From Terriglobia bacterium (GTDB lineage: Bacteria; Acidobacteriota; Terriglobia; Acidiferrales; UBA7541): a DNA stretch of 40,034 nt. Positions within the stretch are counted from its first letter, which is position 1; the number at the start of each line of letters is the position of its first letter. The notes beneath the pieces were generated by a model. It was given only the letters and a program-made list of their open reading frames with translations. It had not been told where the DNA came from and searched no databases. The stretch covers positions 1-40,034 of the forward strand of contig JAIQES010000042.1 of NCBI GenBank assembly GCA_020073705.1, written 5' to 3'. A program made the translations under genes and the position numbers. Below, one piece after another: positions 1-40,034 of this stretch.

Positions 1-2
1 AC

Positions 3-152
3 GTCGTCCAGTGGGACGGACAGCGGTTCCAAATCCCACCTCATCCCCGGCGCTTCAGCTTTGCCGGTGCCAAGGTCCAGCTCTACCAGAATCTGGAAGG
101 TGAGATCGCGATTTATTACGGAAACACGAAGTTAAATCACACGGCAGAGTGA
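3..152 (+). CDS. Transposase C-terminus (partial, IS1202/ISNCY-like)
   Basis: The frame is open from the window edge and ends at TGA 150-152, giving about 49 residues. It reads VVQWDGQRFQIPPHPRRF, then FAGAKVQLYQNLEG and ends YYGNTKLNHTAE. This is the kind of C-terminal beta-rich tail I associate with ISNCY/IS1202-type DDE transposases, which bind the ends of their element and catalyse cut-and-paste movement. The catalytic core lies outside the window, so the family is inferred from the tail only. The stop codon is directly followed by repeats typical of an IS end, which supports the call. Whether the full element is intact cannot be judged from here. Confidence 0.6.
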   Translation, partial: VVQWDGQRFQIPPHPRRFSFAGAKVQLYQNLEGEIAIYYGNTKLNHTAE

Positions 153-191
153 CATTTCTACGTTGCCGTTAGGGTGACATTTTCATGTTGC
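149..191. repeat. Tandem end repeats of the IS
   Basis: Two 18-nt direct repeats sit just after the transposase stop: gtgacatttctacgttgc at 149-166 and gtgacattttcatgttgc at 174-191 (15 of 18 positions identical). Repeats beginning TGACATTT at the end of the element fit transposase-binding sites at the right terminus. The exact tip and any target duplication cannot be set without the left end. From 192 to 325 nothing else is recognisable. Confidence 0.5.
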
Positions 192-325
192 TACAACACG
201 CCGCACAAATGCCGCCTAGAAAAAGAAGAGCCACGAGAGTTGGCGAAAAGCGGCGCGCCCCAGGCGAAATGGAACTTTTCGATGGCTAACCATATGCCGG
301 GCGATGTGCGGCGCAGCACCAGCAT

Positions 326-799
326 TCACTTCGTTTCGGCAGGCGTAGCTGTCGCTGGTCCTTCTCCAACGATTTCCAATATGGCCTCCACGTCCTTGGC
401 GCCGTCATAGTGGATCTGCTTGCCAAAATGCGTGACGAGGGTGCCCGCCGGCAGCGGAACGGTGCTGTCCGGATCGAATTTGGTTCCGGTGCCTACCCAC
501 CAAGTTCCCGAAAGGACTGTGATGTACCGGTCGTTCGGATGAAAGTGTGGATGGCTCATGCGATGCGGCGTCCACTTGGCAAGGACAATGTATAGACCTG
601 GCTTGGAGGGATCACCAAGCACGACCGCTGTTTTCACGCCACTCGCCTCGTCGGTCCACTTGATCTGGTCCGGCAATTTGTAAGCGATCGCGGCTGGATT
701 GAGATCAGGGGCAGGGGCTTTGGCCGATCCGACTGGCACGACCATGGCAATCACTAGGGCGACAAGCCAATAGCACCGCGGTATCCAAGTCGTAAGCAT
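326..799 (-). CDS. Secreted cupin-domain protein
   Basis: A 157-residue single-domain cupin with an N-terminal signal peptide (MLTTWIPRCYWLVALVIAMVVP, cleavage near VGSAKA). Cupin motif 1 is visible as SHPHFHPNDRYITVLSG (metal-binding histidines), and motif 2 as FGKQIHYDG. Small secreted cupins of this kind are often annotated as DUF4437-like or cupin_2 proteins and have no assigned substrate. I chose the ATG at 799 rather than the in-frame ATG at 898. A strong Shine-Dalgarno (aggagg, about 6 nt upstream) precedes it, and the signal peptide begins there. It is transcribed divergently from the heme operon. Function is unknown; it is probably periplasmic and metal-binding. Confidence 0.75.
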   Translation of the reverse strand: MLTTWIPRCYWLVALVIAMVVPVGSAKAPAPDLNPAAIAYKLPDQIKWTDEASGVKTAVVLGDPSKPGLYIVLAKWTPHRMSHPHFHPNDRYITVLSGTWWVGTGTKFDPDSTVPLPAGTLVTHFGKQIHYDGAKDVEAILEIVGEGPATATPAETK

Positions 800-922
800 G
801 ATTTCCTCCTGATTGTTGAGGCGGGCGCCGTAGCTTCCAAGAGCCCGCAGTGCGCGATCATAACACTTTTTGAAGCTCTCCCCGTTCGACGAACTCATCG
901 TCGTTCCAGTAGCGTGCAGTAT

Positions 923-1001
923 GATATTGGGCGATGGGGTGCTTTCCAGCGCGGGAATTCGCTATAATGCTGATGAGCCGATGGATATTTGCGATGGGGT
1001 G
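923..1001. repeat. Pair of direct repeats around the hem promoter
   Basis: An imperfect direct repeat occurs at 923-941 (gatattgg + gcgatggggtg) and 984-1001 (gatattt + gcgatggggtg). The 11-nt cores are identical and exactly 60 nt apart. They bracket a TATAAT box. Spacing near six helical turns would suit two operator half-sites, but this is inference. Confidence 0.35.
940..968 (+). promoter_or_regulatory. Probable sigma-70 promoter of the hem operon
   Basis: A perfect -10 box TATAAT lies at 963-968. The -35 region is poor (TGCTTT at 940-945, 17-nt spacer). Transcription would begin near 975, about 60 nt before the chosen start of the first gene. Confidence 0.4.
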
Positions 1002-1033
1002 AATATGCCTGCCCCGCGAATGAGTACATTCTA

Positions 1034-1846
1034 ATGACGAACCCCTACGTACTTGCGACGTTGCTGTTTTACGTGGCGAGTCTTGGTCTCTATATCTGGA
1101 ATCTGCGTGAACCCTCGCGTACAGCGGGAATTGGCGCGACCGCATGTCTCATGGGGGGGCTTGTCCTTCACTACCTGGCGCTGCTGCAGCGGTCGCGGTT
1201 GATTCACGCTGTGCCCTATGACGACCTTTTTGGCTCGCTTTCGCTGTTCGCGTGGCTGCTGGCCGCTACGTATCTGGGTTTGGAAGCGATCCACCGCCGC
1301 CGATCGGTCGGCCCGTTCGTATTGCCGATCGTGCTCATCTTGTTTCTACTGGCGCATGTCAGCGCGGCCCGGCCGATCAAGGCGCCCCCGGCGCAGGGTC
1401 CGATATTTGCATTTCACGTCACGCTGAACATCCTGGCGTATTCCGCGTTTGCAATTTCATTTGTTTTAAGCGTGATCTACCTTCTTCAGAATCGGCGTTT
1501 GCGCGGCCACAAACTTGGCATTGTCGGATGGCGTTTGCCTCCGCTCGATGTTCTCGAACGCATGACGCGCAGCAGTGTCCTGATCGGTTGCGTATCCATG
1601 GCCGCCGGGATGACGGCCGGATTCATCTGGGCGCACCGGCTGCAGGGCCGGTACTGGAATGGCGATCCAAAAGTGATCGTCACGGTCTTGATTCTTGCCA
1701 TCTACATCGGTTACACGCTGTTGGCAAGGACTGCGGCGTGGCGGGGCGCACGCGCCTCGGCGCTTTGTATCTTCAATTTCATGTTTGTGATTTTCAGTTA
1801 CAGTATTGTGAATCGGTATCTTTCGCACTTCCACCGCTACTTCTGA
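1034..1846 (+). CDS. HemX/CcsA-type cytochrome c assembly membrane protein
   Basis: A 270-residue integral membrane protein with about eight hydrophobic segments, of the cytochrome c assembly (CcsA/CcmC/HemX) family. The family's tryptophan-rich heme-binding loop is present in a degenerate form: GFIWAHRLQGRYWNGDPK resembles the GxxWAxxxWGRYWxWDPKE consensus, with the acidic end lost. Candidate axial histidines lie in HVTLNILAYSAF and in the C-terminal NRYLSHFHRY. Members placed directly before hemA are called HemX; in Bacillus HemX lowers the amount of HemA. The ATG at 1034 is used because the protein then begins with the first membrane segment; an in-frame ATG at 989 would add 15 residues. 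It is 48 nt from hemA and probably in the same operon. Confidence 0.8.
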   Translation: MTNPYVLATLLFYVASLGLYIWNLREPSRTAGIGATACLMGGLVLHYLALLQRSRLIHAVPYDDLFGSLSLFAWLLAATYLGLEAIHRRRSVGPFVLPIVLILFLLAHVSAARPIKAPPAQGPIFAFHVTLNILAYSAFAISFVLSVIYLLQNRRLRGHKLGIVGWRLPPLDVLERMTRSSVLIGCVSMAAGMTAGFIWAHRLQGRYWNGDPKVIVTVLILAIYIGYTLLARTAAWRGARASALCIFNFMFVIFSYSIVNRYLSHFHRYF

Positions 1847-1894
1847 GCGGGCAGGAGCGCAGGGATGCGGCGGAATCAGGCGGACATTTCTTAA

Positions 1895-3172
1895 ATGGAA
1901 ATTGTTCTCATCGGACTGAATCACCGCACGGCTACGGTCGAGCTGCGCGAGCGCGTCGCGTTCAGTGCCGAACGAGCCTGCGAAGCGGCTGACCTGTTGC
2001 GCTCCCAGGGGATCCTCGAAGAGACACTGGTGCTTTCCACCTGCAACCGCAGCGAACTTTACGGCGTCCCGTGCGAGCTTTCGGCGGACAGCGCTGGCGC
2101 GGTGGAACTGTTTTTCGCCTCGTTCCACCAATTGCCGCCGGCCGAACTGAATGGTTCGCTCTACCGCCACCGTGACAGCCACGCGGTGCGCCATCTGTTT
2201 CGCGTCGCGGCGGGGCTGGACTCCATGCTTCTGGGCGAAGCGGAAATCCTGGGCCAGGTGCGCGAGGCCTACCGGATTGCGCTCGACCACGGCGCCACCG
2301 GGCCTGTGCTCAACCGCATGTTCCAGGGCGCCCTCGAGGTGGGCAAGCGTGTCCGCACCGAGACGGAGATCGGGACGCGGCCCGTTTCGGTCGCGTTTGC
2401 GGGAGTAAAGCTATCTGAGCAAATCTTTGGCCAGATGACCAATCATCGCGCTTTGATCGTGGGGGCCGGCGCCACCAGCGAGCAGGTCGTGCGGCATCTC
2501 TGCGACCGCGGCATCAAGCAGTTGCGCGTACTGAACCGTACGGCGGAGCACGCTGTGGACCTGGCCGTGCGATTCGGGGGGGAAGTCATCCCTTGGGAGA
2601 ACCTGCCAGCGGCGCTGGAGTGGCCCGACCTGATCGTGACTTCAGTATCGAGCGCCGAGCCGATTCTGACGCGCGCGATGTTGGAACGCGCCATGGCGGC
2701 GCGCGGCAACCGTGCGTTGTTGCTGATTGACCTGGGAGTCCCGCGCAATGTGGCTGCCGATGCCGCTGACCTTTACAACACGTATCTGTACAACATCGAT
2801 GACCTGACCGAGATCGTCGAGCAAAACAAGAAGGCGCGCGAGGCCGAAATTCCGCGTGCGGAAACGATCATCGAAGAACAAATCGAGAAATTCATGCACT
2901 GGCAGGCAGGAGTCGCGACGGGCGCCGTCATCGAGGATCTTCGAAAAAAACTCACCGCCGAACGCGAGACGTTCCTGCACGAGCGCCTGGCGTCGATGTC
3001 GCATCTCTCCGAGCGGGATCGCACCGAGGTTGCCGCTATGCTCGAAGAGTTCCTCGATCGCGTGGTGCTTGATCCGGCCGAACGCCTTCGTGGTATTCCG
3101 GAACTGCGCCGCAAGCTCCAGGACCTCGAAGCGCTGCGGGATCTTTTTCACCTTGGCCGGGAGAAGCCTTGA
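1895..3172 (+). CDS. hemA: Glutamyl-tRNA reductase
   Basis: This 425-residue enzyme reduces glutamyl-tRNA(Glu) to glutamate-1-semialdehyde with NADPH, the first committed step of C5-pathway tetrapyrrole synthesis in the cytoplasm. The N-terminal catalytic domain has GLNHRTA and STCNRSELYG with the nucleophile Cys50. HLFRVAAGLDSMLLGEAEILGQVREAY is the substrate-recognition region. The Rossmann NADPH site is ALIVGAGATSEQVVRHL. A helical dimerisation domain fills the C-terminal third (EEQIEKFMHWQ onward). Length is normal. Its stop overlaps the TTG start of hemC, so the two are translationally coupled. HemL, its partner in channelling the semialdehyde, is in the same cluster. Confidence 0.97.
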   Translation: MEIVLIGLNHRTATVELRERVAFSAERACEAADLLRSQGILEETLVLSTCNRSELYGVPCELSADSAGAVELFFASFHQLPPAELNGSLYRHRDSHAVRHLFRVAAGLDSMLLGEAEILGQVREAYRIALDHGATGPVLNRMFQGALEVGKRVRTETEIGTRPVSVAFAGVKLSEQIFGQMTNHRALIVGAGATSEQVVRHLCDRGIKQLRVLNRTAEHAVDLAVRFGGEVIPWENLPAALEWPDLIVTSVSSAEPILTRAMLERAMAARGNRALLLIDLGVPRNVAADAADLYNTYLYNIDDLTEIVEQNKKAREAEIPRAETIIEEQIEKFMHWQAGVATGAVIEDLRKKLTAERETFLHERLASMSHLSERDRTEVAAMLEEFLDRVVLDPAERLRGIPELRRKLQDLEALRDLFHLGREKP

Positions 3173-4905
3173 AAGCCCTGCGAATTGGAACCAGAGGCAG
3201 CGCGCTGGCTCTCTGGCAAGCAAAGAGCATCGGTGAAGCGCTGCTCCGGGAGGCCGGAGTGGAAACGGAACTGGTGATCGTGAAAACCTCCGGCGACAAG
3301 TTCCAGCAGACGCGCTTCAGCCAGATCGGAGCGAAGGGAGTTTTCATCAAGGAACTGGAAGATGCCCTGATCGAACGCCGCGTTGACATTGCCGTGCACA
3401 GCATGAAAGACGTCCCCACAGAGATTCCGGATGGCTTGACCATTGCCGCGATTTGCAAACGGGAGGACGTGCGCGACGCGCTGCTTTCCTCCACAGGAGC
3501 GTCGCTGGAGCGCCTGCCCCCGGGGGCGCGCGTCGGCACGAGCAGCCTGCGCCGGCAGTCACAGTTGCTTCATGCGCGAAGTGATTTGCGAATTCTCGAG
3601 CTTCGCGGAAACGTGGATACGCGAATCGAAAAACTGAAGCGGGGCGATTACGATGCGATCGTGCTTGCCAAAGCAGGACTCGATCGTCTGGGCCTGAGCA
3701 GGCACATTACCGAAGTGCTGGCGACCGATATCTGCTTGCCCGCGGCGGGCCAGGGAGCGATCGGGATCGAAGCGCGTGCGGACGACGCGGAAACCCTGGG
3801 AGTGCTCGCCGTATTGAACGATCCTGAGACCTGTAGCGGAGTCAAAGCCGAGCGTGCTGCGCTGGCTGGCCTCGAAGGTGGCTGCCAAGTCTCGATTGGC
3901 ACGTGGGGAAGTGTCGAAGGCGGAAAACTCGTTCTCGAAGTTGTGGTGCTTTCTCCCGATGGCGCACAGCGAATACGTGAGAAAAGTTGGGGCGCGCCGG
4001 AAGAGGCCGAGGCGATTGGCGGAAGAGTTGCGGCTAAACTGCTGGAGCATGGAGCGGCCGTGCTTCTTGCCCGCGAGGGGGCGCGAGACAAGCAGATGAG
4101 CGCTGACAGACCACTGGATGGGAAGCGCATTGTGATCACGCGCGCGGCAGAGCAGGCACGGGAACTGAAAAATCACCTGGAAAAACTCGGGGCAATGGTC
4201 CTGTTGCTCCCCGCAGTCAGTTTTTCCGAGCCCGCCGATACGACTGCGATGGATCGCGCGATCGGTGCGCTCGAAAGTTACGATTGGGTGCTCTTCACGA
4301 GCGCGAATGCCGTTCGTTTTTTTGCGAACCGTTGCCGTAAAGCCGGGGTAAATGTGCGGGCCAGCGAGCGGCTGCGTTGCGCTGCCGTCGGTCCTGCGAC
4401 GGCCAGTGCCGCGGCAGCGGAAGGCTTCACGATCGATTATATCGCGAAGGAATTCCATGGCGTTGCGCTGGCCCGGGAGTTGGGCGCCTCGCTGGCCGGG
4501 AAACGCGTCCTGTTGCCGCGCAGCGAGCGCGCCGGACGCGACTTGCCGGATGCGCTAAGAACTGTTGGGGCGGAAGTTACGGAAATTGTGGCCTATTGTA
4601 CGGGCGGAGTCGGCGCGGCAGAGCCGGGGGTCATCGAGGCGGTGCGCGAGGCGCGTGTGGATGTCGTATCGTTCTTTAGTCCATCTGCCGTTGAGAACCT
4701 GCGCGGCGAGCTTGGTGCGGAGGTCCTTTCGCGGCTGGCAGCGCGAGCGGCGCTCGCCGCAGTGGGCCCGGTGACGGCTGCGGCCCTGCGGAGCGCCGGC
4801 TTGCCAGTGACGATCGAAGCGGAAGAGGCTACAACGGAATCGATGGCCACAGCGATCGCTAAGTATTTTTCAGCGCGCAGCGTACCCCAAGCGAGGTCCC
4901 TATGA
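3169..4905 (+). CDS. hemCD: Porphobilinogen deaminase / uroporphyrinogen-III synthase fusion
   Basis: A 578-residue bifunctional protein. Residues 1 to about 305 are Hem[16 protein letters not shown], the catalytic Asp in [22 protein letters not shown] for the pyrrole chain, and [11 protein letters not shown] whose Cys239 carries the dipyrromethane cofactor. From about residue 312 ([22 protein letters not shown]) a complete HemD domain follows, with [12 protein letters not shown] and [12 protein letters not shown]. Together the two domains convert four porphobilinogen to hydroxymethylbilane and cyclise it to uroporphyrinogen III. The fusion would hand over the unstable intermediate directly. 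The start is TTG, overlapping the hemA stop (TTGA), with a gggagaag Shine-Dalgarno just upstream. The stop overlaps hemB (ATGA). Confidence 0.95.
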
Positions 4906-5879
4906 ATTTCCCCGTGACGCGGCCGCGCCGTCTCCGGCGCAGCGAAGCTATCCGATCCCTGGCGCGCGAAACGCGCCTTTCGACGCATGGCTTCATTTAT
5001 CCGATGTTTGTCTGCCCCGGGCAAAACGTGCGGAATCCAATCGGTTCGATGCCGGGCGTCGCGCAGCAATCGGTGGACAAATTTCTCGAGGAGTGCCGCG
5101 AAGTCGAGCAGCTTGGTATTCCGGGAATTATTCTCTTCGGCATTCCGGATAAGAAGGATGCTCGCGGCAGCGAGGCCTACGCCGCCGGCGGGGCCGTTCA
5201 ACGCGCCATCGAAGCGGTTCGCCGCGCCAAACTCAACCTGCTGGTCATGACCGATGTGTGTTTGTGCGAGTACACCGATCACGGCCATTGCGGCATCGTT
5301 GAGAACGGGGAAGTGAAGAACGATCCGACGCTGGAATTGCTCGCCGCGGCAGCGGTGTCCCATGCCCGCGCCGGTGCGGACATGGTCGCGCCTTCTGACA
5401 TGATGGATGGCCGGGTAGGCGCAATTCGCAAGGCGCTCGATGCTGCTGGTTTTGAAGACATCGCGATCATCAGCTACGCGGCCAAGTATTGCTCGGGATT
5501 CTACGGCCCGTTCCGTGAGGCCGCGGAGTCCGCGCCGCAGTTTGGCGACCGGCGCGGCTATCAGATGGACCCCGCCAACGCGCGCGAGGCGATTCGTGAA
5601 GTCGAACTGGACCTCGCCGAGGGCGCCGACATGGTCATGGTGAAGCCGGCGCTGGCGTATCTGGACATTATTCATCGTGTCCGTGAAATGTTCGACGTTC
5701 CGCTCGGCGCGTACAATGTCAGCGGTGAATTTGCGATGGTGAAGGCGGCCGCTGCAAACGGCTGGATCGACGAAAAGCGCATCGTGCTCGAGATTCTGAC
5801 CGGCATTCATCGCGCCGGCGCGAGCATCGTGCTCACGTATCATGCGAAAGACGTGGCGCGCTGGCTGAAGGACTCTTGA
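4902..5879 (+). CDS. hemB: Delta-aminolevulinic acid dehydratase (porphobilinogen synthase)
   Basis: A 325-residue enzyme that condenses two 5-aminolevulinate molecules to porphobilinogen. The two Schiff-base lysines are K195 ([16 protein letters not shown]) and K248 ([13 protein letters not shown]). The metal loop is [14 protein letters not shown]. Its three cysteines mark the zinc-dependent class rather than the magnesium-only class. Length is normal. The ATG overlaps the hemCD stop by 4 nt, with gaggt as ribosome-binding site, so translation is coupled. Confidence 0.97.
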
Positions 5880-5906
5880 ACTCGAAGTTCCAGACCACAG
5901 ACACCG

Positions 5907-7226
5907 ATGAGTGCACCGAAACAGGTCAAGAAGGAATATCGTCACTCTCACGAAATTTTTCGTCGCGCGACGGAAGTGCTGGTCGGCGGAGTAAACAGCC
6001 CCGTGCGCGCCTTCCGCGCCGTCGGCGGTGATCCCATCGTTGTCGATCACGCGGCAGGCGCGCGCCTGTGGGATGCCGATGGGAACGAATACATCGACTA
6101 CGTATGTTCCTGGGGCGCGCTGATTCTCGGTCATGCGCATCCGAAGGTCGTCGAAGCCATCGCCGGCCAGGCTGGCCGCGGCACCAGTTACGGCATGCCC
6201 ACGGAACTCGAGGTCGAGCTTGCCGCTCGCATCAGGGCGGCTCTTCCGTCATGTGAGAAAGTAAGGTTCGTCAGTTCCGGCACCGAGGCGACGATGAGCG
6301 CCGTGCGTCTGGCCCGCGCCGCAACGGGCCGGGACCTCATCGTCAAGTTCGAAGGGTGCTATCACGGGCACGCGGACAGCTTTCTCTCCGAGGCCGGGTC
6401 GGGACTTGCGACGCTCGGAATCGCCGCATGTCCCGGCGTGCCATCGGCGCTCGCGGCGCTGACGCTGAACGCGCCTTACAACGATGTTGCGTCAGTCGAA
6501 AAACTATTCGACCAGCACCGGGACAAGATCGCCGCCGTGATCGTTGAACCAATCGCGGCGAATATGGGCGTCGTCCCACCGATGCCCGGCTTTCTCCGGA
6601 ATCTGCGTGAAATAACCACCCGCCACGGGGCGTTGCTGATTTTCGATGAAGTGATCACCGGCTTTCGGGTTTGTTATGGTGGGGCGCAAACTACGTTCGG
6701 CGTCACGCCGGACCTCACGACGCTCGGGAAAATTATCGGTGGAGGACTGCCGGCTGCCGCGTACGGGGGCGGCCGCGATTTAATGGACCGCGTCGCGCCG
6801 CTCGGGCCCGTGTACCAGGCCGGAACGCTATCCGGTAATCCCCTCGCGATGAGCGCAGGAATCGCGACACTCGATCTGCTTGCCGCGCCGGGATTTTACG
6901 AATCGCTCGGCGACCGCGCGAAGCGTCTTGGGGACGGAATCGCCTCGGCGCTGCGGGAAACGGGCGCGTCCGCTACGGCAGCCCGCGTAGGGTCGCTGCT
7001 CACACTGTTCTTCTCGCGTGAACCTGTGCACGACTATGCCCGAGCGAAGAAATGCGACACGCAGCGCTTTGCCGCTTTTTTCCGCGCCATGCTCGACCGT
7101 GGTATTTTTCTTGCCCCCTCGCAATTCGAAGCGTTGTTCGTTTCCGCGGCGCATTCCGATGCGGACATCGACCATACGATCGCCGCCTGCCGAGAAAGCC
7201 TGGCGGCTGTATCCGCCTCGTCGTAG
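5907..7226 (+). CDS. hemL: Glutamate-1-semialdehyde 2,1-aminomutase
   Basis: A 439-residue fold-type I PLP enzyme that converts glutamate-1-semialdehyde to 5-aminolevulinate, the step between HemA and HemB. The N-terminus VLVGGVNSPVRAFRAVGGDP and NEYIDYVCSWGALILGHAHP are characteristic. FVSSGTEATMSAVRLARA binds the cofactor phosphate, FDEVITGFRV holds the PLP aspartate, and K275 in LGKIIGGGLPAAAYGG forms the Schiff base. It lies 27 nt after hemB and is the last hem gene here. The later genes (hemE, hemN, hemH) are not in the window. Confidence 0.96.
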   Translation: MSAPKQVKKEYRHSHEIFRRATEVLVGGVNSPVRAFRAVGGDPIVVDHAAGARLWDADGNEYIDYVCSWGALILGHAHPKVVEAIAGQAGRGTSYGMPTELEVELAARIRAALPSCEKVRFVSSGTEATMSAVRLARAATGRDLIVKFEGCYHGHADSFLSEAGSGLATLGIAACPGVPSALAALTLNAPYNDVASVEKLFDQHRDKIAAVIVEPIAANMGVVPPMPGFLRNLREITTRHGALLIFDEVITGFRVCYGGAQTTFGVTPDLTTLGKIIGGGLPAAAYGGGRDLMDRVAPLGPVYQAGTLSGNPLAMSAGIATLDLLAAPGFYESLGDRAKRLGDGIASALRETGASATAARVGSLLTLFFSREPVHDYARAKKCDTQRFAAFFRAMLDRGIFLAPSQFEALFVSAAHSDADIDHTIAACRESLAAVSASS

Positions 7227-7263
7227 TGGAGCGCCCCGCCAAAATCAGGATTGGATTCAAACA

Positions 7264-7398
7264 GGCTGCGGAAAAAGTGGGTAAGGGTGTCATTCCGAGC
7301 CAAGCGAGGAATCTCTCTTTGTTCAAGACCCAAGGAAAGAGAGATTCCTCGGCACGCAGCGTGCCTCGGAATGACAACATTCTGAGTTTTCCGCAGCC
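7264..7398. repeat. 135-bp palindromic element (MITE-like)
   Basis: Nested inverted repeats fill the space after hemL. The outer arms ggctgcggaaaa (7264-7275) and ttttccgcagcc (7387-7398) are perfect complements. Inside, 7289-7320 (beginning gtcattccgag, ending gaatctctcttt) is complementary to 7334-7375. The right arm carries an extra small hairpin, ggcacgcagcgtgcc. The core can fold into one long hairpin. It carries no coding sequence. It may also end the hem transcript, but no T-run follows. Such elements are usually multi-copy non-autonomous transposons. Confidence 0.65.
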
Positions 7399-7433
7399 GA
7401 TCAAAGACAGCTATCAGCAACGAGGGAGGATTC

Positions 7434-7976
7434 ATGCCGGAAGAACTAAGCGAACTTCAGGAACACGCCGAAGAAGGGCGAGAGCATCCTTCGCTGGCGC
7501 CCATTTCGGTCACCATGGCCATACTCGCGGTGTGCGTCGCCGCAGTTTCATTGCTCGGCCACCGTGCGCATACCGAGGAAATACTGTTCCAGGCCCGTGC
7601 GAGCGATCAGTGGTCTTACTACCAGGCCAAGAACATTCGCCGGCACAATTATGAGATGGCGGTGGACCTACTCTCCCTGGTGGAATTCAAGGCCAAAGCG
7701 CAGGCAGACAAGGTCCGCGAAACGTATAACCACGAAGCCGTGCGGTACACGAAAGAGCAGGCGGAAATTGAGGAGCAGGCGAAGGACCTCGAGAAGGAGT
7801 CCGCTCTCGCTCAACGCAAGGCAAATCGCTTTGACCTCGGCGAAGTGTTCTTGGAGATTGGTCTTGTCATTGCTTCTCTCGCGCTTCTGACTCGAAAGCA
7901 GGCCTTCTGGTTTTTGGGGATGGCTTCGGGTCTTGCCGGGCTTGCGGTCGCGGCGACAGGTTTCCTGTTGCACTGA
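7434..7976 (+). CDS. DUF4337 family membrane protein
   Basis: A 180-residue protein with one membrane segment near residues 24-41 (PISVTMAILAVCVAAVSLLG), a charged coiled-coil-rich middle (residues 55-130), and two C-terminal membrane segments (LGEVFLEIGLVIASLALLT and FWFLGMASGLAGLAVAATGFLL). The motif RASDQWSYYQAKNIRRHNYE after the first segment is typical of DUF4337. Function is unknown. The start is well supported by gggagga 6 nt before the ATG. It stands alone after the palindromic repeat and converges with the DUF421 gene. Confidence 0.8.
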   Translation: MPEELSELQEHAEEGREHPSLAPISVTMAILAVCVAAVSLLGHRAHTEEILFQARASDQWSYYQAKNIRRHNYEMAVDLLSLVEFKAKAQADKVRETYNHEAVRYTKEQAEIEEQAKDLEKESALAQRKANRFDLGEVFLEIGLVIASLALLTRKQAFWFLGMASGLAGLAVAATGFLLH

Positions 7977-7995
7977 GGGAGAGTGGGACTGCGCC

Positions 7996-8586
7996 TCATG
8001 CGGCCGGCGGGGCTTCGCCCGCGCGCAGCCTTGTGATTTCACGTGTGAGTTGGTCGAGGCGATTCAGCAACTCCCGATGGCGCCTCTCTTCCGGAGCGGG
8101 CTTTTTCGCGATGAACGAAATCGTTCCGCCGGATTCGAGCACAGCGCGCTCCACTTCCTGGAGATTTCCAAAGCCCTGTTTGTGAGCCGCGGCTTCGAGT
8201 TCCTGTAGCGTGAGAACTTCCTGCGTCAGCCTGTCCTCTAGGATTTTCCCGTGTTCGATTAGCACACTCTCCTTGCCCTCGACGAGCCGGTCCAGTCTCT
8301 CGTGACGGAACAGGAATCGCACGACGAGGTAGTTGACCAGCAGGAGTGTCGCGGCGCCAATGACGCCGCCTGTGACGCTGGTGTCATCGCCAATGATGGC
8401 GTTCTGCACCGTATTGGAAAGAGTCAGCAGGACCACGAGGTCGAATGGATTCAGTTGCGCGAGCTCGCGCTTGCCCGCGAGGCGCAGCCCGATCACGAGA
8501 AAGAAATAGACGACTACCGGGCGCAGGACTTTCTCCGCGACGGGCAGCGCAAGAACAAACATGTCGGTCCAGATTTTGGAGTGCAT
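7996..8586 (-). CDS. DUF421 (YetF-like) membrane protein
   Basis: A 196-residue protein with three N-terminal membrane segments: PVVVYFFLVIGLRLAGKRELAQL, DLVVLLTLSNTVQNAIIG and GGVIGAATLLLVNYLVVRFLF. A cytoplasmic domain follows with IEHGKILEDRLTQEVLTLQELEAAAHKQGFGNLQEVERAVLESGGTISFI, the classic DUF421/YetF signature. A coiled-coil tail rich in Arg and Glu ends the protein. The biochemical role of the family is unclear; Bacillus homologues relate to spore proteins, which has no bearing here. The ATG has an excellent ribosome-binding site (aaggagagg). It is divergent from the histidine operon. Confidence 0.88.
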   Translation of the reverse strand: MHSKIWTDMFVLALPVAEKVLRPVVVYFFLVIGLRLAGKRELAQLNPFDLVVLLTLSNTVQNAIIGDDTSVTGGVIGAATLLLVNYLVVRFLFRHERLDRLVEGKESVLIEHGKILEDRLTQEVLTLQELEAAAHKQGFGNLQEVERAVLESGGTISFIAKKPAPEERRHRELLNRLDQLTREITRLRAGEAPPAA

Positions 8587-8730
8587 CTCACCTCTCCTTG
8601 CCGATATCGATGGCCGCGCGTGAAAGGGAATCTGGAGCTTCCACGTTCATCGGCCCTGGAGTTGCCTTGCGGGAGGTTAGCACATGCCTCAATCCTGTTG
8701 AAACAGAACGCGCACACTCGAACGCCGCGC

Positions 8731-8759
8731 TTGACGCGATTCCTTGAGTCATGTATATT
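8731..8759 (+). promoter_or_regulatory. Sigma-70 promoter of the his operon
   Basis: TTGACG at 8731-8736 and TATATT at 8754-8759 are separated by an ideal 17-nt spacer. The expected transcription start is about 8766-8770, on or just before the ATG of the leader peptide at 8770. The leader mRNA would then have no, or almost no, 5' untranslated region. No Shine-Dalgarno is seen before that ATG. Confidence 0.75.
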
Positions 8760-8769
8760 GTGTTTTGCC

Positions 8770-8844
8770 ATGCGGCTTTCCGCGCGACATCACGGTCACC
8801 ATCATCATCACGGTGTACGACCGTGCCCGCGGAGGCTTGAGTAG
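8770..8844 (+). CDS. hisL: Histidine operon leader peptide
   Basis: A 24-codon reading frame encodes MRLSARHHGHHHHHGVRPCPRRLE and stops at TAG 8842-8844. Seven of eight consecutive codons (8788-8811) are His. It lies between a strong promoter and an intrinsic terminator, upstream of hisI. This is the architecture of a classical attenuation leader. When His-tRNA is scarce the ribosome stalls on the His codons and lets the antiterminator form. When His-tRNA is plentiful the ribosome runs to the stop codon, covers the antiterminator arm and allows termination. Initiation is probably leaderless, since the promoter places the transcript start within a few nt of the ATG. Confidence 0.88.
   Translation: MRLSARHHGHHHHHGVRPCPRRLE
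8809..8825 (+). promoter_or_regulatory. Candidate pause hairpin of the his attenuator
   Basis: cacggt (8809-8814), loop gtacg, accgtg (8820-8825): a perfect 6-bp stem that begins at the last His codon. In attenuators such a hairpin pauses polymerase until the leading ribosome catches up. A ribosome stalled on the His codons would disrupt it. Confidence 0.5.
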
Positions 8845-8870
8845 CGCATCTGAATTCGCACTCATCGGCC
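8834..8870 (+). promoter_or_regulatory. Candidate antiterminator hairpin
   Basis: ggcttgagt (8834-8842), a bulged A and gcg (8844-8846) can pair with cgc (8857-8859), actca (8860-8864) and ggcc (8867-8870), around a 10-nt loop and with a 2-nt bulge at 8865-8866. The right arm uses the first bases of the terminator stem, so the two structures exclude each other. The left arm contains the leader stop codon, so a terminating ribosome would block it. Pairing was done by eye. Confidence 0.45.
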
Positions 8871-8901
8871 CGCTGGCGCGGTAAGCGCCAGCGGGCTTTT
8901 T
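8868..8901 (+). terminator. Intrinsic terminator (his attenuator)
   Basis: gcccgctggcgc (8868-8879), loop ggtaa, gcgccagcgggc (8885-8896): a perfect 12-bp GC-rich stem followed by ttttta. It stands 40 nt before hisI and 24 nt after the leader-peptide stop. In this position it would act as a regulated terminator rather than the end of an upstream gene, because the upstream gene points the other way. Confidence 0.9.
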
Positions 8902-8905
8902 ATTT

Positions 8906-8920
8906 GGCGCGGTAAGCGCC
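8906..8920. repeat. Second copy of the terminator tip hairpin
   Basis: The 15-nt sequence ggcgcggtaagcgcc, which forms the top of the terminator (8875-8889), is repeated exactly at 8906-8920, directly after the T-run. It can fold into its own 5-bp hairpin or pair in part with the first copy. It ends 20 nt before hisI, whose ribosome-binding site (ggaggga) remains free. Confidence 0.6.
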
Positions 8921-8940
8921 GAACAGCTCTTGGAGGGACG

Positions 8941-9354
8941 ATGGATCTGGACTTCACAAAACTCGGCGGTTTACTTCCCGCCATCATTCAGGATGCGGCC
9001 TCGGGGGAAGTCCTCATGTTGGGCTTCATGAACGCCGAGGCCTACGCTGCGACGCAGGCCAGCGGCGAAGTCACCTTTTTCAGCCGCTCGCGCAACAAGC
9101 TCTGGCGCAAGGGCGAACAGAGCGGCCATGTGCTTCGCGTCCGTGAAATGCGCGTGGACTGCGATGTGGACGCGCTGTTGATTCGCGTGGAGGCGCTCGG
9201 GCCTGGCGTGTGCCACGAGGGCTACCGGTCCTGTTTCTTCCGGCGGCTTTCGGCTGGTGGCGCGGCTGAAGTTGTTGACGAGCGCACGTTCGATCCCAAC
9301 GCCGTGTACGGTTCACCGAGAACGCTCCCCGTGAACGGAAAGGATGCGCGCTGA
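8941..9354 (+). CDS. hisI: Phosphoribosyl-AMP cyclohydrolase
   Basis: This 137-residue enzyme opens the purine ring of phosphoribosyl-AMP (third step of histidine synthesis). Family motifs: [39 protein letters not shown], the metal-binding CDVDALL, and [13 protein letters not shown] with zinc cysteines. There is no HisE (phosphoribosyl-ATP pyrophosphohydrolase) domain, in contrast to the HisIE fusion of enterobacteria, and no hisE gene occurs in the window. The C-terminal tail ([15 protein letters not shown]) is normal. It is the first structural gene after the attenuator, with a strong ggaggga site. Confidence 0.95.
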
Positions 9355-10226
9355 TGAGCATACTTCGCCTGGGCATTCCCAAAGGCAGCTTGCAGGATGC
9401 GACCGTGCAGCTTTTTGCCAAGGCCGGCTGGCGCATCTCGATCAGCTCGCGCAGCTATTTTCCCGGAATCGATGACCCGGAAATCAACTGCATGATGGTC
9501 CGCGCGCAGGAAATGGCGCGCTATGTGGAAACGGGCGCTCTCGATGCTGGCATCACCGGCCGCGATTGGGTCCGCGAGACCGGCGCCGACGTTGCCGAAA
9601 TTGGAGAACTGCTTTATTCGAAACAGAGTCTCGCGCCGGTGCGCTGGGTTCTCGCTGCGCCGGACGACGGGCCGATTCAGTCGGTGAAAGACCTGGAAGG
9701 AAAGGTCATTGCCACCGAAGTGGTGAATCTCACGAAACAGTATCTGGTGCGGCATGGCGTGAATGCGCGCGTCGAATTCTCGTGGGGCGCGACCGAGGTG
9801 AAAGTGCCGCAACTCGCGGACGCCATCGTGGAAGTGACCGAGACCGGCTCATCGTTGCGGGCCAACCGATTGCGAATCATCGATACGGTCCTCGAATCCC
9901 GGACCGTATTCATCGCCAATCGTGCTGCTGTCGCTGATCCCTGGAAGAGCGAGAAAATCTCCAATCTCGTTCTCCTGCTCTCCGGAGCCATTGCCGCGTA
10001 TATTAAGGTCGGCATCATGCTTAACGTGCGCAAGGAACAACTGGCCGCGGTGCTGGGCGTTCTTCCCGCGCTCAAGAATCCGACCATATCGACGCTGAGT
10101 GATCCGAATTGGATTGCGGTGAATACGATCATTGACGAAAACGTGGTTCGTCACATCATCCCGCGCCTGAAAGCGGCCGGCGCACAGGGGATTGTCGAGT
10201 ATCCGCTGAACAAGATTGTGTTGTGA
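9354..10226 (+). CDS. hisG: ATP phosphoribosyltransferase (long form)
   Basis: The 290-residue protein joins ATP and PRPP, the first and feedback-regulated step of the pathway. The N-terminus [23 protein letters not shown], the segment [14 protein letters not shown] and [18 protein letters not shown], which binds PRPP phosphate, are visible. Its length and C-terminal domain (residues about 215-290, [30 protein letters not shown]) place it in the long form. That form carries its own histidine-sensing domain and needs no HisZ. Its ATG overlaps the hisI stop (TGATG). Confidence 0.96.
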
Positions 10227-11479
10227 TGCGCATTCTCAGACTCACCGATTCAGCCGCCGCGAAATTCTTCGCCCGGCGCGGCTCGCATGACGCGGCCGCC
10301 GAGCAAGTGGCGTCGCGCATTCTCGGCGGCGTCCGGCGCGACGGGGATGCCGCGCTATTTCGCTGGGCGCGCCGTCTCGATGGACTTCGTCTGACCCGCG
10401 ATACGATTTGGGTCAGCCGCGCAGAATTGCGGGCTGCGCGCAGCGCTGTTCCGCGCGAACTTTTGCGCGCCATCGAGCACGCCGCGAAAAATATTTGCCG
10501 GGTCGCCGAACGGCAATTACCGCGCTCGTGGACCATCACGGTTGAGCCGGGCGTGCGAGTCGGCCAGCGCGTTACTCCCCTTGGGATCATTGGATGTTAC
10601 GTTCCCGGCGGGCGCTTTTCACTGTTTTCGACCTTACTGATGACGGCGATTCCGGCGCAGGTGGCCGGGGTCAAGCGCATCGTTGTCGCTTGCCCGAAAC
10701 CGAGCCCCGCGCTGCTCGCCGCCGCGGAGATTCTCGGCGTCAAGGAAATTGCCCGGATCGGCGGCGCGCAAGCGATCGGCGCGTTTGCATACGGCACGCA
10801 ATCCATTCCGCGCGTGGACAAGATTTGCGGTCCCGGCAATCGTTACGTGACGGCAGCCAAGCGCATCGTTTCAAACGACTGCGCGATCGATATGCCCGCA
10901 GGCCCAACCGAGGTGCTGATCCTTGCCTCTGGCGGGGACCCGCGTTTTATTGCTGCGGATTTGCTCGCGCAGGCTGAGCATGATCCGGACGCCGTCGCGC
11001 TTCTGGTCACGCCGTCGGCGCGGTTGGCGCGCGACGTGGATGCGGAAGTCAGCCGTCAGCTTCGCGATTTGCTGAAGAGCAATCCGGCCTGGCAGTCGCT
11101 TCGGAGTGCGAGCGCCATCTTCGTGGCGCCTTCGATGGATGCCGCCGTGCGTTTCGCCAATCGCGTGGCCCCGGAACATTTGAGTATCCCGTTTGCGGAG
11201 CGAGCCCTTGTGGAGAAGCTATCCGCGGCCGGCAGCGTGTTTCTCGGGCCCTGGAGCGCGCAGCCCATTGGTGACTACGCCAGCGGGACCAACCATGTGC
11301 TGCCGACGTCCGGCTGGGCGCATGCGCGCGGCGGATTGAGCGTTTCCGACTTTGTGAAGTGTTCCAGCACGCAAGAAATATCTCGCGCAGGCCTCAAGCG
11401 TCTCGCGCCCATCGTATCCGCCATGGCGCGGGCCGAGGGCCTCGAAGCACACGCCCGCGCCGTCGAGGTGCGCCGGTGA
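10226..11479 (+). CDS. hisD: Histidinol dehydrogenase
   Basis: The 417-residue enzyme oxidises histidinol to histidine in two NAD-dependent steps. PLGIIGCYVPGGR, VDKICGPGNRYVTAAKRIV, the zinc ligands Gln and His in LLAQAEHDPDAVALL, and the C-terminal Asp in IGDYASGTNHVLPTSGWA are all conserved. The chosen ATG at 10226 overlaps the hisG stop by one base (TGATG). A GTG one codon earlier (10223) is possible and would add a single residue. The stop overlaps the hisC GTG. Confidence 0.96.
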   Translation: MRILRLTDSAAAKFFARRGSHDAAAEQVASRILGGVRRDGDAALFRWARRLDGLRLTRDTIWVSRAELRAARSAVPRELLRAIEHAAKNICRVAERQLPRSWTITVEPGVRVGQRVTPLGIIGCYVPGGRFSLFSTLLMTAIPAQVAGVKRIVVACPKPSPALLAAAEILGVKEIARIGGAQAIGAFAYGTQSIPRVDKICGPGNRYVTAAKRIVSNDCAIDMPAGPTEVLILASGGDPRFIAADLLAQAEHDPDAVALLVTPSARLARDVDAEVSRQLRDLLKSNPAWQSLRSASAIFVAPSMDAAVRFANRVAPEHLSIPFAERALVEKLSAAGSVFLGPWSAQPIGDYASGTNHVLPTSGWAHARGGLSVSDFVKCSSTQEISRAGLKRLAPIVSAMARAEGLEAHARAVEVRR

Positions 11480-12540
11480 AAAACACGAAGATACCGAACA
11501 TTCCGGTTCGTCGCGCGGTGCTCGGCTTGGCTCCGTATGGCGCCCCCGACGAGGGCCGCGCTGGAAAGCTTCGCCTGGATTTCAACGAGAATACGGTCGG
11601 GTGTTCGCCCGCCGTGCTGCGCGCACTCTCTCGCATGACGGGCGAACAGATGGCGATGTATCCCGAATATCAGGCCACGACGCGGCGCCTGGCTCGATTT
11701 TTCCGTGTCCGGCCGGATGAAATACTTCTGACGAATGGCATTGACGATGCCTTGCACCTGATCTCGGACACTTTTATCGAGCGCGGCGATGCGGTTCTGC
11801 TCGCCGAACCCACGTTCGACATGTATCGTTTCTTTGCCGAACTGGCGGGCGCGCGCGTCATCGCGCTGCGCTATGACGAGGAGATGCGGTTTCCGATTGC
11901 AGGCGTGTTGCGCGAGCTTCGCCGTTCCCCGCGCGTGCTGTATATCGCGAATCCGAGCAATCCCACCGGCACTTTGGTCCAGCCGGCTGCGTTACGCCGT
12001 ATCTTGCGCGCGGCGTCCCGGACATTGGTGTTTGTGGACGAGGCTTATTTCGATTTTTCAGGTCTAACTGTGCTTTCGTGGATTCGCCGCTATCCCAATC
12101 TCATGGTATCGCGGACGTTTTCAAAATCTGCTGGTTTAGCCGCGCTGCGCCTTGGATGCCTGTTCGCCCGCCCGGAGATTCTTTCGGTGATGCGCCGCGC
12201 GAGCACGCCTTATCCGGTGAATACGGCCGCGTTGGTGGCTGCGGAAGCGTCGATCCGGGACACCCGATTTGTCCGGAAATATGCCCGTGAAGTTCTGCGG
12301 AGCCGTGTGCTTCTTGAAAAGGGGCTCACGCGTTTGGGCGCCCGGATTTATCCAAGCGCCGCAAATTTCGTTCTTGCGGACTTTGGTCCCGGGGCGCATC
12401 GCATGGTTCGCGCTCTCGAACGGAAGGGCATTCTGGTGCGCGAGCGGAAGGATTTTCCACGAGAAGGCTTCGTACGCATCAGCGCCGGTACCCGCGCCGA
12501 CACGCGCCGTCTGCTCCGGGCGATCCAGGAGACCCTGTGA
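11476..12540 (+). CDS. hisC: Histidinol-phosphate aminotransferase
   Basis: A 354-residue fold-type I PLP enzyme transferring an amino group from glutamate to imidazole-acetol phosphate. LRLDFNENTVGCSP, TNGIDDALHLI, IANPSNPTGTLV, FVDEAYFDF and the Schiff-base K217 in SRTFSKSAGLAALRLG are visible, and the C-terminal arginine region is FVRISAGTRADTRRLL. The start is GTG 11476 in a GTGA overlap with the hisD stop, with gaggtg 5 nt upstream. Longer in-frame starts exist inside hisD, but the family N-terminus begins here. The closest relatives could include other class I/II aminotransferases, but the operon position settles the role. Confidence 0.94.
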   Translation: MKNTKIPNIPVRRAVLGLAPYGAPDEGRAGKLRLDFNENTVGCSPAVLRALSRMTGEQMAMYPEYQATTRRLARFFRVRPDEILLTNGIDDALHLISDTFIERGDAVLLAEPTFDMYRFFAELAGARVIALRYDEEMRFPIAGVLRELRRSPRVLYIANPSNPTGTLVQPAALRRILRAASRTLVFVDEAYFDFSGLTVLSWIRRYPNLMVSRTFSKSAGLAALRLGCLFARPEILSVMRRASTPYPVNTAALVAAEASIRDTRFVRKYAREVLRSRVLLEKGLTRLGARIYPSAANFVLADFGPGAHRMVRALERKGILVRERKDFPREGFVRISAGTRADTRRLLRAIQETL

Positions 12541-13223
12541 AGCTCACACCTAAGCTCGTGATTTTTGACGTCGATGGCGTCCTTGTGGACGTGCGCGGAT
12601 CGTTCCACCGGTCCATCGTCGATACGATTCACTTTTTCACGGGCCGGCGTGTCACGTATGCCGAAATCCATCAGTGGAAAAACCGCACCGGATACAACGA
12701 CGACTGGCGACTCACGACCGATTGGATCGCCTCGTTGCGCGTCGAGGTTCCTTATGCCGAGGTGAAGAGCCGCTTTGAGAAGTTCTATTGGGGTACGAAG
12801 GGGCACCCCGGCAACGTTTTGCGCGAACGGTGGCTCGTGACCCATAAGCGCCTGGAGCGTTGGTCGCGGCGTGCCGATCTCGCGCTGTTCACGGGCCGCA
12901 CGCGCAAGGAACTGCACCACACGCTGGACGGCAGAGAAGCGCATCATCTTTTCCAGCGCGCGGTCACCATGGATGATGTGTCGAAGGGAAAGCCAGACCC
13001 CGAGGGGCTACGTTTGCTACTCGATGGCCGATCGCCCAAGCAGGCCGTCTTCCTTGGCGACAGCCTTGATGATGCCCTTGCGGCCAAGCGCGCGAGCGTG
13101 CCTTTTTTTGGGATTCTCCCGTATGGAAGCGAGGCACACCGCGTCCGCGCGGCTCGCCTGCACGAATTGGGCGCTCTGGCGGTATTGCACAATGTGACGG
13201 AACTGGAGAAATTCTGGGAATGA
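12537..13223 (+). CDS. HAD phosphatase, candidate histidinol-phosphatase
   Basis: A 228-residue haloacid-dehalogenase superfamily protein (subfamily IA-like, with a helical cap at residues about 17-105). All four catalytic motifs are intact: [10 protein letters not shown] (D11, D13), [13 protein letters not shown] the lysine in [22 protein letters not shown]. It is thus expected to be an active Mg-dependent phosphohydrolase. It sits between hisC and hisB with 4-nt overlaps on both sides (GTGA and ATGA). HisB here lacks the enterobacterial N-terminal phosphatase domain and no PHP-type or IMPase-type histidinol-phosphatase is present. The inference is that this gene supplies the histidinol-phosphate phosphatase step. 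A general or housecleaning phosphatase is the alternative. Confidence 0.85.
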
Positions 13224-13807
13224 GAAAAGCAAATCTGCGTCGCACCACCACGGAAACCGATATCCGCGTGCGCCTGAACCTCGACGGGCGTGGCCGCGCG
13301 AAGATCTCCACCGGGATTCCGTTTCTCGATCACATGCTGACGCTCGTGGCGCGCCACGGCGCGATGGATCTGGCGCTTACCGTGCGCGGAGACCTCGAAG
13401 TGGACCAGCACCACACAGTGGAAGACACGGGCATCGTTCTTGGCGAGGCGGTCCGGAAGGCGCTGGGCTCCAAACGCGGCATTCTGCGCGCAGGATACTT
13501 CCTGATGCCCATGGACGAGACGCTTGCGGCTGCCGCCATCGATTTCAGCGGCCGGCCACATCTAGTCTGCAAATGGAAATTCTCCGCGAAGCATGTTGGT
13601 GGCCTGCAAACGGAATTGCTGGAGGACTTCTTCGGCGGCTTCGCGCAGGCAGCGGGCGCCAACGTTCATCTACGGCTGCTCTATGGCCGTTCGTCGCATC
13701 ACCAGGTGGAAGCAATTTTCAAGGCCTTCGCGCGCGCGCTGCGGTTTGCAGCCACGCGCGATCCGCAGTTGAAGCGCATGCTGCCCAGCACAAAAGGACT
13801 GCTGTGA
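13220..13807 (+). CDS. hisB: Imidazoleglycerol-phosphate dehydratase (monofunctional)
   Basis: The 195-residue enzyme dehydrates imidazoleglycerol phosphate to imidazole-acetol phosphate. The duplicated manganese-binding histidine motifs are clear: [20 protein letters not shown], and in the second half [17 protein letters not shown] and [17 protein letters not shown]. It has only the dehydratase domain; there is no fused HAD phosphatase, consistent with a separate phosphatase gene just upstream. The ATG overlaps the preceding stop (ATGA). Confidence 0.97.
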
Positions 13808-14418
13808 ACATCGCACTGGTTGAATACGGCGCCGGGAACCTCCCTTCGGTCGAGCGCGCGCTCACACGGCTCGGGGTGGAATCCCGCCGTGCGTCCACGC
13901 CGGAAGCTCTGGCATCAAGCGACGTTTTGATCCTCCCGGGCGTCGGCCATTTCGGCGCGCTGATGCATTCGCTTACCGAGCGCTCGCTGGTGAATCCGTT
14001 GCGCAACGCCGTCGCGCGCGGCGTCCCGCTGCTCGGCATCTGTCTGGGATTGCAGGCAATGTTCGCAACGAGCGATGAGGCGCCCGGCGACGCGGGGTTA
14101 AGTCTTTTCCCGCAAAATGTTTCCGCGCTGCCGCCGACCGGCCGCCTGCCGCACATGGGATGGAATCAGCTCCGCCGCGTGCGTCCCAGCACAATGCTTG
14201 AGGGTGTTCCGGACGACGCCTACTTTTATTTTGCGCACTCCTATGCCGCACTCGACGCCGGAGAGGCGGGTGTCGCGCTCTGCGACTACAGCGCTTCGTT
14301 CGTCGCCGTGCTCGAGCAGGGCAACGTCTTTGCGACGCAATTTCATCCGGAAAAGTCGGGTCCCGTCGGCGCGCGGGTGCTTTCGAACTTCGTGCGGCGC
14401 GCAGGCGGAAAGCAATGA
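13804..14418 (+). CDS. hisH: Imidazole glycerol phosphate synthase, glutaminase subunit
   Basis: A 204-residue class I glutamine amidotransferase that releases ammonia for HisF. The catalytic triad is C80 in [11 protein letters not shown] plus His and Glu in [19 protein letters not shown] is the oxyanion region, and LPHMGWNQL contacts HisF. The start is GTG 13804, in a GTGA overlap with the hisB stop; upstream in-frame ATGs lie inside hisB and would add a foreign N-terminus. The stop overlaps the hisF ATG, as expected for subunits made in equal amounts. Confidence 0.96.
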
Positions 14419-15179
14419 GCCTCGCACACCGCATCATTCCTTGCCTCGATACCGATGGGGAGCGCGTCGTCAAGGGCGTGCAATTCGTCAATTTGCGAGA
14501 CGCCGGGGATCCCGCCGCGCTCGCGGCGCGTTACAACGTCGAAGGCGCCGACGAACTCGTCGTTCTCGACATCGCCGCCTCGCGAGACCACCGCCCCACC
14601 TTTCTCGAAACGATTCGCCGCGTCGCGGCCGAACTGGCGATTCCGCTCACGGCCGGAGGCGGCGTCGCCACGGTCGATGAGGGCCGCGCGATCCTCCGCG
14701 CAGGCGCCGACAAGCTCACCGTGAACACGGCCGCGATCCGGAATCCCGAATTGCTCACGGTACTGGCGGCGGAGTTTGGCTCGCAGGCCGTTGTTCTCGC
14801 GATTGACGCCAAGCGTGCCGGCGATCACTGGGAAGCGTTCGTCCGGGGCGGCAGTGTGGCCACCGGTCTGGACGCGGTCGCCTGGGCGCACCAGGGAGTG
14901 GAACGCGGCGCAGGCGAGATCCTGATCACATCCATGGACCGGGACGGCACGCGCTCGGGATTCGATTGCGCACTCACGGCGGCGATTTCACGCGCGGTCC
15001 GTGTGCCGGTCATTGCCTCGGGAGGCGCCGATACGCCAGAAACGTTTCTGGAAGTGTTCCGCGAAGGCCGGGCTGATGCGGCGCTGGCTGCGTCGATTTT
15101 TCACGACCGCATCCAGGGGCTTGGCGAACTCAAGCGATATCTTGGAGAACGAGGAGTTTCGGTTCGCCAGACCGGCTGA
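14415..15179 (+). CDS. hisF: Imidazole glycerol phosphate synthase, cyclase subunit
   Basis: A 254-residue TIM barrel that uses ammonia from HisH to form imidazoleglycerol phosphate and [21 protein letters not shown] holds the first catalytic Asp. [34 protein letters not shown] with the second catalytic Asp, [13 protein letters not shown] and [13 protein letters not shown] form the two phosphate sites. Length is normal. It overlaps hisH by 4 nt and is followed by hisA after 9 nt. Confidence 0.97.
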
Positions 15180-15188
15180 CCATTCCAC

Positions 15189-15875
15189 ATGTTGATTCCT
15201 TGTATTGATCTGCAATCCGGGCGCGCGGTCCAGCTTGTGCATGGACGCAAACGGCGGCTGGCCGTGGATGATGTCCTTGGTTTGCTTGACCGCTTCGGTG
15301 ACTATCGCTTGATTCATGTAATTGATCTCGACGCTGCGATGCGGAAGGGAAGCAACGCGAGGCTCGTGCGCCAGCTCTGTAAAACGGCGGCGAGGCGCAA
15401 AATGCGCGTCCGCGTGGGTGGCGGAATCCGCACCGTGGCTCGCGCGGCGGCGATTGCGGGCTGGGGCGCGGAAAAAATCATTGTGGGCAGCGCTGCGTTT
15501 CGCAACGGCCGCGTGAACCGCACTTTTCTTGAGCGCCTGGTGGCCCGAATCGGCCGACGGCGGATTATCGTCGCTCTCGACACCGAAGGCGGGCGCATCC
15601 TCGTGCGCGGCTGGCGAGAAAAGCTGCGCCTGCGCCCGGAACAGGTGATTCCCGAACTCGAAAAGTATGCCTCGGAATTTCTCTGCACCTACGTGGATGC
15701 TGAAGGCACGATGCGCGGCACAAATCTCGACTGGTTCCGCGCCCTGCGCCGCGCCACGCGCCGCCCCATTACTGCCGCGGGCGGCATTCGCAGCCGGAGC
15801 GAAGTCCGCGCACTCGCGCGGATCGATATGAACGCCGCCGTCGGCATGGCGCTCTATACCGGCGAGATTTCCTGA
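15189..15875 (+). CDS. hisA: Phosphoribosylformimino-5-aminoimidazole carboxamide ribotide isomerase
   Basis: A 228-residue TIM barrel homologous to HisF that opens the ribose of ProFAR by an Amadori rearrangement. The catalytic Asp near the N-terminus is in LIPCIDLQSGRAVQLV; the second is in IVALDTEGGRILVRGW. Phosphate sites are RVGGGIRTV and TAAGGIRSRSE. It is about 15 residues shorter than typical HisA, and Arg-rich stretches replace some usual acidic loops, but all core motifs are present. It is the last gene of the operon. No clear terminator follows in 15876-15944. Confidence 0.93.
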   Translation: MLIPCIDLQSGRAVQLVHGRKRRLAVDDVLGLLDRFGDYRLIHVIDLDAAMRKGSNARLVRQLCKTAARRKMRVRVGGGIRTVARAAAIAGWGAEKIIVGSAAFRNGRVNRTFLERLVARIGRRRIIVALDTEGGRILVRGWREKLRLRPEQVIPELEKYASEFLCTYVDAEGTMRGTNLDWFRALRRATRRPITAAGGIRSRSEVRALARIDMNAAVGMALYTGEIS

Positions 15876-15944
15876 CAACGATCCAGGGCTCACAAACCAC
15901 GAATTATGGGCGGCGGGCTGGGAAACGCGGTAATCCGTATGATT

Positions 15945-16361
15945 TCAGGCTGCGGTTTCATCCACGGGCGCCGTAGGGAGATGCCAGAAGCCGGGATTCG
16001 TAAGCGGGAACGCCACGCCGGCTTCGACAGTCCGGCTGCGGCGCGTGCCGAGAAAGACGACGCGGCAGTCTTGCTCTTTCTGCGTCAGCATGTTGGTGAG
16101 CAGTAATTTTTGTCCCTTGCGCACCGGAACACTCAGCAACAGTAAGGCCCCGTTGGCATTCACGTGCAGTGTATGCGCCTCTTCGTGGAATGGTTCTTTG
16201 CCGGGTCCGTGTCCGTATACGTATACGGAGATGTCGAGCGCCCAGCGCCGGGTGCGGCGCCGGTCGGGAACTTCGGCCGCGTCCGCGGAGGGATCTTTCG
16301 GCGGCAGTTTGCCGGCCCGGACGAGTTGCGCGTGTCGTAGCGCTTCAAAGATTCGACTCAT
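15945..16361 (-). CDS. PilZ-like protein with MSRIFEAL N-terminus (copy 1)
   Basis: A 138-residue cytoplasmic protein. It starts MSRIFEALRHAQLVRAGKLPP, followed by a linker and a small beta-domain with RRRTRRWALDISVYVYG, HTLHVNANGALLLLSVPVRKGQKLLLTN and EAGVAFPLTNPGFWHL. The beta-domain has the layout of PilZ (RxxxR, then N-x-NGALL in place of DxSxxG, then a GVxF strand). PilZ domains bind cyclic di-GMP; here the RxxxR region is only approximate, so binding is uncertain. The ATG at 16361 is chosen because the N-terminal motif is shared exactly in position with the second copy at 21519-21953. A longer frame upstream lacks support. It converges with the his operon. Confidence 0.7.
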   Translation of the reverse strand: MSRIFEALRHAQLVRAGKLPPKDPSADAAEVPDRRRTRRWALDISVYVYGHGPGKEPFHEEAHTLHVNANGALLLLSVPVRKGQKLLLTNMLTQKEQDCRVVFLGTRRSRTVEAGVAFPLTNPGFWHLPTAPVDETAA

Positions 16362-16501
16362 ATTTAGCGGATGGCCTGGCTGAAGTCCCAAGCGGCTCAT
16401 AAGCAACATACCCCGAAGCCAGCCAGTCTGGTTTCGACAATTCGCCAAGCGATTCGAATGGGTAAACCTGGTCATGAGCGCGAGGAGACTGGCTCGGAGG
16501 A

Positions 16502-17503
16502 ATGTTCCATCGCTCGCCTCTTGCGCCGCACGCGGAGAAGCAGCACTCTAAGTGCGGAGAGAGGGCGATTTCGGCCCCGGTGATCGAGATACCCAAAACT
16601 CGGAAGGGAAGCGCGGGAGCGATTCGCATCGGTCCGGCGGGGTGGTCCTACGCGGATTGGAGCGGGATCGTCTATCCCGCGCGCAAGCCACAGGGCTTCC
16701 ACGAGGCCGCCTATCTCGCAGAATTCTTCGACACAATTGAAATCAACACGTCGTTCTATCAACCGCTGCACGCCGAGCATTGCCGCCACTGGATCGCGCT
16801 CGTCGCGGCCAATCCGCGATTTGTGTTCACGGCAAAGCTCTGGCAGAAATTCACGCACGAGCCTGACGCGGGTGACGAAGACGAGCGCGCTGTCCGCGTG
16901 GGTTTCGACGTGCTTCGCGACGCCGGGAAGCTGGGCGCTGTGCTGCTTCAGTTTCCGTTTTCATTCCACCACACAGAGGAAAACGCCGCCTATTTGAAGA
17001 AGCTCCTGAAGCGATTCGCGGATTATCCGCTGGTGGTTGAGGTGCGCCATGCCACGTGGAACGACAAGGCTTTCTACGCGATGCTGCATGAGCGCGGCGT
17101 CGGATTCTGCAACATCGATCAGCCGGTAATCGGGCGTTCCATGAAGCCCAGCGGGCGCGCCACGGGGCACGTCGCCTACGTCCGCCTCCACGGCCGCCGC
17201 TATGACTCCTGGTTCAGTGACGACCCCGCCGTGCCGCCCTCGGAGCGCTACAACTACCTCTACACCGAGCAGGAGCTCGAACCCTGGGCTGCGCGCATCC
17301 GGCGCCTGGCCGAAGCAGGCGACTCCACATTCGTCATTACCAACAATCATTTTCAGGGGAAGGCCATCGTGAATGCGTTGCAATTAATCCGCCTGCTCAC
17401 CGGCGCGAATGTGAAAGTTCCCGAACCGCTCCGGCAGCATTACCCCGAACTCGAGCGCATCGCTTCCGAGCCCCCTGCCGAGCCATTATTGTTCCCGACC
17501 TAG
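16502..17503 (+). CDS. DUF72 (YecE-like) TIM-barrel protein
   Basis: The protein is up to 333 residues. The DUF72 signature starts at residue 41: IRIGPAGWSYADWSGIVYPA, then FDTIEINTSFYQPL, FVFTAKLWQKFTH, LGAVLLQFPFSF, LVVEVRHATW, CNIDQP, HVAYVRLHGR and ITNNHFQGKAIVNAL. These are the conserved strands of this TIM-barrel family, whose biochemical activity is unknown. The ATG at 16502 has ggagg immediately before it, which is too close to be a good site. A GTG at 16580 would begin 14 residues before the domain and is an alternative. Confidence 0.88.
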   Translation: MFHRSPLAPHAEKQHSKCGERAISAPVIEIPKTRKGSAGAIRIGPAGWSYADWSGIVYPARKPQGFHEAAYLAEFFDTIEINTSFYQPLHAEHCRHWIALVAANPRFVFTAKLWQKFTHEPDAGDEDERAVRVGFDVLRDAGKLGAVLLQFPFSFHHTEENAAYLKKLLKRFADYPLVVEVRHATWNDKAFYAMLHERGVGFCNIDQPVIGRSMKPSGRATGHVAYVRLHGRRYDSWFSDDPAVPPSERYNYLYTEQELEPWAARIRRLAEAGDSTFVITNNHFQGKAIVNALQLIRLLTGANVKVPEPLRQHYPELERIASEPPAEPLLFPT

Positions 17504-17577
17504 CAGCAAGCCACTCGGGTAGTAGGTCCAGTTCATACACAAATTGAGTGAAATGCCAGAACGAAATGGGCACGCTG

Positions 17578-17593
17578 TGTGACCGTGATCACA
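17578..17593. promoter_or_regulatory. CRP/FNR-type operator
   Basis: TGTGACCGTGATCACA: perfect TGTGA and TCACA arms separated by 6 nt, identical to the core consensus bound by E. coli CRP and many CRP/FNR-family regulators. It lies 124 nt before the small gene at 17717 and 75 nt after the DUF72 stop, in a comparatively AT-rich intergenic region. The regulator itself is not in the window. Confidence 0.55.
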
Positions 17594-17716
17594 TTAATGG
17601 GTGATGTGAGTTACCGACAATATTTTTCGTTCTTCGGATTATACTTATCGCGGCTAGAATAATATGCTGAGAGTTAAGGTGCATGTTGAGGGAAGAATTG
17701 TTGCAGGGAGTCCTTA

Positions 17717-17959
17717 ATGAAACACAAATATGAGATTTTTGAGAAATTCCCCGATGGCTCGTCTCTTTGGCGGGATTCTATTCCCGGATTTGAAACCACC
17801 CGCCTCCGATTGCGGGAATTGGCCCAGAAATCAGAGAATCAGTTTTATGCAATCAACTTAACAACCGGAGAAGTTCTTGCTTTCGACTCGGAACGCGATG
17901 CTCATGGATTCCGGGCACCTTCAAAAACTGAAAGGCGAAGCAAGAGCCAAGCTGCTTAG
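17717..17959 (+). CDS. Small conserved hypothetical protein
   Basis: An 80-residue soluble protein, MKHKYEIFEKFPDGSSLWRDSIPGFETTRLRLRELAQKS, then QFYAINLTTGEVLAF and a basic tail. It has a mixed alpha/beta pattern and no membrane segment. Small proteins of this pattern (YEIFEK-PDGS-W, PGFE, LRELA) recur in Acidobacteria as I recall them; no function is known. A gggag site lies 7 nt before the ATG. The AT-richer upstream region carries a CRP/FNR-type palindrome, so its expression may respond to a global regulator. Confidence 0.7.
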   Translation: MKHKYEIFEKFPDGSSLWRDSIPGFETTRLRLRELAQKSENQFYAINLTTGEVLAFDSERDAHGFRAPSKTERRSKSQAA

Positions 17960-18112
17960 GTACGGTAGGTGTGGCGGGCGCGTCTCGGGCGACGACGAGT
18001 GCTTCATTCGCTCTCGCTACCGCGCTGTGTGCAAGGAAGGAACCTGATCAACAGATTTCGCCCGAGGAACGCTGTTATCAGAAACTGACCCACCACCGCT
18101 CCATGTCCTCGC

Positions 18113-18141
18113 TATACATTCGCTTTTTATTCGCCTATACT
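18113..18141 (+). promoter_or_regulatory. Candidate promoter of the RecA-like/polymerase cassette
   Basis: TATACA (18113-18118) and TATACT (18136-18141) are spaced by 17 nt. The -10 box is good and the -35 box matches the consensus at four of six positions. No recognisable LexA box was seen between 17960 and 18186. Confidence 0.4.
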
Positions 18142-18160
18142 AAGGCCCAATAGAGACGGC

Positions 18161-18174
18161 GCCCCGAAAGGGGC
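18161..18174 (+). other. GNRA-tetraloop hairpin in the 5' leader
   Basis: gcccc (18161-18165), GAAA tetraloop, ggggc (18170-18174): a very stable small hairpin 12 nt before the ATG at 18187. No usual Shine-Dalgarno is present between it and the start codon. Confidence 0.45.
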
Positions 18175-18186
18175 ACGCCCATTGCC

Positions 18187-18849
18187 ATGGCTCCAGACCT
18201 CATCTCGACTGCACTTGTTGCGTCAGTGGCATCGCCACTCCCGTCAAGAAAGCCCTTCGCTTTTGCGCCCCTCGACGGAACTCGGGGTAAAGGGCTGGCG
18301 GTGTTTTATGGGCGGCAGGAAACGCCGCGGCTATTCCACTATTTCTTGCCGCGGCTGCTGGCGGAAGGGAAGCAGGTGCTGTGTCTCGATGGTGCGAACC
18401 GGTTTGACCCGCTGTTGATCGCGCGGCTGGCGCGGCAGCGGGGAAACGAGGCGGCGGAGTTCAACCGCCGCATCCGCGTGGCGCGGGCGTTCACCTGTTT
18501 TCAGTTAACGGAGCTGCTAGTGCGCGTGCCGCACCTGCTTGGAAAATTTGCCGCCGACGCTCTGGTTGTGACGGCGCTGCCGGACCTCTACTTCGACGAG
18601 GACGTGCGCGAGCGCGACGCCGGTGTGGCATTTCGCCACGCGCTGGACGCGCTGCGGGCGCTGCGTTCGTTGCCGCTGGGCGTCGCGGTGTTTTCCGATG
18701 CGACGTCGTTTGAGACGCCGCGCCGCGCGATGTTCGGGCAGCTGGCCGCGCAGGCCACCGAACTCTGGCGATTCGCACTCGACGAAAAAGGCGGCAAGCT
18801 GCGCCTGATTGGCGAGGATGCCGCGCCAGCAGCTCTGCAAGCCTTATGA
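18187..18849 (+). CDS. RecA/RadA-like protein lacking a Walker A motif
   Basis: A 220-residue protein with the order of a RecA/RadA core. KGLAVFYGRQETPRLFHYFLPRLLAEGKQVLCLDGANRFDP (residues 35-75) aligns in pattern with the P-loop strand, helix and second strand (usually GPPGSGKT, then VVYLDGE-FDP). The glycine-lysine loop is replaced by YGRQETPRL, so ATP binding by a P-loop is not expected. RRIRVARAFTCFQLTELL and ADALVVTALPDLYFDEDV resemble later RecA-fold strands. The fold is inferred from these patterns only. It is the first gene of a cassette with a small protein (16-nt gap) and a family B polymerase. By analogy with ImuA in bacterial mutasomes, it could be a polymerase accessory factor. 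Confidence 0.6.
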   Translation: MAPDLISTALVASVASPLPSRKPFAFAPLDGTRGKGLAVFYGRQETPRLFHYFLPRLLAEGKQVLCLDGANRFDPLLIARLARQRGNEAAEFNRRIRVARAFTCFQLTELLVRVPHLLGKFAADALVVTALPDLYFDEDVRERDAGVAFRHALDALRALRSLPLGVAVFSDATSFETPRRAMFGQLAAQATELWRFALDEKGGKLRLIGEDAAPAALQAL

Positions 18850-18865
18850 GGCAATACAGATTCCC

Positions 18866-19267
18866 ATGGGCCGCACGGTTCCCACATTCCGGCAATTGAT
18901 CGACGACGCCATGGCGCGGTGGTCGAAATTCCGCCGCGCGCTGCGACGCGAGGACCAGGAATATTTCGACCGTCTGTTTCGCCGCGTGCGGTCGTACACG
19001 CAGGCAGCTACCTATCAGGCGAGCGACAACCCGATGGAGGCGATTCTGCTCTCTATCGCGCTCGACCAGGAAAAGCGGCTGGACGCGCTCGAGCGTGCCG
19101 CGCAGCTGGCAGAGAAACATGTGGAGAAACTCGATGCGCCTCGAATCTCGGACGAAAATCAGCGGCCGGACACGGATCAGCGGATGGATTCTCGATCTTT
19201 ACCCGAGCCCGCACGGGATGAAGCTGTGGCTGATCGAGCCGAACCAGACGCGCCACCTGCTGATTGA
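18866..19267 (+). CDS. Small helical protein of the polymerase cassette
   Basis: A 133-residue, largely helical and highly charged protein starting MGRTVPTFRQLIDDAMARWSKFRRALRREDQEYFDRLFRRVRSYTQAATYQASDNPMEAILLSIALDQEKRLDALE. The tail from about residue 90 is acidic and low-complexity (ending RAEPDAPPAD). No known domain is recognised. The ATG at 18866 is used because the conserved-looking part starts there; its ribosome-binding site is weak, so coupling to the upstream gene is likely. Its last 134 nt overlap the start of the polymerase gene in another frame. The unusual tail may simply be a by-product of that overlap. Confidence 0.6.
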   Translation: MGRTVPTFRQLIDDAMARWSKFRRALRREDQEYFDRLFRRVRSYTQAATYQASDNPMEAILLSIALDQEKRLDALERAAQLAEKHVEKLDAPRISDENQRPDTDQRMDSRSLPEPARDEAVADRAEPDAPPAD

Positions 19268-21383
19268 CCGCTTCGCGCCGGTGTTTTATGTCTCTGGGCC
19301 GGACACGATGCTGCGCTGCCTGCGTGATGAGGTCGCGCGGCAGCCGCATGCGCTTGTCTGTCGTTCAACCGAGCGCATGGATTTGTGGGAGCGGCGCGCG
19401 CGCCCGGTGCTGGAAATCGAGGTCGCGCATCCGAACGAGTATTCTTCGTGGACGCGCTGGGTGCGCCGCTTTGATTCCTCGCTGCGGCTTTACAACAGCG
19501 ACCTGATGCTCGCGCCGCTCTACTGCTGGCAGCGTGGCGTTTTTCCGCTGGCGCGCGTCGAAGCCGAGGCCGATGGCGAGGGCCGCGTCCGCGCGCTCGA
19601 ATGCCGCGACACCGAATGGGCGCTCGACTACGAACTGCCGCCGCTCGAGATCCTGCGCGTGCGCCTCGGAGGCCTGCGGCGCGTGGACCCCACGCATGGC
19701 GCGCAGACCGCGCTCGAAGTCGAGGTGGATGGCCGCCAGCTCGAACTCGACGAATCGGGCGAGCCTGCCGCGGCCGCCTTCCAGCACCTGCTTGCGCGGC
19801 ACGATCCCGACCTGATCCTGAGCGACTGGGGCGACGCCACGATTCTGCCGCGCTTGCGCGAACAGGCCGCGCGGCTGCACCTGGCGCTCGCGTTCAACCG
19901 CGATCCCGGCGCCGAAGTGCAGCAGAGCCGCGCGCGCAGCTTCATGAGCTATGGCCGCATCCTGTTCAAGAACAGCGCGACCACGCTCTTCGGACGCCTG
20001 CATGTGGATACGCACAACTCGTTCATCGCCGATAAATGCGATCTCGCCGGATTGTGGGAACTCGCGCGCGTCACCAAGCTGCCCGTGCAGTACGCCGCGC
20101 GCACCTCGACCGGCACCGGGATTTCCTACATGCAGATGGAACTCGCCTGGCGCGACGGCGTGCTCATCCCCGAGCAGAAGGCCGAACCGGAGGACCCGAA
20201 ATCGCCCGACGAACTTCTTGCCGCCGACCGTGGCGGCCTGGTATTCGTGCCGAAACTCGGTTTCCACACGAATGTCGCCGAACTCGATTTCGTCAGCGAA
20301 TATCCGAGCATCATGGAGCGATTCAATATTTCGCCGGAGACGATCAACTGCCCGTGCTGTCCCGATGCGCCGCGCGTGCCGGAGCTGGGCTACCGCGTCT
20401 GCCGCGTCCGGCGTGGCATCACCAGCCGCGTTGTCGAGCGGCTCATTGCGAAGCGCGGTGAGCTGAAGCAGCACCTGCGCGGCGCCGCAGCAGAACAAGC
20501 GCAGCGATACAAACTTCAGCGCGACGCTCTCAAGTGGCTTCTGGTCTGCTGCTTCGGCTATACCGGCTACAAAAATGCGCGATTCGGCAAAATCGAGGCG
20601 CATGAAGCCATCAATGCCGTCGCGCGCGAGACGCTGCTGGTTGCAAAAGAGATGGCCGAGGAGCGCGGCTACGAAGTGCTGCACGCGCTGGTGGATTCAC
20701 TCTACGTGCAGAAACCCGGAGCGATGCGCGGCGATTATGAAGCGCTTGCCGGGGAGATTGCCGCACGCACGCGGCTGCCGCTGGCAATCGAAGCGATTTA
20801 TCGCTACATCGTGTTTTTGCCGTCGCGGCAATTTGAGGATGTGCCGGTGCCCAATCGTTTTTTTGCCGTCACGGAAGACGGCGCGCTGAAGGTGCGCGGC
20901 CTCGAACTGCGGCGCCACGATACGCCGCCGCTGGTTTCGCGCATGCAGCAGGAAGTCCTCGCGGTTCTCGCCGAGGCGCGCGACTTCGCCGGCTATGCCG
21001 CAAAGATCGAGGAGGCCCGGGAAATCCTGCGCCGCTATGAGGAGAGCCTGGCCGATGGCAGCATCGCCATCGAGGATTTGATTCTGAGCAAGAGACTCAC
21101 CCGTACGCCGCGGGAGTACCGGAAGGCGAATCAGACTGCCATTGCCGCGCAGCAACTGTTCGGCCGTGGCGTGCGCCTGCGACCCGGCCAAACCGTCGAG
21201 TACATCATCACCGACGCCGGCAATCGCGTCGCGAACGACCGTGTCCGCGCCTATGCGCTTTGGGATGGCGGGTTCGGATACGACCGGCGCAAATATGTGG
21301 AACTTCTGCGCGACGCCTTCGAGCCACTTGCTCTGAGGCACGTAGCGCAAATCGCCTCCGGCGCGGGGAAGGTTCGGGAATAA
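19134..21383 (+). CDS. Divergent family B DNA polymerase (PolB2/Dpo2-like)
   Basis: A 749-residue family B polymerase. Motif A is ELDFVSEYPSIM with the catalytic D385. Motif B is ALKWLLVCCFGYTGYKNARFG: K467 and the GYTG turn are kept, but the usual NSxYG is VCCFG. Motif C is HALVDSLYV instead of YGDTDSLFV, so only the second aspartate (D521) remains. The N-terminal half has the shape of the exonuclease domain (DLILSDWGDATILPRL, then RTSTGTGISYMQMELAWRDGVLIP), but no DxE ExoI motif is visible. Proofreading is therefore probably lost. A CPCC-x13-C segment follows motif A and may bind zinc. These changes match what I recall of archaeal PolB2/Dpo2, linked to lesion bypass. ATG 19134 has ggag 8 nt upstream; ATGs at 19095 and 19218 are alternatives. 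Confidence 0.85.
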   Translation: MRLESRTKISGRTRISGWILDLYPSPHGMKLWLIEPNQTRHLLIDRFAPVFYVSGPDTMLRCLRDEVARQPHALVCRSTERMDLWERRARPVLEIEVAHPNEYSSWTRWVRRFDSSLRLYNSDLMLAPLYCWQRGVFPLARVEAEADGEGRVRALECRDTEWALDYELPPLEILRVRLGGLRRVDPTHGAQTALEVEVDGRQLELDESGEPAAAAFQHLLARHDPDLILSDWGDATILPRLREQAARLHLALAFNRDPGAEVQQSRARSFMSYGRILFKNSATTLFGRLHVDTHNSFIADKCDLAGLWELARVTKLPVQYAARTSTGTGISYMQMELAWRDGVLIPEQKAEPEDPKSPDELLAADRGGLVFVPKLGFHTNVAELDFVSEYPSIMERFNISPETINCPCCPDAPRVPELGYRVCRVRRGITSRVVERLIAKRGELKQHLRGAAAEQAQRYKLQRDALKWLLVCCFGYTGYKNARFGKIEAHEAINAVARETLLVAKEMAEERGYEVLHALVDSLYVQKPGAMRGDYEALAGEIAARTRLPLAIEAIYRYIVFLPSRQFEDVPVPNRFFAVTEDGALKVRGLELRRHDTPPLVSRMQQEVLAVLAEARDFAGYAAKIEEAREILRRYEESLADGSIAIEDLILSKRLTRTPREYRKANQTAIAAQQLFGRGVRLRPGQTVEYIITDAGNRVANDRVRAYALWDGGFGYDRRKYVELLRDAFEPLALRHVAQIASGAGKVRE

Positions 21384-21458
21384 GGACAGGCAAAACCTGT
21401 TGTCCCTATTCTGCTCCAATAGATAGGCGGGATGTTCCTGGGGGGCAGATAGTTTCAG

Positions 21459-21477
21459 CCAGGCATGCCTTGCCTGG
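21459..21477. other. Hairpin between convergent genes
   Basis: ccaggca (21459-21465), loop tgcct, tgcctgg (21471-21477): a perfect 7-bp stem between the polymerase and PilZ copy 2. It has no T-run on either side, so it is at best a weak bidirectional terminator. Confidence 0.3.
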
Positions 21478-21518
21478 CGGGCAATCTTACATGGCCAGGA
21501 TGTGATTTTCGCGAAGCC

Positions 21519-21953
21519 TTATGGAGTAAAAGACCTTAGCATTTCATCCATGTCGCCAGGCATATCGGAGATCTGTCGGAAATCCGGATGCGCGGAGAGA
21601 AACGTCACGCCGGCCTCACTGGTCTGTGTATCGCGGATGCGGACATGCACCACGCGGCAGATTTGTTCTCGCGACGTCCGATTGTTGATTAACAACAAGT
21701 CTTGGCCTTCGCGGACGGGCACGCGCAACAAGAGCAGACCACCCTCCGCGTTCACGCTGAATGCCTGCACTTCTTCATAAAATGGGCGTCCGTCCAATGT
21801 GCGACCGTAGACTGTGAGATGTGTACTGAGATCCCATCGGGAGCCGCTTGTTCGGTCTGGCATTTCCATTATGCCGAGGCGGTCTCCAACAGGCGCAGCG
21901 TTTTTCAAACGAGACTCTTGTGCCTGTTTTAGCGCTTCGTATATCCGGCTCAT
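21519..21953 (-). CDS. PilZ-like protein with MSRIYEAL N-terminus (copy 2)
   Basis: A 144-residue paralogue of the protein at 15945-16361. It starts MSRIYEALKQAQESRLKN. The beta-domain reads SRWDLSTHLTVYGRTLDGRPFYEEVQAFSVNAEGGLLLLRVPVREGQDLLLINNRTSREQICRVVHVRIRDTQTSEAGVTFLSAHPDFRQI. The strand order and the NxxGGLLLL and EAGVTF motifs match PilZ; the arginine switch expected for cyclic di-GMP is not clear. MSRIYEAL resembles, as I recall, the extreme N-terminus of exopolysaccharide tyrosine autokinases of the CpsD/CapB type, hinting at a shared partner. ATG 21953 is preceded by caggatt. Function: probably signalling to envelope polysaccharide or motility, not proven. Confidence 0.72.
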   Translation of the reverse strand: MSRIYEALKQAQESRLKNAAPVGDRLGIMEMPDRTSGSRWDLSTHLTVYGRTLDGRPFYEEVQAFSVNAEGGLLLLRVPVREGQDLLLINNRTSREQICRVVHVRIRDTQTSEAGVTFLSAHPDFRQISDMPGDMDEMLRSFTP

Positions 21954-22166
21954 GGGTTGAATCCTGACGATTCGCTTACAATTTGGCTCGCAGATGATGA
22001 TGGCAGCAGATTCCAACCAGCCCAATAGGTGCCTAGTCTCAAAATAGGATAGAACAAAGGTTCTAGTACCTTAGGGATTTTGTGAAGTTCGGCGGTGTCG
22101 CCGTTATTGAATTGAGCGCGGCTAAGTTGCTGCCTTGATCGAAGCGCATAATCAGGTGCACGGTGG

Positions 22167-23102
22167 CTACGGTTTATTTTGGTCCGTCCTCGTCGGCGCT
22201 CCAATCTTGACGGTGACGCCGAACCGCTTGTAGTGTTCGTATCGAACCGTCATGCGAATGTGTATATCATCGTCGCGGAAATGCAAAACGTCATTGGATC
22301 GCGTATAGGTCGGGAACCAGTAATTACCTTCCACGTTTTCTCGGAACGTCTCAAAGCGGGGAAATACGTTTTCTTGTCCCCCTTTCCGGATGTCCGGCAC
22401 AGCTTTCCCGTCGGTCTTGACGATTTCGAAATCCTTGTCATCCACCCAGATTCGTCCCTGAAAATAGCGCTGATTTTTCTCAAGTGTTTTTGGCCCGACG
22501 TCAAACACATAGGTGTCGAGCTCGTCCAATGGTTCGTGATCCACGTACTTGATTTCGTACTTGGGCAATTCACTGGTCGTGAGCACGAAAGGCTGCACAT
22601 GCTCCAGATCGTCCAAATCCTGCTGTGACAGGGAAATACGCTGGAGAGTTGGCGGAGGGGCATACGTCACTTTCTCATAGCGTCTGCCCTCGGGCGTAAA
22701 GACGATCTCGCTAGTCATCCCGTACTCGCCGTCTACCCGGTCGCTTGAATCAAGCGTCTGAATGACAAACGTTTGCGTGTAAGTGAAGTTATCGCGTTCG
22801 GTCTTGAATTCAGCTTCACGCGCCGCGAACCGCTGGATGATTTGATCGATCGGAACCGGAGGCGGCTCATTGGACGCGACGGACGGGGCGCTCTTAGGGG
22901 CCGGAGAGGGCGTGGGCGTTGTCGGCACTGGTTTCGGTTGCGGCTCACTGGCAGGGGCGCTCGTACTCGGCGGCTGTTTGATCGGACCCTGTTGCTGTGC
23001 AGAGAGTGGGGCAAATAGGAAGAGGGAGGCGAAACCGGTCACCACAATGATTGCGGCTCTGCTTTGGTTCTTTAAAAGTCGTTCAGATACGACGCCTGGC
23101 AT
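22167..23102 (-). CDS. Secreted LolA/RseB-like protein
   Basis: A 311-residue exported protein. Signal peptide: RAAIIVVTGFASLFLFAPLSAQQ. It is followed by a 50-residue Pro/Ser/Ala-rich linker and then a beta-rich domain (from PIDQIIQRFAAREAEFKTERDNFTYTQTFVIQTLD). The domain repeats the pattern of lipoprotein-binding half-barrels: GEYGMTSEIVFTPEGRRYEKV, YEIKYVDHEPLDELDTYVFDV, GRIWVDDKDFEIVKTDGKAVP, and YWFPTYTRSNDVLHFRDDDIHIRMTVRYEHYKRF. It is likely periplasmic; ligand and partner are unknown. No lipobox cysteine is seen. ATG 23102 has gagggg 8 nt upstream; the in-frame ATG at 23141 is less likely. It is divergent from the FAD oxidoreductase. Confidence 0.75.
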   Translation of the reverse strand: MPGVVSERLLKNQSRAAIIVVTGFASLFLFAPLSAQQQGPIKQPPSTSAPASEPQPKPVPTTPTPSPAPKSAPSVASNEPPPVPIDQIIQRFAAREAEFKTERDNFTYTQTFVIQTLDSSDRVDGEYGMTSEIVFTPEGRRYEKVTYAPPPTLQRISLSQQDLDDLEHVQPFVLTTSELPKYEIKYVDHEPLDELDTYVFDVGPKTLEKNQRYFQGRIWVDDKDFEIVKTDGKAVPDIRKGGQENVFPRFETFRENVEGNYWFPTYTRSNDVLHFRDDDIHIRMTVRYEHYKRFGVTVKIGAPTRTDQNKP

Positions 23103-23338
23103 TTGCAATTCCCCTCTTTCGCTGTCCGTGCGGGCCCACAACCTTTGGAGTTTTATAACTGTGCCGGGGTTGCTTCACCTGAACGGTTATCAAGGAATGC
23201 TTTTCCAGGTGCATTTTCCCAAGCGCGGATTACATAACCAGTTTACCTCAAGAATCTTCGAAACGACCCTTGCGGACTTGCCAAGATTGCCCCTCGGCGG
23301 ACACAAGAGTAATCTGGTTTCTCGGACGGAGGGAAAGC

Positions 23339-24460
23339 TTGCGAGACTTCAAGGCCAAGACGCATTGGGGTGAACCGCCGTGGAGGATTGATTTTCACCC
23401 CACGCCTCGACCCATTCCCGAGGAAGTCGATTTCGCCGTGGTCGGTGGTGGATTCACAGGCCTTTCGGCTGCGGCATGGTTGCGGCGGCTGGAACCGCTG
23501 AAGAGTGTCGCCTTGTTCGAGGCCCGTTCCCTTGGCGCCGGCTCAAGCGGCTATACGGGGGGAATAACCCTGGCCGAAACGGCCGCCGGTGATCTTCCGG
23601 GATTGGGTGATGTGCTGGCCGGGTTTTCGGACACCCTGAGGGAATTTGCCATGGATTGTGATCTCACGCTCCCCGGGGTGTGGGAACTGGGCCGCAGCGC
23701 GGGCTTGCCGGATTCCCCTATCTCATGGACAGACTCCGGCGAACTCCGCGCGGCTCGGCTAGTCCCCGGCGGCACTGTGGACCCCGGCAAGCTTGTGAGT
23801 GGCCTTGCTCGTGCTGCGGAGAAGCTGGGAGCTCAGATTTTCGAGAATACCGGAGTTGAGAATGCTGAATTCCATGAGCCGCTGCGGTTGGATGTTAGAG
23901 GTAGTGTGCTCCGCGCGCAAAATGTGTTATTGGCCACGAATGCAATGTCGCTTGAGCTGAGCGGTCTGGCTCGCCGCGCACAGCCCAAGTTTACTCTGGC
24001 TGTTGCCACCGAACCTCTTGCCGGCGCGCAGTGCGCGGCATTAGGATTGGAATCAGGAAAGCCTTTTTACACGATCGATTTCCCGTATTTGTGGGGCCGG
24101 CAAATACCCACGGGCGGAGTTATTTTCGGCAGCGGACTTGTGGACCTGAGTGATTGGCGAGAACTGGCCGATCTTGATATCGCGGCAGGCGAGGCCGCTG
24201 AACTCATTGCCCAGCTCGAGCACCGAATACGCGGATTGCATCCGGTCTTGCACCATGTGAAGTTCACACACCGATGGGGAGGACCGATCCTGATCGCCGA
24301 CCAATGGCACCCGGTGTTCGCACAGCATCCTCGGAGTTCCCGTGCTCTGGTCCTTGGGGGCTACAGCGGGCACGGCGTGGCGCTGTCGGTTTACCTCGGG
24401 CGCTGGGCTGCCGAGGTGATGCTGGGCCGGAGAGCGCTGCCAGATTGGGCTTCCGCCTAA
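23339..24460 (+). CDS. DadA/GlpD-type FAD-dependent oxidoreductase
   Basis: A 373-residue flavoprotein of the DAO family. The FAD-binding Rossmann motif is VDFAVVGGGFTGLSAAAWLRRL, followed by LFEARSLGAGSSGYTGGITLAE. The C-terminal FAD motif is ALVLGGYSGHGVALSVYLGRWAAEVM. WGRQIPTGGVIFGSGL and HRWGGPILIADQWHPVF line the substrate site. Members oxidise amines or amino acids (D-amino acids, glycine, sarcosine); the substrate here is not predictable. I chose TTG 23339, preceded by ggaggga at 4 nt, which gives the family-like start LRDFKAKTHWGEPPW. The longer ATG start at 23270 adds 23 residues of unlikely composition. No partner gene is adjacent. Confidence 0.85.
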   Translation: MRDFKAKTHWGEPPWRIDFHPTPRPIPEEVDFAVVGGGFTGLSAAAWLRRLEPLKSVALFEARSLGAGSSGYTGGITLAETAAGDLPGLGDVLAGFSDTLREFAMDCDLTLPGVWELGRSAGLPDSPISWTDSGELRAARLVPGGTVDPGKLVSGLARAAEKLGAQIFENTGVENAEFHEPLRLDVRGSVLRAQNVLLATNAMSLELSGLARRAQPKFTLAVATEPLAGAQCAALGLESGKPFYTIDFPYLWGRQIPTGGVIFGSGLVDLSDWRELADLDIAAGEAAELIAQLEHRIRGLHPVLHHVKFTHRWGGPILIADQWHPVFAQHPRSSRALVLGGYSGHGVALSVYLGRWAAEVMLGRRALPDWASA

Positions 24461-24643
24461 GCGCTGCGTGCTCCTCGACTCCGTGCGCCGTGCTATATCT
24501 CCAGGTCAGCATGGGGCAAATGGCAGGTAATGATCCGGCAGAATGAGTTCCGCTGTGGCGAATCGGAAGAAACTTAAATCATCATTTCCGAAGCCTCTTA
24601 AGCGCTATTTTTGTTTCCGCAGCGCGGCATCCGGGCGTGCCGC

Positions 24644-26530
24644 CTATTGCAAACCGGCCTGAGTCAATTTGACTGCGCACCCGCCGGTGGCACTCGCGTT
24701 TGTATTGTTGGTGCAAGTTGCGGTCGCCTGCAGAGCATTGAAATAAATGCTGGCCGCCTGCCCGGTTGAGCTGTCGTTGTCCACAATCATCCCGCTAGGG
24801 CCTAGGCCTTCTGTAACAACCCTGCCTACTCCTCCCGGGAAATGGGCTGTGATGTTCGCCGAACCCAGATTCGTTTGGTTACTCTGGTGCGCACCCACGA
24901 AGAGCCAGTCAACGGTCGTGTTCGGGTTATAAAATTCAAGGAGCGGAGCCCATTCGGCGCCTGGCCCACCACCAGCACTAAAACTATGCGCCGGTGTCCC
25001 CGAGGTCATTACTCCGCCCGTGCCGAGCGTGACACCATAAACTTCGATGGTTCCGGTCGTCGACGAGCTAGCCGTGCAAGGTTGGCTAACCGTGCCGGTG
25101 ACTCCAGCTACGTAAATCAGCGCGCCAGCCGACGTTGGGCTTGTGTAGTAGGCGTTGTTAAAATCGGGCGCATGTATATTGCATTGATTTCCAGCGCCGA
25201 TTTGCGCCATTACGGACGAACTCAAGTCAGTCTTGGCCTGCACCAAAGCTCCGTAAGCGCCGCCATTCGCTGACCCGCTCACCGCGTAAACGAATCCGTA
25301 CACGCTATCCACCATCGGAGGATCCACGATTCCGCCGTATGGCATGCTAGCCGTGCCATCCCCCACGGTCACCGAGGCATGAGATAACGCCTGCCCGCTG
25401 GAGTTGAACCCGTAAAGTTTCCCGTCCGAGCACCCCACGAACACATTGCCGGTAACGAAGTCAAACACGGGGCCAGTCAACGTCGAGCTTGTCGAGCCAG
25501 CACACGAACCAGGGCCAACCGTTACAGCGCCGCTCGAGCCCCAACTCGTATCTATGCCGGGCGCGGGCTTGCTCGATCCCGAACAGGCCGGGTCGACCGT
25601 GCAGAAGACGTCCTTGATGCGGTAGAGCGTGCCGGCATCGTTGCCGACGTAAATCAGATCTCGGGCGTAGTCAATAAATGGAGAGGAGAGCGTGTCGGTG
25701 CCGGTGGTTGCCGATCCCAGCGGGAGATCGGTGGCAGTGCCACTCCCGGGAACGGGCGCAGCAGCAACAAACGTGTTGATCGTCGTGGGGATTAAGACAT
25801 TTTGCAGATTGGTTGCACTCTGGCCATCACCGCTCTTCCATGCGAGCACGTGAAAATGCGCCGGTTGCCCCGCGGCCGATTCGACGAAAGCTACTTTGGT
25901 CCCATCGAGCGACAACGCGGGAGAAGTCGGGACCGCGCCGCCGATGCCATTGACGTTATACGACCAGAATACGGTTGCTGCAACTCCCGTATCCGTTCCG
26001 CTGGACGCCCGGTTACAAATCCCGTTGCCTCCCGCCGTCCCGCTGTAAAGATTGTTGAACGCCGCCAGGTTGGGCTGCGTGGCGCTGCCGTTCGCCGCGA
26101 TTGGGAACACGATGAAATCATTCGCGCAGCTCGGCGCCGCGTTCACGTCAAAACTAAACTTGGCGGGGTACATATTGAGCGGGGTTCCGGCAGCGCCTAG
26201 ATTGATGCTCCAGTCGCGCTGAAGCGCGTGCTCAATCCTTTGCGGAACCGGGAAACGATGGGGCAAAGGTTCCTGTTCGGTCCTCTGATTAGGCGACCAC
26301 AGGCGCCGACGCCAACTAAATCGCGCCCGGGGGTCCTGCTGCACTGCGAACATGGCGGCCACCGGACCGGAATGGCGATAGACCACGTGTCGCATGCTCC
26401 AGTCGTGGACCATGGGCACAGGCTGATTGATAACTTCTGCTCTTGGGCCTGGCAACGATTGGCCAACCAAGCTCAGTGCAACTAAAGTGAGCAAGATCGA
26501 AATCCTCCGAGAGAGAAGTGAATTGAGCAT
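24644..26530 (-). CDS. Large secreted protein, probably beta-propeller
   Basis: A 628-residue exported protein with signal peptide MLNSLLSRRISILLTLVALSLVGQSLPG. The mature part is rich in Gly, Ser, Thr and Ala. It contains repeated blade-like units: SPALSLDGTKVAFVESA, SSPFIDYARDLIYVGNDAGTLYRIKDVF, TGPVFDFVTGNVFVGCSDGKLYGFNSSG, DPPMVDSVYGFVYAVSGSANGGAYGALVQ and GALIYVAGVTGTVSQPC. The pattern resembles PQQ-type or WD-like propellers. Several Cys pairs suggest disulfides outside the cytoplasm. No catalytic motif is recognised. The start has a poor ribosome-binding site. It follows the secretion genes on the same strand after 278 nt and could be a substrate, which is inference. Confidence 0.7.
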   Translation of the reverse strand: MLNSLLSRRISILLTLVALSLVGQSLPGPRAEVINQPVPMVHDWSMRHVVYRHSGPVAAMFAVQQDPRARFSWRRRLWSPNQRTEQEPLPHRFPVPQRIEHALQRDWSINLGAAGTPLNMYPAKFSFDVNAAPSCANDFIVFPIAANGSATQPNLAAFNNLYSGTAGGNGICNRASSGTDTGVAATVFWSYNVNGIGGAVPTSPALSLDGTKVAFVESAAGQPAHFHVLAWKSGDGQSATNLQNVLIPTTINTFVAAAPVPGSGTATDLPLGSATTGTDTLSSPFIDYARDLIYVGNDAGTLYRIKDVFCTVDPACSGSSKPAPGIDTSWGSSGAVTVGPGSCAGSTSSTLTGPVFDFVTGNVFVGCSDGKLYGFNSSGQALSHASVTVGDGTASMPYGGIVDPPMVDSVYGFVYAVSGSANGGAYGALVQAKTDLSSSVMAQIGAGNQCNIHAPDFNNAYYTSPTSAGALIYVAGVTGTVSQPCTASSSTTGTIEVYGVTLGTGGVMTSGTPAHSFSAGGGPGAEWAPLLEFYNPNTTVDWLFVGAHQSNQTNLGSANITAHFPGGVGRVVTEGLGPSGMIVDNDSSTGQAASIYFNALQATATCTNNTNASATGGCAVKLTQAGLQ

Positions 26531-26582
26531 GTTGTATTATGGTCAGAGCCTGCATGATTGCTAGGCGATTTCCAATCCCACG

Positions 26583-26657
26583 TTCGTACCAGGTAACATT
26601 CGTACCAGGTGTTAATGGTTCCGAAAACTTCGGCGCATCCCCGTTGGTGCCAGGTAC
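26583..26657. repeat. Short repeats ttcgtaccaggt
   Basis: ttcgtaccaggt occurs exactly at 26583-26594 and 26599-26610, and a variant, gttggtgccaggtac, at 26643-26657. A small hairpin ccgaa-aac-ttcgg lies between (26621-26633). The repeats fall in the 278-nt gap between the propeller gene and the pseudopilin, within 130 nt upstream of the propeller start. They could be operators or remnants of a mobile repeat. Confidence 0.4.
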
Positions 26658-26808
26658 TAACCGGAATTTCCAGTTTTGTTTCTCACCCATTGGGTTTCTA
26701 CCTCCAGGGCGTCCTCATCGCATTCAAACGTGCATAAACGGCGCACGCTCGAAGGTTGTTGGTGAAGTTCAAATTGGAAATCTAGGCTAAAGTGCCGCTC
26801 TGTTGCAA

Positions 26809-27252
26809 TCACCACGTGCTGTAGGCGGTGTTTTCAAACGGAGAGATGGCGTCGGATGTCGAGTGCACGTCGGTGACCCCGGACGAGGTTTGTTCGGGAG
26901 TCAGAAGTACATTATCAAAATCCAGGTGCCAATTCTTGGTGCGTGTGATCGGGTCGGTAGGAATCACCGCCAAATACTTTGCTTGGACCAGGTCGTCGAG
27001 CGACCCCGGCGCCGCCTGTTTGTCGAGGGTATACTGCTGGATGGCCTGTCGCATCACAAACAGATCCTGCTTCAGTGTGGCTTCTTTTGCACGCAGGACG
27101 GATTTCTCATATCGCCCGGCTGCCATCCCCGCCAGAATCAAGATGATCGTAATAACGATCATCATTTCAAGCAGGGTGAATCCCGCTGCATGCACTCCGG
27201 GCTGATTTCTGAGCCGCGTTCGGGCGACTGCGGATTGAGTGATGGAGCGCAT
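26809..27252 (-). CDS. Type II secretion / type IV pseudopilin (GspG-like)
   Basis: A 147-residue prepilin-like protein. The leader ends AAG and is cut before FTLLEMMIVITIILILAGMAAGRY, the class III prepilin signature with Glu at +5. RAKEATLKQDLFVMRQAIQQYTLDKQAAPGSLDDLVQAKYLAVIPTDPITRTKNWHLDF is the GspG-type globular start. The C-terminus is shortened and ends DAISPFENTAYSTW. The ATG at 27252 is used, 7 nt after the preceding stop; ATG 27273 would overlap that gene and lengthen the leader by seven residues. It would form part of the periplasmic pseudopilus together with the next gene. Confidence 0.85.
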   Translation of the reverse strand: MRSITQSAVARTRLRNQPGVHAAGFTLLEMMIVITIILILAGMAAGRYEKSVLRAKEATLKQDLFVMRQAIQQYTLDKQAAPGSLDDLVQAKYLAVIPTDPITRTKNWHLDFDNVLLTPEQTSSGVTDVHSTSDAISPFENTAYSTW

Positions 27253-27259
27253 CCGATTT

Positions 27260-27850
27260 TTACCAGTCTGCATAATTCGTTCCGTCGATCGCAGTGCCGG
27301 TGGATAGAGAGTACACATCGAAGACGTTGTGTCCGCCCCAGCTTCGGGAATCAGGGTCATCTTGCACGGCGCGCAGTCCCCACTCGGCCTTTCCGGTCAT
27401 CGGATCTACTGGAATCTTCCGAAGAAATCGCACCTTGCTCGCTACACTTGAGCCCGACGAGATCGCTGGTGTGGATAGAGCGGCGATCTGCGCTGTGCCG
27501 CTAGCCCCGGCCACCGAGGAAGCGCTAACACCAGCCGGCGCTGTGGGGCCAATGCTAACCGTAACTCCGTTGACCAACGTCTCAAGGTCAGGAGGATAGT
27601 TTTGGCTGCCGACCTCGGTGCGGATCAGGTTCTTGTCCGCGGCGTCCTTGTACCGGTCAATCGAGTTCCTCATTTCGCGCAAGTCGCGCCGCAATTCAGC
27701 CTCTCTCTGACGCTGTACGGTCATTCGCGCGATGGGGAGCGCGGCAGAGGACAGGACCAGAAGAATTCCACAAGCAATGATCAACTCGAACAGGGTCATT
27801 CCCGCGAGCATGTTCCGCGTTGCGCGTTGGGATGAAGTTCGCTGCCGCAT
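27260..27850 (-). CDS. Type II secretion pseudopilin (GspG family)
   Basis: A 196-residue prepilin-like protein. The 17-residue basic leader MRQRTSSQRATRNMLAG is cut before MTLFELIIACGILLVLSSAALPI. The usual Phe at +1 is Met, and Glu at +5 is kept. The globular domain has RRDLREMRNSIDRYKDAADKN, YPPDLETLVNGV, KVRFLRKIPVDPMTGKAEWGLRAVQDD and NVFDVYSLSTG, matching GspG with an inserted Ser/Ala-rich loop of about 40 residues before KVRFL. It lies 16 nt after the secretin gene in the same operon. It could belong to a type II secretion or type IV pilus system; the other core genes are not in the window. Confidence 0.87.
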   Translation of the reverse strand: MRQRTSSQRATRNMLAGMTLFELIIACGILLVLSSAALPIARMTVQRQREAELRRDLREMRNSIDRYKDAADKNLIRTEVGSQNYPPDLETLVNGVTVSIGPTAPAGVSASSVAGASGTAQIAALSTPAISSGSSVASKVRFLRKIPVDPMTGKAEWGLRAVQDDPDSRSWGGHNVFDVYSLSTGTAIDGTNYADW

Positions 27851-27866
27851 GAGACGCCTGCTGCGG

Positions 27867-30110
27867 TTACTGCACTTGGATGGCGGCCTCGCCAGTCACC
27901 ATCCGTATCGGCCGCTGTTGCGAGTCTTTCGCGTTTACCTGCACGATCGAGATCTGCGAATTGCCCGCCGCAACACCGCGCACGACGATTCCGAGCAGCG
28001 TGCCCGAACCGCTCACGCCCGGCGTGTTCGGCTTGCGCGTCGCCGAGATGATCGCCTGCCCGCGTTCCTTGTCCACGCGCTCGACGATGGCGATTTCCTG
28101 TGTTCCCCCGGAAAGAAACCCGCCTTGCCGGACGTCTTCGATGGAAACGACTGCAGGGTCATATTGCACCAGCAGCGGGACGGAGTACAGGTCCTGAACA
28201 TTCTGCACGACAACCCCGATCGTCGTTGTTTCGCCCACCCGCAGGGTCACGGTGCCGGGTTCAAACCGCAGTTCCGGATTCTGCGACGGGGGCGCTGGAG
28301 CGGGCGTGGCCACTGGGGGTGCTGGTGGCGGTGTGGGGACAGTCTGCGCCTTCGGCACCGGCGGCGCCATCACTTCGCTTTCCAACCGCACTTCAGCATT
28401 CGTGTCCGTTCCAGATGCGATGCTGCGCAGATTCTCAGCAGTCATCGTAGGCAGCCGCACGATGTGCGGGATCAAGACAATGAGGACTTCAGTGTCTATG
28501 TGCTCGACGGTGTTGTTCGAAAAGAAGTAGCGGAAGAAGGGAATGTTTGCAAATCCTGGCCATCCGTTGATCACATTTCTGTCCGTGCGCTCGATCAGCC
28601 CGCCGAGGATGTTGACTTCACCGTCTTTCAGGCGAATGTCATGCTCGATGCTGCGCTGGCTGATGACCGGCTGGCTAATTCCACCGATGTTGGACGTTCC
28701 GGTCACCGACGAAACCACCACATTTACCTTCATGCTGATTTCGTGGTCGGGATGGATGCGCGGCGTCACGTCCACATTCACCCCTACATCCAGATACTGG
28801 AATTGCGTATTTACCAGCGGGTTTACGACGCCTGCTCCGGTCCCCGTCGTGCCCACGCCCACGCCTGCCTGAAAACTTCCGGTCGCAACCGGCACGCGGT
28901 CGCCGATGCGAAGCTTGGCCGTCTGTCCATCGACCACGCGGATTTCAGGGTTATCGATGATCTGAGTCGAACTGTCGGTCATCAGGAAGGATGCCTGCGC
29001 GCCTGGCAGCGTCACGCTGTAATCCGCGGTCGATAGGTGTTGAAGCTGATTGAGGGGCAACGTCGTAGCCGCAGTCGTCGAAGAAGAGGACGTCGTAGGC
29101 GGAGTGAAAGTGAGCTGAGCGGAAGTTCCCGGCTGTATACCCATGTTCCTGAGCCGATCGGTCCGCGCCTGCATTACCGCGACTTGAATGACCACTTCGG
29201 GCCTTGCCTTATCGATGTCTTCGATGATCTTTTGCGCCAGCATGATTCGGTCTGGAGTATCCCGGATCACAATCGCGTTTTGCGCGTTGATTTGCTGCAC
29301 GCGCCTCAGATCGAGCAACTGGCGAATGCTCGTCACAATTTCGGTCAGTTCTTGGGGCAGCACGGTATTGTGCAGATAGAATGTCTTTACGATCTCTTCT
29401 TCATATTCCTTGCGCTTTTGCGGCTGGTCCGGGACGACGAAAATGATGTTGGAGGTCACGGGACGCCAGAAGGCCTTGCTTTGCAGGGCGACGATATTCA
29501 GCGCCTGTTCCAAGGTAACGTTGGTCAATTCGACGGAAATGCGCCGGGAAGTGAAATCTGCGTCGAAGATCACCGTCAGGCCCGCCAGCTTACCGATCGC
29601 ATCGAAGACAGCCTTGGCATCGTTGGTGGCCTTCATGTTGATCGGCGCCCGGGAGAGCGGCTGCACCTGAGGCGGCCCCGCCATCAGCTTGGGTTCTTCT
29701 GGCGCGGATGGTGTGGTGGGCGCGGAACTTTGCGTCGTACCCTGCTTGGCCGCGATCAAATCAATCGTGGCTTGGACCTCCTGCGCCGCCACGGCGCTTG
29801 AGGGGTCGATCATCGCTGCCTTGCGGAATTCCATCAGCGCCAGTTCCAGGTTGGATTGTTCCCTGAGGCGGCGCCCCTGGTCCACGTGCCATTGGCCTGC
29901 TTCAAACCGTGCCCGAGCAACCTTCAACTGGTATTCAATGTTATTGGGTTGGGCCCGCAGCGCATTGTTGTATTGGTCCAGCGCGGTATCGTAATCCTTT
30001 ACCGATTCTGCTTTCGAACCCGCATTGTATTGCTGGTTTCCCTTCGCACAGCCCGCTAGGAGCACGGCCACCACGATTACGACCAGCCCAGAAAGATACC
30101 GGAGTTTCAT
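27867..30110 (-). CDS. Outer-membrane secretin with TPR and C-terminal cohesin domain
   Basis: A 747-residue lipoprotein. The signal peptide ends LLAGC (lipidated Cys). TPR-like helices follow at about residues 25-125 (YDTALDQYNNALRAQPNNIEYQLKVARARFEAG). Secretin N-domains: AKAVFDAIGKLAGLTVIFDADF and TFYLHNTVLPQELTEIVTSIRQLL. The secretin pore domain runs from VVIQVAVMQARTDRLRNMG to GGLIERTDRNVINGWPGFANIPFFRYFF and EVLIVLIPHIVR. A Pro-rich linker leads to a last domain, LRVGETTTIGVVVQNVQDLYSVPLLVQYDPAVVSIEDVRQGGFLSGG, which has the pattern of type I cohesin. ATG 30110 is preceded by ggag. It leads the operon with the two pseudopilins and is probably the export pore. Confidence 0.9.
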   Translation of the reverse strand: MKLRYLSGLVVIVVAVLLAGCAKGNQQYNAGSKAESVKDYDTALDQYNNALRAQPNNIEYQLKVARARFEAGQWHVDQGRRLREQSNLELALMEFRKAAMIDPSSAVAAQEVQATIDLIAAKQGTTQSSAPTTPSAPEEPKLMAGPPQVQPLSRAPINMKATNDAKAVFDAIGKLAGLTVIFDADFTSRRISVELTNVTLEQALNIVALQSKAFWRPVTSNIIFVVPDQPQKRKEYEEEIVKTFYLHNTVLPQELTEIVTSIRQLLDLRRVQQINAQNAIVIRDTPDRIMLAQKIIEDIDKARPEVVIQVAVMQARTDRLRNMGIQPGTSAQLTFTPPTTSSSSTTAATTLPLNQLQHLSTADYSVTLPGAQASFLMTDSSTQIIDNPEIRVVDGQTAKLRIGDRVPVATGSFQAGVGVGTTGTGAGVVNPLVNTQFQYLDVGVNVDVTPRIHPDHEISMKVNVVVSSVTGTSNIGGISQPVISQRSIEHDIRLKDGEVNILGGLIERTDRNVINGWPGFANIPFFRYFFSNNTVEHIDTEVLIVLIPHIVRLPTMTAENLRSIASGTDTNAEVRLESEVMAPPVPKAQTVPTPPPAPPVATPAPAPPSQNPELRFEPGTVTLRVGETTTIGVVVQNVQDLYSVPLLVQYDPAVVSIEDVRQGGFLSGGTQEIAIVERVDKERGQAIISATRKPNTPGVSGSGTLLGIVVRGVAAGNSQISIVQVNAKDSQQRPIRMVTGEAAIQVQ

Positions 30111-30142
30111 CCGCGCTCCACGTTTTCCGTTCAAACCGACCT

Positions 30143-30171
30143 AGTCTAGCATCCACACAAAACTCGGACAA
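30143..30171 (-). promoter_or_regulatory. Promoter of the secretin operon
   Basis: On the minus strand TTGTCC (30171-30166) and TAGACT (30148-30143) are spaced by 17 nt. The expected start is near 30136, giving a leader of about 26 nt before the ATG at 30110. Confidence 0.5.
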
Positions 30172-30180
30172 GGCGCGCGC

Positions 30181-30210
30181 TTGATTCTGGTTACTAGCCG
30201 CGGCTAAGAT
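30181..30210 (+). promoter_or_regulatory. Promoter of smpB
   Basis: TTGATT (30181-30186) and TAAGAT (30205-30210) are spaced by 18 nt. The predicted transcription start (30217-30219) coincides with the GTG start codon at 30219, so the mRNA would be leaderless. Confidence 0.45.
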
Positions 30211-30218
30211 ACTACTCT

Positions 30219-30707
30219 GTGGCTAAACCGTCCCCAAAACAGGGAAAACCCGCCGAGCTGGTCGTTGCTCAAAACCGCGCCGCCTCTTACAACTATCACC
30301 TGCTTGAGAAGCTGGAAGCAGGGATGGTGTTGCTTGGGACCGAGGTGAAATCTTTGCGCGAAGGAAAAGCGAATCTGCGCGACGCCTATGCCGTGATTCG
30401 CGGCGGCGCCGTCTGGTTGTTGAACTGCCACATTTCGGACTACCTTCCCGGAGGACTGCGTAACCACACGCCCCTGCGCCCTCGGAAGCTGTTACTAAAG
30501 AAAGAAGAGATCGAAAAATTACAACGAAAAACTGACCAGAAAGGTTTGACCCTGGTGCCTCTGCGGATTTACTTCCGTGACGGCATCGCAAAATGCGAAA
30601 TTGCTCTTGCCCAGGGGAAGAAAAAGTGGGATCGCCGCCAGACGGAGCGAGACAAGGAGGCGAAGCGCGAGGTCGGCGAGGCCATGTACAAGTTCCGCCA
30701 CCGTTAA
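30219..30707 (+). CDS. smpB: SsrA-binding protein
   Basis: A 162-residue protein that binds tmRNA and brings it to stalled ribosomes for trans-translation. The OB-fold motifs are conserved: VVAQNRAASYNYHLLEKLEAGMVLLGTEVKSLREGKANLRDAYA, LLNCHISDY, RPRKLLLKKEEIEKL, KGLTLVPLRIYFRDGIAKCEIALAQGKKKWDRRQTERDKEAKRE. The C-terminal tail (KREVGEAMYKFRHR) that folds in the decoding centre is present. The start is GTG without a clear ribosome-binding site; the upstream promoter would make it leaderless. The ssrA RNA gene is not in the window. Confidence 0.97.
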   Translation: MAKPSPKQGKPAELVVAQNRAASYNYHLLEKLEAGMVLLGTEVKSLREGKANLRDAYAVIRGGAVWLLNCHISDYLPGGLRNHTPLRPRKLLLKKEEIEKLQRKTDQKGLTLVPLRIYFRDGIAKCEIALAQGKKKWDRRQTERDKEAKREVGEAMYKFRHR

Positions 30708-30805
30708 GCTACGGAGAGCGCAGCCTTGTTGCCCCGAGCGGCGCCGAGGGCCAAGCTGTGAATCTCGAATAGCAGGCTGACGCATTTTGGAAGTTCTTGA
30801 TTTTC

Positions 30806-30827
30806 GCGCCGCCCCATCAGGCGGCGC
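30806..30827 (+). other. Stable hairpin in the pepA 5' region
   Basis: gcgccgcc (30806-30813), loop ccatca, ggcggcgc (30820-30827): a perfect 8-bp GC stem. It ends 23 nt before the pepA ATG and has no T-run downstream. It may stabilise the mRNA or end weak read-through from smpB. Confidence 0.4.
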
Positions 30828-30850
30828 CACTTTACCGGAGAAGGGAACAC

Positions 30851-32365
30851 ATGGAAATTACAGTAGACACCCGGCCATTGGCCAAGATCGACACCGATGC
30901 ACTTGTTACCTATGCGTTCGAGCAGGACAATCCGATCGATGGCCCGCTTTCGGCGCTCGACGGCGCCACTGGCGGCGCGCTCGCGAAGCTCGCCGCTTCC
31001 GGAGAATTGACCGGCAAGATGCTGGAAATAACTTTGTTGCATTATCCGCAAGGGTTGGCGGCGCAGCGGCTGCTCATCCTGGGGGCAGGACAAAAAGAAA
31101 AATTCGGCACGCCCGAACTTCGAAGGCTCGCAGGCGCGGCGGTTCGCACACTGAAGTCCCGGAAGGTGAAGCGCCTGACCTTCGTCGCTCGGGAAAATGA
31201 CCGCAGCGCAGCGGCGGCCCAGGCCATTGTGGAAGGGCTTATTCTGGCCGATTTCGATTCGGACAAGTACAAGACAGACAAGAAACCCGGCAATGAAATC
31301 ACCACCGCGGCGATTGCCGGATGGGAAGATTCATCACGCGCCGCTGCCAATCACGGTCTGGAGCGCGGCCGTACCATCGCGGAATCCCAGAACTTTGCCC
31401 GGGATCTCGGCAATGAGCCTTCGAATCGTCTGACCCCGCGCATGCTGGCCACCCGGGCCGAAGCAATGGCGCGCGAAGCGGGCCTTGCCGTGGACATCCT
31501 GGACGAAAAGAAGATCGAAGAACTGAAGATGGGCGCCTTGCTTTCGGTTGCACAAGGCAGTGTCGAGCCTCCGCGTTTGATCGTGCTCACGTACACGCCT
31601 GAAAAACTGAAGCCGGGGGCTCCCGTTCTCGGCCTGGTCGGCAAAGCGATCACCTTCGATTCCGGGGGAATTTCCATCAAGCCCGCGAACGACATGGAAA
31701 AGATGAAGTACGACATGTGCGGCGGCGCCGCTATGCTGGGCGTGATGCGGGCCATTGCTCAGCTCAGACCCGCATGTAAAGTGATCGCCGTCATTCCTTC
31801 CAGCGAGAATATGCCTGGGGGCCGCGCGCAGAAACCCGGGGACGTTCAGATTGCCATGTCGGGGAAGTCGATCGAAGTTATCAATACCGACGCCGAGGGC
31901 CGCCTGGTGCTGGCCGACGGCATCGCTTACGCGAAGCAGCTTGGCTGCACGCATCTGGTTGACGCGGCAACACTCACCGGCGCGATTGTAGTCGCACTCG
32001 GCAACATCAACGCCGGCGTATTCGGGTCCGATCAAGCCTTCACGGATCAACTCCTGGCCAGCGCAAAGGCGGCGGGCGAAAAAATGTGGCTTCTGCCCAT
32101 CGACGACGACTACCGCGAGATGATCAAGAGCGGCATCGCCGATATCCAGAACGTCAGCAGCGTCAAGGGTGGCGGCGCCATTACGGCCGCGATGTTCCTG
32201 AAGGAGTTCACCGGGGACACGCCGTGGGTTCATCTCGATATTGCCGGCACGGCCTGGCAGGATGACGTCAAGCCCTGGTCGGCCAAGGGCGCCACCGGCG
32301 TGGCCGTGCGCACGCTGGTCGATCTGGCAATGAAATTCGGCTCGAACGGCCCTTCCGTGAAGTAG
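30851..32365 (+). CDS. pepA: Leucyl aminopeptidase (M17)
   Basis: A 504-residue cytosolic aminopeptidase that removes N-terminal residues, using two metal ions. The catalytic domain holds LGLVGKAITFDSGGISIKPANDMEKMKYDMCGGAAMLGVM and the M17 signature VINTDAEGRLVLADGIAYA with the metal ligands Asp and Glu. The N-terminal macro-like domain covers residues 1 to about 165. The usual VGKGITFD is VGKAITFD, a mild change. ATG 30851 has agaaggg upstream; the further ATG at 30797 lies in the leader. Some PepA proteins also bind DNA, which cannot be judged here. It converges with argS. Confidence 0.95.
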   Translation: MEITVDTRPLAKIDTDALVTYAFEQDNPIDGPLSALDGATGGALAKLAASGELTGKMLEITLLHYPQGLAAQRLLILGAGQKEKFGTPELRRLAGAAVRTLKSRKVKRLTFVARENDRSAAAAQAIVEGLILADFDSDKYKTDKKPGNEITTAAIAGWEDSSRAAANHGLERGRTIAESQNFARDLGNEPSNRLTPRMLATRAEAMAREAGLAVDILDEKKIEELKMGALLSVAQGSVEPPRLIVLTYTPEKLKPGAPVLGLVGKAITFDSGGISIKPANDMEKMKYDMCGGAAMLGVMRAIAQLRPACKVIAVIPSSENMPGGRAQKPGDVQIAMSGKSIEVINTDAEGRLVLADGIAYAKQLGCTHLVDAATLTGAIVVALGNINAGVFGSDQAFTDQLLASAKAAGEKMWLLPIDDDYREMIKSGIADIQNVSSVKGGGAITAAMFLKEFTGDTPWVHLDIAGTAWQDDVKPWSAKGATGVAVRTLVDLAMKFGSNGPSVK

Positions 32366-32425
32366 CTGCGGAAACTCGCCGCTTTTCTGGGCGGGCTCGG
32401 TCAGGAAGCAGATCCCACCTCCGCC

Positions 32426-34405
32426 CTACATTTGTTCAGGAGATTCGATTCCGAGCAGTTCAAGCGCGCCGACGAGCTGGAGTTCGACAAGGCGGCAGAG
32501 TTGAAGCAGGAATGTCTTCTTGTCCGCGTTCTCCTCGGTGAGGACGCGATGCCGGTGGTAGAAGAGGTTGAACGCCTGCGCAAGTTGGAACGCATACTTC
32601 GCGAGGAAGGCTGGTTCCTGCGCACCCACTGCGGCTTCGATTTGGGTGTCGAGTGATCCTGCGAGCAGCGCCAGTTCCCAAAACGCATTGCCGTCCGATC
32701 CGCCGAATAAGCGCGCGGCTGCGTCCTGGTCCACAGTCGTCAGAGATTCCAAATCGAAATCTGGCTGCTGTTCGCGCAGTTTTCGGAAAATATTTCGCGC
32801 GCGCACAACGGCATACTCGCAGTACGGTCCCGTTTCCCCTTCAAAACTGAGCGCATCCTCGAAGTCAAATGCAATAATCGCCGTGCGCGTGAACTTCAGA
32901 AGGAAATATCGCAGTGCTCCGATGGCGATGGCGTGCGCGATCGCGGCGCGCTCTGCTTCGGGTGAGTCGGGATGGCGCTGGTCCACCTCGGCGCGCGCGG
33001 CGACTTCGAGACGATCTATCAGGTCGTCCGCTTTCACGCCGAGACCCTTTCGCCCGCTGACCTCAACGTAGGGCTTCTCCGCCTCTTCCTCGCTTAATGT
33101 GTATCCAAGCTCAGCGGCGCAGCGCGGCGTAAGCGCGACCATCTCGTAGGAAAAATGAATCGAGCGGCCGGCCTGCTCCTGGAAGCCGAGCGCGCGGAGG
33201 CCCGCGACGACCACGTTCTGCAAATAGGCTTGTCTCGAATCAATGACGTTGTACACGACTGAGGCATGTCCGAACGCGGGTGGATTCGGTTCACCGCCGC
33301 TTGAAACGCTGGCCCAAAGCGTGTGGCCGTCCGGGTAGGTATGGAACTTCTCATAGTGGAAATCGCGGCCAAGCAATCCGAATTTCCAGAGTTGGTAGGC
33401 GATATCCTTCCCGACGTACGTGACGGTTCCATTCGAGCGCACGATGATTTTTGCGTCGTCGTCTTCGCCGCTGGCATCGGCGGCGTCCGCGGCATCGTTC
33501 AAACGCATCACCCAGCATCCGGCATTCTTGCCCGAGGCGCTGAGGTGGATGACGTTTCGCCGCTTTAACAGTTCAAATGCCGCGTCCCAGAATTTCAGGT
33601 GCAGGATCTCGCTTTCGCGAGGCAGCAGGTCGTACTCGATGCCCAGGCGTTCCATCGTGCGCAGGTGGCAGCGAACAATAGCAGGAGCGACTGCGTCGGC
33701 CATTTCCGCCGCCGGGCCGCGGCCTTCCTCGATGGACTTCAACGTGTCGCCGCGCAACGCCAGGCGCGTTTTGTCTTCTTCGAAGAATTGCGTAACGCGC
33801 GCGTAGAGGTCCCAGCAGAAGTAATCGAACTTCGGCTGCGCGGCAAGCGCGCGCACTGCGCCGGGTGATTTTTTTGCGATATGGATAAATCCGATAACGA
33901 CATCCGCGACCTGGACGCCGGTGTTGTCGATGTAGTTTTGCACTTCGACGCGGCGCCCGGCGCGGCGCAGCACGCGCACCAGCGTATCGCCGAGTGCGGC
34001 GTTGCGCAGGTGGCCGATATGCGCGGCCTTGTTCGGATTGATGTTGGTGTGTTCCACGATGCATTTGGGAGCATCCGGACCCGCGCTCGCGGGAGTTGCC
34101 GCCGCCCCGGTTACGGCTGCTGCGAGAAAAGCGGCGCGCGAAAAGTAGAGATTCACGTACCCTCCGCCAGCGACTCCTATGCGCTCGATGCCTTCGATAG
34201 GCGGCAGTTCAGCGGCAATTTCCTGCGCAATTTGGCGCGGCGCGCGTTTCAGGCGCTTGGCTAGCTCGAAGCAGACCGGCGAGGCGACCTCGCCCATCTC
34301 GATTCGGGGAGGCCGCTCCGTGACGACTGTTACATCCTGGTTATAGCGCTGGCGAATATGCGTGCTAAGGGCGGTGCGGATGCGCGCTTCGAGGACGTGA
34401 TACAC
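32426..34405 (-). CDS. argS: Arginyl-tRNA synthetase
   Basis: A 659-residue class I synthetase that charges tRNA(Arg). The N-terminal additional domain (about residues 1-115) is present. The HIGH motif is NPNKAAHIGHLRNAALGDTLVR. VSGRKGLGVKADDLIDRL takes the place of KMSKS, as in many ArgRS. The DALR anticodon domain ends with NLFYHRHRVL and the usual C-terminus LELLGIESPEQM. The start is GTG 34405, with ggag 5 nt before it and a good promoter. The insertion around SASGKNAGCWVMRLNDAADAADASGEDDDAKI is more acidic than usual. Confidence 0.97.
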   Translation of the reverse strand: MYHVLEARIRTALSTHIRQRYNQDVTVVTERPPRIEMGEVASPVCFELAKRLKRAPRQIAQEIAAELPPIEGIERIGVAGGGYVNLYFSRAAFLAAAVTGAAATPASAGPDAPKCIVEHTNINPNKAAHIGHLRNAALGDTLVRVLRRAGRRVEVQNYIDNTGVQVADVVIGFIHIAKKSPGAVRALAAQPKFDYFCWDLYARVTQFFEEDKTRLALRGDTLKSIEEGRGPAAEMADAVAPAIVRCHLRTMERLGIEYDLLPRESEILHLKFWDAAFELLKRRNVIHLSASGKNAGCWVMRLNDAADAADASGEDDDAKIIVRSNGTVTYVGKDIAYQLWKFGLLGRDFHYEKFHTYPDGHTLWASVSSGGEPNPPAFGHASVVYNVIDSRQAYLQNVVVAGLRALGFQEQAGRSIHFSYEMVALTPRCAAELGYTLSEEEAEKPYVEVSGRKGLGVKADDLIDRLEVAARAEVDQRHPDSPEAERAAIAHAIAIGALRYFLLKFTRTAIIAFDFEDALSFEGETGPYCEYAVVRARNIFRKLREQQPDFDLESLTTVDQDAAARLFGGSDGNAFWELALLAGSLDTQIEAAVGAQEPAFLAKYAFQLAQAFNLFYHRHRVLTEENADKKTFLLQLCRLVELQLVGALELLGIESPEQM

Positions 34406-34434
34406 GTAGCTCCAATCTGCGAAGAGAAACAGCG

Positions 34435-34463
34435 ATTATAGGGAAGACGAGTCGAAAGTTGAA
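34435..34463 (-). promoter_or_regulatory. Promoter of argS
   Basis: On the minus strand TTCAAC (34463-34458) and a perfect TATAAT (34440-34435) are spaced by 17 nt. The expected start near 34428 leaves a 24-nt leader with a ggag ribosome-binding site before the GTG. Confidence 0.55.
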
Positions 34464-34583
34464 GGTCGAATGTACGGGAGAAGAGCTACAAGAGAATAAA
34501 GGCACAAAAACGGTCCTCGGCACATATGGCCTTAGGCGTCGCAAATCAGCTCCAGAGATGCGCGGCACTCCGGGCGCGGGTGC

Positions 34584-35924
34584 TCATTTGCTGGAATCTG
34601 TTGCGCGTTTGTTCCCAACATAGCTGACGCGCCAGATGCTGTTCGAACCATCGTCCGTAAAGACGAGAGATCCGTCGCTTGCCACGGTCACACCGACAGG
34701 GCGTCCCCACACCCTGGCATCATCCACGACGAAGCCGGTAACGAAATCCTCGTATTCACCGGTGGCTTTCCCATTCGGCGTAAAGATTCGAACGACCTTG
34801 TAACCCGTCCTGCGGAAGCGATTCCAGGAACCGTGCGATGTGGCGAACACGTCGCCGCGATATTCGGAGGGGAATTGTTCGCCCTCATAGAAGGTCAATG
34901 CCAGCGGAGCGGAGTGGGACTGAAGCAGCACATCCGGAACCAGAACTTGTTCTTTCAATTCAGGATGTTTGCCAGCGAACCGCGGATCCTGGTTCGGCCC
35001 GATGTAATACCACGGCCAGCCATAGAAGCCGCCATCCACAATGTGTGTCACATAGTCCGGAACCAGATCATCGCCCAGCGCGTCACGCTCGTTTACAGCA
35101 ACCCACAGTTGGCCTGTTCCGGGCTGAACGGTGAGGCCAGACGGATTCCGTATGCCAGATGCGTAGATGCGTTGGCCAGATCCGTCTGGATTGAACTCGA
35201 GCACGTCAGCGCGATTCGCTTCCCCCTCATCATCCGCGACATTCGTACGGGAGCCCACCGCGACGTACATCTTCTTGCCGTCGTTCGAAAATGCAAGACT
35301 CCGAGTCCAGTGATTTCCGCCGCTCGGGATACTTGGGACTACGGTTGCGGCGGGGCCGCGCGCTTTCAGATCGCCATTCTGGTAAGGAAACCGGACCACG
35401 GAATTCGTATTTCCGATGTAAACGTACTGCGGATTCGGTCCCGGGGGGTAGAAAGCGATTCCGTACGGCATGTTTAGACCGGTGGCGAAAACCTCATTGG
35501 TTTGGAGCTTGCCCTCGCTGGTGAAACCGCGAACCACGCGGATGCGGCCGGGAGCGCTCTCCGCCAGGAAGAGATCTCCGTTCGGCGCGGTTACGATGGC
35601 TCGCGGATTTTCAAGCCCCGTGGCCAGCAAGTCGACCTTGAACCCTTCTGGCGCCTGTGGCCAGGCGTCCGCCGGGCGAGACACGATCCTGGGAGGACTC
35701 GTAGAAGATTCGCTGGCGTAAGGTTTCGGCAAGTCGGCGGGCTTGATGAGGTACCGGTTGCCCGGTTCTTCCTTCCCCCAATCATTGAACGCGCCCTGGC
35801 CGCGCAGAACTTTCGCGGACCCGCCGGGCTTCTGCGCCCACGTTGCCGTGAGGAAAACGAGGCCGATTCCCAATGGGGCAATCAGCAATCCCAACCGTAC
35901 CGTGCCCAGGAATTTATTTTTCAT
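34584..35924 (-). CDS. Secreted sorbosone/glucose dehydrogenase-like beta-propeller
   Basis: A 446-residue exported protein (signal peptide LGLLIAPLGIGLVFLTATWAQ). It is of the soluble glucose/sorbosone dehydrogenase family, usually a six-bladed propeller that may bind PQQ. Motifs: PEGFKVDLLATGLENPRAIVTAPNGDLFLAE, GLNMPYGIAFYPPG, HWTRSLAFSNDGKKMYVAVGSRTNV, GIRNPSGLTVQPGTGQLWVAVNERDALGDDLVPDYVTHI, GGFYGWPWYYIG, SHSAPLALTFY, VFATSHGSWNR and GRPVGVTVASDGSLVFTDDGSNSIWRVSY. Periplasmic oxidation of sugars or aldehydes is the family role; the substrate is unknown. It is monocistronic, 125 nt from the GlcG-like gene on the same strand. Confidence 0.88.
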   Translation of the reverse strand: MKNKFLGTVRLGLLIAPLGIGLVFLTATWAQKPGGSAKVLRGQGAFNDWGKEEPGNRYLIKPADLPKPYASESSTSPPRIVSRPADAWPQAPEGFKVDLLATGLENPRAIVTAPNGDLFLAESAPGRIRVVRGFTSEGKLQTNEVFATGLNMPYGIAFYPPGPNPQYVYIGNTNSVVRFPYQNGDLKARGPAATVVPSIPSGGNHWTRSLAFSNDGKKMYVAVGSRTNVADDEGEANRADVLEFNPDGSGQRIYASGIRNPSGLTVQPGTGQLWVAVNERDALGDDLVPDYVTHIVDGGFYGWPWYYIGPNQDPRFAGKHPELKEQVLVPDVLLQSHSAPLALTFYEGEQFPSEYRGDVFATSHGSWNRFRRTGYKVVRIFTPNGKATGEYEDFVTGFVVDDARVWGRPVGVTVASDGSLVFTDDGSNSIWRVSYVGNKRATDSSK

Positions 35925-36049
35925 GTCTCTAAACTTCCCTCTTGCGAATTATCTCGTCTGACGTGACGGCTGGGAAAGCAAATAGGTTTCCTCCACGCAC
36001 ACGATCCTAACAAGCGGGGGAAGTTATCTCCCAGGGCATAGGATGTTCC

Positions 36050-36541
36050 CTAATGACTGAGGATCTTCGCCAATGCGTCCGCACCGGCCTTTGCCACAGT
36101 CCCATCCTGGGGTGACGTGCCCCCGCTGACGCCGATGGCGCCGATGATTTTGCCATCGGCGATGAGGGGAAGGCCTCCTTCGACCGGGATAATGCCTGGA
36201 AAAGCCAAGATTGCGTTACGCCCTCCCGCAACAATGTCTTCCATGGCTTTGGTGGGACGCTTGAAGGCTAAGGCTGTGTGCGCCTTTCCCTTCGCAATTT
36301 CAATGCTTGCAAGCTGCGTCTCGTCCATACGCTCCAAGTAAATCAGGTTGCCTCCGTCATCCAGGATCGCGATGACCATGGTGAACTTGTTGTTGGTGGC
36401 TTCGTTTTCGGCGGCTGCGGCAATCTGCTTCGCAACTGCCAGCGTCAGTGTTTTCTTTTCACCGAGTTGCGCCGAGACAGTCCCGGCCGTCAGTGAAAGG
36501 GCAACGGCAAGACCTAGGATTTTCCCGAACGTGATTATCAT
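36050..36541 (-). CDS. Secreted GlcG/HbpS-like protein
   Basis: A 163-residue exported protein: signal peptide MIITFGKILGLAVALSLTAGTVSA, then the GlcG/HbpS domain. Motifs: KKTLTLAVAKQIAAAAENEATNNKFTMVIAILDDGGNLIYLERMDETQLASIEIAKGKAHTALAFKRPT, FPGIIPVEGGLPLIADGKIIGAIGVSGGTSPQDGTVAKAGADAL. Family members bind heme or cobalamin-like ligands, or act as extracellular redox sensors; the exact ligand is unknown. ATG 36541 has a strong ggagga 5 nt upstream. An in-frame ATG at 36706 is rejected because the signal peptide starts here. It is divergent from the sigma factor gene. Confidence 0.87.
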   Translation of the reverse strand: MIITFGKILGLAVALSLTAGTVSAQLGEKKTLTLAVAKQIAAAAENEATNNKFTMVIAILDDGGNLIYLERMDETQLASIEIAKGKAHTALAFKRPTKAMEDIVAGGRNAILAFPGIIPVEGGLPLIADGKIIGAIGVSGGTSPQDGTVAKAGADALAKILSH

Positions 36542-36715
36542 GGTTTCCTCCGAGTGATTGTGAGGCAGAAACAACGCGTTAAGCCATAAGCATACACTAA
36601 GTCTATTCTCCCTAGTCCCGTAACTTCCGCTTTGGCTAGTGCAAAAAAGTGGAACCTTGCACCCGGTAATGGTAATTATCATCATAACTGGAGGACATAC
36701 GTCCAATCCAGGTAG

Positions 36716-37375
36716 ATGCCAGACTCAATCGAACTGCGGGATATCGAACTTATGCGCCGTCTCTCGAAAGGTGATGAGAGCGCGTTCTTGGAATTTTACC
36801 GCCGGCATCAGGGTGGCCTTTACAGGTACGCTCTGCATATGGCAGGACGGCCGGAGGCCGCAGCCGACGTTGTGCAGGAGACATTTTTGAGTTTGATTCG
36901 CCAGTCCGGGAAGTTCGATGAAGAAAAGGGAGCGCCAGCCGCATTCCTATATGGCATAGCGCGAAACCACTTGAGGAAGTTGTGGGAAAAGGAAGGCCGC
37001 TACGTGGCATTCAGCACGGGTATGGGCGGTGGCGACGTGACCGGCTGGGATGGGGAGGGCGGAAACCACAATGGGAATGGCCGCTATCCGGCAAAGCCAG
37101 GCGAGCAGGAAACGGTTCTCGAGGGGCTTGAGCGCGCGGAAATCGTCCGGCTGTTGCGGGAGGCTGTGCTGACTTTGCCGGAGCATTACCGTGAACCCGT
37201 GACGCTCTGCGACCTGGAGGGTAAGACTTACATTGAAGCGTCGGCGTTGCTCGCATGTCCGGTGGGAACGGTAAGGTCGAGGCTGAACCGCGCGCGGTCC
37301 ATATTACTGGAGAAGCTACGCCCGAACCGTTTAGGAGCCAAAGTGCTGGGGCCACGCTCGGGAGGCAAAACATGA
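36716..37375 (+). CDS. ECF-type RNA polymerase sigma factor
   Basis: A 219-residue sigma-70 family protein. Region 2: DESAFLEFYRRHQGGLYRYALHMAGRPEAAADVVQETFLSLIRQSGKFD and GAPAAFLYGIARNHLRKLWEKEGR. Region 4: LPEHYREPVTLCDLEGKTYIEASALLACPVGTVRSRLNRARSILLEKL. A Gly/Asn-rich linker of about 30 residues joins them. This is the two-domain ECF layout. The ATG has only a weak site; an upstream stop (TAG 36713) sets the earliest start. Its stop overlaps the anti-sigma ATG, a typical sigma/anti-sigma pair. The imperfect palindrome atggtaattatcat at 36669-36682 is a possible control site. Confidence 0.92.
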   Translation: MPDSIELRDIELMRRLSKGDESAFLEFYRRHQGGLYRYALHMAGRPEAAADVVQETFLSLIRQSGKFDEEKGAPAAFLYGIARNHLRKLWEKEGRYVAFSTGMGGGDVTGWDGEGGNHNGNGRYPAKPGEQETVLEGLERAEIVRLLREAVLTLPEHYREPVTLCDLEGKTYIEASALLACPVGTVRSRLNRARSILLEKLRPNRLGAKVLGPRSGGKT

Positions 37376-38067
37376 ATCGCATGACATGCAGGGAATTCGA
37401 TGAAGTTGTGCATGAGTTTGTGCGGAGGGAGTCGCTCGATGTGGCTTTGCGCGAGGCAACACTCGGACATGCAGCCCATTGCAGCAATTGTGCAGAGCAG
37501 ATGGCCGAAGCAGGTGTGCTTGCGGAGTCAACCGAAGCTGCCGCCGAGAGCGCGCGCGAGCAGCAGGCGCCGCAAAATGTGGAGGTTGCATTGCTGGCAG
37601 CCTTCCGGAACCGGCATCGACGCATGGCCTGGTGGCGGACCTTTGAATGGGTGGCCGCAGGAGCCGCTGCAGCAATGCTGCTGATTGTCCTGTGGACTTC
37701 CGCGGACCGTACGAAAGAGCAGCCATCACCCAGGCCGAGGAAAGATGTCTTGTCCCAGTCGAAAGCGCCGCTAGATGCGGCCGGGCCTGAGTCATCACAG
37801 CTGGACGGAGTTGCCGAAGGGGTGGAAACTCAGGTTGCGAATGCGGCCGCCAGTGGGACGTACACGGTGGCGGATTTTGTGCCCGTGCCCTTCACCGAAG
37901 CGATCGGGCCGGAGGATCCGGGCATGGTCGTTCGCGTTCAATTGACTCGATCGTCACTTGCCGAGCTGGGCTATCCGGTAGCCGAGATGCCCGACGAAGA
38001 CTTGATTCGCGCGGATGTACTGGTGGGGGAGGACGGGTGGCCGCGCGGCGTAAAGTTGGTTCAGTAG
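37372..38067 (+). CDS. Membrane-bound zinc-type anti-sigma factor
   Basis: A 231-residue protein. The N-terminal cytoplasmic domain has the ZAS zinc motif, H33-x3-C37-x2-C40 (GHAAHCSNCAEQM), used by anti-sigma factors to hold their ECF sigma. One membrane segment follows near residues 90-110 (WVAAGAAAAMLLIVLWTS). The extracytoplasmic part (VADFVPVPFTEAIGPEDPGMVVRVQLTRSSLAELGYPVAEMPDEDLIRADVLVGEDGWPRGVKLVQ) resembles domains in other acidobacterial anti-sigma proteins, as I recall. The ATG overlaps the sigma stop (ATGA) with a strong ggagg 7 nt upstream. Confidence 0.9.
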   Translation: MNRMTCREFDEVVHEFVRRESLDVALREATLGHAAHCSNCAEQMAEAGVLAESTEAAAESAREQQAPQNVEVALLAAFRNRHRRMAWWRTFEWVAAGAAAAMLLIVLWTSADRTKEQPSPRPRKDVLSQSKAPLDAAGPESSQLDGVAEGVETQVANAAASGTYTVADFVPVPFTEAIGPEDPGMVVRVQLTRSSLAELGYPVAEMPDEDLIRADVLVGEDGWPRGVKLVQ

Positions 38068-38140
38068 AGGTGGGTGGGGCGATTTCAAACAGATTATCCT
38101 TTGTGAGATGCGGAAGCGATATTACAAGAAGGACAGGACA

Positions 38141-39037
38141 ATGAGACAGAGAGTGCTTCTCGCCGGTTTAGCAGCGATTGCGGTGTTTGGTTTCGCTCTG
38201 CGGGTTGGCGCGCAGGGTCCGCCGCCAGGCAATTTCAGTCGCCGGGGCGCCGGATCCAGCCCCGGGGGGCCGATGGCTGGCTCGTTCGAGTTTGGAGGGT
38301 TGGTAGGAGGCTTCGGCGGTAGGACGGTTACCGGGCATGCGTTTCAAGCGACGTTTACGATTACTCGTACGGAAAGCTTCCAAAACAACACGATTACCAA
38401 TACAACTACCGGCACGCTTGCGCGCGGGGACGACGGCAGCACGTATCGCGACGTCAAGCTGTCGGCGATTGGTCCGTGGGCATCTTCGGGCAAGGCGCAA
38501 GAGTTTCAGTATATTAAGAATTTGACGACGATGATGGACTACATCGTGAACGTGACAGAGCGGACGTACGAGGCATTTGCCATCCATCCTCGCAATCCTC
38601 GCCCAGGCGGTAATTCGAATTACGGCGGGCAGGGCAGGGGACCGGGAAAAGGTCCAATTTCTGGCGGGAACCCCAACGTAGTGATGACCAACATTAAGGG
38701 TACCTACACCGATCCCGTCACCACAATCCCATATAAAGTCGACGATAGAAAAGTCACTCGCACGATCCCTGCGGGCCAGATCGGTAATGCATTGCCGATT
38801 ACCATTATATCTGAGCGCTTGTATTGCCCTGGCTTAGACCTCGTCGTAAAGGAGACGCACAGCGACCCGCGCTTTGGCAGCTCGACCTACCAATTGGCGA
38901 ACATTGTGCAAAAGACATCGGTCTCGTTTATACCACCTGGTCCGCCCTTTCAGCTGGTGAAGGGAAGAGGATTTGGTCATCGCGGAGGGCGAAGGGCTGG
39001 CAGCCAACCACCACCTCCACTTCCTCCGGGGGACTGA
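38141..39037 (+). CDS. Secreted Gly-rich hypothetical protein
   Basis: A 298-residue exported protein with signal peptide MRQRVLLAGLAAIAVFGFALRVGA. Residues 25-65 and the C-terminus are Gly/Pro-rich (GHRGGRRAGSQPPPPLPPGD). The middle is beta-rich: FQATFTITRTESFQNNTITNTTTGTLARGDDGSTYRDVKLSAIGPW, FQYIKNLTTMMDYIVNV, RTIPAGQIGNALPITIISERLYCPGLDLVVKETHSDPRFGSSTYQLANI. No catalytic motif is recognised. It lies 73 nt after the anti-sigma gene and is probably controlled by the same sigma factor. ATG 38141 (aaggacagg upstream) is preferred to ATG 38108. Confidence 0.72.
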   Translation: MRQRVLLAGLAAIAVFGFALRVGAQGPPPGNFSRRGAGSSPGGPMAGSFEFGGLVGGFGGRTVTGHAFQATFTITRTESFQNNTITNTTTGTLARGDDGSTYRDVKLSAIGPWASSGKAQEFQYIKNLTTMMDYIVNVTERTYEAFAIHPRNPRPGGNSNYGGQGRGPGKGPISGGNPNVVMTNIKGTYTDPVTTIPYKVDDRKVTRTIPAGQIGNALPITIISERLYCPGLDLVVKETHSDPRFGSSTYQLANIVQKTSVSFIPPGPPFQLVKGRGFGHRGGRRAGSQPPPPLPPGD

Positions 39038-39288
39038 TTCGGGACACGGCTTATACTCAATGGCACGCTCAAGCGGCACGCTGAGTTCAGTGTGCCCGTT
39101 TTGCTTGTGGGGATAGCCGGAACAAGAAACATCCGAACAAACAATTAAGCTTAGACAGACCAATGATTTGACACGACCTTGCAGCGCGCTTACTATCATT
39201 AATCGCGCTTCTAGTGCGGCGCTTGCTGCTGTCGGTGGGCGGCCTGCCGTCTCATGACTCATCACAACATTTCACGCGGAAAGGGCGA

Positions 39289-40034
39289 ATGAGCACTCCC
39301 CGAGCCAAGCCGAAGTATTATCTGACGACGCCGCTCTATTACACGAACGGGTTGCCTCATATCGGGCACACGTATTCAACCATTGTGGCCGACGTGATTC
39401 GCCGGTACAAGCGCATGCGGGGATTTGAAGTCTTCATGACGACCGGAGCCGACGAACATGGCATCAACGTCGAGCGCTCGGCGAAAAAGGCGGGGATGAC
39501 GCCGCAAGAGTTCTCGACGGCCATCACCGCGCAATGGCGGCAACTCTGGGACGATCTGGAAATCCCGGGGGACGAGTTCATCAGGACGACGGACGAGAGA
39601 CACCACAGGACGGTTCAGTGGCTGTTCAAGCGGTGCCGGGAAAATGGATACATCGAGAAGGGAAACTATACCGGACAGTATTGCGTGCACGACAACGCCT
39701 ATGTAGGCGATGCAGGCCCCGGGGATCCCTGTCCGGATTGCGGCCGCCCAACGGAAACTGTCACCGAAGAAAACTACTTTTTTAAACTCTCGGAATTCCA
39801 GCAGAAACTTCTCGATTTCTACGCGGCGAACCCGGATTTCATCCGTCCCGAAAGCAGAAGAAACGAAATCTTGAGTTTTGTGCAAGGCGGACTGAGGAAT
39901 CTCTCGATTACTCGCACCACCATTCGCTGGGGCATTCCGGTGCCGGGCGAAGCGCCTCATGTGTTTTACGTGTGGTTTGATGCGCTGATCGGGTACCTGA
40001 GCGCCGTGGGAGGGCCGGAATTCGACGAGCGTGG
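39289..40034 (+). CDS. metG: Methionyl-tRNA synthetase (N-terminal part, cut by window end)
   Basis: The frame runs from ATG 39289 to the end of the window: 248 complete codons and two further bases. It reads KYYLTTPLYYTNGLPHIGHTYSTIVADVIRRYKRMRGFEVFMTTGADEHG, the class I HIGH region of MetRS. The zinc-knuckle region is QYCVHDNAYV-x8-CPDCG. The usual first CxxC is C-x-x-D, so at most three Cys are available. EENYFFKLSEFQ and VFYVWFDALIGYLSAVG (tryptophan-containing core) follow. The KMSKS and anticodon domains are beyond the edge. An aaaggg site lies before the ATG. It charges tRNA(Met). Confidence 0.95.
   Translation, partial: MSTPRAKPKYYLTTPLYYTNGLPHIGHTYSTIVADVIRRYKRMRGFEVFMTTGADEHGINVERSAKKAGMTPQEFSTAITAQWRQLWDDLEIPGDEFIRTTDERHHRTVQWLFKRCRENGYIEKGNYTGQYCVHDNAYVGDAGPGDPCPDCGRPTETVTEENYFFKLSEFQQKLLDFYAANPDFIRPESRRNEILSFVQGGLRNLSITRTTIRWGIPVPGEAPHVFYVWFDALIGYLSAVGGPEFDER

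Follow-up and report, generated by a model that had tools for sequence, protein, structure and literature searches.

The window analysed here, a stretch of 40,034 nucleotides from a Terriglobia genome, contains a complete his operon on the forward strand, which opens with hisI (8941–9354; over the cut-off of NCBIfam NF000768) and continues with hisG, hisD, hisC, a HAD hydrolase, hisB, hisH, hisF and hisA (9354–15875). The HAD-family hydrolase, found between hisC and hisB (12537–13223), is a candidate for the otherwise missing histidinol-phosphatase. The gene upstream of the leader is YetF/DUF421-like and lies on the other strand, from which it follows that the promoter region is that of the his operon. 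The host, which an initial annotation made from the letters alone had guessed to be an acidobacterium, is indeed one (Terriglobia, Candidatus Acidiferrales, near Candidatus Acidiferrum). Directly 5′ of hisI, positions 8731–8940 hold in succession a sigma-70 promoter, a short ORF, a GC-rich hairpin and a T tract; the initial annotation had named here the parts of a ribosome-mediated his attenuator, and all of them are present where it had placed them.

The promoter is formed by a −35 box TTGACG (8731–8736) and, at 17 nt from it, a −10 box TATATT (8754–8759); together they match 10 of the 12 consensus positions, an event expected 0.1 times in shuffled sequences. The leader ORF that follows (8770–8844, forward strand; MRLSARHHGHHHHHGVRPCPRRLE and a stop codon at 8842–8844) has no Shine-Dalgarno, in contrast to hisI, which is preceded by GGAGG (8932–8936). 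It comprises 24 codons, seven of them for His, the end product of the pathway, and the regulatory codons are those of the run HHGHHHHH (8788–8811), already recognized in the initial annotation. A His run is kept in the relatives; the peptide outside it is little conserved.

Six strands of the leader RNA, all on the forward strand, account for the alternative structures. Strand A (CCGCG at 8780–8784 and CACGGTC at 8791–8797) pairs with strand B (GACCGTGCCCGCGG, 8819–8832) in the predicted pause or protector hairpin, a fold that excludes the antiterminator, in which strand B pairs instead with strand E (8867–8881). The core of this antiterminator joins CCGTGCCCGCGG (8821–8832) to CCGCTGGCGCGG (8870–8881) with a single C·U mismatch, and inside it is nested a further hairpin, formed by strand C (TGAGTAGCG, 8838–8846) and strand D (CGCACTCA, 8857–8864); among more distant relatives, B:E helices often run without interruption, as in GTGTCAGCGG with CCGCTGACGC. 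Strand E also provides, with its positions 8867–8879, the 5′ arm of the terminator, whose 3′ arm is strand F (8885–8897), and the resulting stem of 13 pairs (8867–8897), followed by the T tract TTTTTATTT (8897–8905), lies between the leader ORF and hisI. The initial annotation was right about the pause hairpin, the terminator and an antiterminator arm that shares bases with the terminator stem; the leader stop codon, which it had placed within the antiterminator arm, is found instead in the nested C:D hairpin, the core 5′ arm lying just upstream of it. Just downstream of the terminator, GGCGCGGTAAGCGCC (8906–8920) is a second copy of the apical half of its hairpin (8875–8889), one that is absent in the close relatives examined.

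At the level of folding energy, the region is more stable than its shuffled versions (z = −4.6; none of 200 shuffles as good). When the nascent RNA is folded with the positions under a stalled ribosome masked, a check that had been suggested at the outset, it adopts B:E with C:D nested inside; for the leader of the window the whole fold reaches −32.4 kcal/mol, as against −31.3 kcal/mol for the terminator region, and among the leaders displayed B:E amounts to about −24 to −34 kcal/mol, comparable to the terminator. An equilibrium calculation gives strand E a paired fraction of 0.78 with the ribosome stalled at the His codons and 0.48 with the ribosome at the stop codon; in the ribosome-free state, which does not discriminate, the value is 0.69, and the prediction for that state therefore depends on the order of folding during transcription.

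The presence of this leader is not limited to the window. At 29 of 30 hisI loci of this genome and its relatives, the sole exception being L028, hisI is preceded by a short ORF in which a stretch of eight codons contains four or more for His. Of the 43 named loci, 42 with Acidobacteriota titles plus L043, 38 have a His-rich ORF, including loci of Acidobacteria, Bryobacteraceae, Solibacteraceae and Acidiferrales. The locus L043 is titled Gemmatimonadetes and carries a hisI of acidobacterial type (69% identical) together with a His leader; it is likely a misassigned metagenome-assembled genome or a transfer. The same scan found no His leader at the hisI loci kept from Planctomycetota, Lentisphaerota, spirochaete and similar records. 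A first covariance model, built from 21 leaders, matches 124 of 299 Terriglobia genomes, and a His-rich ORF is present in all 40 of the distant Terriglobia matches examined; in a few it has no more than three or four His. By a broader model, 44 of the 46 genomes in family f11 have the leader, and a further 34 genomes match outside the class, in other families of Acidobacteriota. Among these 34, 30 possess a His leader; the gene that follows it is in most cases hisI or hisG, and in one case, from another acidobacterial family (L286, about 200–342 of the reverse complement), it is hisZ/hisS-like. These genome counts from covariance models are lower bounds, because stricter filters were applied. 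Most relatives have, as a sequence signature, a hairpin plus a T-rich tail, and in a small number of leaders the His run or the terminator is weak. Loss of the His run or of the hairpins in close relatives had been named as what would speak against the attenuator; both are conserved.

Whether each strand fits its own partner better than the partners of other leaders was measured in a strand-swap test, as duplex energy in 57 leaders less than 80% alike. Own pairs were more stable than swapped pairs for A:B (−23.7 vs. −19.1, z −10.3), for B:E (−20.8 vs. −18.1, z −7.5) and for E:F (−24.1 vs. −19.8, z −11.2), none of 20,000 permutations being as good for any of the three helices, while the wrong pairings, between strands of the same relatedness, gave no signal (A:E z +1.8, B:F −1.2, A:F −0.8). 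The 30 leaders from outside the class behave in the same manner (A:B z −4.7, B:E −4.9, E:F −10.5; wrong pairings A:E +1.3, B:F −0.4, A:F −1.5). The co-evolution tests postdate the proposal of the structure; what comes nearest to an independent replication is the set from outside the class, although the model that retrieved it derives from the first leaders. In the column counts, cells with changes on both sides numbered 35 for B:E (16 shuffled; 8–19 slid) and 31 for E:F (13 shuffled; 1–4 slid). Co-evolution of the kind that the initial annotation had asked for is found in each of the three helices.

Taken together, the anatomy, the conservation and the co-evolution of the helices make the initial reading the best one: the element is very probably a conserved ribosome-mediated attenuator of his transcription that senses charged His-tRNA. 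From this comparative evidence we infer the following sequence of events. Transcription would start a few nucleotides 5′ of the leader ATG, and a ribosome would initiate at or near the 5′ end of the RNA without a Shine-Dalgarno. Where His-tRNA is scarce, the ribosome would stall in the His run (8788–8811) and cover strand A, so that strand B, now free, would pair with E around the nested C:D hairpin while F is still to be transcribed; the terminator would then be blocked and the his operon transcribed. Where His-tRNA is ample, the ribosome would arrive at the stop codon and cover B and C, so that E:F could form and the RNA polymerase would stop at the T tract. In the absence of translation, strand B would remain paired with A, and the terminator would be expected to form. 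The overlap of B:E with E:F, the co-evolution of both helices and the masked folding all agree with the antiterminator step of this scheme, as the exclusion of the antiterminator by a co-evolving A:B helix does with its protector step.

The way in which the ribosome would enter this RNA is a feature that the initial annotation had missed. The ATG is found 10 nt past the −10 box, and transcription usually starts 6–7 nt from such a box, which would put the RNA start at about 8766 and leave a 5′ UTR of roughly 2–5 nt. In nearly all relatives the spacing from the −10 box to the ATG is 8–11 nt, with TTGAC at 17–18 nt. Among 120 leaders, defined by their peptide alone and with the most upstream ATG taken as the start, TTGAC is found upstream in 88 and a TANNNT ending 7–12 nt before the ATG in 94, against 11 in shuffles (maximum 22); a Shine-Dalgarno core precedes only 7 of the 120 leader starts vs. 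37 of 46 hisI starts. On the basis of promoter spacing and the absent Shine-Dalgarno, the leader ORF is probably near-leaderless. That the RNA begins further upstream, with an incidental −10-like box and an otherwise classical attenuation, seems to us unlikely: it could draw on the fact that the start sites are predicted and that 26 of the 120 leaders have no TANNNT in the expected window, a deficit due in part to the use of the most upstream ATG, but it does not account for the spacing shared by nearly all relatives nor for the 113 leaders without a Shine-Dalgarno core, and leaderless genes are themselves predicted at about 13% in acidobacteria (PMC3160421).

Alternative explanations for the element as a whole fare worse. 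Runs such as HHGHHHHH resemble metal-binding tails, and the short ORF might in principle encode a functional His-rich, metal-binding mini-protein followed by an ordinary terminator; however, a peptide little conserved outside its His run, overlapped by helices A:B and B:E that co-evolve, preceding his genes throughout and with a poly-Cys version before a sulfite/nitrite reductase gene of the same genome, makes this scarcely credible. Control by the leader peptide through the translation of hisI, or through Rho, is known in variants elsewhere (PMC9413887, PMC1262725), but it is very improbable here, where the stem of 13 pairs ends in a T tract, most relatives show a hairpin with a T-rich tail, and a separate Shine-Dalgarno for hisI lies past the terminator. 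Finally, the element shares its function and architecture with the enterobacterial his leader, as would be expected had it been acquired from Proteobacteria by transfer and not been old in Acidobacteriota. This origin is also highly unlikely, since the element is widespread over the phylum, since its operon begins with hisI, unlike the enterobacterial order hisGDCBHAFI, and since the His leader model of Rfam (RF00514), which recognizes an E. coli control, finds no match in the window or in the whole genome. A scan of the window with Rfam, at gathering and at permissive thresholds, gave no meaningful family; weak sRNA matches that overlap the terminator were rejected as below the cut-off, and no T-box riboswitch model matched at the gathering threshold or among the weak matches.

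The preferred reading, a ribosome-mediated attenuator, involves a mechanism that is itself classical, known from the his and trp attenuators; what appears to be new is a lineage-wide acidobacterial variant. With the enterobacterial his attenuator (RF00514) it shares the leader peptide with a His run, the pause hairpin, the switch between antiterminator and terminator, and the control of a his operon; it differs in a leader ORF that is predicted to be near-leaderless, in the hisI-first operon, and in an antiterminator that consists of a single B:E helix enclosing another hairpin. Set against the enterobacterial his pairing scheme, its own appears closer to the trp type (1:2 / 2:3 / 3:4) with an added nested hairpin: as in that type, four strands yield three mutually exclusive helices, whereas the amino acid sensed is His and the C:D hairpin is additional. 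The acidobacterial attenuator is not the first outside the Proteobacteria. Predictions exist for Firmicutes (PMC9413887, PMC2965389), whose His leaders share the His-rich peptide and the transcriptional terminator but occur in narrow lineages as opposed to phylum-wide, and also for Actinobacteria, where the leader peptides of the attenuators concern other amino acids (PMC1262725). Nor are other phyla without regulatory leader ORFs that begin at the 5′ end of their RNA or close to it: the trpL RNA of S. meliloti, which concerns a different amino acid, starts at its ATG (PMC7298713), and the mycobacterial poly-Cys ORFs are, in the work of Canestrari (2020) as cited in PMC13236596, leaderless attenuator ORFs. 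In the literature searched, from which the broad 2010 attenuator survey of Lopatovskaya et al. (as cited in PMC4833913) stood apart, no earlier description in Acidobacteria was found; that survey may already hold a prediction of the acidobacterial element.

A related leader is seen for a second amino acid. Following matches of the His models that lie away from his genes, a Cys-rich leader was recognized in a relative (L298), where it precedes a sulfite/nitrite reductase gene, and the genome of the window itself contains a poly-Cys leader, MSHLSEFGACICCCCTNAPMCGENV with its stop codon, near a TATCAT box and followed by a terminator, before a NIR/SIR gene (L306:1179–1350, G000:C24), with related leaders at 12 other loci. 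In 13 such Cys leaders the strand-swap test gave z −3.6 for B:E and −5.1 for E:F, and no signal for A:B (−0.4). They resemble the mycobacterial poly-Cys ORFs, as far as these are described in the citing paper, although the acidobacterial leaders have an intrinsic terminator, a feature apparently missing from the mycobacterial cys leaders (PMC1262725). A scan of 26 genomes for Leu- and Trp-rich leaders before leuA and trpE gave none that was conserved, so that attenuators of this type do not serve all amino acids. Other short ORFs were seen in passing: an Ile-rich one, MMHPDRTAVTRIAIINITGGTPGG and a stop codon, followed by a terminator before a citramalate-synthase-like gene (L287:200–321), a possible Ile attenuator; Met/Thr/Ile-containing ones with strong terminators before aspartokinase-like and aspartate-semialdehyde-dehydrogenase-like genes (L295 and L296, about 200–340), which are possible attenuators; and MSLSVSNMAMCCCAMAMRVFTPRQKGS with its stop codon, containing Met and Cys codons, with a terminator after it, upstream of a threonine-synthase-like gene (L299, reverse strand, about 160–300 of the reverse complement). 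We consider the chances evenly balanced that near-leaderless attenuators form a phylum-wide class in Acidobacteriota, serving His and Cys and perhaps also Ile or Met/Thr, in which ribosomes load directly at the 5′ end of the nascent RNA.

Acidobacteriota are an abundant phylum of the soil whose regulation of amino acid synthesis is little described, and an early survey contained almost no predicted attenuators with an associated function for them (PMC2965389). The element would offer a testable sensor of His, conserved in many genera and part of a sizeable set of likely His leaders overlooked by the Rfam model, as well as a case in which the strands of the pause, antiterminator and terminator structures co-evolve visibly. 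It also allows one to ask whether leaderless initiation supports a tight coupling of transcription and translation; if the wider class exists, coupling to the RNA polymerase would begin, in the acidobacterial attenuators, without recruitment by a Shine-Dalgarno.
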